From NCBI GenBank assembly GCA_001692895.1, contig KV748197.1, positions 1,555,813 through 1,619,812 of the forward strand: DNA of 64,000 nt, in the 5' to 3' direction. The DNA comes from Cenococcum geophilum 1.58. Lineage: Eukaryota > Ascomycota > Dothideomycetes > Gloniales > Gloniaceae. The notes under the pieces are model-generated. The model was not told the DNA's origin. It saw nothing but the letters and a program-made list of their open reading frames with translations, and did no database searches. The translations under genes were made by a program, and so were the position numbers. This document shows positions 1 to 64,000 of the stretch, in pieces. Positions within the stretch are counted from its first letter, which is position 1. Every line of letters begins with the position of its first letter.

Positions 1-499
1 CTTAAGACTAGGATAATTAAGAATTAGACTTAACGCGGTAAATATAATATTTATAGCTAAAATTTAAAGGGTATATAGCTAACTAGTAAGAATAGGGGAA
101 GAACTGGAGATAATAATAGATTTAGATATAAAAGCGCTAGTAGGAACATAAAATACGGGAATAGAAAGCTCTATATAAAATAAGTAGTAACTAGGGTATA
201 GATATAAGAAATAGAAGTTCTAAATATTCTAGAGAAAGTGGAAATAGAAGAAGTAAGGAATAAAGGAGAGGCGAAGGACCCTTGCTAGGGGTCCGCTACC
301 TATCCATTATACAGTATAACTGCGGTAATATAAACTACCGTCTTGTAAGGCCCTTACTAGACAGCCTAGACCTAGAGAAATACTATATCCTTGCTATATA
401 AGAGCTGTATTATAATGCCTATATATAATTAATATACTGCCCCTAAGGATTCTAGCTCCTATATAAACCAAAAGCAGCTATACGCGTATACTTTATAAT

Positions 500-1000
500 T
501 AGTAAGGCTATTAGCCTATCCTTATAGTTATAGTAGGCAGTTAACTTAGATATTATAGTTATAATAATCTAGACATATAGGGGACTAGTATAGATTATTA
601 ATATATATAACCCTAGGGTTAAAGGGGTCCTATAAATAGAGAATATTATATTAATAATAAGCTTACTAGAAACCGAAGGTATAGAGTTTATCCTATTAGG
701 AGATATAAACCTCCACCACCTACGGTAGGGAGGTATCTATATTGCTGCTAAATGATAAGTAGAGTGCCTACTAAGAGCTATAGATACCTAGGGCCTTAAA
801 CTAACTACCCCCTTAGGAGTAATTATATAGCAATGAGGCACCGCTAGAAGTATAATTAACCTTATATTTATAGATAAAGGCCTATACTAGAGACTTAAAA
901 GGTGCAACCCTAAAGAAGAATAGGTACTTACTTTAGACTATATCCCCATTTAGATACAGCTAGATCTAGATATTAAGGCGTAACTAAATAGCAAAAGATA
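500..1000 (+). pseudogene. LINE copy 1 endonuclease domain (APE type), broken
   Basis: Around 693-719 the plus frame reads L-L-G-D-I-N-L-H-H. This is the GDxNxHH signature of the exonuclease/endonuclease/phosphatase fold that nicks target DNA to prime LINE reverse transcription. The flanking frame continues through RIP-type stops. The domain lies upstream of the RT, as expected in ORF2. The Asp and His of the motif are intact here, but the frame around them is not translatable. Confidence 0.7.
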
Positions 1001-1839
1001 CGCAATAAGAAGGCTTAAAATAGATAGCTTCCTTAATATAGTTAAATAACAACTTTAAGACCTAAAAGAAATCCACCTGATAATAAACGAGCGAGGCTTA
1101 TTAGCTACCTCTAAGAAAATTAACCGAAGACTAGAAAGGATCTAGGCAGCAATTTAAAATAGGCTAGAAGAGTACTACCCGGTCTTAAAACCGGGCCCCT
1201 ATATACGACATATATAGTCCGCATAATACGCAGTTCTTATTACCAGCTAATAATGAGTAAGAAGAAAATATATAAGCAGCTATAATCCTAAAGACGAGAG
1301 ACAATATAAAGACATAAGAAACTAGCTAAAGAATACCCTAAAAAAAGAAGTAAGGAATAGCTGGAGACGGTTTATAAATAAGTATATTACTAACCTAAGC
1401 CTCCCCTATAATAAAGGTCTTTAGAGAATAGTAAAATAGGTAAAAAAAAAAAGGCGGGATGTCTAGTAGAAGACCTATACCTTCCGCCCCTATAAAGACT
1501 AGGTGAATTACTAGCTATAAGCAATAATAATAAGAAGGCAAAGATTCTTATAGAAAGATTTTTCCCTTAACTAGCTTTAGTAGACCTTAGCGATATTATA
1601 GGCGAAGTACTAGTAACTTACCTAAGGGTTAATAGCGATATAATAACTAAAGAAATAGCCAGAACTATTAGCCGCCTTTTAAATAATATAGCACTAGGAC
1701 TAGATGGGATCTTAAATAAAGCCCTAAAGACCTGCGGACTACTAATAGCACCTTAGCTTACGGATATAGCTAGAGCATACTTTATAATAGGCTACTACTT
1801 AAGACTTGAAAGAGCTATAATAACGTTTATCCTATATAA

Positions 1840-2600
1840 AGAAGGTAAAGTAAACTACTTACTTCTAGGGAGCTACCGCCCTATTGCCTTAGAGAATACC
1901 CTTAGTAAGATCTTAGAAAGGGTAATAGCGGACTATATAGCAGATATAGCTAAGGAATACGCTTTACTACTATAAAGCTAAATAAGGGCAAGAAAGAACC
2001 GCTTAACACTATTAGCACTTATACTACTTACTACCACCACTAAATCTGCATGGGCGATGCGAAGGGACTTTATAGTATTAATGCTTAGCCTAGATATTAG
2101 CGGCGCCTATAATAACATACCCTACAAGTGTCTCCTATATATTCTTAGGGTAAAAGGCTTCCTAGAATGGATTATATAATTTATTTAAGGGTTTATAGGT
2201 TAAAAAGAAATATTATTAGTCTTTAACGGATACTAAAGCCCCCCTATTATAGTTNNAANAGNAATACNATAANGATNACCCCTNTNGCCTATACTCTTCC
2301 TTTTCTTTATAAGNAACCTGCTTAACTCCTTTAAGGAAGGGGCGACCTAGGGGATAGGCTTTATTAATAATATAAACCTAATTATATACGGGCCAACAGC
2401 CGTAGAGAATTATAGAACACTAGAGAAAACTTATAATACCTATATAAAATAGGCAAGATAATATAGAGTCTAATTCTTACTAGAGAAATACCAGCTAATT
2501 TATTTTATAAGAAAACGTAACTAATTTATAGATCTTTAGTATATAATTCGCATCTAAGGCCTTAGGGGTTAACCAGTTTAGGGCCTAAGAGTATTAGGAG
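1840..2600 (+). pseudogene. LINE copy 1 reverse transcriptase domain, broken
   Basis: Read through stops, the frame gives S-Y-R-P-I-A (1871-1888), the conserved LINE RT block 'SYRPIxLLNxxxK'. It then gives D-I-S-G-A-Y-N-N (2093-2116), the D-x-S-x-A-F/Y block. At 2360-2371 the expected Y/F-x-D-D catalytic box reads F-I-N-N: both Asp codons have become AAT by G-to-A change, so the enzyme is inactive even apart from the stops. A patch of ambiguous bases (2255-2314) falls inside the domain. Confidence 0.75.
2255..2314. other. cluster of ambiguous bases (N) in LINE copy 1
   Basis: Nine scattered N characters lie in the RT domain. Similar clusters sit at 11615-11652, 29670-29741 and 33329-33374, and isolated N occur at 53895, 54445 and 54447. 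All lie in repeats, which suggests unresolved differences between collapsed or co-aligned copies rather than biology. Confidence 0.8.
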
Positions 2601-3239
2601 TATAGGTAAATAGTAAGCTCCGGTGGAGCGTATATACGGCGTAAGTGGCCCATAAGGGCTAAGTATAGTATATTATATTATCTAGGATCGCTAACTCTAT
2701 ATAGGGTCTATGCTTTTAGAGGTTACGCCTACTATATATAGTAGTTATCCGGCTAACTATAACGTATAGGTCTAGTATTTGGGCCATTAGAGAATCTAAA
2801 AAAGGCCCCCCTAAATCGCTCCTTAAACCACTCTAAAAGGTCTAAACAGCCTACCTTTAAAGTATAATAGGCGGATATAAGCGAACGGCTACAGCACTGC
2901 TTAAGAAGGAAGCTAATATTCCCCCCCTTTAACTATATATTAAAGCCGCTACAATATAAAGGGCGTAAAAGGAACGTAACTTTAATATTATAAAGTATAT
3001 TAAGACACACCTAAATAAACTATAGAGGGACCCTAGGGCGCCTTATAGGAGAATAAACTAATAACCCTAAAGTAGGGAAGATATATTAGAGAAACAGGTA
3101 AAAAAAGTAGAAGAAAAATAGTACTGCTTTAGGGCCTAGGCCTATATAGAGGAGGAAGGGAGACGCGTAAGAGGCTAGTAAAGATAATAGCAAGAGAGAA
3201 AAAGGAGCTAAAGTAGAGTATAAAAGAACGCCGGGAAAC

Positions 3240-3700
3240 TATCTACTATAGTGTAATACTAGCCAAACTAACGCTAGAGAGGTGTATGGGAGTTAAAGGT
3301 ATAGAGGCTAATTAAGGCAAGAGGAACCTAAGCGGTAGTATGGTTAACGCTATAGGGGGTAAACACTCTAGGGCTCTAAGAAAGCCTAATAAAGGCAGAA
3401 AATATAATGGTAATACTCTTAAGAATAGGAATAATAGGACTAAAAGACTGGCTCTACTAGGCGGGTATCCTAAGATGCAAATATAGCTGGCTAAGACAGA
3501 CACTAAAATATATAATACTATTATGCCCCCTATATACTAACCAAGAAGTAATACTTTTAGTAGCTAGCATAGAGAACTATAAGACACTGCTCTTAATATA
3601 AAAAGGCCTTAAGGCGGTTACCTAGTGGCTTATTAGCTAAAATATACTAAACCAGTTCTAGGTTGTAAAGGAAATAGTAATAAAGGGCAGGGGGGCGAGT
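3240..3700 (+). pseudogene. LINE copy 1 C-terminal zinc-knuckle region of ORF2
   Basis: In one plus frame the stretch around 3465-3545 reads R-C-K-Y-x4-R-Q-T-x2-Y/H-x4-C-P-L. This resembles the C-x-C-x(n)-H-x(4)-C cluster that ends many fungal LINE ORF2 proteins. The Cys and His to Tyr differences are the changes expected from RIP. The same region is recognisable in copy 2 (about 33500-33640) and, on the minus strand, in copy 3 (about 25320-25400). Confidence 0.6.
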
Positions 3701-3984
3701 AACGAGCGCCCCCTAATAACTCTATAGTAGTAGAGTAAATTTTATAATATTAGCGCATCCGTAGGCTTATTACAGCAGCAGTAGTTCCTAAAGAGATTAA
3801 AAAGTAAGGTAGTAGGAGTACTATAGGTGACTCGCAGGTGCCTTATAGGCGAGTTTTAAAAGGTAGGGAGATAGATTACGGGGTTTTCTTAAATAGAGTT
3901 TTCTCCCTATATGTATATAAGGAGTAGTCCGCGTAGGCCTAATAGGGATCCAAATTGGACGTTAAGCAATAAATTATTATTAAG

Positions 3985-4400
3985 AGGTGCGGCTATCTAT
4001 CTTCTTAAGCCAGAATATTAAGAGCGGATTTCTTACTATAGGCCTATTACCGTATAATCCTTAGCGCGTTTTATCGTCGCTTCTAGTTATAAAGATACCT
4101 TCTCTACTAGGCATAGTCAACGGCCTAGTACCTTAATGGACGTTAGAAACGCTATATACTACTACTTAGCTAGAGTAGCAGGTAAGGCTTATATATAACC
4201 TCCTTTAGCGCTAGTTACAGAGCCCTACTAGCTAGGCAGTTAACTAGCTTATTAAAGGCTGCCAGCTTACTATATATTTAGCAGTAATGCTTACAAAAGA
4301 GAATATAGAGCTTTACGCGGTCAATTAACATAAAAAGTAGAAGTAATAGCAGCGCCAAAGGTATATTATTGACCCGAGGTACGAGTGGTCTATTACTTTT
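3985..4400 (+). pseudogene. Fot1/pogo-like DDE transposase, C-terminal remnant
   Basis: Read through stops, the plus frame matches the style of the C-terminal tail of fungal Fot1/pogo (DDE_1) transposases. A G-x2-P-Y/F-N/D-P-x-R-V-L-S block lies near 4040-4070, followed by a Q-rich stretch and Q-L-x-K-G-C-Q-L. It ends with L-T-x-E-N-x-x-L-Y-A-V-N and a basic K/R-rich end at about 4290-4370. No DDE catalytic core is present, because the LINE copy 1 3' end abuts directly upstream, consistent with the LINE having landed inside this gene. Recognised from memory of the family pattern; a protein search through stops would settle it. Confidence 0.55.
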
Positions 4401-4584
4401 AGGTATATGGGTGTCTAAATTTTTAAACCCTTGCCAAGCCAGCCTTTAATTAGTTAGAAAAAAAACTTACGCGCAGTAAGTTATGGCAGAATCCACGTGA
4501 TAAACATCAAAATATTATAAACATTAAAATATCCTAGTATTGCGCCTTCCTTTTTATTAATACCTCTATTAATACTATAATATA

Positions 4585-4730
4585 TATTATAAATATAGCA
4601 GATCCTACTGTAATTAAGTGCAGCAAGTGCCATATCTATAAGCCCCGCCTTAACTTTGTTAAAGACAGCCCTTTAAATAAGATTTTAAAGCTATGCCAGT
4701 TATGTCAGTCAAAGGCGCGTCTTCCCTATA
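4585..4730 (+). pseudogene. Helitron A N-terminal Cys-rich segment
   Basis: The plus frame reads K-C-S-K-C-H-x-Y-K-P-R, a spacer, then L-C-Q-L-C-Q-S-K-A-R. Two CxxC pairs spaced like a small zinc ribbon sit at the start of the Helitron protein, and the stretch is unusually free of stops. It is absent from Helitron B, which is cut off further in. I infer it is the N-terminus of the Rep-Hel protein or a small separate ORF; a start codon was not determined. Confidence 0.5.
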
Positions 4731-5179
4731 TATTACTTCTACTTTTACTTACTTTTCTAGGCCTTTAAATATAATTTAAATAAGCGGAGAGCTCTTATAG
4801 AGTTAGGTTCTACTACTAGGAATTGTCCTATAAGGCACTAATAAACTACTCTACCTAAAAACAATACTGAGAACGCCTTCCTACCTTACGGCTAGAACAG
4901 TTAAGATACCCCTAAAATAGCTTAACGGCGGAAGATAATTAGGGTAATATAACGGGAGTACTACATTCTTAATTAACGGGGTGAAGCTTACTCGCCTACT
5001 CCTCCGCTATATACCACAGATAAAGCTCCGTGTAGTAGAAGAGGCACTCTAGATAGCCTAAATGCGTCCTCGCCGGAACTAGCTCCTATGCCTACTCTAC
5101 CGCCAATACCTACCCTACTACCAATACCACCTTCCTTATGGCAAGCTCCCTCGCGGCAAGCTCTAACTACGGCTATACT

Positions 5180-5625
5180 ACTACCCGTTTCGGCTGTCGA
5201 TTGGGAGTAAATTAAGAAGTTTAGGAGTATACTACAGGCTAAATATATAGAGACGTGTAGTTGTTGTAAGGAGCGGTGGTTCTAAATAGGCCTAGCTACG
5301 GAGGGTAACAATATAGGTGTATACAAAGCCTATATTAAGGACGCCGATAGCCTTAAAGATCTAACTCTTTCTCCCCTATTTAGTAAAAGTAACGGGCTTA
5401 ATCTGGGGCCTATTCCTAGCTTCCTACCTACACTTACCGCGGTAGAGGAGCTTCTAATTACGCGCGTATACGTTTATCTATAAGTTATGCGTGTACGCGG
5501 CTAGTAATATCGCTATACTGGCTATATCTACTGCTTTAGCCAGAACACACTAAAGACTTAGAGGCAGCTACTACAGCTACCTACTAAACTTAATATACTG
5601 GTCGTAAGGCCTATAGCAGTAGAGG
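5180..5625 (+). pseudogene. Helitron A DUF6570-like domain, broken
   Basis: The frame gives C-C-K-E-R-W-F near 5258-5285. It continues with Y-x-K-D-A-D and L-G-P-I-P-x-F-L-P-x-L-T-x-V-E-E-L-L-I-x-R-V (about 5403-5465). A Q-Y-R-Y-x-G-Y block, L-P-T-K-L and V-V-R-P follow, ending about 5610. This succession is typical of the DUF6570 region preceding the Rep domain in fungal Helitron proteins. Stops replace Gln or Trp. The domain is missing from Helitron B because chromovirus C lies at the corresponding point. Confidence 0.7.
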
Positions 5626-5629
5626 GTGG

Positions 5630-7017
5630 CGAATACCTAAGTCGGCGGTTTACTAAGTGGTATACTATAAGGCGCTCTGCTATAGTATAGTGGCTTTACT
5701 TTCTAAAGGTCAATTATCCTAATTATTGCGACGTTAAAATATATAGCACCCGGCTTACTAGCTTACCCAAAAATGGCTTTATATTAGATTAGCTACCTTA
5801 TATTAATAAGTTAGAGTCTAATTCTAGTAGCCTAACGGCTTACCCTACTACTCCTATACAATGTCCTCCTGTTATTAATCCTCTGCCTACTAAGCTTAGC
5901 AGTAATATACTAGATAGCAAATTAATTAATAATATACTAGATACTTTAGTTCCTGATCTAGTGCCTAACCTTAATAAATTAGAACCTTTAGGTCATGAAG
6001 TTTAATACTAATAAGACCTATAAACGGGCCTAGAGGTTCCTACTATATAATAGACACCTCTCTCTAAGTAATTAGCTAGTTTCATTATACGCAGTACCTT
6101 TCCTACTCTATTTCCTTATGGTAAAGCCAACTTTAATATACTACGAAGCCGTACAGTTACCCTAGCTGCGTACGTCAAGTATATGCTTAAGTATTAGGAC
6201 GGTTAGTTTAGCCGCCACCCCTTATTTCGCTACTATGTATTTAATCGGATTATAAGAGAGTAAGCCCTTAACGCTACCCGCTTCCTTTATAGCCGATTAA
6301 ATAAGAATAGTCTATTTTTAGATAAGCTTAGTAATCTTATAATAAGTAGTAGGGGTAGTTAGGTTCTAAATAAGATTATACAGTATATATAGAAGCTTAA
6401 AGGCACTAGGCCCTACTAGAAGCAGAAGAGAAATAAGCTTACGGCTTATACTGAAAATATTAAGAGCGGGTTTCTATTCTTTACACTTAGCGCGGCTAAT
6501 CTACATTAGTATAATCTATACTTTTATATACCTTTATTTAACAAATAGAAGGCTGCTAATAAAGTTTAACGCTACCAGATTGCTTCTTAGAATCTTAACA
6601 ATAATCCGCATATTGCTGCTTACTAGCTACATCGCTACTTTAATCTATTTAAGAAGCACATACTTATAAGTCTATTTAATAGCACTAACTTTTAGTCCTA
6701 ATATAAGTGGTAGGTATAAGGTAGCGGCTATATATATGGCTTCTTATAGAGTTTAATAGCCCTAAGGCTAGATCTATTAACTAGTAAATTAAGGGCGGCT
6801 TTTACTAAGCACTGGGCTGCTTTTATATCTGTAATAAATCCTAATTAATCTAGGCCTTCTAATCTTTAATATCCTTCTACTCTTAGCTATAAGGAATAGT
6901 TTAACACTAGTAAGCTTCTTACCGCCTACCTTAATTGATTTTAACGGCACCGTAATTGCACTAAATCTTACTGCTTAAGACTAAATAAAGGCTCCGCTAG
7001 AGTAAAGGAGTACCGCT
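5630..7017 (+). pseudogene. Helitron A Rep domain (Helitron_like_N), HUH motif destroyed
   Basis: One long plus frame, open apart from RIP-type stops, carries the Helitron_like_N domain, which nicks and joins DNA at the Helitron ends. Landmarks are F-P-T-L-F-P-Y-G near 6107, an A-L-N-A-T-R-F-L segment near 6268, and F-F-T-L-S-A-A-N-L-H near 6475. At 6729-6737 the expected His-hydrophobic-His metal site reads Tyr-Ile-Tyr within G-S-G-Y-I-Y-G-F-L; CAY-to-TAY is the preferred RIP change. The frame is interrupted at 7018-7022, the copia target site, and resumes at 19373. Confidence 0.75.
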
Positions 7018-7022
7018 TTTAC
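7018..7022. repeat. 5-bp target-site duplication (left) of the copia element
   Basis: tttac directly precedes the 5' LTR and recurs at 19373-19377 directly after the 3' LTR. The Helitron reading frame continues across the pair, so this marks a clean insertion. Confidence 0.9.
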
Positions 7023-7244
7023 TGTTAGGAATAAAGGCAAGTGGTCACTATATGAGGCATATTGCCACCACGTGTGGCAAGTTGCTGTTACGTGCGGCAA
7101 GTTGCCGTCATGTGCCGCCGCGGCACTAGCGTGGTGAGGAACCTTAAGTTCCTTACCCCTTTCTTTAAGAATAATTAATAAGAATAATAATTATTATACT
7201 ATCTACGAACCGTAGCTACGTAATATCCCCTTATAAGTCCAACA
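7023..7244 (+). repeat. copia 5' LTR
   Basis: 222 bp, starting tgttagga and ending ccaaca. It is the same length as the 3' LTR; the differences I see are transitions. It keeps more CpA/TpG than its surroundings and carries internal direct repeats built on gtggcaagttgc around 7070-7130, with acgtg cores. Confidence 0.88.
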
Positions 7245-8229
7245 CTAATTAGTGGTTAACTTTACTGTTATACTATAGAGCAGCTAGGTATTCCACCAAG
7301 AAGAGACAAGCCACTATACTAGTGCTACTTATGCTAAAGGAAGCTATCTTTTAAGGTTAGAACTGGTCCTAAACCTTAAATAGAACTCTTTTATAAATTT
7401 AAGGATCTAAAGGCCAGAACTAATCCTAAGCCTTTCTAAGATTATAGATTCTTACGTCTATTACGTAGAATAACACACTTTATAAGTCTTTGTGATTTAA
7501 GGCTAGAACTAGTCCTAAGCCCTATAATCGCAAATATACGTCTAAACGCGTACTAAACGACAAACGCGTACTAAACGATAAATATATATTATAAACGCGT
7601 ACTAAATAACAACCCCTATACTAAATAATAACCCCTACGCCAATAACACTTCCCTCCCTCCAAAAATATAGCTACGCCTACTTTAAATAACTAGGAAGAC
7701 TCCTTACTACTAGGGGTAGCTTTATACGCGAAACTTATTAATAAAAATTAGAACGAATTTACCTTTAATATAATAACTTATATCGTAAAATAAGTTAATA
7801 GCTTTCTCCTACACTATATTATATTCTACTAAAGTAGATACTACGCCGATGTACAGCTATAGGAATATTTTAGGAAGGATTTTATAGGATAGACCGCTAA
7901 CACCTAGGCACTTAGCAATGTTAATATTGTTTAGGATTTTTAAGACTTCCTCTATAGGAATAGGGTATATATTACTAAGAACAGTAACCTAATTACTAGT
8001 AATATTTAGGCCGTTATTACTAGTATAGAAGAACCAGTATAGACGGAAGCTAAGATTATATGTTAACTATGGAAACCTAGAACTAACCTATATTCTTTAA
8101 AAGGCAACTTTAATTTAGAACGAAACCCCTAGAACGCTACTTTTCTACCTAAAGGTGCTCTCCTACCTAGAGGTATTTATCCTCTACCTTCGCCGCCTCT
8201 AGCTTCTCTACTCTAGCTAACTAGTAACC

Positions 8230-8800
8230 CTCTACTATAAGAAGTTACAAATCTAATAAAGGTATATTTGGATAAAGAGAAGAAGTTTAGAGGAGAATTA
8301 TACGATATACTTAGAGTAAAACTATAGGTCTTCTATAACTGTTGTAATAAGGTTAGAATTTAATGCCACTAGTACTACTATACTTTCTCTATTACGTTAA
8401 AGGGACAGGCAGCAACATTCTATTATAATTATATTATGGGTAAAAACTATAGCTTTAATATAATGCTTTAGCTTACTAAAGCCTACTTTAAGACTAATAA
8501 GAATCGCTAACTTTATATATCTAAATAGCGAGAGACTATATTTTAGAGAGTTATTACTTCTAACCTAATAAAGACTTATTTAGAATGTCTTTAATTACTC
8601 TTTAATAAACTCCAGGAAATCTAATGCGGACTTACTAAAACTTACTAAAATAAGAATAGCCTAAGGGACTAGGTTATTTTAGCATGCCGTAGCGTTCCTA
8701 AGTGTAACTTAGCGCTATATAAACCTACGGACACGTTTAAAGGAGTATATACTAAGCTACGCTTTGCCGTAGGTACTATAATATAAATATAAGAATCTTA
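8230..8800 (+). pseudogene. copia gag region
   Basis: Read through stops, the frame contains A-T-F-Y-Y-N-Y, then M-L-x-L-T-K-A-Y-F-x-T-N-x-N-R, then a W/Q-R-E-T-I-F-Q-R segment and a run ending L-R-F-A-V-G-T near 8780. This corresponds to the capsid-forming Gag of a fungal copia element. The knuckle further down (about 8978-9010) reads K-K-C-Y-V-Y-K-K-P-N-C, a Cys cluster in which one Cys has become Tyr. Confidence 0.65.
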
Positions 8801-9339
8801 ATAGCTCTATACTAAAAGCCCTACCTAACTAAGCGTTCCTAACTAATATAATTATAACTAGACTAATTAAATATATAGCGGCCGTAGTAGGGAATATAGG
8901 AAAGGGTATAATTAATGTCGACTATAAGGTAATTATAGAGGTCCTTATAGAGGTTTATTTCGAAATAATCGATAAAAGAAGTGCTACGTTTATAAGAAGC
9001 CAAATTGCTAGTTAACTAGACACTCCCTTAATAAGCGAAAAAAGGCATATAATAAGTTCCATTAGAGTATAAGAAATATTAAAAATCGTAAGGTTACTAC
9101 GGCCTACTTCTAAAGCTTCCTAGTTTAATATAAAGGCGTAGAAGATCTTAAGGATAAGGTTAATAAAACTAAACAGCTCTTTATAGATATAGAAATTAAG
9201 AACTACTCTCCTAACCAATACTTTACTAAGTATAGTAAGGTAAATAGTATATAAACCGTCACTATTCTTAATAACCAATCTACGCTCCATTCTATTATAA
9301 AGTTAGATATCTTTAATAAGCCAAAGGAGAGCTCCGCGT

Positions 9340-9430
9340 TCTCCTTTAACAACAGATACTTAGCAAATATCTTCTATAGTATTATACTAGATACTAGAGC
9401 CGCAGGAGTATCTACAGCAGAAGAACCTTA
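9340..9430 (+). pseudogene. copia protease active-site region, mutated
   Basis: The frame reads I-I-L-D-T-R-A-A-G with D-T-R at 9390-9398. The aspartic protease that cleaves the retrotransposon polyprotein requires D-T/S-G; here Gly (GGN) is Arg (AGA) by G-to-A, so it would be inactive. Confidence 0.65.
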
Positions 9431-9759
9431 AGTTTAAGCCCTTTAGTAGCTTAATAACTCTATTTAGATTAACTATTTAATAGTAGGCCAATATACAATT
9501 CGTTTTAGTAAAGGTACTACAATCTCTCTTAGCATAATTAGGGTTTAAACCCCCTTAGGGTATATTAGCTTCCATATTGTTTCTATAAATACTCCGTTTC
9601 TATTTTATATTAAAGATATAAATAAGTTAGGTATTAGGCTTAACAACCTTAAAAATATACTTATTTAAGGAGATAATTGGGTGCCCGTTATATATAAGTG
9701 GGGTTACCCCTAGTTACTCCTTCATTAACTAGAAAAGAGTATTGCTTAAAGCTACTTAA

Positions 9760-10440
9760 CTAAGTTAGAATTACGCCAACTATACTATCGTTTTGGCCAC
9801 CCATCCGTTTATTAATTGCTTAGGGTTCTTTAGCAAACAGGCTATAAAGTTAAGGTTAAGGCAATTAAGCATTTTATAAAGTACTGCTATTACTACTAAA
9901 TAAACCAGAAGTCCCCTAGCCAATTTAAGTTCACCCTTAAAGATAACTACAACTTTAACTTCTATATTATCGTTAACGTTATATATCTTAGCAGTAAGCC
10001 AGTACTCCAAGTTATTAACTTTTTAACCTCCTTCTAAGCCGCATAATTCTTAAAGGATATATCAGCTAGGAACGCATAGGATACCCTTTAGTTATACTAG
10101 ATTAATATCTACCTAGGACCCCCTAATTAAATTGTCTATAATATAGAAAAGAACTTTTTATCTATAGAGTTCCAACAACAGATAAAGGCAATAGCAATTA
10201 AGGTTAAGGAAGTCCCCGTTAAGGCGTATAATAGTATTAAAAAAGTAAAATAATATTACGCGCTATTACGCCGAGCGTATAAGATTAGTTCTTTAGAACT
10301 AGAGGACGCTAGCAAAGAGCTTATCTTATAAATAGCTATTAAGGCTATTAATAATTCCGCTAGTCTAGATAGGCTTATACCTACGTTACTAGTCTTTAGT
10401 ACCTACCCTTAAATAACTAATAATTCTCCACTATCTCCCT
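9760..10440 (+). pseudogene. copia gag-pre-integrase and integrase core
   Basis: L-R-Q-L-Y-Y-R-F-G-H-P-S-V near 9770 is the gag-pre-integrase 'RxGHPS' landmark, followed by a Cys-poor relic of the zinc-binding site. The core then reads Y-L-G-P-P-N-Q-I-V-Y-N near 10110 (D to N) and E-V-P-V-K-A-Y-N-S-I near 10210. It ends P-T-L-L-V-F-S-T-Y-P near 10380. These blocks insert the cDNA into the genome in a living element. Placement upstream of the RT supports the copia call. Confidence 0.7.
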
Positions 10441-11109
10441 CTATTATATAATAAGCTAAGGCTATCTGTAAAGCAATAAAAGAGGTATAATATCTTTACG
10501 CCACGCGCCAGGTTAACAATATACTAGGAATAAGAAATGGCCTAAACACCTTAACTACGCTTAATTTGCCACTCCAATCTAAAGTATAGGTATAGCGTAA
10601 GAAGGGAGGATGGTTAGGCCCACATAAACTTATTATAAGTAATAGTTAAACTTATACTCTTTAGATGCCCTATAGACCCACTTAATTCCGCTTAACTATT
10701 ATTAAGCCCTACTATAGGAATAATAGTTCCGAGCCTTTATAGGATACCCTAGAGGATACCCTAGAGGATGCCCTAAAGGATACCCTAAAGGAGAACTACA
10801 ATTAATATGCTCTAGAAGGAGACCATAATTCTAATACAATTGTAGCAGATATGCCGCAACTATAACGCGGTAGAGGTCGCCTAAAAGAATTACGAAATTG
10901 CTAACACCTTATTAATTTTAAAGAGTAATTTATTACCGCTATTAAAAGTAGAGATAAGTTATTAATAGCCTTTATAATAGCTAAAGAGAAGGCTGACTTT
11001 GAGCTCGCAAAATAGCTTTAAAAGGAAGGCCGTATTATAACTCTAGGAGCTCCTTTCTAAGCATCTAATAAGCAGGAAATTAACGGTCTTATTATAAGAG
11101 GAGTCTTCA

Positions 11110-11860
11110 AATTCAAGAAGTATAACCCTACTAAGTTCGATGAAGTTCGCATCTTTAAGTTAAGAATAGTTAACGAGATTAAAGGCAAAGCTACTAACGC
11201 CCTATTTAAGAAATTAAGGCTTATTATCTAAGGTTATAACAATAATGGCAAGGAGGTAATTCTTACGCAATCTTCTATAATTTAATAAGCTAGTTAGCGA
11301 GTTATTATTACGCTAGCTCCCTCCTTAATAAAAAATAGAATAGCGGTTTATTTATAAGATATTACTTAAGCCTATACCTAATTAGAGACGCACCTTTAGC
11401 GCTTAATATTAGCATACCTTCCGGAGCAAATTCGCCACCAGTATCCTAAAGATACGATTATAGTTATGCTTAAGCCATTATATAGAATTATAGAGGTAGG
11501 AATTTACTAGTGGGCTATTTACAGCAAGCACTATAATGAGAAGCTTTTAATAACTACTTCTATATTTAATCCCTGCTTCCTTATTATAACTATAGGAACT
11601 CTATTTAGAATTGTNGGCATNNAAACTAACGATATAATTATNTTAGGAGACNACCAATTCTTAGCTCTTAAAGAAGACGAGCTAGTAAAGGCAAATCTTA
11701 TAGCAAAGCTAAAGGAAAAGCTTAGTTTAATAACACTATTACTCTTTAATAGATATATCCTCTCCCTAAATAAGGATTCTATTACTCTACGCTAGAAGGG
11801 TTAAGGTAAGAAGATTAACGTTATTAACGCTAATTCTCTAAAGTAAGGATACGTGGAGCA
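11110..11860 (+). pseudogene. copia reverse transcriptase (RVT_2), 5' part
   Basis: Read through stops: K-L-R-L-I-I-Q-G-Y-N near 11210 (K-x-R-L-V-x-Q), I-T-x-A-Y-T-Q near 11360, L-K-P-L-Y-R-I near 11470 (L-K-x-L-Y-G), and an I-I-L-G-D segment near 11640 where the catalytic Y-x-D-D region should be. The frame runs to the gypsy A insertion at 11856-11860 and resumes at 18049. Several ambiguous bases lie at 11615-11652. Confidence 0.72.
11856..11860. repeat. TSD (left) of gypsy A
   Basis: gagca before the 5' LTR matches gagta at 18049-18053 after the 3' LTR, differing by one C-to-T. The copia RT/RNase H frame is continuous when the element and one TSD are removed. Confidence 0.85.
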
Positions 11861-12071
11861 TATAACGGCGCTATCGCACATTACCTGCCAAATTCTGCCA
11901 TATTCTGCCGACCTGCGATTGGCCCGCCTAAAGCTAGCGCCTTGGCGGCTCACCCTATATATTTGTTTACATCGGTCCTAGCAACCCCTTTTCCTTCTCT
12001 TTAGCTTAGTATCTTCGTAATACGGTATTTATTTAAGCTTCGGTTTAGAGGCATTTATTTAAGCCATGATA
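11861..12071 (+). repeat. gypsy A 5' LTR
   Basis: Starts tataacggcg (from an ancestral TG start changed to TA) and ends catgata. Contains the motif gccaaattctgcc near 11887-11910. It has the same 211-bp length as the 3' LTR, with transition differences only where I compared. Confidence 0.88.
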
Positions 12072-12389
12072 TTATACTAAGCTCTCCCTACCTTGCCTAG
12101 GAAGGCCTTAATAATATCCTACCCTAAAGAAACTTCGTCTGCAACGACGCATTAATACGCTATACTTAGACACTAAAACAACTCTATATTACCTAGGAAG
12201 GCCTAAATAATATCCTACCTTATAAGCTAAATAGGACTGGACCTATACCCCCAAAATTAAAACTAAAGCGTACAATACCAATAAACCTTAGGAAGCTAAC
12301 AATAGCACCTAAAGTAAGCTTATCTAAGAGAGCTGCCTCTACCTAAGAGGAACCTAAGATCCAATTAGGATTAGAAATTAAAGATAATA

Positions 12390-13480
12390 ATAATATTATA
12401 GATATACGCGAGTAGATTTACGCCCTTACAGCCAGCTAGGAAGCCAATTGTCTTAAAGCAAGAAATACACAAGAGACCCTATAAGAGATTCTAGAAAGCC
12501 TTACAGCCCTATAAAATAGCCCAGCTTCCCCTTCTTAAAGCCTTAGCCGACCTATTTACTCTACTAAATATAATATACTAGGGAGTATAGATATAATAAC
12601 AAAGTAATTAAAGTCCGTTAAGCTCCCTAACCCCCTACTACTATCTAACGGGATAAACCCTACCTTTAAGAATTAGAGGATTTAAGTATAAGAAAAGCTC
12701 CGTATTAACTATAACCATTTCCTTTCTAAAGAAGCTAAAATACTCTACTTCTTTGTTAAACCACTAGGGACGCCTAACGGTACCTTTAAGCTAAGTTTAA
12801 GAATAACTCCCCTATCTAATTTATATCTATTAATAAGATAATATAGTACCTAGCGGCTATTTATATTAACCTAAATAAAGTACAGGATGCCCGTTATAAC
12901 TATAATTACCTAATAATAAAACTAAACTAACCCTTTACTAAATTCTAGACTTAATTCCTATACCTTATAGGAGAAGGCTAGGTTCCCCTTAAGAACTACT
13001 AATTAGACCTATATAATAAGCTAACAATCCGGCTATAAGAAAAGATCGCTATAACCTTAGATAACCTACTAACCTACAAAAAACTCGCAGCTTATTACCT
13101 ATTATTAGACTTAAAACTAAAGCAAATTAACGCCCACCCTAATTAGTAGAAGCGACTCCGTAACAATTAAAACTCACTAGCTATACCTATAGAAGCTAGA
13201 GTAGAAAGATAAATTACAACTACTCTTATACCAAAGGCGGTTATAACTACGCACTAGCGAGCCTCGCCTAACTAGCTATATACTACGCCATTAACTAGTA
13301 TTCGCTGTAATACTCTAATTAACCCTGCCTTAGCTATATGCTTTAACTATAATAAGCAAGGTCACTTTACTTTATCCTACCTAGAGCTAAAGGATATAGG
13401 CGATATTAAGGAGATAGAGGAAGGAGAAACGTCTAATAAGTCGGGAAAAGAAGAACCCTAGGGAAAGACTCCCCCCTAGG
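12390..13480 (+). pseudogene. gypsy A gag with CCHC zinc knuckle, broken
   Basis: The Gag frame runs from about 12390. At 13339-13380 the RNA-binding knuckle reads C-F-N-Y-N-K-Q-G-H-F-T-L-S-Y. This is C-x2-C-x4-H-x4-C with the second and third Cys changed to Tyr (TGY-to-TAY). An acidic E-I-E-E-G-E tail follows. The protease lies in a different frame further on, as is common for gag/pol junctions. Confidence 0.7.
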
Positions 13481-13569
13481 GTACCCTATCGATCTTAAAG
13501 AGATTAATCTTAATTAGTTAATAGGTAGAAAGCATTTTACGGTTCTATATATAGTATCTTAAAATAGAT

Positions 13570-13860
13570 ATAGAGTTAATATAACCGCCCTTATTAATAC
13601 TAGAGTAAATAGCTTCGCCTTTATAAATACTACCTATATAAATAATATTGCCAAGTTTCTAAATACAGAAGCCATCTAACTAGAGAAGCCTATCTAGGTA
13701 AAGGGCTATAACGGCTAAGCTAGTTAGCCTATTACTTACATCTTAAAGTTATATATCGCTCTTAACGGACGACACTAATATAGTATCCCCTTTTATATCC
13801 TAGACCTAGGGTTCTATAATATAATCCTTAGACAAAAATAAATATCCTATTTTAATATTT
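13570..13860 (+). pseudogene. gypsy A protease region, active site mutated
   Basis: Around 13592-13620 the frame reads L-I-N-T-R-V-N-S-F-A-F-I where the family has L-I-D-T-G-A-N. Asp to Asn and Gly to Arg are both G-to-A changes. Downstream Y-I-L-D-L-G-F-Y-N-I-I-L-G near 13795-13835 is the 'LGxD/NxILG' block that closes retropepsin domains. Confidence 0.7.
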
Positions 13861-14639
13861 AGTTAAACGTACAAAAAAGACGGTTTGTCTAGCTAGAGAA
13901 TAGACTAAGGTTACCCTCCTTTATTAGGGAGATCTAAACTAACCGTAAGACACTAGCCGTAAGGGCTAACCCTACTTACTAATAGGATATCCAGGCCTAT
14001 AACCTAGCCTTTACCTAAAAGGACGCCCGCCATAAAGCTAGAAAAAACTCTATACTAATAAAGATACTCTCCTAAAGCGCTATATTTAAAGAGGACTCTA
14101 TATATAGAAGCGGGACAGATAATAATATAGATAATATCTAAATTATACAAATCTAATTATTATAGAAAAGAACGTATTAATAGGATATAAGGGATAACCT
14201 CTAAAAGATATAATAGAAGCTAAAAGGAGTAATAATAACGCTAGTACCCTAGAAGTCCCTAAAGTCACATACGCCCCTATTATTAGTTAACCCCCCTACC
14301 ATAGATATTGCCGTAATTAGCGCTATAGCGTTCCACTTTAATATATACCGGAAGAATAATAAGGTCTTTATAATAAGCCTATATAAAATTAACTAAATTA
14401 TTAATAATATAGAGGAAAGGCTAGATAAGGAAACCGATAAGAAACTAGTTAAACGCCTCCTTTCTACCATTTATATAGGCTATAAGAATACATTCTTAAA
14501 GGCAGCCTTAGATAAGTTACCCCCCTACCAGATATACAATTATAAGATTTAATTAGAGGCCAATAACTTACTAGGCTATAGCCCCCTCTACTATTAATTA
14601 ATAGATAAGCTAAAAGTAATAAAGTAGTACTTAATTAAT

Positions 14640-15230
14640 AACCTAAATAAAGGGTTTATCGAGCTAAGTTAAGCCCCTTTTACTTTCCCTATCTTATTCA
14701 TAAAAAAGCCTAATAGAGGCCTTTATTTTTATATTAACTATTAAAAGCTAAACTCTATTACTTAAAAGGACCGGTATCCTATTCCTTTAATTAATAAGAC
14801 CCTTACACATCTAAACTAGGTAAAGATCTTTACTAAACTTAATATCCGCTAAGCTTTTTACCGAATTAGGATAGACCCTATATCTAAAGATTTAATAACG
14901 TTCCGTACCCGCTATAGTTCCTATAAATATAAAGTTCTTCCTTTTAAACTAATAAACGGACCGGCTATATACTAAAGGTATATAAATAACGTTCTTTTTA
15001 ATTACCTTAATAAATTCTACATAGCATACCTAGACGACATTCTTATATACTTAGACGATAAACTTAAGTATTAAGTTTATATTAAGAAGGTCCTAGAGAG
15101 ACTATAGAACGCAGGCTTATAAGTTAATATTAAGAAATGCGAGTTTAGGGTAAAACATATAAAATACCTTAGGTTTATCGTAACTATAAAAGGAATTAAG
15201 GTCAACCCTAAAAAGGTAGAGGCAATCCGT
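14640..15230 (+). pseudogene. gypsy A reverse transcriptase, catalytic box intact
   Basis: Frame blocks: F-I-x-L-S-x-A-P-F (near 14655), F-I-K-K-P-N-R-G-L (near 14697), D/N-R-Y-P-I-P-L-I (near 14770), K-L-N-I-R-x-A-F-Y-R-I (near 14835), F-R-T-R-Y-S-S-Y-K-Y (near 14905). The Y-L-D-D box at 15027-15038 is intact, unlike in most other elements of the window. Stops replace Gln in many places. Confidence 0.82.
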
Positions 15231-15429
15231 AACTAGAAGCCCCCTTATATAGTAAAAGGAATCTAGTCCTTCCTTAGTTTTTATAATTTCTACTACCAGT
15301 TTATCCGTACCTACGGAATTATAGCAAAACCTCTTATACAACTAACTAGGAAGAATATACCTTTTATCTTTAATAATAGCTATATAGAGGCCTTTAAAAA
15401 GGTAAAGAATCGGCTCATCTCTTCCTTAA

Positions 15430-15870
15430 TCCTTCGTCACTATAACCTAGACCTTAAATTAATGCTAGAAATAGATGCCTCTAATAGGGTTATAGCGGGA
15501 ATCCTATTATAGTTATATCTAGACGGCGAATAGTACCCTATAGCTTTCTTCTTAAAGATAATAAACCTAGCTAAGTATAACTACAAAGTACATAACAAAA
15601 AAATGCTAGCTATTATTTAATTACTCTCCTAATAGCGCGCAGAGCTTAAAGGTATAAACTCCCAGATTAAGATATATACAGATTATAAAGCCCTAGAGTA
15701 CTTTATAACTATAAAGCAGCTTATAGGGCGATAAGCCTAGTAAGCCAAAATACTCTCCTAATTCTTCTTTACAATTATATATTGTTCTAGCAAGTAAAAC
15801 TCTAAGGCTAATACCCTAACCCAAAGAGAACAAGATATAGGACCCTAGGATAAGCTAAAGACCTAATATT
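15430..15870 (+). pseudogene. gypsy A RNase H domain
   Basis: Blocks L-M-L-E-I-D-A-S-N (near 15460, D-A-S catalytic Asp), Y-P-I-A-F-F (near 15535), Y-N-Y-K-V-H-N-K-K-M-L-A-I-I (near 15580) and I-Y-T-D-Y-K-A-L-E-Y-F (near 15675) are the standard Ty3/gypsy RNase H series. It lies directly after the RT in one frame. Confidence 0.75.
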
Positions 15871-16129
15871 AGACGCGCGCCCTCCTTTATCTAGAATAGC
15901 TTAACCTACAGATCCTTAAGGAGCTAGGCTCCTAGTAAAATAAGCTAGTACTAATAAAGGAGTCCTTAAATAAGCTAATAGGGCTAATTAACCGCCTCCT
16001 AACTATAAACCGCACGGCTAACGCCCTAAGGGCCCTCCGCGAATAAGCTATAAAAAAAGACCCCAATTTTAAAACAGAGGAAGGATTACTCCTATACTAA
16101 AAGTAGCTTATAATCCCTAACGTTAACAA

Positions 16130-16800
16130 TCTACAGACTAAACTAATCCGCAAAGCTTATTACTAAGTCTCTACAGCATACCCTAGTAAAAATAAGACCT
16201 ATAAAATCATTAACTACCGCTACTACTAGCCGAAAATAGTTATAGATATTAATCAATATATACGGAACTGCGAAGACTACTAAAGAGCTATAATCCCACG
16301 GGATAAGACCCTAGGACTACTTAAGCCACTTCTAATACTAGAGCGCCCTTAGCAGTATATCTTTATAGACTTCTATAAACTACCTAGGGACCGTAACGGA
16401 TATAATATAGTTATAGTTATAGTTAACCACTTTAGTAAACGCCCGTTCTTAATTCTATATTATAAGAACATTAATACTAAAGAGGTAGCCTAGCTATATA
16501 TCTATTACGTCTGCCAAATTTACGGACCACTAGATACTATTATATCTAATTATAGGCTATAGTTTATATTAGCCTTTTAGAATAAGTTTACCTAGATCCT
16601 AGGCATTAAGCTAAAGCTTTTTACGGCTTATTACCCCTAAATAAACAATTAGACAGAGATTATAAATTAATACCTAGACTAGAGGCTTAGGCCCTTTATT
16701 AACTATTTCTAGAACAACTAGTCTAAACTACTACCCTTAATAAACTACGCGCAAGCAACCCTACCCTATAACTCCACAGGGTTTACCCCAATTTAGCTAA
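16130..16800 (+). pseudogene. gypsy A integrase
   Basis: A zinc-binding relic near 16200-16300 (N-C-E-D-Y, where C-x2-C is expected) is followed by F-I-D-F-Y-K-L-P (near 16362), I-V-N-H-F-S-K-R (near 16415), Y-G-P-L-D-T-I-I-S-N-Y (near 16525, D-R to N-Y) and T-A-Y-Y-P-Q-x-N-N-Q-T-E (near 16625). This is the DDE core that integrates retrotransposon cDNA. Confidence 0.75.
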
Positions 16801-17254
16801 AAATAGAATACTTACCCTATATAAGCTTTAACTGGAAAAGGCTAGAAGAACCCTAAACTATACAAGAGAAGCTATCCTATACTAAGGCCCAATAGTACAC
16901 TAAACGATTAGAGGAGGCCTAGACAGTAGCCCGCGAGAACCTAGAAAAAGCTTAGAGGTTAATAAAACAATAAATAAACAAATACCGTTAAGAGCCCAAT
17001 TTTGCCCCTAGCAATATAGTCTAGGTTATAACAAGAAATTAGAGGACTAAACGACCTAGCTATAAGCTAGACTACCAAATAGTAGGACTATATAAAGTTC
17101 TTAAGAAGATAGGCAACTTATATAAGATAAAGCTCCCAGACTTAATTAGGGTTCACCCTATCTTCTTACTAGACAAGTTATAAAAAGCTATAAACGACCT
17201 ATTACCTAGACAAAAGAACGAGCCTTCCCTACTAGTTTAAGTAAACGGTAATAA

Positions 17255-17450
17255 TAAATGGGAGGTTAATAAAATACTAGCCTATAAGATAGTATGGGGA
17301 GCGCTAAAATACCATATCTAATAAAAGGGCTACAATTCTAACCCAACCTGGTACCCTATATAGAACTTTATAGGCTACCCCCAGAAGCTTAAAGAATTCT
17401 ATAACTAATACCCTAATGCGCCTAGACCTTTAAAGTACCTAGACGAATAG
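17255..17450 (+). pseudogene. gypsy A chromodomain
   Basis: W-E-V-N-K-I-L-A-Y-K-I near 17260-17295, then L-K-Y-H-I-x-x-K-G-Y (near 17308) and T-Q-Y-P-x-Q-N-F (near 17350). This fits the W-E-V-E-x-I-L ... Y-x-V-K-W-K-G-Y ... W-x-P chromodomain pattern, which in living chromoviruses steers integration to marked chromatin. It is C-terminal to the integrase. Confidence 0.75.
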
Positions 17451-17593
17451 ATGGAATACTAGTATAATAAAAACGATAAATTACTAAAAGAATATAGGGA
17501 CAAAAACGCCCTAAAGCCCTAATATAGCTATCTGCCAAATTCTGCCATATTCTGCCGTTTTCTACTAGTACCGTAAAATTTCAGATATCTAGG

Positions 17594-17616
17594 AACTTTA
17601 ACCGCCGGTTAAAGTT
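17594..17616. repeat. 23-nt perfect hairpin motif, gypsy A 3' region
   Basis: Arms aactttaaccg / cggttaaagtt around a single central base. The same motif occurs at 18816-18838 (copia), 34483-34505 (gypsy D1) and 51962-51984 (gypsy D2). It is followed by atctaattagttagat in this orientation. Confidence 0.9.
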
Positions 17617-17837
17617 ATCTAATTAGTTAGATCCGTGCCAAGACTTTTAGCGGCTACTTTTTCTAGCCTAGTGCTTCTACTTAGCCCACAATCGCCCTTT
17701 ATACTTAGTTAGGACGGACTTATGTCCCCTTTATCTCCTTATCTTATATTTTTATAATCCTATATTTATAAGCCTAGTACTACCCTATTTTTTCTAACTA
17801 AGCCTAAGGGCAGGCTTTCTTTTAAAGAGGGGGGTAA

Positions 17838-18048
17838 TATAACGGCGCTATTACACGTTACCTACCAAATTCTGCCAAATTCTACTAACCTACAATTAGC
17901 CCGCCTAAAGCTAGCGCCTTGGCGGCTCACCCTATATATTTGTTTACATTAGTCCTAGCGACCCCTTTTCCTTCTCTTTAGCTTAGTATCTTCGTAATAC
18001 AGCATTCGTTTAAGCTTTAGTTTAGAGGCATTTATTTGAGCCGTAATA
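17838..18048 (+). repeat. gypsy A 3' LTR
   Basis: 211 bp, preceded by the polypurine tract at 17824-17837. Starts tataacggcg and ends gtaata, then TSD gagta. Confidence 0.88.
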
Positions 18049-18800
18049 GAGTAACGCGCTCGCGGAGCTTATATTGCTTCTATCTATTAACCTAAGGCTT
18101 TATTTAATCTCTCTATTGCCGCCTAACACTAGAAACCAACTAAGGATAATATTCTTACCCTAAATAAGCGTCTTTTCTAACAAATAAATTATCTCGATTG
18201 GGGACTACTCTATATGCCTATTAATCTTCCTACCGCTAAGCTCTTTATATTTGTTAATAGATCGTTTATAAATAATAAAGATTTTAGCTCCTAGTTAGGA
18301 TATAAGATTATTATTACAAACAAATTTACTAGAGAGAATAACTTTATAATCTATGGCAATTTTATCTATTAGAGCTTAACTAAGAGCAAGCGCGTTACCT
18401 AAAGTGTTTTAGCGTTAAAGATATATAGAATAGTTAGCGGAGTTAATATAGCAATTACAATTAGAACTACCTTAAAGATAATTATAGATTAACTCAAACT
18501 TCCTATTATCCCTATAATTATATATACCGACTTATATTCCCTCTATAAGTGTTTAATTAAGCTTAGTACTATAAAAGAGAAGCGCCTTATAATTAATATT
18601 ATGGTACTTTAGCAATCCTATAAGCGTTAAGAACTCTTTAAGATTTAATAGATTAATAGCTAAAATAACCTAGTAGATATAATAACGAAGGCGAACCTAA
18701 ATAAGGCACTAGAGACGTTTATTAATATAAATACTCTATATATATAAGTTAAAGGTTAGGTTAAAAGGGAGTCCCTAGAAATTTTTTAGTTACGTAAGGT
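18049..18800 (+). pseudogene. copia RT/RNase H, 3' part
   Basis: Resumes exactly where the frame stopped at 11860: x-R-A-R-G-A-Y-I-A-S-I near 18055, then I-I-I-Y-T-D-L-Y-S-L-Y near 18515 (RNase H Asp), E-K-R-L-I-I-N-I near 18570, and N-N-L-V-D-I-I-T-K-A near 18665-18695 (the 'N-x-A-D-x-x-T-K' end of copia pol). Together with 11110-11860 this completes the copia polymerase relic. Confidence 0.75.
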
Positions 18801-18815
18801 CTTAAGATGTCCAGG

Positions 18816-18838
18816 AACTTTAACCGGCGGTTAAAGTT
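18816..18838. repeat. 23-nt hairpin motif, copia 3' region
   Basis: The arms match the gypsy A copy (central base differs), followed by the same tatttaattagttagatt-like tail. It sits between the end of copia pol and the 3' LTR, the same relative place as in the gypsy elements. Confidence 0.9.
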
Positions 18839-19150
18839 ATTTAATTAGTTAGATTCTCTTACTAAGACTTTTTTAGAGGGGAAGCCTAACTTAATCTAGC
18901 TAATTAGGATTTTCTATCCCTAGGATAGAAAATCGCTATTAGCTCGCTTACTACTAGCGCCTTAGCGGCCCTCCAAACATAATATTTACCTACAACTCCT
19001 AAGTAAGAAAGCACTATATACTAAGAGGCAAATTTTGGGATAGCGAGACTTATATTATAATGGCAATAGTAAGTAAGGAGGATTAATATTTATTACGCTA
19101 GTTAAGCGGTATATATATATAGATAGCAACTACAAAAGAAGAGTTGCTAG

Positions 19151-19372
19151 TATTAGGAATAAAGGCAAGTGGTTACTATATAAGGTATATTGCCACTACG
19201 TGTAGCAAGTTGCCGTTACGTGCGGCAAGTTGCCGTCACGTGCCGCCGCGGCACTAGCGTGGTAAGGAACCTTAAGTTCCTCACCCCTTTCTTTAAGAAT
19301 AATCAACAAGAATAACAATTATCATACTATCTACAAACCATAGCTATATAATATCCCCTTGTAAGTCTAACA
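19151..19372 (+). repeat. copia 3' LTR
   Basis: 222 bp, starting tattagga (TG to TA) and ending taaca, followed by TSD tttac at 19373-19377. It is more RIP-mutated than the 5' LTR but the same length. Confidence 0.88.
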
Positions 19373-20500
19373 TTTACTTTCTACGCTCTCTTCGCAATAA
19401 GGCCGCTGTATTAAAGGATTAAAATCTATATTACTAGATGTTCTATCCACAGCGTAATAATAAGCTTTTTAATAGCTATAATACAGCTATAATACTGGCG
19501 TAGATAGCAAATATTAATACGTCGCCTGCTATAAGTATATTAGTAATAGTTAACTATATAGGCAAATATTGCAGTAAGGAGGAGAAGAAGTCGACTTCCT
19601 ACTAGAAGTTACTCTAATTAGTACAGCTATACGCCAACAGTCTTTATGCCTTTAGTTTAGTAGTAACTAAGTTTATAAATAAGCTTATTACTAAACGCGA
19701 TTAGTTAGCGTAGGAGGTATACTATTTACTTTTTAACATTCCCCTTTCCAAAGGCTTAAGGACTATAGTAGCTTTAAACTACTACTAGGAGGACGATTAA
19801 AGCGCTATATATAAGCTTATAGATAGGCAACTAAGAGGGTATGGATTATTTAACTATAAGAAATATAAGCGCCACCTAAATAGGGTAGAGGATATTACTT
19901 TCCTTAATTTTCTACTCTATTTTAATTACTCTACTTATAAGCGTTAACTAAGAGTAAGGCCTTAAGTTATATTATACTTTCCGCGATATAACAGCAATTC
20001 TTCCTATCTGTAGTATCTAAGTTCTACTATATAAAGCTTATTTTTTATTACCCGTAGAGGAAGTATAAGGAAGTAGCTACTTATACTAATAAATTCGGGG
20101 CCCCTAACTATATAGCTTCCTATTAGGCTTATATTAACTCTTATTAGTACCTGCCTAACTACTTCTATAATTGGAAACTAGAGGAAGGTCGCGAAACTAC
20201 TAATAATATTAATAAGTTTGAGGGCGATTTCGCAAACAACTTGGAGTTATATCAGTCCTTTAAGGCCCTATATGCCCGCGTTTAAAATACTAACGGAGTT
20301 AAAATTAAGGATCCTAATAGGCTTGGTAATAGGGAGCTTAATTATAACTATAACTAGAGTACGTATTGGGGTACGTACCCGCAGCTTAATAAGAGGACTT
20401 ATTAGTAGGAAGTATAGCTATAGCCTCTACTATAGAGCCGCCTATCCTAAATAGTAACTCCGTCCTTCTTATAACTAGGTCAGCGTTATATCTATAACGT
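19373..20500 (+). pseudogene. Helitron A protein, middle section between Rep and helicase
   Basis: The frame resumes after the copia element. I-A-N-I-N-T-S-P-A-I-S near 19510 and V-N-Y-I-G-K-Y-C-S-K-E-E-K-K near 19555-19590 match the 'Y-I-x-K-Y-x-x-K' block of Helitron Rep. F-I-N-K-L-I-T-K-R-D near 19675 and Q-E-V-Y-Y-L-L-F near 19710 follow. Both sequence and order are shared with Helitron B (minus strand, about 45900 down to 44840). An 78-codon open frame at 20218-20454 is out of frame with this protein and is a by-product. Confidence 0.7.
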
Positions 20501-20529
20501 TATAGTTAATTACTATAGGCAGATTTAAG

Positions 20530-21990
20530 TAGGCCTTAGCCCCTCTCTACTATAAATTAACATTAATGGAGAAGCAGGAACCGGCAAATTATATCTTACT
20601 ACTATTCTCTCTACTACGCTCTGTAATATGGCAAGGGCTAATAATAAGCTAATACTATTAGCTCGAGCGGCCCCTATTAGGGTAGCTGCCTTTAATATTA
20701 ACGGCAGAACTATATATAATCTATTAAGGTTGCTAGTAAATCGCCCGTTTAAGGAATTGCCTACTACCAGTCTTACGCCTCTATAGTAAGCTTTTAAGGA
20801 TATTTACTATCTCGTCCTTAATAAGAAATCTATAATCGGGCAAGTATATCTAGCCTAGATTAATCGCCGCCTCTATTAGATCTACCCTATATATAATAAC
20901 AACTACTTTAAAGGCTTAAACATCTTACTAGTAGGCGATTTCCATTAGCTTCCCCCTGTAAATTAGGCGGCCTTATATATTAATCTACCCACTAGGCTAT
21001 TAGAGCTCGCCAGCCACGGAAAAGAAGCCTATAAGGTAATTAACCGAACTGCTATCCTAGATTAAGTTATGCGGCAGGGTAGTAATAACGCTAAGAGCTT
21101 TATATTTAGGACCGCCCTTATAAAGCTATATAGTAATTCTATAAGTAATTTAATCTAAAAGCTTCTTTTAACTAGGTATAAGCAGGGCCTATCTACTAAT
21201 AAGGTTGCAGGCTTTAATAATATAATTCGGCTATATAGTACACGCGCTACTATAGGTAAGTATAATGCTATTCGGCTTCGCAACCTTTTACAGCTAGTAG
21301 TAGCTATTAAGTCAGTTAACACTGGTATAGGTATGCAGAAAGTTACTCCTAATTTATATAATACTATAGAGAATCTAGCCCTATGTATTAGCGTAAAAGT
21401 AATGCTAATATATAATATCTGGGTTAAACTAGGCTTAGTAAATAATACTACTGGTATAGTTAAAGATATTATATAGAAGGGACACGCGGATATTAAAAAG
21501 GATCAGCCTTAGTTACTACTAATTATAGTAGATAGGTATAACGGACCTACCCTATTTACTTAGCAGGATAAAAAAGTTATCCCTATATTTTCTGTGCTTT
21601 ATAAGTAGGAGGGTATAAAAGGCTCTTGCTTATAGCGTTAATTTTTAATTACTTTAGCTTTTACTTTTACCGTATATAAAAGCTAGGGCCTAATACTTAA
21701 CTAAATAGTTCTAGATATTAAAGAAAAGAATAAAATAGCCGGGCTAACCTATATAGTAATCTTATAAGTTAAGAAGCTTTTAGGGCTTATATTTAAACGT
21801 GGGTTTAATATAAAATAATTTTAGTTATCTATAAGTAAGACCAAAGAGGTATAATAAGAAGATTTTGCACAGAGGCAGTAGTAACTACTCGTAAACGACT
21901 TTTCCTAATTAGGAAATTATATACTAGCTCGGAGGTAAGCGGAGAATATAGTATTCGTCTTAGTTTCCTAACTTTTAAACAGCTTAACCA
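20530..21990 (+). pseudogene. Helitron A Pif1-type helicase, broken
   Basis: Walker A G-E-A-G-T-G-K at 20568-20588 and Walker B/II L-V-G-D-F-H-Q-L-P-P near 20930-20955 are intact. They are followed by V-M-R-Q (near 21065) and, late in the frame, Y-K-S-Q-G-L (near 21680). This is the superfamily-1B helicase that unwinds DNA during rolling-circle transposition. Stops replace Gln and Trp throughout. The domain is shared with Helitron B. Confidence 0.8.
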
Positions 21991-22514
21991 CGAAATCCAA
22001 TTTTCTAAATTTTAACCCCCTTATCCGTCCTACCTTTTTACCGCTTTTAGAGTTATTAAATATACATATAATAGTGTATAGGGAGAATTAGTAGTATTAC
22101 TGGATCAATATTACTGCTGTCTATAGCATTAATTAATTTTTAGAATTTTTTAAATTTTTTTTAAGGGCGGAAATATTGCTTATATAAGGAGTTATATAAC
22201 CTCCGAGAATATATACTACTTAGGACCGCATATTAGCAGCCACAACTTCTCTATACTATAGTTAAGATTTTATATATACCGCACCTGGAGTTACTTAAAA
22301 TAACTATTACCTATAGATCTGCCGATTTATAAATTAAAAATTAGACGTAGTTAGAGCTGTTAGTAAGGGTTATTAATTACGCTCCCTATAATAAAATCCA
22401 ACTAATAAATAAACTAATAAATTAAATTAAAAGTTTGGAATGTCTAAATAAGGTTCTGCTAAAACGCTAGCTAGACCCTAACCTAGACCCTTCCTAACCT
22501 ATTAAATTCTAAAA

Positions 22515-23030
22515 ATAACAACCTCTACTAAATTAAAAATTAACCTTATCCTTAATAACCATCTAATTAAATTTAATAGTTCTTTATTATCTAAGACATA
22601 GCTAAAACTAATAAGGTATAGCAGTATATCAACCTATTTAAGAAGAAAGACGATCTTCTAAAGCTAGAACTACTAAGTCGGCCTATACTAAGGGATATAC
22701 TACCTACGGCTATATCGATAGCAAAGCTAGACCTAAATTAGCTTACTGCCTATAACTAGCTCTACGCTAAATATAAAGACGATCTACGCGTACACTAGAA
22801 GCAAAAATAGGCTATAAACAATATTAATAACTACATCGTTCGCACCATATCGGTAGCCTACCTTTCACTTATTAATAGCCTCAGTAGTTAGTTATATTAA
22901 ATATTTAAGGCGTCTCTACTACTGTAGTAGCCACTGCAGTGACAGAGACACCCTATATTTTAGTAAGCAATTAAGCCCATCTTATACGAGAATCTTATGC
23001 TTATTAGTACTTACCAAATTACGTACTTGT
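22515..23030 (+). pseudogene. passenger ORF resembling a copia Gag N-terminus, inside Helitron A
   Basis: Starts at 22515, where the ATG of Helitron B is ATA here. The frame reads x-T-T-S-T-K-L-K-I-N-L ... F-N-S-S-L-L and shifts near 22610. It then continues D-L-L-K-L-E-L-L-S-R-P, A-Y-N-x-L-Y-A-K-Y-K-D-D-L-R-V-H and Y-I-V-R-T-I-S-V-A-Y-L (about 22660-22870). This pattern resembles the capsid part of copia Gag. Helitron B keeps the start and the end but lacks about 370 bp of the middle. I infer a gene fragment carried by the Helitron family; it could also be a truncated copia insert. Confidence 0.5.
22912..22949. repeat. imperfect palindrome in Helitron A
   Basis: gtctctactactg... pairs with ...gtgacagagac over about 38 nt. 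The corresponding palindrome in Helitron B is at 42741-42776. Confidence 0.75.
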
Positions 23031-23032
23031 AG

Positions 23033-23760
23033 GGCCTCCTCCCATCTATAAATACTCCCTTCTTTATACCTTCCTCTCTTCTTTTCTTCTTCCTTATAAA
23101 AGCTAGAGGTGCTCTAATACTCCTCCCTAGTCCCCACTAAGGGATCTATTGGTTAACGTGGTGATATAAACAGCATCTAACGAGGAGATAGGTAAGAGAG
23201 GAGACAGGAAGGACGGAGGGGCGTCCAGTAGGTGTTAGTTAAGTAACGTTAATGTCTATATTATGGCTGCCTAATCTCCCGTTTACAGGCCTCCTCCTGT
23301 CTATAAATACTCCCTCTTTTATACCTTCCTCTCTTCTTCTTTCTTCTTCCTTATAAGAGCTAGAGGTGCTCTAATACCCCTCCCTAGTCCCCACTGTAGG
23401 ATCTATTGATTAATATAGTAATATAGATAGTATCTAATAAGGAGACGGGTAAGAGAGGAGACAGGAAGGACGGAGGGGCGTCTGGTAGGTGTTAGTTAAG
23501 CAACGTTAATGTCTATATTATGGCTGCCTAATCTCCCGTTTATAGGCCTCCTCCCATCTATAAATACTCCCTCCTCTACACTTCCTTCTCTTCTTCTTTC
23601 TTCTTCCTTATAAGAGCTAGAGGCGCTTTAATACTCCTCCCTAGTCTCTACTAAGGGATCTATTAGTTAATATAGCGATATAGATAGCATCGGACGAGGA
23701 GACGGGTAAGAGAGGAGATAGGAAGGACGGAGGAACCTCCAGTAGGTGTCAGTCGAGCAA
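23033..23760. repeat. tandem repeat, about 256 bp x 2.8, Helitron A 3' region
   Basis: Unit starts marked by ggcctcctcc at 23033, 23288 and 23545 give periods of 255 and 257 bp. Each unit has ctataaatactccct (TATA-like), a long pyrimidine tract (cttctttcttcttcc-like) and ccctccctagtc. The inverse orientation is found in Helitron B (about 41940-42670), also about three units. Confidence 0.9.
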
Positions 23761-23789
23761 TATTAACAGCGGTTTTCGTCACCTAAAAA

Positions 23790-23812
23790 TTGCGTCACGT
23801 GACGACAATTAG
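23790..23812 (+). other. Helitron A 3' terminus: hairpin plus ttag
   Basis: Palindrome cgtcacgtgacg (23793-23804) followed by ttag at 23809-23812. Similarity to Helitron B stops a few bases further on. This matches the known Helitron end (subterminal hairpin then CTRR), with C changed to T. Confidence 0.65.
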
Positions 23813-24032
23813 GAACGTAAGGCGCCTTAACCTTACTACTACTTCTAAATTAAGTAAAAGCTCTATATAGAGGGGTCCTAGGGGGTCTCCCCCTGGAAAA
23901 CCTTATCTCTATATATATTAATTAAAGTCTATATAATAAAGCTCTAAATTAAAGCTTTAGGTTAATTAATTGGCTTATTACTTATAACCTCGGGTTAAAA
24001 TTTTCGTTAGGGGGCTAACGATCCGCATGTTA
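23813..24032 (-). repeat. repeat R (LTR-like fragment) flanking Helitron A
   Basis: About 220 bp shared, on the opposite strand, with 41010 onward next to Helitron B. Read on minus it begins taacatgcgg (possible TG start changed to TA). It contains a perfect hairpin cgttag-gggg-ctaacg (24005-24020 on plus) and a gtctccccctgg block. No coding sequence is recognised. It may be an LTR into which both Helitrons jumped. Confidence 0.55.
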
Positions 24033-24302
24033 TAGGAAGGAGCTCTATAGACCTAAGAGGGCCAGCGCTTAATTAAGGCGTTAGATAATATAGGGGTGGA
24101 GAAGACTTAGAGAGAGGCTACTTAGGTACGCTAGCGCGCACTACTAATATACTTAAATTGCTATATCTAAGGCTATAATAGGCGTCAATATACTAGTAAC
24201 TAAAGAAGCTATAGGCCAGATTTCAATTCATTATATTTTATCGTAGTAGAGTAATTAATCGAAACGCGTATCGGTTTTGGTAGGGTGTTTAACTAACTAG
24301 TG
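24033..24302 (+). other. unassigned degenerate sequence between repeat R and a possible LTR
   Basis: Some plus-frame stretches are relatively free of stops (24060-24290) but no motif is firmly recognisable. The end near 24260-24290 reads R-I-G-F-G-R-V-F, which faintly resembles the last residues of copia pol. Not enough to assign. Confidence 0.25.
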
Positions 24303-24459
24303 TGTCTGACTAAGTGGTGGAATACGTTAAAAGAGGCAGCTTAGTAATACTACTACGTGACCGTACGTGAAGATAAGATAAGAAAATTTATTAGAAATAA
24401 GATTGTCTTTTATATACCTTCCCCCTTTTTAATACGCATATGATACGATATCTATACCA
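24303..24459 (+). repeat. possible solo or terminal LTR (copia-like)
   Basis: Starts tgtctgac and ends ctatacca. Bounded by TG...CA, with a pyrimidine-rich tail (accttccccctttt) before the end. No partner LTR or TSD was found in the window. Confidence 0.3.
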
Positions 24460-24848
24460 AGATTTGTAATGGAGGGCTGTGGCGCGCCTGGCGCTAAATC
24501 AAATATTATAAATATAGAGTGGATTTGACCTTAGATCCACGCTACGCCAATTTAAATAAATCACTAATTCCTAGTTAATCGCGGCAAAAGTTATATACTT
24601 ATCAGACCACTAACGTGCCTTACCCCTAAGCGAGACAACCCCCTAAGCGAGACACTTTTAGCTTAACTTATAACTCTAATAACTTTACTAATATTATTAT
24701 TAAATAAAGTATAAAATATATTTATATAAGCTATTATATTAGTAAAATAATATTTAGATTAAAAAATTAAAAAATTATATATTTCCTACTCTAATAAAAT
24801 TATTTTAAAATGGCTGTATATCTTATATTACATTTTTATTATTTTCAA
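24460..24848. other. gene-free A+T-rich stretch with a short direct repeat
   Basis: Contains ccctaagcgagaca twice in a row (about 24624-24654), reminiscent of the termini of small DNA transposons. From about 24660 the sequence is almost pure A+T. No gene is seen. This is the left part of the target into which LINE copy 3 inserted. Confidence 0.5.
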
Positions 24849-24863
24849 ACTTAAGATTATATA
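24849..24863. repeat. 15-bp TSD (left) of LINE copy 3
   Basis: acttaagattatata, repeated exactly at 30437-30451 on the other side of the LINE. Confidence 0.92.
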
Positions 24864-25011
24864 ATAATAATTCATTGCTTAACGTCTAATACGGATCCCT
24901 ATTAGGCCCACGCGGACTACTCCTTATTTACATGTGGGGAGAAAACTCTATTTAAGAAAATGAGAAAACCCCGTAATCCATCTCCCCGCCTTTTAGGACT
25001 TAACAACTTAG

Positions 25012-25040
25012 CGCCTATAAGTCGCCTATAAGTCGCCTAT
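25012..25040. repeat. short tandem repeat in LINE 3' UTR
   Basis: cgcctataagt repeated nearly three times. The number of units differs between LINE copies: about one in copy 1, two diverged ones in copy 2. Confidence 0.7.
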
Positions 25041-26299
25041 GGTACTCTACTACCTTACTTTTTAACCTCCTTAGGAACTACTACTGCCGTAACAAGCCTA
25101 CGGACGCGCTAGTATTATATACTTTACTCTACTACTATAGAGTTATTAGGGGGCGCCTACTGCTCGCCCCTTTGCCTTTTATTACCATTTCCTTTACAAC
25201 CCGGAACTAATTTAGCACACTTTAGCTAATAAGCCACTAGGTAACCGCCTTAAGACCTTTTTATATTAAGAGCAGTGTATTATAGTTCTCTATGCTAGCT
25301 ACTAAGAGTATTACCTCTTAGTTAGTACGTAAGGGGCATAACAGTATTACATATTTTGGTATCTGTCTTAGCCAGCCATATTCGCATCTTAGGCTACCTA
25401 CTAGGACACCTACCTAGTAGAGCCAATCTTTTAGTCCTATTACTCCTGTTCTTATAAGTATTGCCATTATATTTTCTGCCTTTATTAGGCCTTTACGGAG
25501 CCCTTAAATATTTACCCCCCATGGCGTTAACTATGCTATGGCTTAGGTTTCTCTTACCTAAGTTAGCCTCTGAACCTTTGACTCCTATACGCCTCTCTAG
25601 CGTTGGTCTAACCAGTATTGCATTATGGTAGATGGTTTCCCAGTATTCTTCTATGCTCTACTTTAACTCCTTTCTCTTTCTTGCTGTTGTCTTTGCTAGC
25701 CTCTTACGCGTCTCCCTTTCTCCTCTATATGGGCCTAGGCCCTAAAGCAGCACCATTTTTCTTCTACTTTCTTTACCTGCTTCTCTAATATATCTTCCCT
25801 ACTTTAGGGTTATTAGTTTATTCTCCTGTGGGGTGCCCTAGGGTTCTTCTATAGTTTATTTAGGCGTGTCTTAATATACTTTATAACATTAGAGTTATGT
25901 TTATTTTACGCCCTTTATATTATAGCGGCTTTAATATATAGTTATAGGGGGGGAATATTGGCTTCCTTCTTAAGTAGTACTGTGGCCGTTTGCTTATACC
26001 CGCCTGTTATGCTCCAGAGGTAGGCTGTTTAGACCTTTTAGAGTGGTTTAAGGAGTAATTTAGGAGGGCCTTTCTTAGTTTCTCTAATGGCCCAGATGCT
26101 AGATCTATACGTCATGGTTAGCCGGACAACTGCTATATATAGTAGGCGTAACTTCTAGAAGCATAGGCCCTATATAAAATTAACGATCCTAAATAATATA
26201 ATATACTATACTTAGCCCTTACGGGCCGCTTGCGCCGCATATGCGCTCCATTAGAGCTTACTATCTACCCATACTCCTAATACCCTTAGGCCCTAAACT

Positions 26300-27100
26300 G
26301 GTTGGCCCCTAAAGCCTTAAATATAAATTATATGCTAAAGATCTGCAGATTAGTTACGTTTTCTTATAAAATAGATTAGCTGGTATTTCTCTAGTAAGAA
26401 TTAGACTCTATATCATCTTGCCTATTCTATGTAGGTATTATAGGCTTTCTCTAGTATTCTACAATTCTCTGCTGCTGTTAGCCCGTATATAATTAGGTTT
26501 ATATCGTTAATAAAGCCTATCCCTTAGGTCGCCCCTTCCTTAAAGGAGTTAAGTAGGTTGCTTATAAAGAAAAGGAAGAGTATAGGCGAGAGGGGTAATT
26601 CTTATAGTATTCCTGTTGCAACTATAATAGGGGGGCTCTAGTATCCGCTAAAGACCAGTAATGTTTCTTTCTAGCCTATAAAACCTTAAACAAATTATAT
26701 AATCCATTCTAGGAAGCCCTTTACCCTAAGGATATATAAGAGGCGCTTATGGGGTATGTTATCGTAGGTACCACTAATATTAAGGCTAAGTATTAATACT
26801 ACAAAGTCCTTTCGCATCGCCCATACAGATTTAATGGTAGCAGCGAGTAGCGTAAGTGCTGATAGTGTTAAGCGGTTCTTTCTTGCCCCTATTTGGCTTT
26901 GTGGTAGTAGAGCGTATTCCTTTACTATGTCTACTATACGTTCCGCTATTACCCTTTCTAAGATCTTACTAAGGGTGTTTTCTAAGGCAATAGGGCGGTA
27001 GCTTCCTAGGATTGAGTAATCTACTTTACCTTTTTTTTATAGGATAACCGTCGTTATAGATCTTCCGAGTCGCGGGTAGTAGCCTATAGTAAAGTATACT
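26300..27100 (-). pseudogene. LINE copy 3 reverse transcriptase
   Basis: Co-linear with the copy 1 RT on the opposite strand. The catalytic box at 26514-26503 reads F-I-N-D: first Asp lost, second kept. This is one step less damaged than copies 1 and 2 (F-I-N-N). Confidence 0.72.
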
Positions 27101-27849
27101 CTAGCTACATCTATAAGCTAAGGTGCTATAAGTGGCCTATAGGTTTTTAGGGCCTTATTTAAAATCCCGTCTAGTCCTAGTGCTATATTATTTAAAAGGC
27201 GGCTAATAGTTCTAGCCATTTCCTCTGTTGTTATGTCGCTATTAACCTATAGGCAAGTTACCGGTGTTTTACCTATAATATTACTAAGGTTTGCTAGAGC
27301 TAGTTAGGGGAAGAACCTTTTTATAAGGATCTTTACCTTCTTATTGTTATTATTTATAGCCTATAATTCTCCTGCTCTTTGTAGGGGTGGTAGATATAGG
27401 TCTTCTACTAAGCGCCCTGCCTTTTTCTTTATCTATTTTGCTATAGCCCAAAGGCCCTTATTATAGGGGAGGCTTAGGTTAGAAGTATACTTATTTATAA
27501 ACCGTCTCTAGTTATTCCTTACTTCTTTTTTTAGGGTATTCTTTAGCTAGTTTCTTGTGTCTTTATATTATCTCTTATCTTTAGGGTTATAGCTACTTAT
27601 ATATTTCCTTCTTACTTATTATTAGCTGGTAACTAAAACTGCGTATTATATAGACTATACGTATCGCGTATAGGGGCCCAGTTTTAAGACCAGGTAGTGC
27701 TCTTCTAGCCTATTTTTAATTACTGCCTAAATCCTTTCTAGTCTTCGGTTAATTTCCTTAGGGGTGGCTAATAAGCCTCGCTTATTTGGTATTAGGTGGA
27801 TTTCTTCTAGGTCTTAGAGTTGTTGTTTAACTATATTAAGGAAACTGTC

Positions 27850-28420
27850 TATCTTAAGCTTCCTTATTATATATCTTTTTCTATTTAATTGCGCTTTAGT
27901 ATCTAGGTCTAGCTATATCTAAATAGGGATATGGTCTAGGGTAAGTACCCATTCTTCTTTAGGGTTATACCTTTTAAGTCTCTAGTATAGGCCTTCGTCC
28001 ATAAATATAAGGTTAATTATACTTCTAGCGGTGCCTCATTGCCATATAATTACTCCTAGGGGGGTAGCTAGCTTAAGGCCCTAGATATCTATAGCTCTTA
28101 ATAGGCACTCTAACTATTAATCTACAGCAACATAGATACCCCCTACTACGGGTAGTAGAGGTTTATATCTCCTAATAGAATAGACTCTATACCTTCGGTT
28201 TCTAGTAAGCTTATTACTAATATAATATTCTCTATTTATAGGACCCCTTTAACCCTAGGGTTATACACATTAATAATTTATACCAGTCCCCTATATATTT
28301 AGATTGTTATAACTATAATATCTAGGTTAACTATCTGCTATAACTATAAGGACAGGCTAATAGCCTTACTAATTATAAAGCACACGCGTATAGCTACTTT
28401 TAGTTTATATAGGAGCTAGA
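27850..28420 (-). pseudogene. LINE copy 3 endonuclease domain
   Basis: Co-linear with the copy 1 endonuclease, reading towards lower coordinates. The region around 28180-28150 corresponds to the G-D-I-N-L-H-H motif and is strongly mutated. Assigned mainly by alignment to copy 1. Confidence 0.6.
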
Positions 28421-28899
28421 ATCCTTAGGGGCAGTATATTAATTATATAAAGGTATTATAATACGGCTCTTATATAGCAAGGATATAGTATTTCTCTAGG
28501 TCTAGACTGTCTAGTAGGGGCCTTACAAGACGGTAGTTTGTGTTGCCGCAGTTATACTATATAATAGATAGGTGGCGGACCCCCAGCGAGGGTCCTTTAA
28601 CTCTCCTTCGTTCCTTACTTCTTCTATTTCTACTTTCTCTAGGATATTTAGAGCTTCTGTCTCTTATGTCTATACCCTAGTTACTACTTATTTTGTATAG
28701 AGCTTTCCATTCCTATATCTTATGTTCCTATTAGCGCTTCTATATCTAAATCTGTTATTATTACCGGTTCTTCCCCTATTCTTACTAGTCGGCTATATAC
28801 TCTTTATAGGTTAGCTACAAATATTATATTTGCCGCGTTAAGTCTAATTCTTGATTATCTTAGTCTTAAGCCTACTATCGCTATCCATAGGGGTCTTCC

Positions 28900-30100
28900 T
28901 ACGGGGCGTCCTCTCCCTTATGTTCCCTATAACCCTTATATCCCTAATTAGTCTGGTAATATTACGCGGCGTCGCTTCTAGCCCATTAAGGCTTGGGATA
29001 GCTGGCCTAGCCCTCTAGTATTAAAGGTAGGAAACGCTAGAAAGGCACCTGCGTCCCCCTAGCTTATCGCCTATTGTTTCTATTTATATAACCTAACGTG
29101 CAGTTATTCCCGTAGCTGTTAAGCCCTTACCTTCCGTCTCCTATATTTAATGCAGTCTTCTCTCTCCTATACCTTATATATGCTTCGGTGGCAGTTTACG
29201 CATTTTATTTAGTCTTAATTTAAGCAGTATCTTATATTGTAGGGGCCTGTACAGTGGCCGTAGCACACCTATGCTGCGCATATAGATTAGGTGTATCCCC
29301 ATTATATATAGTAATAGTATTATTTTAGGCGTAGTCTATGGTTATAGAGCCTTATATTATATATAAGGCTATTTATAATTATTCCTTTTTAGATAAAGAG
29401 TTTTTGTATTCTTGGTGTATATATGCTAATAATAAGGGAGCTATACGTTTGTCCGGCGTCTCCCTAGTAAGTCTCCAGCAACCCTTATATCCTCTTATTA
29501 TTCTCATTATATACTTAGTTTATATTTTCCTATTAAAGCTATTAGATTTAGGTAATTCCAAGTCCTAGTATAAGGCGTTCCGTTTGTCTTACTATCTCCT
29601 ATATAATTGCTATATTGTCCGCCTAGCGTCCCTTTTCTACCCTAAGGCTTATAGGAACCGCTAGGACTTNAACTANGTAATCCTNACANAGTACTTTTAT
29701 NCCAATACNTTNTCCTAGCCTATNCCCTNCCCTTANNGCTNATTCCTTTACCTATTAGTCCTTTAGGGTAACTCTAATATCTCCGCTCTTAAGGTGTTAG
29801 ACTACAATAGCGTTATAGACCTCTTTGCGAATCTTTATAAGGACTTCTATTTCTAATTATCCCCTAAGCCCCTCTACTTATTCTATATTTAGTTATATTA
29901 TAATTATATACCTAGTTATTAACTTAAGGGGAGTAGGTTCCCTATACTATAAAAGCGCAGCTATAGCGGCCTAGGTGCGGTTCGCCGGTAGGGGGGGGTT
30001 ATGCTTATTTTTAATTTTGCTTAGCAGTTAGAGGATTTAATTAAGGGTTTGCTAGAGGGGCACCTAAGGTTTACTAGACTGGCGAAGCCATTCTACTAGC
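28900..30100 (-). pseudogene. LINE copy 3 ORF1 (gag-like) with zinc knuckles
   Basis: On minus, 29265-29224 reads C-Y-G-H-C-T-G-P-Y-N-I-R-Y-C. This is the 'CCGHCxGPHxxRxC' knuckle of Tad-type ORF1, with Cys/His changed to Tyr. About 29205-29150 reads K-C-V-N-C-H-R-S-I-Y ... D-C, the following 'CxNCxGxHxxxxxxC' knuckle. The protein would bind the LINE RNA. Ambiguous bases at 29670-29741 fall in the N-terminal half. Exact start not determined. Confidence 0.65.
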
Positions 30101-30436
30101 TATATTAGTTCATTATAGCTAACGGTTACTCCCCCACAATTCTAGATACTAAACGCGTCTAATAGGCTTTATATTTTGTTAGATGCCTTCTTAATAGAGG
30201 TATTTCCGCTTTACGGTATAGTATTCGCCCGTCTTTATTATAGAGGGCCATTGCTAGGCGTAGTTCTAGCGGTTACACGCGAGTGCGAGCCACCGTCGTT
30301 CGACGTATGCCTCCCCTGCGATACATGCATCTCAGGGGGATTCTCTGGGTGTTTTTCAGGGTTCTTTTGGTTGGTTTTGGTCTTTTTGGGCCGGGTGTAG
30401 CAAGAGCTCCTTTGGCGGCAATATATATAGTATATC

Positions 30437-30451
30437 ACTTAAGATTATATA
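30437..30451. repeat. 15-bp TSD (right) of LINE copy 3
   Basis: Exact copy of 24849-24863. Confidence 0.92.
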
Positions 30452-30995
30452 TTAATATTTTTTTGTATTTTTTTAATTTTTTATATATTATAATTTTTTA
30501 TTAATTTTATAAATAGTAAAAAAGTATATAAAAATAATTAGTATTAAATACATAAATATATTTTATAAAAAAAATTAACAAATCTTTTTTATATTAATAT
30601 TTTTATATTACTTTAATATAATATTTTTAACGCTTTTTATATTTTTATAATATATACACTAAGTAAAAATAACTAATAGAAATTAATTATATAAAAATTA
30701 CTGACTTCTAATATAATAAATATAATATTTTTTACTTTTTTATATATTAAAATTTTAAACTAAGTAATATATAAGTAATTATACATAAATGGTGCTTTTT
30801 TTATTTTTATAATATTACCTATATATACGTTTAATAGTATATAATTAAAAAACTTAAAAATATTATATAAAACATTATATAAATATATAATTTTTCTTAT
30901 TTTCCTAATTTTTCTTTAAGTTATCTTTAAAAAATTAATTTTTATACTTATAATAGTAATATAATAATAATCATTTTTATCATTTTTATCATTTC
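30452..30995. other. extremely A+T-rich gene-free spacer
   Basis: About 540 bp of almost only A and T, with no motif, gene or element that I recognise. Together with 24660-24863 and 34068-34126 it is the original target, now split by two LINE insertions. Confidence 0.7.
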
Positions 30996-31009
30996 TATAT
31001 ATTGTAATT
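30996..31009. repeat. 14-bp TSD (left) of LINE copy 2
   Basis: tatatattgtaatt, repeated exactly at 34054-34067. Confidence 0.9.
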
Positions 31010-34000
31010 TAGCTAGATTTGGATATTAAGGCGTAACTAAATAGCGAAAGATATGTAATAAGGATGCTTAAGGCAGACAGTTTCCTTAATATAGTTAAAC
31101 AACAACTCTAAGACCTAGAAGAAATCTACCTAATACTAAACGAGCGAGGCTTATTAGCCACCCCTAAGGAAATTAACCGAAGACTAGAAAGGATCTAGGC
31201 AGCGATTAAAAACGGGCTAGAAGAGCACTGCCTAGTCTTAAGACTGGGCCCCTATGCGCGATACGCATAGTCTATATAATGCGCGGTTTTTATAGCTAGC
31301 TAATAACGAGTAAGAAGGAAATACTTAAGTAGCTACAACCCTAAAGATAAGAGATAATATAAAGATATAAGAAACCAGTTAAAGAATACCCTAAAAAAAG
31401 AAGTAAGGAATAACTAGAGACGATTTATAAACGAGTATACTTTTAACTCAAGCCTCCCCTATAATAAGGGCCTGTAGGCTATAGCGAAATAGGTAAAGAA
31501 AAAGGCAGGTTAACTAGTAGAAGACCTATACCTACTACCCCTATAAAGAGTAGGGGAATTACAGGCCACTAATAATAATGATGAGAAGGTAAAGATCTTT
31601 ATAGAAAGGTTCTTCCCCTAACCGGCTTTAGTAGACCTTAGTAATATTACGGGTAAAGCACTAGTAACTTGCCTGCGGGTTAACAGCGACATAATAATAG
31701 AGGAAATGGCTAGAACTATTAGCCGCTTTTTAAACAATATAGTACTAGGTCTAGATAGGATTTTAAATAAGGCCTTAAAGACCTATAGACTACTTATAGC
31801 ACTCTGGCTTATAGATATAGCCAAAGCATGCTTTGCTATAGGCTACTACCTATAACTTGGAAGATCTATAATAACGGTTGTCCTATAAAAAGAAGGTAAA
31901 GTAAATTACTTAATCCTAGGAAGCTACCGCCCTATTGCCTTAGAAAATACCCTTAGTAAGATCTTAGAAAAGGTAATAGCGGACCGCATAGCAGATACGG
32001 CTAAGGAATACGCCCTACTACTATAGAGCTAAATAGGGGCAAGAAAGAACCGCTTAACACTATTAGCACTTACGCTACTCACTACTACTATTAAATCTGC
32101 ATAGGCGATGCGAAGGGACTTTATAGTATTAATGCTTAGCCTAGATATTAGTGGTGCCTATAATAACGTATCCTATAAGCGTCTCCTATATATCCTTAAG
32201 GCAAAAGGCTTCCTAGAATAGATTATATAATTTATTTAAGGGTTTATAGGTTAGAAAGAAACATTACTAATCTTTAGCGGATACTAGAGCCCCTTTATCG
32301 CAGTTATAACAGGAATACTATATAAGGATTACCCCTCTCGCCTATACTCTTCCTTTTCTTTATAAGTAACCTGCTTAACTCCTTTAAGAAAGGGGCGACC
32401 TAGGGAATAGGCTTTATTAACAATATAAACCTAATTATATACAGGCTAACAGCCGTAGAGAATTATAGAATACTAGAGAAAGCTTATAATATCTATATAG
32501 AATGGGCAAGATAATATAGAGTCTAATTCTTACTAGAGAAATACTAGCTAATCCATTTTATAAGAAAACGCAACTAATCTATAGATCTCTAGCATATAAT
32601 TTATATCTAAGGCTTTAGGGGTTAACTAGTTTAGGGCCTAAGAGTATTAGGAGTATAGGTAAATAGTAAGCTCTAGTAGAGCGTATATGCGGCATAAGCG
32701 GCCCATAAGGGCTAAATATAGTATATCGCATTATCTAGGATTGTTAATTCTATATAGGGCCTATGCTTCTAGAGGTTACGCCTACTATATATAGCAGTTG
32801 TCCGGCTAACTATAACGTATAGGTCTAGTATTTGGGCCATTAGAGAATCTAAAAAAGGCCCCCCTAAGTCGCTCCTTAAACTACTCTAAAAGGTCTAAAC
32901 AGCCTACCTTTAAAGTATAATAGGCGGATATAAGCGAACGGCTACAGCACTGCTTAAGAAGGAAGCCAATATTCCCCCCCTATAACTATATATTAAAGCC
33001 ACTATAATATAAAGGGCGTAAAATAAATATAACTCTAATGTTATAAAGTATATTAAGACACGCCTAAATAAACTATAGAGGGACCTTAGGGCGCCCTATA
33101 GGAGAATAAACTAATAACCCTAAAGTAGGGAAGATATATTAGAGAAATAGATAAAGAAAGCAGAAGAAGAATAGTGCTGCTTTAGGGCCTAGGCCTATAT
33201 AAAGGAGAAAGGGAAACGCGTAAGAGGCTAGTAAAGATAATAGTAAGAGAGAGAAAAGAGCTAAAGTAGAGTATAAAAGAATGCTAGGAAACTATCTACT
33301 ATAATATAATACTGGTTAGACTAACGCTNGAGAGGNNNATAGGAGTTAAAGGTANAGAGGCTAACTAAGGCAANAGGAACCTAAGCCGTAGTATGGTTAA
33401 CGCTATAGGGGGTAAATACTCTAGGGCTTTAAAAAGGCCTAATAAAGGCAGAAAATATCATAGCAATACTCTTAAGAATAGGAATAATAGGACTAAAAGA
33501 CTGGCTCTACTAGGTAGGTGTCCTAGTAGGTAGCCTAAGATATAAATGTGGCTAAGACAGACACTAAAATATGTAATACTGTTATTCCCCTTATACACTA
33601 ACTAAAAAGTAATGCTCTTAGTAGCTAGCACAGAGAACTATAATATACTACTCTTAATATAAAAAGGCCTTAAGGCGGTTACTTAGTAGCTTATTAGCTA
33701 AAATATACTAAACTAGTTCTAGGTTATAAGGGAAATAGTAATAAAGAGTAAGGGGGGCGAGTAACGGGCGCCCCCTAATGACTCTATAGTAGTAGAGTAA
33801 AGTTTATAATACTAGCGGATCCGTAGGCTTATTACGGCAGCAGTGGTTCCTAAGGAGGTTAAAAAGTAAGGTAGTAAGAGTACTATAGGTGACTCGCAGG
33901 CGCCTCGTAGGCGCTTTATAGGCGAGTCCTAAAAGGCAGGGAGATAGATTACGGGGTTTTCTTAAATAGAGTTTTCTCCCTATATGTATATAAGGAGTAG

Positions 34001-34053
34001 TCCGCGTGGGCCCAATAGGGATCCAAATCAGACGTTAAGCAATGAATTATTAT
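31010..34053 (+). mobile_element. Tad1-like LINE copy 2, 5'-truncated
   Basis: 3044 bp between perfect 14-bp TSDs. The 5' boundary corresponds to about base 957 of copy 1, so the endonuclease is missing: classic 5' truncation from incomplete target-primed reverse transcription. RT (about 31880-32480) and the C-terminal knuckle (about 33500-33640) are recognisable. The RT box near 32410 reads F-I-N-N. Ends in an ATT-rich tail. Confidence 0.92.
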
Positions 34054-34067
34054 TATATATTGTAATT
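34054..34067. repeat. 14-bp TSD (right) of LINE copy 2
   Basis: Exact copy of 30996-31009. Confidence 0.9.
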
Positions 34068-34126
34068 ATTTAAAAATACTTTTTTTTATTAATATTTATT
34101 ATATTGCCATATTACTATACTATTAT

Positions 34127-34319
34127 TGTTATGGGACGGGGGTAGTGGCTACAGAGCGTATATATTTAAGAAGCCTATAAGATATTACGCGATCGATTAT
34201 AAGGGTCAAGGGCGTAAGGAGGTAATATACCTACGCGTAGCTAATATAAGCTATATATAAGGTATACGCAAGAGCACAGGGTTCTCCTATAGAGGCCCCT
34301 ATAGTGGGGTTCTATAATA
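34127..34319 (-). repeat. gypsy D1 3' LTR
   Basis: 193 bp, plus strand starting tgttatggga and ending ctataata (ancestral TGTTA...TAACA). Next to it on the inner side is ttacccccc, the complement of a polypurine tract. attat at 34122-34126 would be the outer TSD. Confidence 0.82.
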
Positions 34320-34482
34320 TTACCCCCCTTCTATAAAGGCGGAGCTCCGGTAACGCTGTGGTTACTATATATATATAGAAGGGACACTTAAGGTATAGAA
34401 AAGAAGAAAGGGGAGTATTACTAAAGGCTTAAAATAACGTTATATAATAAGGCTTAGTATTTAAAAATCTAACTAATTAGAC

Positions 34483-34505
34483 AACTTTAACCGCCAGTTA
34501 AAGTT
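34483..34505. repeat. 23-nt hairpin motif in gypsy D1
   Basis: Same arms as in gypsy A, copia and D2, with one mismatch (ccgccagtt). Oriented on minus like its element. Confidence 0.88.
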
Positions 34506-36959
34506 CCTGGATATTTTAATAATATTCCAGTTATATAATTGCACTTTACCGTAATTTAACGGTAATTTAATAGTAATTTGCCCTTATATAGTAATATATA
34601 ACGGTTTAACTCCATAAGGGCTTCTATAGAGGATTAGGTATAAAATCTTTACTTAGGCCCGGTTTTTATAAGTTCGCGTAGTAAAAGTTACTAATTAAAT
34701 TCATTGCATTTTTAAAGTCTTCCTATAGTTACTATTCTGGCTAATCTATATTAAATCCTATATTTATAGCTCTGTAGTAGAGCTATTGTCCTCTACCTTT
34801 ACTAAAGTATTTAGAATTAATAATTCGTTTAACGGTCTACTCCTTATAGTTCTCGTCTTTGTTTTTATCTTAGATTAGTACTAGTAGGGGTTTAGGCTAT
34901 ATCTGCCCTAGTAAGGGATTAGGCTAATAGAGGTGTAGTAGCTATAGGTGAAATATAGGCTATATCCTGTAGGTAGCTAGGGTAGGTGGGAGTTCTAGCT
35001 TATATATAGCTCCCCTATTAATAACTTGTTTAATTAGATAGGGGCTAAGGTTCTTATAATTAAGTAACTTTATAGGCCTTTACGTAGAGATATTATATAT
35101 ATTTAGCTATACTTAGTCGCTAATACGCATCTCTGGTGGTCGCGTTTTATAATAATTAGTAAAGTAGGCCTACTTTGCTTAAGCCTAGGCCATTTCTCCC
35201 TTATAGTAGTTAAGTATATTTTTTATATAGTCTGTATACTGGTTAGTAAGTAGTATCTTAAGGCGTTTTTTATATGGTAGTTTCTTATTAATAGGTTCTA
35301 GTGACTCTATACTAGATTAGGGGTAATAACTCTTATTTACGAAGAACGGGGTAAGTCCTATAGTGGTTAAGACGTAGTTATTTACTGCGAATTTATCTAG
35401 TGGAGGTAATCTACCTAGTTATCTTAACTATAGGCAACTACCTATTATAGGTACGCTTTTATACTAGCATTAGCGTTTTCTAGTTACCTAGTAGTTTTAT
35501 AGTAGAAGGATATAGATATCTTAACGGAGATGCTAAGGCGTTAGTAAATTCGTCTCTATATATCGGAGTTAAATTATATGCCTTAGTCGGACGTAATTAA
35601 GTTAGGTAACCTATATAGTTAGTAAACTTTGTAAAAGAAGGCGTTAGTAATATTACTAACGGCTACGCCTTTAGTTAGGACGTAGTGGCGCTCTTTTATA
35701 AGTCGGTATATTATTATAAGAATGTTCTTATAGGTACAGCTATATCGTTTATAAGGTAGTAGGTTAATAATAAAATCTATAGCAATATCTGCCTATCGTT
35801 ATATAGGTACTAGTAGAGGGTATAGTAGTCCTTAGTACTTTATATTAATAGCCTTAGCGTGTTTATAACAATAGTAGGCGCCTATAAAGCGTTTAACTAA
35901 GTCTATTATTTTTGGCTAGAAGTAGTATCAGCTAAGGAGCTCGTAGGTTCCTTCTCTGCCTAGGTGGCCGCTTAATTAAAGGTCATAGGCTATTTAGATT
36001 AGTTACTATTATAAATTTTTTAAGTTAGGGATAAATAGGCGGCCTCTATAATAGAGCCTATTCTCTTTTACTTTTAAGGCTGCTATATTAATCTAGCCTA
36101 AGCTTTAAAGGTTAGTAAGCAGCGTATAGGCGCTAGCGGTCTTTGCGGTAATAAGTTAATATAGTAATAGGTTAACAGAGGTGTTATATACCGTAGTAAT
36201 AAGCTTATTAATTTTAGGAGGTAACTTTAGTTCTATAGTATAAAGCTAAGGTATAGTTAGCTCTATTATAGGTAATATACCTAGGGCTAAATTTTATGCT
36301 TTTAGGATTGTTTATTATTAGAACTAATTATAAGGGTTATCTTTAGACTAAGGAAGGTCTTATAAGCGGCATATTAGGCTATTAGGTTTAGTACCTTATA
36401 CTCCTAGTCTATATACAATTTTAAAGTTAAAATTAGAGAGGAACTCGTTCTAATATACCTAGCGTTAGTTTAGCTGCTTTATAGTTATAATAGTCCGTAA
36501 GGACTTTAGTTAGCTAGTTAGGCTCTGCTAAGGAGAGTTCTAGTTAGAATTCTTTAAACACTTATATAATTATAAGGATTTTTTTATTATAGATCTTATA
36601 GTTATACTCTTATAGTATAAGCTTAAACAAGTAGAATATAACTAGTTAAAGAAGGCCGTTATTACTTATTTAGGAAAGGACGCCTACGTTAACGTGGTTT
36701 AAGGAGTTAGTTTTAAGATAGAGTTGTTATCCTAGTATAAAGTAAGCTAGGATAGGTGTTTTAGTAAAGGCATTTTTAAGGTCTTAGAACGCCTTCTTAT
36801 ATTTAGGCATCTAGGTAAAGCGTAAGTACTTTTTTCTTCCTTTTATAGAAAGGCCCTTTATTTATATTATTACTATAAATAGTGCTACTATGCCTAAGAA
36901 GTTATATATAAATTTCTAATAAAAGTTAGTAAAACTAAAAAGGCTTATACGTCCTTAAT

Positions 36960-37330
36960 ATAATTAGGGGCTTACTATTTAGTAATTATACGTACTTTCC
37001 TAGGGTCTATATAGACACCCTTAATAATAATAATTAGTTTAAGGTATTTTACTTCTATAACTAAGAATTTGTATTTCATTAAATTAATATAAAGTCCTAT
37101 ATCCCTAAGGCGCTATAGGACCTTTTAAACGTATTTAGTATGCTTAAAAGAGTTATTACTATAAATAAGTATATTGTCTAGGTATGCAGAGTAGAAGTCA
37201 TTAAGGTAGTCCTATAAGGCGTTATTAATATATCTTTAAAAGGTACCTAGGCCGTTATATACGCTAAAGGGTATAATAGTATATTTAAATTAGCTGAAGC
37301 GCAATGTAACGGGACTAGCCCAGTTACAGT
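36960..37330 (-). pseudogene. gypsy D1 reverse transcriptase fragment
   Basis: Minus frame: F-K-Y-T-I-I-P-F-S-V (P-F-G-L region), T-F-x-R-Y-I-N-N-A-L (near 37240-37215) and S-A-Y-L-D-N-I-L-I-Y with Y-L-D-N at 37184-37173, second catalytic Asp changed to Asn. The N-terminal RT part, protease and gag are missing beyond 37335. Confidence 0.75.
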
Positions 37331-37679
37331 AGGAATGTCTTAGTAAAACACTCAATAGATAAATTCCAACGCTTTAACCAAATTCTGCTAAATTTTACTA
37401 GCTTAATCGACTTCTGCTAAATTCTACTAGATTAATTAAATTCTACTAAAGTCCGTCGAAGACCGCGTGTATATATGCGCACGTATTAACTACTAAAGCC
37501 CCTAACTATTTAATTATATAATTCTCTTATTATTCCTTTCTCTTCTTTACGTAACGTCTTGTTCTTAGCAAGAGCTATATACCCTTAGATTTAGATAGAA
37601 TTTATATTGTTCCTTTAAATCTTCCCTAAAGTCTCTCCGCGCCTTTACATTACATTATATTAATATTAATACCCTTAAA

Positions 37680-38760
37680 ATGGTAAACGAACTTAAATCC
37701 GCCACAATAACTATTATAGTCCTAGTTAGGAAATAAATAACTATAATATAACAGTCCTTTATAGATGCCTTGGCCTAGTAATAAACTATACTAGAAGCTT
37801 AGTATTAATAATCAATTAAAGTAATACGTAAAGAACTCTATAACGCTAAAGTACTTACGTTAGAGACCCTAATAGCAATACCTATAAATAAAATTAAAAT
37901 AACTATATGCGAACCCGACCTATTAAATATAAACCCTAAACTAGTAATAGTAGCTTAACCTATACCTATAATAAACCTAGTACCTACTATAAAAATTTAA
38001 AAGCTCCCTAACCCTCTAATATTTAATAGAAATTAAAATAACCTATATCCCTTTATAACTAAGCTCCGTCTTAAACTTTTAATAAACTATAACTAATACC
38101 CTACTAAAGCTAGTAAGATTAGCTATAGAATGTCTTGTTTAAGTAAAGATACTATATAAACTACAGACCCATTCTTCTATAATAGTACCTTTATTAATTT
38201 TAAAATCTTTATCTCTCTACTAAAATAAACGTATAATCACGCTAGCTATAAATATATAGCTATTACTAAACTTAAAAACCTATAATAACGGAACTGAGAC
38301 TTTACTAGCTTCTTTTTAGAATTTTTAGGCCTTATTAGAGAACTGGGTCAGAATAAAGCCGCTAGAGTTACTACTCTCTATTAAGCTATTTCGGATAAAA
38401 TTAGAGCATAGTTAGTAGGTAGAGAACTGCTAAAGGATTTACCCAAATTTGCTATAATATATTAACAAATTAATAAGGACCTTTAATATAATAAATAGAC
38501 TTATTCCCTAAAGCCAACTATACCTTATATTTAAAACTTTACGAAACTAGTATATACCCTAAAGCGCGACCCGTCTTTAAACCTAAAAAGTTCTATATAT
38601 AACCCTATAGACCTTAATACTACTTAATCCTATATACCCTTAAGAACCAACGAATAAAGAATATAAGCTGTAAATGGAGAATATTTTAGATATAGTAAAA
38701 AGGGACATATTTAAAGAAATTGCCAAACTTACCCTTTTAAAAAGGTCCGCCGTAGCTCCT
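37680..38760 (+). pseudogene. gypsy E gag and zinc knuckle
   Basis: Starts near the M-V-N-E-L-K at 37680. The capsid part reads K-L-P-N-P-L-I-F-N-G-N near 38010, L-R-L-K-L-L-I-N-Y near 38070, K-I-S-Y-R-M-S near 38118, F-L-E-F-L-G-L-I-R-E-L near 38315 and L-V-G-R-E-L-L-K-D-L near 38415. These are the standard blocks of fungal gypsy Gag. The knuckle around 38690-38740 has lost most Cys. Confidence 0.75.
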
Positions 38761-38979
38761 CTTAATCCTTAAGTTGTACTTATTTTATAAATTATACTTA
38801 GTTGCTATAAAGTATCTCACCTTTAGTTAATTTAGAAAATAAATCGTCCTAGGGCTAAGTCGCGCCTTAAGATAAAAAGTAGAAAAGTATAAGTATCTAG
38901 GCTCTTTTAGCGCTAATACATAATATAACTCCCTTAATATACTTAGCAAAATTTAAATACTTAGAAAATGGAAGGAAGT

Positions 38980-39060
38980 ATAAATCCTTATAGATAGCGG
39001 AGCTACTAGTATAGGCTTTATTAATATAAACTACGCGAAAACTTAATGCTTAAATTTAAA
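38980..39060 (+). pseudogene. gypsy E protease, active site intact
   Basis: I-L-I-D-S-G-A-T with D-S-G-A-T at 38993-39007. The only intact retroviral-type protease triad in the window. G-F-I-N follows as expected. Confidence 0.72.
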
Positions 39061-39689
39061 GAAACTTAATAAGCCCTAAGGCCTATAAGGCTTTAATAGT
39101 AAGCCTTTAATATATAGCAAACTAATGTACTACGCTCTTATAAAGATGTAGATAGGCGAATACCTTAAATACGTTTCCCTATTTATAATACCCTTAAAGT
39201 ATTATAAGATGATACTTAAATACGGATAGCTAAAATAACACGACCCTTTAATTAGCTAGGTTAAAGAAATACTAAAATTCTATATAACCTACTGCTAAAG
39301 TTATTGCTTAAAATACCACTTGCCCTATAAATATATATATAACTATTTAAATTTAATATAATATAAATTGCCCTTACTATAAACCTTAAACTAATATAAT
39401 AAAGTTATAACTGCTAATTGCGGTAAAGAATGCGAAGATAATATATTAAAACCCCTTAAATTTTATATAGTACAAGCCGCACCCTTTTATTTATTAGTAA
39501 AAAAATAAAACCATAAGATCTTTACTATAACACTAGAAGATATTAAAAAGGCGTTAAAATTAAAGTAATATATTAACCCCTAACCTCTTATACCTAAAGA
39601 ATATTATAATTTAATTAATACGTTTAAGAAATAATTTATAAACTAACTACCCCTATATTAAAATAAGCATAATTTTAAAATAGAACTTA

Positions 39690-40370
39690 AACCTAGTATA
39701 ACGCTAAAGTTTAGCCTATTATACGGTATATTATAAGAAGAGCTGCTTATAATATAATAATACCTTAAAAAATACCTAGAGAAAGAATTTATTCGCCCGA
39801 GTTAATTACTATTTACCTTACCTATATTATTTATTAAGAAACCTAAAGAAGGCTTAAGGTTCTATATTAATTATTAAGCCCAAAATATAATTATAATTCA
39901 AAACTAATATCTAATTCCTCTGCTTTAAGAAACGCTTAATTACTTAATAAAAGTATAATACTTTATAAGGCTTAATATAGTCACTGCCTTTAATTAAATC
40001 TATATTTATAAAGGAAATAAGAAGTATATAGCTTTCCGTATATAATAGGGACTTTTTAAATACCTAGTAATACTATTTAGTATAAAAAACGGTTCTAGTA
40101 TATTTTAGTAATACGTTAATAATATACTTCGCGAATTCCTTAATATATTTATTACCGCGTATATTAATAATATCTTAATTTATTTGTCTTTGCTTTCTAA
40201 GTATTAAAAGTATATTTAAATGGTTTTTAAACGCCTATAAAACGCGGGCTTATAATATAATATTAAGAAATGTAAGTTCTATACGTCTAAAGTTACGTAC
40301 TTAGGCCTAATTATATCCTATAACGGAATTAAAATAGACCCTAAAAAAATTGCTATAATTATAAACTAAA
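39690..40370 (+). pseudogene. gypsy E reverse transcriptase
   Basis: Y-L-E-K-E-F-I-R-P-S near 39775, L-F-I-K-K-P-K-E-G-L-R-F near 39830, Y-L-I-P-L near 39908, V-T-A-F-N near 39980, Y-I-A-F-R near 40027, F-x-x-Y-V-N-N-I-L-R near 40105. The catalytic box at 40160-40171 reads Y-I-N-N instead of Y-x-D-D. Confidence 0.78.
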
Positions 40371-40519
40371 AAAGTCCTAGTAGTATATAAAACATCTAAG
40401 GATTTCTAGGATTTATAAATTTCTACTGTTAATTTATTAATTACTTCTTAAAAATTATTTAGCTATTAGTAAACTTAATAAGAAAGAATATAAGATTTAA
40501 ATGGACTACTAAATATAAA

Positions 40520-40965
40520 TAAGCTTTTAACAACCTAAAATATTATTTTATAACTACTTTAATTCTTATCTACTTTAATCCGGATCTTGAATATATTATT
40601 AAAATAGACTTGTCTAATTATATACTAGGAGGAGTATTCTTATAATATAATAAGAACAGCAAGCTGCGCCTAATAGCCTTTCTCTCCCGGAAACTTACCC
40701 CTACTAAGTTAAACTATAAGATATATAATAAGGAACTACTTATAATTATTAGATACTTTAAATAATAGCGTTTAAAACTTAAAGGATTGTTATTTTTAAT
40801 ACGCGTATTAACAGACTATAAAAACCTATATTACTTTATAACTATAAAGCAGTTAATATAGCGCTAAATTCGTTAGGCCAAATACCTCTTATAATTTAAC
40901 TTTAAGATTATATACTAACCTAGTAAACTTAATTAGAAGCCTAACTTATTAATATAATAATTATA
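40520..40965 (+). pseudogene. gypsy E RNase H
   Basis: F-N-N-L-K near 40530, I-K-I-D-L-S-N-Y-I-L-G-G-V near 40595-40640 (D-A-S to D-L-S), I-A-F-L-S-R-K-L near 40675, N-Y-K-I-Y-N-K-E-L-L near 40710, V-L-T-D-Y-K-N-L-Y near 40810. Ends shortly before repeat R. Confidence 0.72.
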
Positions 40966-41009
40966 GGACTTATTTATAAACGCCTCTAATAAACGGATTA
41001 TAAATTAAT

Positions 41010-41879
41010 TAACATGCGGATAGTTGGCCCCCTAAATAAAATTTTGACCCGAGTTTGTAATTTAGAGCTTTATTATATAGACTTTAATTAATATATATAG
41101 AGATGAGGTTTTCCAGGGGGAGACCCCTTGGGACCCCCCTATATAGAGCTTTTGCTTAATTTAGAAGTAGTAGTAAGACTAAGGCGCCTTGGTTACCGCT
41201 AGGTAAGGATCTACTACAGTGACCAAGGCGCCCTACTTAAACTAAGCTTAAAGGTTATATTGGTCACGAATCTAGTATATATTTAGACTACAGAGCTTTA
41301 ATATAGAGCCCTCTACGTAGGATCTAATATAGTAGATTATGATTCCAATTTAAAGCTTTATATACTAAATATTTTTAATGCCTAATAAATAAATCGCCGC
41401 ATAGCTAGAATTAAAGTCTACTACCCCAACTTAATTAAATACGCATGTAAGAAGAGACATAACAGTATGCTGAGACCCCTCCCCCCAATAGGTAGAGGCG
41501 GTGCGGCCACAGTAGCGACGCCTAATATAATTAATTAACTACATCGTTGCCTACCAGTTCGGATGTACAATGACGCAATAGCTCGGCGACAATGTAATAG
41601 CTCAGCGCTGAGCAATAAGAGGGGGGGAGAGAGGGAGGGGAGGAGATTAGGGGTGGCTCGGCCACTGCAAGAAGGTCGTAATAGTGGTATGGTATTAAAC
41701 TTTAAAAATTATGTCCTGGGAGCTTAATCGACGACCCCTATATAAACTATTAACAACGTTCAATTATAGAGCTTTAAACCGGCAGATATTTTAGGAATGC
41801 CTATTACAAGCAGCTCCAAGTGCAAAATCTAGAATATTTAGTAGTGGTAGAGTACGGGACAGGGTATATATTTATATTC
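41010..41879 (+). repeat. repeat R (LTR-like) between gypsy E and Helitron B
   Basis: Starts taacatgcgg. The first 190 or so bases match the sequence beside Helitron A (24032 down to about 23830). Further in it holds inverted repeats around gcgccttggttac (41184-41196), gtgaccaaggcgcc (41219-41232) and ttggtcac (41260-41267). The rest (41281-41879) has no gene that I can see and is noticeably less RIP-mutated, with G-rich agggggggagagagg near 41610-41640. May be an LTR or another non-coding element end. Confidence 0.5.
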
Positions 41880-41939
41880 CTAAATATCGTTATATAACGC
41901 AATCTTTGGGTAACAAAAACCAGCCGTTAATATTACTCG

Positions 41940-42670
41940 ACTGACACCTACCGGAGGTTCCTCTATCCTTCCTATCTTCTCTCTTGCCCGTCGTCTCCTT
42001 GTCCAATGCTATCTATATCGCTACGTCAACCAATAGATCCCTTAGTGGGGACTAGGGAGGAGTATTAGAGCACCTCCAGCTCCTATAAGGAAGAAGAAAA
42101 AAGGAAAGGAAAATATAGAGGAGGGAGTATTTATAGACAGGAGGAGGCCTGCGAGCATAGGAGATTAGGCGGCCATAAATAGCTATTAACGTTGCTCAAC
42201 TGACACCTACCGGAGGCTCCTCCGTCCTTCCTATCCTCTCTCGCCCGTCTCATCGTCCGATGTTATCTATATTGCCATATTAACCAATAAATCCCTTAGT
42301 AGGGACTAGGGAGGGGTATTAGAGCACCTCTAGCTCTTATAGGGAAGAAGAAAAGAAGAGAGGAAGGTATAAAGGAGGGAGTATTTATAGATAGGAGGAG
42401 ACCTACAAGCATAGGAGATTAGGCAGCCATAATATAGCCATTATTATTACTCGACTAACACTTACCGGAGGCTCCTCCGTCCTTCCTATCTTCTCTCTTG
42501 CCTATCTCCTTGTCCGATACTGTCTATATTACCATATTAACCAATAGATCCCTTAGTAGGGACTAGAGAGGGGTATTAGAGCACCTCTAGCCACTATAAG
42601 GAAGAAGAAAAAAAGAGAGGAAGGTATAAAGGAAAGAGTATTTATAGACAGGAGGCCCTGCGAGCACGTG
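41940..42670. repeat. tandem repeat, about 255 bp x 3, Helitron B 3' region
   Basis: Reverse complement of the 23033-23760 array, with boundaries near 42143, 42398 and 42652. Each unit carries ggagtatttatag (complement of the TATA-like block) and a purine tract. Confidence 0.88.
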
Positions 42671-42823
42671 ATTTGGTAAGTACTAATAGCACGAGATTCT
42701 TGTATAGGATGGGCTTGATTGCTTACCAAAATACGGGGTATCTCTGTCACTGCAGTAGCTACTGCAGTAGTAGAGACGCCTCAAATATTTGAGGTTGATT
42801 TTTAATTCGGTAAAGGTCGTCAT
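42553..42823 (-). pseudogene. passenger gag-like ORF in Helitron B, internally deleted
   Basis: ATG at 42823-42821 is kept (M-T-T-F-T-E-L-K-I-N-L). The frame then jumps to the sequence that follows the gag-like block in Helitron A, leaving about 370 bp out. After the palindrome at 42741-42776 it reads I-L-V-S-N-Q-A-H-P-I-Q-E-S-R. See the counterpart at 22515. Confidence 0.45.
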
Positions 42824-43329
42824 TTTTAGAATTTAATAGGTTAGGAAGGGTCCAAGTTAGGGTCTAGCTAGCGTCTTAGCAGAACCTTATTTGGACTTTC
42901 AGAACTTTTGATTTAATTCGTTAGTTCGTTCGTTAGTTAGGTATGTTCGTTAACTAGGGTTAATTATCCGTTTATTTAATAGGTAAAGAAGCTTAAGACA
43001 CTGCAAAGGTAGTAGAAGTAGTTTAAGTAAGGCTATAAGGTTAGAAAGAGGGTTCTTAGTTAGGAATTATTACAATTGTATATATATTCTCGGAGGTCAC
43101 GTGACTTCTTATATAAGCGACATTTCCGCCCTTTAAAAAAAATTAAAAAATTCTAAAAATCGATCAACGCTACAGACAGCAGCAATATTGATCCGGCAAT
43201 GCTGCCAATTCTCCCTATATACCATTATATGTATATCTAACAGCTCTAAAAGCGGTAAGAAGGTAAGACAGATAGGGGGGTTGAAATTTAGAAAATTGGA
43301 TTTTGCGGTTAAGCTATTTAAAAGTTAGG

Positions 43330-44800
43330 AAACTAAGATAAATGCCGCATTCTCCGCTTACCTCTAAGCTAGTATATAATTTCCTAATTAGGAAAAGTTG
43401 TTTACGAGTAGTTGCTACTACCTCCGTATAAAATCTTCCTATTATACCTCTTTAGTCTTACTTATAGATAACTAAAATCGTTCCTTATTAAATTTACGTT
43501 CAAATATAAGCCCCGAAAGCTTCTTAACTCGTAAGATTGCTATATAGGTTAATCCGGCTGTCTTATCCTTTTCCTTAATATCTAGAACTACCCGGTTAAG
43601 CGTTAGGCTCTAGCTTTTATATACAATAAGAGCAAAAGCCAGAGTGATTAGAAATTGACGCCGTAAGTAAAAGCCTCTTATACCCTCCCACTTATAAAGT
43701 ACAGAAAAAATAGGGATAACTTTCTTACTATCCTACCGAGTAAATAGGGCAGGTCTATTATATCTATCTACTGCAATAAGCAGTGACTGGGGCTGATCCT
43801 TTTTAATATCCGCGTATTCCTTCTATACGACATCTTTAACTATACTAGTAGTACCATTTACCAAGCCTAGTTTAACCCAGATATTCTATATTAGCATTAC
43901 TTTCGCGCTAATATATAGGGCTAAATTCTCTATAGTACTGCACTAATTAGAAGTAGCTTTCCGCGTACCTACACTAGTATTAACTAACTTAATAGCCACC
44001 ACTGGCTGTAAAGGTCGCGAAGCCAAATAGTATTATACTTACCTATAGCAGCGCGTGTACTATATAGCCAAATTGCGTTGTTAAAGCCCGCAACCTTATT
44101 AGTAAATAGGCCCTGCTTATACCTAGTTAAAAGAAGCTTCTAGGTTAAATTACTTATAGAATTACTACGTAGCTCCACAAGGGCGGTCCTAAATGCAGAG
44201 CTCTTAGCGTTATTACCGCCCTGCCGCATAACTTAATCTAAGATAGCAGTTCGGTTAATTGCCTTATAGGCTCCCTTTCTATAGCTAGCGAGCTCTAACG
44301 GCCTAGCGGGTAGATTACTGTATAAGGCCGCCTGACCTACAGGGGGAAGCTAATGGAAATCGCCTACTAGCAAGATGTTCAAGCCTCCAAAGTAGTCGTT
44401 ATTACGCGTAGGGTAGATCTAACGGAGGCGGTGATTAATCTAGGCTAGATATACTTACCCGATTATAGATTTCTTATTAAGGATAAGATAGTGAATATCC
44501 TTAAAAGCTTATTATAGAGGCGTAAGACTAGCAGCAGGTAATTCCTTAAAGGGGCGATTTACTAGCAACCTTAATAGTTCGTATGTAGTTCTACCGTTAA
44601 TATTAAAGGTAGCTACTCTAGTAGGGGCGGCTCGAACTAATAGCGATGGCTTACTATTAGATATGGCCATATTATAGAGCGTAGTAGATAGAATAGTAAT
44701 AAGATATAACTTGCCGGTTCCTACCTCTCCATTAACATTAATCCGCAGTAGGGGGGGGCTAAGGCCCACTTAAATCTGCCTGTAGTAATTAACTATAATA
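43330..44800 (-). pseudogene. Helitron B Pif1-type helicase
   Basis: The segment 44769-44512 is open for 85 codons and carries Walker A G-E-V-G-T-G-K followed by L-Y-L-I (about 44733-44702). Then come A-F/T-F-N-I-N-G-R-T and F-K-E-L-P-A-A-S-L-T-P-L, co-linear with the Helitron A helicase. Walker B lies near 44372-44345. Less damaged than A, yet still with stops further on. Confidence 0.8.
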
Positions 44801-44839
44801 TTATAGATATAACGCTGACCTGGTTATAAGGAGGACGGA

Positions 44840-45950
44840 GTTGCTATTTAGGATAGGCGGCTCCACAGTAGAGGCTGTAGCCGTGCTTTCTGCCAATAAG
44901 TTCTCTTATTAAGCTGCGGGTATATACCCTAATGCGTACTCTAGTTGTAGTTATAATTAAGCTCCCTATTACCAAGCCTATTAGGATCCTTAATTTCAAC
45001 TCCGTTAGTATTTTAAACGCGGGCATGCAGGGCCTTAAAGGACTAGTATAGCTCTAAGTCGTCTGCGAAATCGCCCTTAAACTCATTAATATTAGCAGTT
45101 TTACAACCTTCCTCTAGTTTCTAATTGCAGAAGTAGTTAGGCTAATGCTAACAAGAGCCAACGCAAGCCTAACAGGAAGCCACATAACTAGGAGCCCCGA
45201 ATCTATTAGTATAAGTAGCCACTTTCTTATACTCCCTCTATGGGTAATAAAGAATAAGCTTTACGCGGCAGAACTTAGGATACTATAGATGGGAAGGATT
45301 GCCGTTATATTGCGGAAAGTACGATATAACTTGAGGCCTTGCTCTTAGTTAACGCTTGTAAGTAGAGTAATTAAAATAGAGGAGAAAGTTAAGGAAAGTA
45401 ACGTCCTCTACCCTATTTAGGCGGCGCTTATATTTCTTATAGTTAGATAGTCTATGCCCTTTTAGTTGCCCATCTATAAGCTTATATATAGCGCTCTAAT
45501 TGTCCTCTTAGCGGTAGTCTAAAGTTACTATATTCCTAGAGCCTTTATAAAGGGGAATGTTAAGAAGTAAATGGCATACCTCCTGCGCTAACTAATCGCG
45601 TTTAGTAATAAGCTTGTTTATAAATCTGGCTACGACCGAACTAAAGGCATAAAGGCTATTGGCGTGTAGCTGTACTAATTAGAGTAACTCCTAGTAGGAA
45701 GTTAACTTCTTCTCTTCCTTACTGTAATATTTGCCTATATAGTTAACTATTACTAATATACTTATAGCGGGTAACGTATTAATATTCGCCATCTACGCTA
45801 ATATTATAGCTGCATTGTAACCATTAAGAAGCTTATCGTTATGCTATGGACAGAACGTCTAGTAATATGGATTTTAATTCTTTAATACAGCGGCCTTATT
45901 ATGGAGAGAGCGTGGAAAATAGAAGCGGCACTCCTTTGCTTTAGTGGAAC
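44840..45950 (-). pseudogene. Helitron B protein, middle section
   Basis: Co-linear with 19373-20500 of Helitron A: the K-Y-C-S-K block near 45730, then the N-K-L-I-T-K-R-D and Q-E-V-x-x-L-L blocks near 45620-45570. Unlike A it is not interrupted. Confidence 0.7.
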
Positions 45951-45999
45951 CTTTCTTTAATCTTAAGCAGTAAGATTCGGTGTAATTGCGGTGCTGTTG

Positions 46000-47319
46000 A
46001 AATCGATTAAGGCAGGCAGTAAGAAGCTCACTAGTATTAAGCTGCTCTTTATAGCTAAGAGCAGAAGGATATTAGAGATCGGGAGGCCTAGATTAATTAG
46101 GATTAATTACAGATATAAAAGTATTCCAGTACTTAGCAAAAGCCGCCCTTAACTCACTAGCTAACGGATCTGGCCTTGGGGCTGTTAAACTCCATAAAAA
46201 GCTATATATATAGCCGCTACCTCGTACCTACCACTTATATTAGGACCAAAAGTCAGTACCGTTAAATAGGCCTATAAGCACGTGCTTTCTGAATAGATTA
46301 AAGCGGCGATGCAGCTAGTAAGCAGCAATATGCGGATTATTATTAAGATTTTAAGAAGCAATCCGGTAGCGCTAAGCCTTATTAATAGCCTTATATTCGT
46401 TAAATAGAGGTATATAAGAGTGTAGATCATGCCAATATAGATTAATAGCGCTTAGTGTAAAGAATAGAGACCCGCTTTTAATATTCTCAGTATAGGCCGT
46501 AAGCTTATTTCTTTTCTGCCTCCAGTAAGGTCTAGTGCCCTTAAGGTTCCGTATATATCGTACAATCTTATTCACCAACTAGCCACCCCTATTGCCATTT
46601 ATAAGATTACTAAGCTCATCTAAAGATAGACCATTTTTATTTAATCGGCCGTAAAGGAAGCGGGTAGCGCTAAGGGCTTACTCTCTTATAATCTAATTAA
46701 ACACGTAGTAGCGGAATAAGGGGTGGTGGCCAAACCAACCGTCCTGATACTTAAGCATATGCTTGGCGTACGCAGCCAGGGTAACTATACGGCTTCGTGG
46801 CATATTAAAATCGGCTTTACTATAAGGAAACAGAGTAGGAAAGGCGCCGCGCATAATAAAACTAGCTAATCGCTTAGAGAGAGGCGTCTGCCGTATAGTA
46901 GGAACCTCCAGGCCCGCTCGTAGGTCTTATTAGTGTTAAACCTCGCGACTTAAAAGCTCTAATTTATTAAGGCTAGGCACTAGATCAGGAACCAAAGTAT
47001 CCAGTACGTCGTCATCAAATTCGCTATCTAGTATATCACTACTAAGCTCGATAGGTAGAGGATTAATAATAAGAGGACGTTATATAGAAGCAGAATTACT
47101 TATAGAAGCCAACGCAGCCTATAACCTAGGAGTAAGCTAAGCCGTTAGGCCACTAGAATCTGACTCTGGCTTATTAATATAAGGTAGCTAATCTAATATA
47201 GAGCCATTTTTAGGTAAGCTAGTAAGTCGGGTGCTATATATTTTAACGTCACAATAATTAGGATGATTAACTTTTAGAAAGTAAAGCCATAGTAATATAG
47301 TAGAGCGCCTTACGGTATA
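46000..47319 (-). pseudogene. Helitron B Rep domain (Helitron_like_N), HUH motif destroyed
   Basis: The open segment 46578-46372 includes L-F-F-T-L-S-A-I-N-L-Y-W-H-D-L-H-S-Y. The His-x-His site reads Y-I-Y at 46212-46204, exactly as in Helitron A. The frame continues up to the gypsy C junction at 47319. Confidence 0.75.
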
Positions 47320-47740
47320 TGTAACGGAGCCTTATAGTAGGAACTACGGTAGACTTATTAATGGGCTAGGTATATAGGTATTGCAAGTAAGTTAATAATA
47401 TAATAACAACTGGTGGAGTGGTTACCTAACAGATTAACTCTAATTGTATTTTAAGAATTACTACAAGAAAGGAACTATCTAGGTAGGAACTAAGGGTCCT
47501 TAAATACACAACTATACTCCTATAAAATCCTCCTTATACGTAATATACGTGTTATATATAAGGTATATAAGTTTCCTTTATTCCTTACGTTCCTTATATA
47601 GCACCTTATATAACCTTACTTACCATTTCTTATTACATAGTTCCACGGGTTTCATCATAAACCGTGCTTATATTAACTAACTAGCTTCTTCTAACTCCTC
47701 TCTAAGTAGTTATAATATTATACTTAAAGCGTCCATAACA
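47320..47740 (-). repeat. gypsy C 3' LTR
   Basis: 421 bp; plus strand starts tgtaacggagcc and ends gtccataaca, so on minus it runs TGTTATGG...GTTACA. The polypurine tract at the inner edge supports the boundary. Confidence 0.75.
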
Positions 47741-48439
47741 CCATCTCCCTCCTTTTTATCTTTGTCCTTAAAGATACCTAGCATCTCTAAGTTATTTACT
47801 AGAGGTATAATATCCATCTAATTAATTTAGTTAATATTGTTACTTATAATGCCTAAAGCCTCTTCTTCTTTATATACGCAACGTCGTGCTTATACTATTG
47901 CTGCAATTTTATTACTTAGTAAAATAATACCATCTCTATATTCTTATTGCTTAAAAGAGGGGTTAGTCTATATTATATTGGTAAGTCCTTTATCTTAGCA
48001 ACCCTTCTTTTATTTAGAGTGCACTAAAGCAAACATTTAATCGTTCTATAATATTCGCTCTACTTTTAACGCTAAGTATACGCGTTCTATAACTCTTAAT
48101 AGCTTTTAAGTTCCCTAAGTAATTTATTATAGGGTCTTGTGTTTAATCTGCTGCTATAAAGCTTAATAGTAACCTAGCGCAGGCCCTTACTAAACTTAAG
48201 TATTCTTAGGATGCGGAATAGAAGGCTCTAGATGCTTATATTATAGCGTTTACCTATTTACTTCGTTTTAAGAAAGTGCGTAAAAAGGTTTATTTAAAGA
48301 AGTAGAAACTTATAAAATAAGGTCTATAGAAACTTAGTAATAAAAAAATAGATTCTCTTCTAATAGGGAAAAAAATAACTCTAAGTAGTTCGGCAATCGC
48401 TCTTCCTAGGTCCCCTTTAAGTAACTCATTCTTTAGTAA

Positions 48440-48640
48440 TTCTTCTTTATTAATATTGCCTAACCTTTTTTCTTCTAATACTCCTATACCTTTCCTATAG
48501 CGTTCTTTAGGTTTTCTAGTAATTCCTAGGTAGTCTCGCTATAGCCTATCCACTTTACTTTATACTATGTCTTATCGTCTATATCCTCATAACTAATAAT
48601 CTTTAAGACTTACTATTTATCTTCCTCTTATCCTCTATAC
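48440..48640 (-). pseudogene. gypsy C chromodomain
   Basis: Minus frame: V-L-K-I-I-S-Y-E-D-I, then Y-K-V-K-W-I-G-Y, T-x-E-L-L-E-N-L-K-N-A. This fits the chromodomain pattern Y-x-V-x-x-I-L ... Y-L-V-K-W-x-G-Y ... W-E-P-x-x-N-L-K-N-A. K-L-D-Y-V-R-L-G-P-F-K-I-I near 48815-48780 is the preceding integrase tail (K-L-x-x-x-x-x-G-P-F). Confidence 0.75.
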
Positions 48641-50479
48641 GTATCTACCTTATAAACCAGTGGCTTAATATTTCTATATACTAGCTCTAGCATTATAATA
48701 TACTATATAGGGTAGATCTTTATCCTAGCTAGTAGGTTTAACTTAAATATAACTAATAAAATTTTTTATATAATCTTAAAAGGTCCTAGTCTAACGTAAT
48801 CCAACTTCTTACTTAGTTATTAACTTTTAAAATTTTTATATAGTAGCCATACTTTATCTCCCTCCTTAAGATCTAGTCCCTTAGATCTCTTAGCATTATA
48901 GTACTTTTTTATTCTTTACTATACCACTTTAGCTGTTTCCATAAGGTCTGCATAAAGATTTATTAAACTCTTTATTCTTTACTTAGCTATACTACTTATC
49001 TTCTTTACTTAATATAGCAATAATAAGGTTCTTAGCTTATACCTATAATTCGCCTTAAATAGTAACGTGCCTATTCCTTCTTATAGTGTTATATTATATA
49101 TAAACTACATAACTAGTAATAGCAATACCTAATTATTTTATACGTAATTAATATAATGTCTTAAATACTATTCTAGTGTCTAATTTAATCTTTCTATTTA
49201 ACTATCTGTCTGTAAATAATATATGGTAAAAGTTACTACTTAAATTCCTTACTCTACTAAGAATACTTCCTAAAATACTACTATAAATTTTAGATCTCTA
49301 TCTAATATAATCTTGCTTAGTGCTCTATATCTTATAAATACTTCTTTTATATAAATTCTAGCGATATCTTCCGCTAATATTTCCTCCATGCATACTAAAA
49401 AGTATTCCCACTTTATAAGCTTATCTACTATTACTAAAATTACATTGTAATCTTATCCGGTAATAAGATCTTTTAACTTTAGTAACTTAATAATAAAGTC
49501 CTATAATATAACTTCCTATAGTCTCTCTAGTATTTTAATAGGTTATAGCTCTCTATATAGCTTATACCTTATTAGTTTATTTCTTTAGTAATCTAGATAT
49601 TCTTTTATAACTTATCTAGCTAGTCCCTAGACTCCATTAATAATATACTCCTCTTAAAGTCTTAACACTAAGCCTATAGCTCCATTATATCCTTAAGTTA
49701 GTCCTTTATAAAATAACTTAATAAACTCTTTTACAATAGTTCTTGGCATATATATTACTTCTTAATTTTCGTACTGCTCTAAGTCTAAATCCTCTATTTA
49801 TATATCTAGGATTTTCTATTTCTAATTACTCTTTAGTAATTTATAGATCTTTTCTTCTTATATTACTATAATCTTTGGATAATTATATTTAATTAGTTTA
49901 TTTATATCTTTTCGCAATAAAGCCCCTAATAGCTTTTTATTATTTTATAGTTTAGCTTTTCTACTTAGAGCGTCTGCTTGTGTATTTTCTGTACCCTTAA
50001 TATACTAAATCTTAAAATAGTATTCCGTAAGTATCTCTGCCCATCTAATCTATCTATAATTAAGTTCTTTTGTTATTAGGAACCCCGTTAGGTTTTTATA
50101 ATCTATCTTAACTATAAATAGTTTTTCTATACCTTATAAGAATAATCTCTATTCCCTTAATACTGTAATTATACCTAATAACTCCTTATTATAAATATCA
50201 TAGTTTAGTTCTAATAGTGTTATCTTTTAACTATAGTATACTACTAGGTGCCATCCATTTTAATATTTCTATAAAAAGCACGCTCCTAGTGTATAGTCTA
50301 ATGTATCCGTTTTAACCACTATTTTTAACTATGGTTAATAGATTTTAAGAACTGGTTCCTAGGTAAACAACTGTTTAATCTTCTTAAATAGTTCCTTTTA
50401 TTCCTCTCCCTATGCCTATAGTTCTTCCTTCTTTATTAATCTTGTAAGTGGCTTAATATCCTTTAACTATTAAGCTATA

Positions 50480-51250
50480 AACCTTCTATAGTAATTGCAG
50501 AACCCTAAAAATAACCTTAACTGCGTTATATTTTCTAGTTCTTGCTAATTTACTATAGCCTTAATCTTTTTTAGATCTATACTAAGTTGGCCTAGTTTAA
50601 TAATAAATTTAACGAAATTAGTCTTCCTAATAAAGAACTCGCATTTCTTAATTGCTACTAGCATCTATTCTTCTTATAGTCTCTTTAAGACCCATTTAAC
50701 GTGTTCTCTATATTCTTCCTTACTTATTAAGTAGATAATAATATTGTTAAAGTATACTATAACAAATTTATCTAAGTGCTCTCTTAATACATTATTAATT
50801 TATTTCTAAAACGTTACTAGTGTGTTTATAAGCCTAAATTGTATAACTAATAGTTTATATAGTTCTTTCTTTAACCTAAAGGCTGCCTTCTATTTGTCGC
50901 CTTCCTTAATTCTAATTTAATGGTACGCCTATCTTAGATCTATCTTTGTAAAGATTTGCGTATTACTAATCCTGTCTTAGATTTCGCTAATTAAGGGTAA
51001 AGAATACCTATCCTTCCTAATGATGCTATTTAACTATTTATAGTTAATATATAGCCTAAGTTTTCTATTCTTCTTTAGTATAAATAGTATTAGATATCCT
51101 ACTAATAACTATAATAGTCTAATATATCCCTTTTAAAGATTTTCCTAAACAAACTTCTTAAGTGCTTATAACTCTTTTTTTATTAACTTATAAGTTAGGT
51201 AGAACCTTAGACTTATTTCTAGTTCTAACTCTATCTTATAGTCCTATGCT
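50480..51250 (-). pseudogene. gypsy C reverse transcriptase
   Basis: L-D-K-F-V-I-V-Y-F-N-N-I-I-I-Y with the catalytic box at 50754-50743 as Y-F-N-N (Y-L-D-D in the family). Flanking blocks fit RT, and the RNase H block lies on the low side as expected. Confidence 0.75.
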
Positions 51251-51604
51251 ATATAATTTAATAGCTTTTTACTTTCTAGTAACTATAACTTTTTACTATA
51301 CTTATAGTATCTTTTTAGTATATAGCTTAATCCTTAATTAGTTTCTTTATATATTGCTCTAACTTAGTACCATACTAACTTAGTTTATTATTATATATCT
51401 CTAATATTAACCTAACCTATAACCTAATTAATCTTTAGATTATATTCCTAATACTGCCTTATTATTTCCTAATAGTAATATATTAAAAGACATCTTAATA
51501 TATCTCCCTTTAATAGTTATCTAAATTAGTCCTATTTTAAGATTAATAATGCCTTCTTTATAGGCTATTAGATCTCCTAAAATTGTTACTAATAGGTAAG
51601 GGTG

Positions 51605-54028
51605 TGTTATGGGACGGGGTAGTGGCTATAAGACGTATGTATTCGAGGAGTCTACAAGATATTACGCGATCGATCGTAAGGGTCGAGGGCGTAAGGAGGT
51701 GATATACCTACGCGTAGCTAACATAAGCTGTACGTGAGGTGTACGCGAGAGCACGGGGCTCTCCTATGGAGGCCCCTGCGGTGGGGTTCCGTAACACTAC
51801 CCCCCCTCTTATAGAGGCGGAGCTCCGGCGACGCTGTGGTTACTATATATTTATAGAAGGGATACTTAGGGTATAGAAAAGAAGAAAAGGGGGGTATCGC
51901 TAAAGGCTTAAAACAACGTTATATAATAAGGCTTGGCATCTAAGAATCCGACTAATTAGATAACTTTAACCGCCGGTTAAAGTTCCTAGATATCTTAACG
52001 ATATTCCGGTCACGTAATCGCACTTTACTGTAATCTAACGGCAATCTAATGGCAATTTGCCCCTACGTGGTAATGTATAACGGTTTAACTCTATAAGGGC
52101 TCCTATAGAGGATTAGGTATAAAATCTCTGCTTAGGCCCGGTTTCTATAGGTTCGCGTAGTAAAAGTCGCTAATTAGATCCTTTGCATTTTTGAAGTCTT
52201 CCTATAGTTGCCATTCTAGCTAATTTATATTAAATCCTGTGTATATAGCTCTGTAGTAGAGCCGTTATCCTCTGCCTTTACCAAAGTATTTAGAGTTAAT
52301 AATTTATTTAACGGTCCACTCCTTATAGTTCTTGTCTTTATTCTTATCTCGAATTAGTACTAATAGGGGTTTAGGCTATATCTGCCCCGGTAAGGGGTTA
52401 GGCTAGTAAAGGTGTAGTAGCTATAGGTAAAATACAGGCTATATCCCGCGGGTGGCTAGGGTAGGTAGAAGCTCTAGCTTATATACGGCTCCCCTATTAA
52501 TAACTTATTTAATTAGGTAGGGGCTAAGGTTCTTATAATTAAGTAACTTTATAGGCCTCTGCGTAGAGATATTACGTGCATTTAGCTATACCCAGTTGCT
52601 AACACGCATCTCCGGTGGTGGCGTTCTATGACGGTTGGCGAAGTAGGCCTGCTTTGCTTAAGCTTAGGCCATTTCTCCCTTGCAATAGTTAAGTAGATTT
52701 TTTATACGGTCTGCATGCTAGTCGGCAAGTAGCATCTTAAGGTATTTTCCATATGGCAGTTTCTTATTAATAGGTTCTAGTGGTTCTATACTAGATTAGG
52801 GGTAATATCCCTTATTCGCGAAGAACGGGGTAAGTCCTATAGTAGTTAACACGTAGTTATTCGCTGCGAATTTACCTAGTAGGAGGTAATCCACCTAGTT
52901 ATCTTAACTATAGGCGACTACCTGTCATAGGTACGCTTTTATACTAGTATTAGCGTTTTCCAGTTACCTAGTAGTTTTATAGTAGAAGGATATAAACATT
53001 TTAATAAAGATGCTAAGGTGTTAGCAGATTCGTCTCTATATATTAAAGCCGAACTATATACCTTAGTCGGACGTAATTAAGTTAGGTAACCTATATAATT
53101 AGTAGATTTCGCGAAGGAAGGCGTTAGTGACATTGCTAATAGCTACGCCTTTGGTTGGGACGTAGTAGCGCTCTTTTATAAGTCGGCATATTATTATAAG
53201 GATGTTCTTATAGGTACGGCTATGTCGCTTATAGAGTGGTAGATTAACAACGAAATCTATAGCGATATCTGCCTATTATTATATAGGTACTAGTAAAGGG
53301 TATAGTAGTCCTTAGTACTTTATATTAAAGGCCTTAGCGCGCTTATAACCGTAGTAGGCGCCTATAAAGCGTTTAACTAAGTCTATTATTTTAGGCCAGA
53401 AGTAGTATCGGCTAAGAAGCTTATAGGTTCCTCCTCTACCTAGGTAGCCGCTTAATTAGAAGTTATAGGCCATTTGGATTAGTTGCCGTTATAGATTTTC
53501 TAAGTTAGGGATAAATAGACGGCCTCTATAATAGAGCCTGTTCTCTTTTACTTCTAAGGCTACTATATTAATCTAGCCTAAGCTTTAGAGTTTAGTTAGC
53601 AGCGTACGGGCGCCGGCGGTCTTTGCGGCAATAAGTTAATACAGTAATAGGTTAATAGAGGTATTATATGCCGTAGTAATAAGCTCGTTAATTTCGGGAG
53701 GTAATTCTAGTTCTATAGTGTGGAGCTAAGGTATAGTTAGCTCTATTGTAGGTAGCATACCTAGGGCTAGATTCCGTGCTTTTAGGATCATTTATTGTTA
53801 GAACTAGTTATAGGGGTTATCTTTAGACTAAGGAAGGTCTTATAAGCGGCGTATTAGGCTATTAAGCTTAGTACCTTATACTCCTAGCCTATATNCAATT
53901 TTAAAGTTAAAACTAGAGAGGAACTCGTTCCAGCGTACTTGGCGTTAGTTTAGCTATTTCGTAGTTATAAAGTACTTAAGGTTGCGATAATCCGTAAGGA
54001 CTTTAGTTGGCTGGTTAGGTTCTGCTAT
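51605..54028 (-). mobile_element. Ty3/gypsy element D2, 3' part
   Basis: LTR 51605-51796 (192 bp, tgttatggga ... gtaaca), polypurine complement ctacccccc next to it, hairpin motif 51962-51984. A chromodomain-like tail follows (about 52330-52160: E-W-Q-x-x-E-D-F-K-N-A-K-D-L), then integrase further up. The same family as D1 but less RIP-mutated. Breaks at 54028 where the TIR element begins, earlier than D1 does, so RT is absent. gggtg at 51600-51604 is the outer flank. Confidence 0.82.
51962..51984. repeat. 23-nt hairpin motif in gypsy D2
   Basis: Perfect copy of the arms aactttaaccg / cggttaaagtt. Confidence 0.9.
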
Positions 54029-54316
54029 ATCGGCAAAATATAGTACCCTACCAATGGCCTCAATGGTTGGTGGTTGACGCAATTGGCGCGCAGTTAAGGG
54101 CATTTGGCAACTCGACCGACTAGCCTATGTCGTGTTTTTTTAACACGTAGCCTGCGCGCAGCCTACGCGCAACTTGCGCGCAACCTACGCGCAACCTACA
54201 CGCAACCTACAACCACAATTATATTTAGAGCCATCTACCTCTTTTATACTAATAGTATATTTTAGATAATAAACAAAGGCTACTTTAAAGCTATTTATAA
54301 GGCTAGTAAGGTAAAT
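54029..54316. repeat. left terminal inverted repeat of the TIR element
   Basis: Matches 56448-56187 in reverse complement, ending inward at ggctagtaaggtaaat. Includes a hairpin cgtgtt-ttttt-aacacg (54131-54147) and an array of about six 10-11-bp subrepeats acgcgcaacct (about 54155-54215). Confidence 0.85.
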
Positions 54317-54366
54317 TGCATTAGGAAAATATTCGCAGGATGAGATTCAAGTTAACTTTGGTGTTC

Positions 54367-54740
54367 GCGTTTCGCGTAATTAACATACAATTTAACTAAC
54401 TCGACACGCAATTAACCAACTTAACACGCAATTAACTAACTTAANANGCAATTTAACTAACTTAACACGCAGTTGACCTACTTAATATGCAATTTAACTA
54501 ACTTAACACGCAGTTAACCTACTTAATATGCAATTTAACTAACTTAATACGCAGTTGACCTACTTAATATATAATTTAACTAACTTAATATATAGTTGAC
54601 CTACTTAACATATAATTTAACTAACTTAATACGCAGTTAACCTACTTAACATATTTAAAAGTTAAATAATACGCAGTTAACCTACTTAACATATTTAAAA
54701 GTTAAATAATACGCAGTTAACCTACTTAATAACTTTAAAA
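54367..54740. repeat. minisatellite 1, about 20-bp unit
   Basis: About 18 copies of an acttaacacgcaattaacta-like unit, in places alternating as 40-41-bp pairs. A+T-rich and partly RIP-mutated (cacgca to tatata). Two ambiguous bases at 54445 and 54447. Confidence 0.85.
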
Positions 54741-54829
54741 GCTAACTGTATATTCCTTAACATGCAATTAAGGTAAAGTTATATACTAATTACGTAAATG
54801 AATTTTTATACAGTTTTATTACTTAGAGG

Positions 54830-55240
54830 CTCTGCATAAGGCTCTACACGAAGCTCTACACGAAGCTCTGCGTACAGAGGCTCTGCACGAAGCTCTGCAC
54901 AAAGCTCTGCACGAAGCTCTGCACGAAGCTCTGCACGAAGCTCTGCACGAAGCTCTGTACGAAGCTCTGCACGAAGCTCTGCACGAAGCTCTGCACGAAG
55001 CTCTGTATGAAGCTCTGCACGAAGTTCTGCACGAAGCTCTACACGAAGCTTTGTATAAGGCTCTACACGAGGCTCTACACGAAGCTCTGCGTACAGAGGC
55101 TCTGCCCGAAGCTCTACGTACAGAGGCTCTGCGCGAAGCTCTGCGTATGGAGGCTCTGCACGAGGCTCTGCACGAAGCTCTGCACGAGGCTCTGCGCGAA
55201 GCTCTGCGTACAGAGGCTCTACACGAAGCTCTGCATTGGG
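54830..55240. repeat. minisatellite 2, 12-bp unit
   Basis: About 33 copies of gaagctctgcac, with gtacagag variants. Because 12 is divisible by 3, several frames on both strands are open (for example 54819-55334 minus); these are products of the repeat and not genes. Confidence 0.92.
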
Positions 55241-55334
55241 TCCCCGCTATATTTCCGATAGCCTCTCCTATGTAGCCACCTTTTTTTTTTATCCATCTAT
55301 CCTTTCTTATATCCTCCCTACCTAGGGAGAGCAC

Positions 55335-55680
55335 CAGAACGGCAGCTAGTAGAGGACCGTCGCCAGAACTAGACGACCGTTACCAGAACCAGACGACCGT
55401 CGCCGTCGCCAGAACTAGAACACCGTTACCAGAACCAGACAACCGTCGCCAGAAACGAGACGACCGTCGCCAGAACCAGACGACCATCGCTAGAACTAGA
55501 CGACCGTTACCAGAACCAGACGACCATCGCCGTCGCCAGACGACCGTACCAGAACCACACAACCGTCGCCAGACGACCGTCGCCAGAGCTAGACGACCGT
55601 CGCCAGAACCAGACGACCGTTACCAGAACTAGACGACCGTCGCCAGAACCAGACGACCGTCGCCAGAGCCAGACGACAAC
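55335..55680. repeat. minisatellite 3, about 20-bp unit
   Basis: About 17 copies of gacgaccgtcgccagaacca-like units with some shorter ones. C+G-rich, in contrast to its surroundings. Confidence 0.9.
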
Positions 55681-55734
55681 GACTAGCCAGCGAACACTAT
55701 AAACAATTCAATCGATTGATCAAATCAAGGCAGC

Positions 55735-56130
55735 ACAGACAGGTAGGCACAAACAGAGAGATGCTGACGGGTAGGCAGATGCTGACAGGTAGGCAGATGC
55801 AGACTAGTAATTAGATGCAGACAGGCAAGCAGATGCAGACAGGTAAGTAAATGCTAACGGGTAGGCAGATATAGATAGGTAGGCAGATGCAAATAGGTAG
55901 GCGATGCAGACAGGTAGGCGATGCAGACAGGTAGGCAATGCAGATAGGTAGGCGATATAGATAGGTAGGCAATATAAACAGGTAGGCGATGCAGATAGGT
56001 AGGCGATGTAAATAGGTAGGCGATATAGACAGGTAGGCAATGCAGATAGGTAGGCGATACAGACAGGTAGGCAATGTAGACAGGTAGGCGATATAGGTAG
56101 GTAGGTAGATAGGTAGGTAGGTAAGTCAAT
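55735..56130. repeat. minisatellite 4, 17-18-bp unit, ending in a gtag run
   Basis: About eight 18-bp units (gcagatgctgacaggtag) pass into about a dozen 17-bp units (gcgatgcagacaggtag) and end in short gtag repeats (about 56094-56150). Open frames here are again by-products of the repeat. Confidence 0.9.
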
Positions 56131-56186
56131 AGGTAGATAGGTAGAAGAGAACCATTACTATATTATATTAAATTATCTAAAATAAT

Positions 56187-56448
56187 ATTTATTTTGCTAG
56201 CCTTATAAATAGCCTTAAAGTAGCTTTTATTTATTTAAAATATGCTATTAGTATAAAAGAGGTAAATATAATTGTGGTTGCCAAATGCGCAGATTGCTGG
56301 CAGGTTTCGCGCAGGTTGCGCGCAGGCTGCGTGTTAAAAAAACACGATATAGGCTAGTCGGTCGAGTTGCTAAATGCCCTTAACTGCGCGCCAATTGCGT
56401 CAACCACCAACCATTGAGGCCATTAGTAGGGTACTATATTTTGCCGAT
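56187..56448. repeat. right terminal inverted repeat of the TIR element
   Basis: Reverse complement of the left TIR, with hairpin cgtgttaaaaaaacacg (56330-56346). It lacks part of the acgcgcaacct subrepeats. Confidence 0.85.
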
Positions 56449-57068
56449 GTGTATATACTTCTTTATATAATCCATTATATTATTTTAGACAATTTAATAT
56501 AATATTCTAACTATTTTATAATATATTCTAAAAGTATAAAACCTTTCCTGCTCTCCCTACAACAATAATATACTATAAGTATTTAGCTTTACTAGCATAG
56601 CATATATATATAGCTAAAAAGTAGCTACTAAGAGTAGCAGATATAGGCCGAAAGAAAGGTAGATTAAGAGCTAGTATATATAATAAAGAAGCCGTAGTTA
56701 TCCTATAGGAGAGTATAGAAAGTCCTACACCTAATCTCTTACTAAAAACTCTACTAGCTCCTCTATATTAGAGTCTAGAGTATATATTATAAACTTTATA
56801 TACTACTCCTTATTCTTAATTAAATTTAATATTACTTTTCCGTTACTATACTAGCTATAGCTATCCTCTATAAGGCTGTAGTACTACTTAAATTATATAA
56901 ATAACTTATTAGATTTAAACCTTTCTGGCCTAGGCTTACTAGTTCCTATATTTAGGATAAAGTGGTATATTAAGGCGGAGGATATATATTCTGCTAAATT
57001 TAACAAACTTAGCTAGTTCTAAAAGTTAAATTAGCAAATATTGTAGTAGTAATAGGGCCCTAGATTTT
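56449..57068. other. gene-free degenerate stretch
   Basis: A+T-rich and strongly RIP-mutated. No recognisable gene. In particular it is not the continuation of gypsy D2. Confidence 0.5.
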
Positions 57069-57212
57069 CTAGCTTACTCTAGGGCTCTCCCTTTAAGACG
57101 GACTTGGTGGACTAGTCTAGCCTACTTTAGAGCTCTTTATTTAGGATAGACTTAGTAAACTAGTCTAGCCTACTCTAGAGCTCTCCCTTTAAGATAAACT
57201 TAGTAGATTAGA
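57069..57212. repeat. tandem repeat, 48 bp x 3
   Basis: Three 48-bp units starting ctagcttact / ctagcctact, with transition differences. Confidence 0.9.
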
Positions 57213-57239
57213 TAGTATAGCCTAGCTTACTAATAAATA

Positions 57240-58460
57240 GCCTAAGTTAATAATCGCGTTAGTTTTGTTATTGCTAAGGCTTATAAGGAACCTCTCTCTT
57301 ATATTGTTGCTTAGATCCGCTATAAGGTCGTTAAGGTCATCTTTATACGGGTCCTTAATAATTTCTATAGTTAATTAATCTGGTATTAGGCCTGTAGTAT
57401 GTTTAATAACTATAGACTAAAGCCGTAGCCAGATTCTAGATTGCTATTTTTTAGATATCTAGTTCTAGCTACCTAAGAGGTTAGTATAGGCTTCTATAAT
57501 GGGTTAGAGAATAATAATAGGTAGTAAAACACTAGATATATACTAACCGCTAATAATAGTGCTATAAAAGTTGTCTGTTCCCTTAGACCTAGTTCTATAC
57601 TCCCTAATTATATAATATATTGCTATTAAAACGAAAGCAATAGTATTGCTGGTAAGCTTTTTAAATATATTATAAGAGTAGGGTAATTGGGTAAGGCCGT
57701 TTCTTCCTCTATTATAAAATATACTAGTTATACTAGCAACTATCGCGTTAAAATAGAAGCGGTTATTACTTAGCTATTAACTCTTATTAGCATTTTACTA
57801 AATAGTATGGGTAAAATACCTTTATATAATCCAGCGTAATAAAATTATAATTAGTTAGTAGTTCCATAATTAGTTCAGGCGCGTTATTAAACCCTAGCCT
57901 ATATACCTCCCTTATAACTATATAAGCCTTTATAATCACGTAGTTCCTAAAGTTCCCTATTACGTTAAATAGCTATATATAATATTAAGATTATTAGTAG
58001 ATAATTTAATATAATATTTTTAGTATATAGATACCTTATAAGCGGACACCGGGTTAGGAATATAATTAGCTTTTTTTTATACTGCTTTTAGCTGCTTTAA
58101 AATAGCTTCTAACTATGCCTTTTTTATTATATCCTTAATAAGGCCTATAAAGTGGTTGAACTACGGGTTAATAAGATACCCATTATAAGTCCTAGAGTTA
58201 GTTACTAGCCTTACTAGTAAAATAGACCTATAAAGCGTAAATATAGGCTTATATCTCTTAGGTGGGTTTTCTTTTATATATCGCTGTTATAATATCTAGA
58301 GGTACTCTTCTCTTACCCATATCACGGCAGTTAGGTCAAAATTATCGTGGTTTAACTCGTCCTTACTTTCCCTAGTGCTATCTAGGTCCCCTTTAGATTA
58401 AACACTAAATTAGTATACTCTATATTAGAGGGAGGTCACTTATTTTATAGATGAAGCTAT
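57240..58460 (-). pseudogene. unidentified coding relic 1
   Basis: Read on minus through RIP-type stops, the stretch about 58300-57740 gives a coherent frame: R-L-V-T-N-S-R-T-Y-N-G-Y-L-I-N-P, N-H-F-I-G-L-I-K-D-I-I-K-K-A, S-A-Y-K-V-S-I-Y, F-N-V-I-G-N-F-R-N-Y-V-I-I-K-A, E-L-I-M-E-L-L-T-N-Y-N-F. Frame coherence and stops only at Gln/Trp-type codons suggest a former protein. I do not recognise a family; no catalytic motif stands out. Confidence 0.4.
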
Positions 58461-58518
58461 ATTAGGGTTTAGGCGAATATAGCTTACTAGGGAGAATGTA
58501 AAGCTAAATATTAGTTAT

Positions 58519-58638
58519 TTACGCGATAAGGTTTAGATTAGCCGCGTGGGAGAGTATTTTAAACTAGCACGCAATTATTTACGCGGTAAGGTACAGATTG
58601 GGCGTATAAAAGAGTATTTTAAACTAATACGCAATTGT
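58519..58638. repeat. tandem duplication, 60 bp x 2
   Basis: Two 60-bp units starting ttacgcgataagg / ttacgcggtaagg. Confidence 0.88.
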
Positions 58639-58945
58639 TAAGAGCCGGAGGTATATTACGAAGATACTGCTTTTTATAGCGGTGGGCGGTTAGATAGTAA
58701 AGAGAGTGTTCTATTTACTAGGGCTCGCCAAGTGCTAAATAGTAGAGGAGACTATTAAGTATTATAGTTAGACTCTGGTTATATATAAAGGTATAACCTA
58801 CCTTAACTAAAAAATTAGGACTTTGCGTCTTTAACTAAGCTAGTTTTACTACCAGATTATTAACAGATTTAGTAGATTTATTAATATTTAGTTACTATTG
58901 TTTCGTAAAAGAAGCAGGTATAGACTCGCAGTCACTATCCTTATT

Positions 58946-59245
58946 ATTAGAGATTACCCTTTTTGGCCGGAGGCGGCCATATACATTTTATATATTATTA
59001 GCCAGCTTAATATATTATATACGACATTAATAGGGTCTATTATATGCCTACTCCTCTCTATACCTAGATATAACTAGACCAGAGTTGCTATTCTTATTAT
59101 TAAATATTACCCTTTTAAGCCGGAGGCGGCTATACACATTCTATATATTATTAGCCAGCTTAATATATTATATTTAACGTTAATGGGGTCTATTATATGC
59201 CTACTCCTCTTCGCGTCTAGATATAACTAGACCAGAGTTATAATA
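58946..59245. repeat. tandem duplication, about 153 bp x 2
   Basis: The units share ccggaggcggc, ttattagccagcttaata and atataactagaccagagtt at a period of 153 bp. Confidence 0.88.
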
Positions 59246-59254
59246 TTGCTCGTT

Positions 59255-59326
59255 CTGGCTAGGTTTTATATACTTATTCTAGCTAGGTTCTATATACTCG
59301 TCCTAGCTGGGTTTCACGTACTTATT
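59255..59326. repeat. tandem repeat, 24 bp x 3
   Basis: Units ctggctaggttttatatac..., ctagctaggttctatatac..., ctagctgggtttcacgtac...; directly after the 153-bp duplication. Confidence 0.88.
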
Positions 59327-59329
59327 CTC

Positions 59330-61000
59330 TATTAGCGCGTTCTTCCTTCCGTTAGCTAGGACGTAGGCAACTCCTAGTAGTAGGCTAGGTAGAGACGTAA
59401 GGTTAATTATACTAGTTATCCTTATTTCCTTATCCTACGTTGACTTAAAGTAGGGTTCTTACTACTAGTTTAAGTATTTAATAACGCGTTTTTATATTTA
59501 CCTGCCATAGTAACACTCCTATATTTGCCTAGTTAGCAGAAGGTATAGCTTATAGCTAGAATAGGTTACCTTATAGCTGTTTCTGTAATATTTAGGGCGT
59601 ATATAGATTAACAACTTAAAAGAATGTATACTAGTATAGTATATATTAGACTAATAGTAGTATTAGTAGGAGTATTATTACTATAGTGCTTACAAATAAC
59701 TTAAATAGGGGTGTATTTATTATAATTAGCTGCTAGTTCTAACCGGTTGCGGTTAAGCTATAACCGTAACCTATTAACTTGCGTTAAGTTAGTAGTTAAG
59801 AAAACATTATTATATAGTTAAAGATTATTTAATACTATTTGCTATTATACGCGAAACTGTTTTATTCTATTAGCATATCCCTTAGTAGATACGGTATGTG
59901 TATATAAAAGGTTAAACGTTAATCCCAGCAATAAAAGTAGTAGGCTAGTAAGGCTCGTGTCTAAATTTAACAGGGAGGTACCTTATTAAACTACTTTACC
60001 CACCTAGGGCGCTAGCTTTTAGATCCTATACCTTATTCTAGTCCACCTATACTAGGTTTAACACCTATTTCGCGCTTAAAGCGAAGCTTATCCACCTTAT
60101 CCGTATAGCTTACTAGTGTAGATAATGCTAGGGTAGGCATAGGCGGCATATAGGACAGTAATTACACTTTTATACAGTTATATCGCTATATTCCACACCC
60201 TTATATAATACCTAGTATTTCTACCGTAAACATCCAACGTTATTCTTCCGCGTTGTTAACCCCGCTAGCCTATAGTAAGCCTAACCTATCCCCTATATAT
60301 ATATTGTAATAGCAATTAAATTTAGCAGAATAGTAAGGAAAGCGTAAGCATAAATATAAGGATTGGGTGTTGGATATTAAGAGTAAGCTAGGGACAGTAT
60401 TAACATATATTACCTTAACAAGTTTACTAAAAAAAACGGGTATAAACCTTAGGCTTTATCGTCTAATCCCCTTAGGCGTTTTAAGAATGCCGGATAAGTT
60501 ATAAGAATATCTTAGGTCACATTATTTTAAGACTCCCTCGCCTAATAGTATACTAAGGGGCTCTATTAAGCCATCTACCTTTATATATAGTAATCTATTA
60601 AACCAGTAAGCATTCTAGATAAAGTAGTGGCTTTAAAGCGTATAATCTATGCTACGGTTATAGTTACCTTTGCCTTTTCTATTGCGGGTTAAGGCGTAAA
60701 GTAAGGGCTTTTTTTTGACTAGAAGAGGTTTTTTAGGACAGCTATAGGTTAAGTATCGCCTTAGTATTAACCCGTTTACCAGTTCTACCTATTTTTATAT
60801 ATATAGAGTGCGAGTTATTTAGTAAAGGCAAGGGTGCGGAAATAGAGGGTAAGTAATTATATTATTCTTGGCTAGCAGCGTAGACTATAAATACAAGTTA
60901 GTAACGTTGGCTTAACTTTAAGCAGTAACCTACTTGTTCTTCTTTATTCTATTATAAATAAAAACCTATCTATTTCTTATAAAAACATATCCTTAACTAT
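59330..61000. other. degenerate stretch with scattered minus-frame remnants and a hairpin
   Basis: No clear gene. A near-perfect hairpin ggttgcggtta-agct-(a)taaccgtaacc lies at 59745-59771. Minus-frame remnants near 60640-60400 (A-L-K-P-L-L-Y, I-T-I-Y-K-G-R-W-L-N-R-A-P) may belong to the same lost gene as the next relic. Confidence 0.35.
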
Positions 61001-61320
61001 ACTACGCTATTTCTCTTCGTTTATAAGCTGAATTCGTCCTCTAGCTATCTTATTACCAATATAATAGTAAAGCGTTTCGCTCTTAAGGTTAAAGTTAATA
61101 TCCTAGCCTAGTATGTCTATAAATGTATTAAAGCTTAGATTATTAACGTATATATTTAGAGTGTTATTTTTACCAGTCGCTAGCTTTCGGGTTAGGATAA
61201 TTATTAGCTCTTTATTAGCTGCCCGCCGGATTAGTATTATTATTATTTTATATAACCTTAGTATTCCCTCCTGCCTTATTGCCTTTGGTATACCGGCTAG
61301 TGGATAATACGCGATAGCGG
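61000..61320 (-). pseudogene. unidentified coding relic 2
   Basis: Minus frame from 61315: P-L-A-G-I-P-K-A-I-R-Q-E-G-I-L-R-L-Y-K, R-R-A-A-N-K-E-L-I-I-I-L-T-R-K-L-A-T-G-K, F-N-T-F-I-D-I-L-G, L-K-S-E-T-L-Y-Y-Y-I-G-N-K-I-A. Coherent for about 100 codons with few stops; I do not recognise it. The plus-strand open frame over the same bases (61113-61307) is hydrophobic and more likely its shadow. Confidence 0.4.
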
Positions 61321-62083
61321 AGTATAGGAGTACTGGGTTACCTATTATAATTTACCTAGTAAGAGCCGTTTTATTTATTTAACGCGTTACGTTATAGCTG
61401 CAGCGCTAGGTAAGCTATTTAATATATTTAGTATATAGGTTCTTAGGTAAACCTAGAAACACAGATAGGAATTTATTAGAGATTTTGTTTAATATTTACC
61501 GTATTTATACCTTACTTATAAGGGAGCGTAGTGGCTGTCTAAGGAGCCCGCGCGTTAACATTTTAATTTTAACATTATAGTAGATCGTATTGTATTGTTC
61601 GTTTATAAGCCCTAGATCTCGCTTAAGAGTGTCTTTAGTATTATAGCTTAGGTCTATTATTAGTGCCATAATTCTAGAAGCGTTAGGGGAAGTATGGCAG
61701 GAAAGATATCTTAATTACACGCTAAGACCGATGCATAGAATTGTGTAGATAGGTATATTGTTTAGTTATTATATAAAATAATTGGTTAAATGTCTTATAA
61801 GAAATGAATAAGCGTATTAGCGAACGCTTCTTTACCTACTATACTACCCAGACTTACAACCTCCTATCCCTTTTATATCTCCGTCTATAAGCTCAATTTA
61901 GCACCTAGATTTGTTAATACTTTTTTTTTTATATATTTTTTATATATTTATTATATTATACTACGTATAATAATGCGCATATAGCCTTTAGGCTATAGTG
62001 CTATAGTTCTATATACATAAATTCTTTCTAGGCAGCTTAACATATACTAGTAACTATATTTGCTAATACTTTAAGACGCCCAA
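61320..62083. other. degenerate A+T-rich stretch
   Basis: No gene, LTR or repeat recognised; a run of T at 61920-61929 and alternating A/T afterwards. Likely decayed repeat DNA. Confidence 0.4.
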
Positions 62084-62560
62084 TTAGCCCATAACTGGTA
62101 GAGCCTAGTTAGCACAATTAGAGGTCCTAACCTCTATTAAAATACTTAATATCCCTAATAAGGGCCAGAATATTATTAGCGAAAACGGAGATATTTTACT
62201 ACAAGTTAATAAGATCTTAGGTCTATATGGCTTAATAAAGGAGTATCTAAGCTCTTAATATAATCTTTTAAGAGAAGACATAATTAAACCGTTAAGAGAG
62301 GTAGTAGGTTAAATTAGAGTAGACCCTTTTTAGTTTACCAGAATCTGGATATAGTAATGGAGTCGGTATATATAAATAGATAAGCATGCTATAATTCTAA
62401 AGTAGTTATCCCCTAATATCTATAAGGTCCATACCAGCTTAATAATATTTTTACCTTAAGGGCTAGTAATCTGCGTAGCATTCTTACTCAGGAGAGTAGG
62501 GAAGATAATCCGTTAGGATTAGTTAAAAAGACTAGTCGCTAGGTCTCTAGTTGCTTTAAC
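62084..62560 (+). pseudogene. unidentified coding relic 3
   Basis: Plus frame from 62084 (D-A-Q-L-A-H-N-W) is coherent for about 155 codons, with stops only as TAA/TAG: S-L-V-S-T-I-R-G-P-N-L-Y, S-F-K-R-R-H-N, R-P-F-L-V-Y-Q-N-L-D-I-V-M-E, S-K-V-V-I-P, N-I-F-T-L-R-A-S-N-L-R-S-I-L-T-Q-E-S-R-E-D-N-P-L-G-L. Charged, soluble-looking, no membrane segment. No family recognised. The neighbouring bases 62560-63300 have shorter coherent pieces in several frames. Confidence 0.45.
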
Positions 62561-63355
62561 TCCTAAGATTAATAATTTTTAAATAAAATATATACTCGTG
62601 GTAGTGGCGGCGAGACTATTAGCTACATTAGAACAGAATCCCCTGGAGGTTAACTTATTCTTTAAGACCTAAAGATATTAAGATTAACTTATCCGTATTA
62701 TAGACAATAGTTAAGAAATAAACTAGATTTTATGAAGTTAGTTATTACACTATATTAGCATTATAAAAGCTAATAAGAGAGCTATAAGTGTGTAATATTT
62801 TCTAAATAAGAAGATATCTAACTACTAATAGATTCCCGTTATTAGAACACCTTATTTAAGTTTAATAGAATATTAAAGCACTATAATACGTCATAAATAA
62901 GCCTTATACGGATCTTAGTTTAATTATAGCTATTAAGGATACTTCCTTATTTAAGAATATTTATATTCTTAAAGACTGGTTAGATATAACTACTATAGGG
63001 CTTAATAAATCTTAAGCCACTATACTAAAACGAGTTCTTATAAAGCGTCTTATAATAATCCAAAGACCTCTAGGCACTAAAAAAATATAGCTTTAAAGGC
63101 GTTGCTCAGCAATATAACAATAGAAGATCCCCCTATTATTATTATATATTATACAAACCATACGCTAGACTAGTTATTTAGGTATATTGCTTAAAGTAAT
63201 ATATACTTTATAAAATTTTCTAGTACTTCTAACCGTCTTAATACTATTGCTTATACGGATAGACGATATTACACTATATTAGGCGCCAGGGCCGTAGGAG
63301 TAGGAAGAAGAGGAAGTGTTAGGGCTCCCTCTTTTTATATCTTGTATTTTATTTT
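62561..63355. other. degenerate stretch between relic 3 and the minisatellite
   Basis: Short coherent plus-strand segments (for example 62770-62950 and 63080-63330) in differing frames, possibly a frameshifted continuation of relic 3. No motif recognised. Confidence 0.3.
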
Positions 63356-63359
63356 TTTA

Positions 63360-63780
63360 TATTGTCTTATATTATCCTGCTATTGTCCTGCTATTGTGTT
63401 ATATTGTCCCATATTGTCCTATATTGTCCTACCATTATATTATATTGTCCTGCCATTATATCATATTGTCCTGCCATTATATTACATTGTCCTGCCATTA
63501 TGTTACATTGTCTTACCATTATATCATATTGTCCTGCCATTATATTACATTGTCCTGCCATTATATTATATTGTCCTGCCATTATATCATATTATCCTAT
63601 TATCGCCCTGCTATTATATTATATTGTCCTAATATTATCCTACCATTGTCCTGCCATTATGTCATATTATCCTATTATTGTCCTACTATTGTGTTATATT
63701 ATCCTATTATTGTCCTACCATTATATTATATTGTCCTATTATTATCTTATATTATCCTGCTATTGTCTTAGTACTACTAT
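63360..63780. repeat. minisatellite, 21-bp unit
   Basis: About 10 regular copies of attgtcctgccattatatta(c) between about 63420 and 63600, flanked by less regular units to 63780. Because 21 is divisible by 3, open frames occur on both strands (hydrophobic L-P-L-Y-Y-I-V repeats); these are not taken as genes. Confidence 0.9.
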
Positions 63781-64000
63781 ATACTTTTTACTATTTACTA
63801 AGATTATAGTTATAGGTATTTATCGGCCAGGATCCGGGCAGTAACTTTTAGCAGTAATTTTACTACCCGAATCTCTTATAGATCAATTAATTGGTATAGA
63901 GCTGTTATATTATAGTAAAGCTATATCTAAGCAATCTATATCGTGATCCTTGGCATAGTGTTATACGTAGAAATATTTAATCGTTAGATTTAGGAAGGTG
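63781..64000. other. end of window, with an imperfect hairpin
   Basis: cgggcagtaa (about 63835-63844) pairs with ttactacccg (about 63864-63873) around a short loop. No gene seen. Confidence 0.4.

Follow-up and report, generated by a model that had tools for sequence, protein, structure and literature searches.

The window, the whole 64,000-nucleotide stretch of DNA analysed here (C22:1555813-1619812, in a genome of 177.19 Mb and 162 contigs), holds a copy of X, a repeated, mobile, non-autonomous family whose ends are Plavaka-type (CACTA/EnSpm-related) and whose interior, made up of several minisatellites, is unusual. Taken as a whole, the region is best explained, and with high probability, by nesting: X sits inside a longer element, E, and both are DNA transposons with related ends. 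The features on which this reading draws are as follows, in window coordinates.

54028..54318, plus strand: left end of E, the left TIR of a preliminary description of this DNA; 92.0-95.5% identity to the same end in 20 fetched E copies, with TA before it (54026-54027)
54317..54318, unstranded: left TSD of X (TG), from the flanking dinucleotides and the empty site in E copies
54319..56449, plus strand: element X, a non-autonomous transposon of 2131 bp that holds the four minisatellites; placed by the left terminus from 7 copies, the TSD and the empty site
54319..54332, plus strand: left short TIR of X, CATTAGGAAAATAT (CATCGGGAAAATAT in 6/8 copies), by comparison with the right end
54380..54731, unstranded: array 1, 20/41-bp units (TRF)
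54829..55235, unstranded: array 2, 12-bp units (GCTCTGCACGAA); TRF, 32.7 copies, score 455
55351..55677, unstranded: array 3, 20-bp units (AGACGACCGTCGCCAGAACC); TRF, 16.4 copies
55759..56144, unstranded: array 4, 17/18-bp units, then a TAGG microsatellite; TRF, units at 55759-56089, 19 copies
56159..56449, minus strand: right subterminal region of X, 82% homologous to the E left end, with 11-bp subrepeats (56287-56331) and a palindrome (56330-56346)
56436..56449, minus strand: right short TIR of X, ATATTTTGCCGATG, by comparison with the left end
56450..56451, unstranded: right TSD of X (TG), from the flanking dinucleotides and the resumption of E
56452..64000, plus strand: body of E, resuming past X and leaving the window; 90.7% identity over 7549 bp to one fetched copy (L009)
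57540..57776, minus strand: E cargo remnant, DUF6532-like (PF20149); 4.2e-4, below cut-off, and 7.5e-6, above cut-off, in L019
62424..62669, plus strand: E cargo remnant, ZNFX1 domain (PF25396); 1.1e-7, and 1.7e-8 in L019

The stretch 54319-56449 is read as an insertion into E because 54028-54318 holds the first ~290 bases of E, whose sequence is taken up again at 56452. Copies of E were sought in the genome with 54029-54316 as query, the best 40 of 620 candidates being scored, and the 20 best of the 39 matches outside the window were fetched, each with about 9 kb inward (L009-L028). All 20 have an X-free empty site, AAATT(G/A)TATA(T/C)AC, which in L018, L021 and L026 carries the TG and reads AAATTGTATA(T/C)AC; X adjoins the left end of E in none of them. 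Past the left end, E is collinear in 19 of the 20, with 84-91% identity to L009 in long pieces and with the collinearity falling into several pieces in L010, L012, L018 and L026. The left end itself begins CATCGGC, and TA stands directly before CATCGG in 13 of 19 fetched copies, the left flank alone being seen. One copy, L028 (1294-9211), has E split by another insertion, of ~7.9 kb, at L009 position ~1220, about 50 bp from the X site; the E pieces overlap there by 6 bp, and the insertion holds a reverse piece of array 3 with adjoining spacer.

The inverted repeats that frame the arrays are real (162 nt at 93% between 54029-54190 and 56287-56448, with more pieces from 54233-54269 and 54268-54316), and the apparent TIR pair is the right end of X facing the left end of E, homologous ends of two elements. 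The two ends agree at 82% over 288 bp, with 29 bp more at 93% past an indel of ~27 bp. Because these homologous ends face each other across X, they resemble one long TIR pair, a trap that nested elements with homologous ends can set wherever they mimic a single long-TIR element. The insertion point of X lies within 1-2 bp of the ~27-bp indel that separates the homologous ends of E and X, an unexplained coincidence.

The borders of X were drawn from eight copies selected by their interior, namely the window copy and L038-L044. As a genome query, the interior gave matches at all 40 places scored (best 40 of 2464 candidates), so its recurrence is not due to chance. The window copy is 2131 bp long and the seven others 2032-2305 bp. 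The left terminus, CATCGGGAAAATATTCGCAGG in other copies, reads CATTAGG.. in the window, and the right end is ATTTTGCCGATG; upstream of array 1 in L038-L044 stand the short terminus CATCGGGAAAATATTCGCAGGAT (TATTAGG.. in L044) and then flanks that differ. The short TIRs of X are imperfect and ~14 bp long, the two ends agreeing at 11-13 of 14 bases and, past these, at 7-8 of 30 (8 copies). Matching 2-bp TSDs (TG, TA four times, CA, AA) flank seven of the eight copies; unlike these, L044 has flanking dinucleotides that do not match. Viewed as a candidate non-autonomous element of Plavaka type, X has a 2-bp TSD in 7/8 copies and, at one of its two ends, the right, homology to the left end of E, with an identical terminal motif. 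Nesting recurs in L040 (C2:646662-651531), where an outer X copy holds a second X copy within its array 4, that is, X within X minisatellites; a 79.5% TIR-like stretch ~220 bp upstream of array 1 in that locus is the end of the outer X, with array-4 sequence between.

That X is a family is also apparent from its 14-base terminus, ATATTTTSCCGATG, which occurs 667 times in the genome versus 16 times for the reversed control. The 100 places listed of these 667 include 32 inward-facing pairs of neighbours, of which 22 are separated by 1.5-4 kb, and no outward-facing pair was found within 5 kb.

The preliminary description had located four tandem arrays in a row, with which TRF agrees, and had proposed a mobile element type carrying this chain of minisatellites; the second proposal is borne out by the many copies and by the presence of arrays 1-4, in the same order, in 8/8 interior-selected copies. 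Array 4 runs into a TAGG microsatellite (12.8 copies, 56094-56144; TRF). An ORF survey of the window copy revealed no genes in X: the four ORFs of at least 80 aa are all confined to arrays 2 and 4 or extend out of them. Because selection by the interior biases a sample toward array-bearing copies, seven copies selected by the right end (L030-L036, out of 39 right-end matches outside the window) were examined as well. Arrays 2, 3 and 4 were matched in all seven and array 1 was seen in three; in L032, L034 and L036 the fetched flank stops inside array 2, before the place of array 1, and in L035 no array 1 could be detected, although 256 bp ahead of the array-2 match were readable. The comparison of copies that had been suggested therefore gives arrays 2-4 in all 15 X copies examined, the window counted, and all four arrays in 11/15, the fetched DNA being too short in three of the other four. 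Unit numbers vary: from 29.6 to 41.2 in array 2 and from 15.4 to 18.4 in array 3 across the eight interior-selected copies, with array 2 just ~50-60 bp long in L031 and L033.

The interior had further been called C+G-rich, with CpA/TpG kept in the midst of RIP-saturated DNA; the second statement holds as a matter of degree, and the arrays differ in both respects. G+C is 0.443 in X versus 0.343 in the window, and merely 0.259 in array 1; the ratio (CA+TG)/(AC+GT) is 0.83 versus 0.47, with arrays 2 and 4 at 1.34 and 1.09 and arrays 1 and 3 at 0.46 and 0.43. X too is RIP-type mutated. In eight X copies the variable sites comprise 173/222 at CpA (78%), 85/227 at CpG, 10/145 at CpC and 33/268 at CpT; in E, compared over its first 2.2 kb in 8 of the 20 copies, they comprise 225/237 (95%), 88/132, 26/165 and 82/370, respectively. 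Since CpA is variable at 78% in X versus 95% in E, X has been mutated in this manner less than E.

Classical MITEs are short (under ~800 bp) and gene-free; X is gene-free, but at 2.0-2.3 kb in eight copies it was not classed with them. Elements that carry a single internal array are already known (PMC9659126, PMC4596501). Among MITEs with an internal satellite or microsatellite, Xenopus miDNA4 and the lepidopteran (GTCY)n elements are each mentioned with one repeat type in the part of the source consulted (PMC9659126); like X, they are non-autonomous class II elements that spread a tandem array, whereas the minisatellites of X are four, unrelated to one another and fixed in order, and X is about 2.1 kb long and makes 2-bp TSDs. 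The Tetris foldback element (PMC4079207), tabulated in the same review (PMC9659126), is like X in connecting a non-autonomous DNA transposon with tandem repeats; its repeats are given there as derived from the TIR, whereas the arrays of X fill the interior between short TIRs. BrickBuilt of Porphyromonas gingivalis, as the relevant extract has it, carries a single 23-nt repeat and has 19 copies in one strain (PMC4596501); it too is a small inverted-repeat element with a minisatellite, differing in being bacterial and in having one repeat. In the literature searched on Plavaka and on non-autonomous or minisatellite-bearing elements, we found no description of a fixed chain of four minisatellites in a Plavaka-type element. 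With X, a set of minisatellites is assigned to a transposon family that is defined and has a named transposase relative, and its numerous copies allow the birth of minisatellites and the turnover of their units under RIP to be followed in parallel.

The preliminary description had called for a search for an autonomous relative with the same ends. A long relative with related ends does exist, namely E; in the copy read, its transposase gene is disrupted by 26 stops in 307 codons, and autonomy is not claimed for it. In that copy the Plavaka transposase domain PF18759 was matched at 4.1e-30 (105.6 bits, cut-off 26.3, profile positions 21-325 of 325) from a translation with stops read as the letter X. 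With the DNA of the transposase stretch as query (best 40 of 77 candidates scored), 14 of the 40 scored end matches have this DNA 16.75-16.94 kb inside, in the same orientation, and four further ones have it 17.9, 19.1, 21.8 and 37.9 kb inside. Of these four, the one at 19.1 kb is the window copy, whose transposase stretch (C22:1628919-1629918, about 9 kb beyond the window) lies 19,078 bp inside, equal to 16,945 plus the X insertion. The other 22 end matches have no transposase partner among the matches listed, and some of them are X right ends beside interior matches. Measured from the left end as far as the shared transposase stretch extends, E is at least ~17.9 kb long, and 19.5 kb of it were read in one copy; a probable right end on C3 (C3:1108953), with an inward-facing terminus about 3.1 kb past the start of a transposase match in the same orientation, would give ~20 kb. 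Past the first 9 kb, the sequence of E comes from one copy. No second long TIR was found in the 18.9 kb of E tested; the X-masked transposase stretch, used as a protein query, gave 606 candidates, none at an E-value of 0.001 or below; and a search for KDZ (PF18758) gave no matches here and none in 14 control genomes either, which makes its blank result uninformative.

Two remnants of cargo, ZNFX1 and DUF6532-like, accompany this transposase, the ZNFX1 domain being known from helicase-type proteins. A GCR1_C match was rejected as cargo, lying outside E in the flank of L019, and matches to MgtE_N, Helicase_C and LbR_Ice_bind, below their cut-offs, were left unused. E also has its own 21-bp minisatellite (window 63338-63770), common to other E copies, and further tandem arrays including 18-bp and 10-bp units, one of which begins past the transposase stretch (L046 from ~1400).

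By its predicted transposase E is a Plavaka element, and it is not filed as PlavakaB because its ends, CATCGG, are one base off the CATCA motif. The portion of the published account used here gives PlavakaB 2-3-bp TSDs and CATCA..TGATG ends, groups Plavaka with CACTA/EnSpm and reconstructs its families from Agaricomycotina (PMC12730594). Against that portion, the likenesses are the PF18759 domain of E, the 2-bp TSD of X and termini that start with CATC in both (PMC12730594). X has CATCGG..CCGATG and the left end of E has CATCGGC, so that four of the five bases of the PlavakaB motif agree and the fifth is G, not A (PMC12730594). Unlike Plavaka as described there, E carries ZNFX1 and DUF6532 remnants and resides in a host genome heavily RIP-type mutated, in contrast to the Agaricomycotina source (PMC12730594).

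In the nested reading, E, a long element of the Plavaka kind, inserted at 54026 and was RIP-mutated; the gene-free 2.1-kb X followed, inserting 291 bp from the left terminus of E and duplicating TG. The ends of X are of E type (CATCGG..CCGATG, with a 2-bp TSD and, at one of them, a ~290-bp subterminal region containing 11-bp subrepeats), and its four-minisatellite interior is private to it. A Plavaka transposase of E-type elements most likely recognised the ends of X and moved it by cut and paste, and X was probably mobilised in trans by such a transposase, as the related ends suggest. The arrays would be passengers copied with X; the variation in unit number is observed, and slippage or unequal exchange is the likely process behind it. 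Subterminal transposase-binding repeats are a feature of CACTA-type elements, and the 11-bp subrepeats of X, and perhaps array 1, may be binding sites of this kind.

How X arose is a separate matter, and an origin compatible with nesting, though one we regard as somewhat doubtful, is that X derives from an E-like element by internal deletion, with arrays grown from tandem repeats of E. The homology between the right end of X and the left end of E (288 bp plus 29 bp) and the presence in E of several tandem arrays of its own, the 21-bp, 18-bp and 10-bp units among them, would suit such a descent. The best match of an X array within 18.9 kb of E, however, is a 21-bp stretch of array 1 (E-value 0.008), the left end of X matches just the left terminus of E and chance-level words (E-values of 0.87 or worse), and no intermediates were seen.

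Also compatible with nesting, and tentatively entertained as an unlikely case, is an interior that is partly functional, with array 1 and the 11-bp subrepeats as putative transposase-binding sites kept by selection for transposition. The preliminary description had noted hairpins at 54131-54147 and 56330-56346, which are indeed palindromes, and subrepeats in both inverted repeats, which TRF identifies as 11-bp units at 54151-54210 (left end of E) and 56287-56331 (right end of X). The stretch from palindrome to anchor that contains them changes length among copies in 11-bp steps (in 12/15 X copies and 9/20 E copies, those with both anchors found), so that the array varies by whole units, as would suit binding sites. 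Common inward-facing 8-mers of array 1 and the right subterminal region, the two parts compared, exceed dinucleotide shuffles in L038 (17 versus a mean of 4.5; 0/500 shuffles), L041 (15 versus 5.0; 4/500) and L040 (14 versus 5.3; 6/500), with 6-7 in the opposite orientation. L043 is weaker (10 versus 4.0; 17/500), and with 9-mers the shuffles that reach the observed value number 2, 43, 13 and 94 of 500 in L038, L040, L041 and L043. Since the four copies tested, of 15, are all related, they count as one observation, and the shared 8-mers are a hint of binding sites, not proof.

Further still, X may be a mobile minisatellite carrier whose working body is the arrays: the Plavaka transposase would be bound by array 1 and the 11-bp repeats, and transposition would have seeded hundreds of sites with the same four variable arrays; we consider this improbable. 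If true, the genome would have in X a ready supply of satellite DNA and RIP targets.

That 54029-56448 is a single element that moves as a whole, its four minisatellites enclosed by 260-290-bp TIRs, as the preliminary description had it, is extremely improbable: the inverted repeats and the CATCGG-type termini at both outer ends are real and a transposase could in principle pair them, but the left repeat is the end of a split E that continues from 56452 onward, it adjoins array 1 in 0/7 other interior-selected X copies, and no fetched E copy has X beside its left end. TIR copies free of minisatellites had been proposed as a refutation, and the 20/20 E-left copies that lack X refute the long-TIR unit while leaving the minisatellite element standing.

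Some pairs of X-type termini depart from the common form. At C4:2222388-2222902 an inward pair spans 515 bp and is perhaps an array-free short form. Four of the 22 short inward pairs (C1:1418457, C4:2526345, C4:4173293 and C5:1058265) show the CCCGATG form on both sides rather than pairing a C type with a G type, which may indicate a second subfamily.
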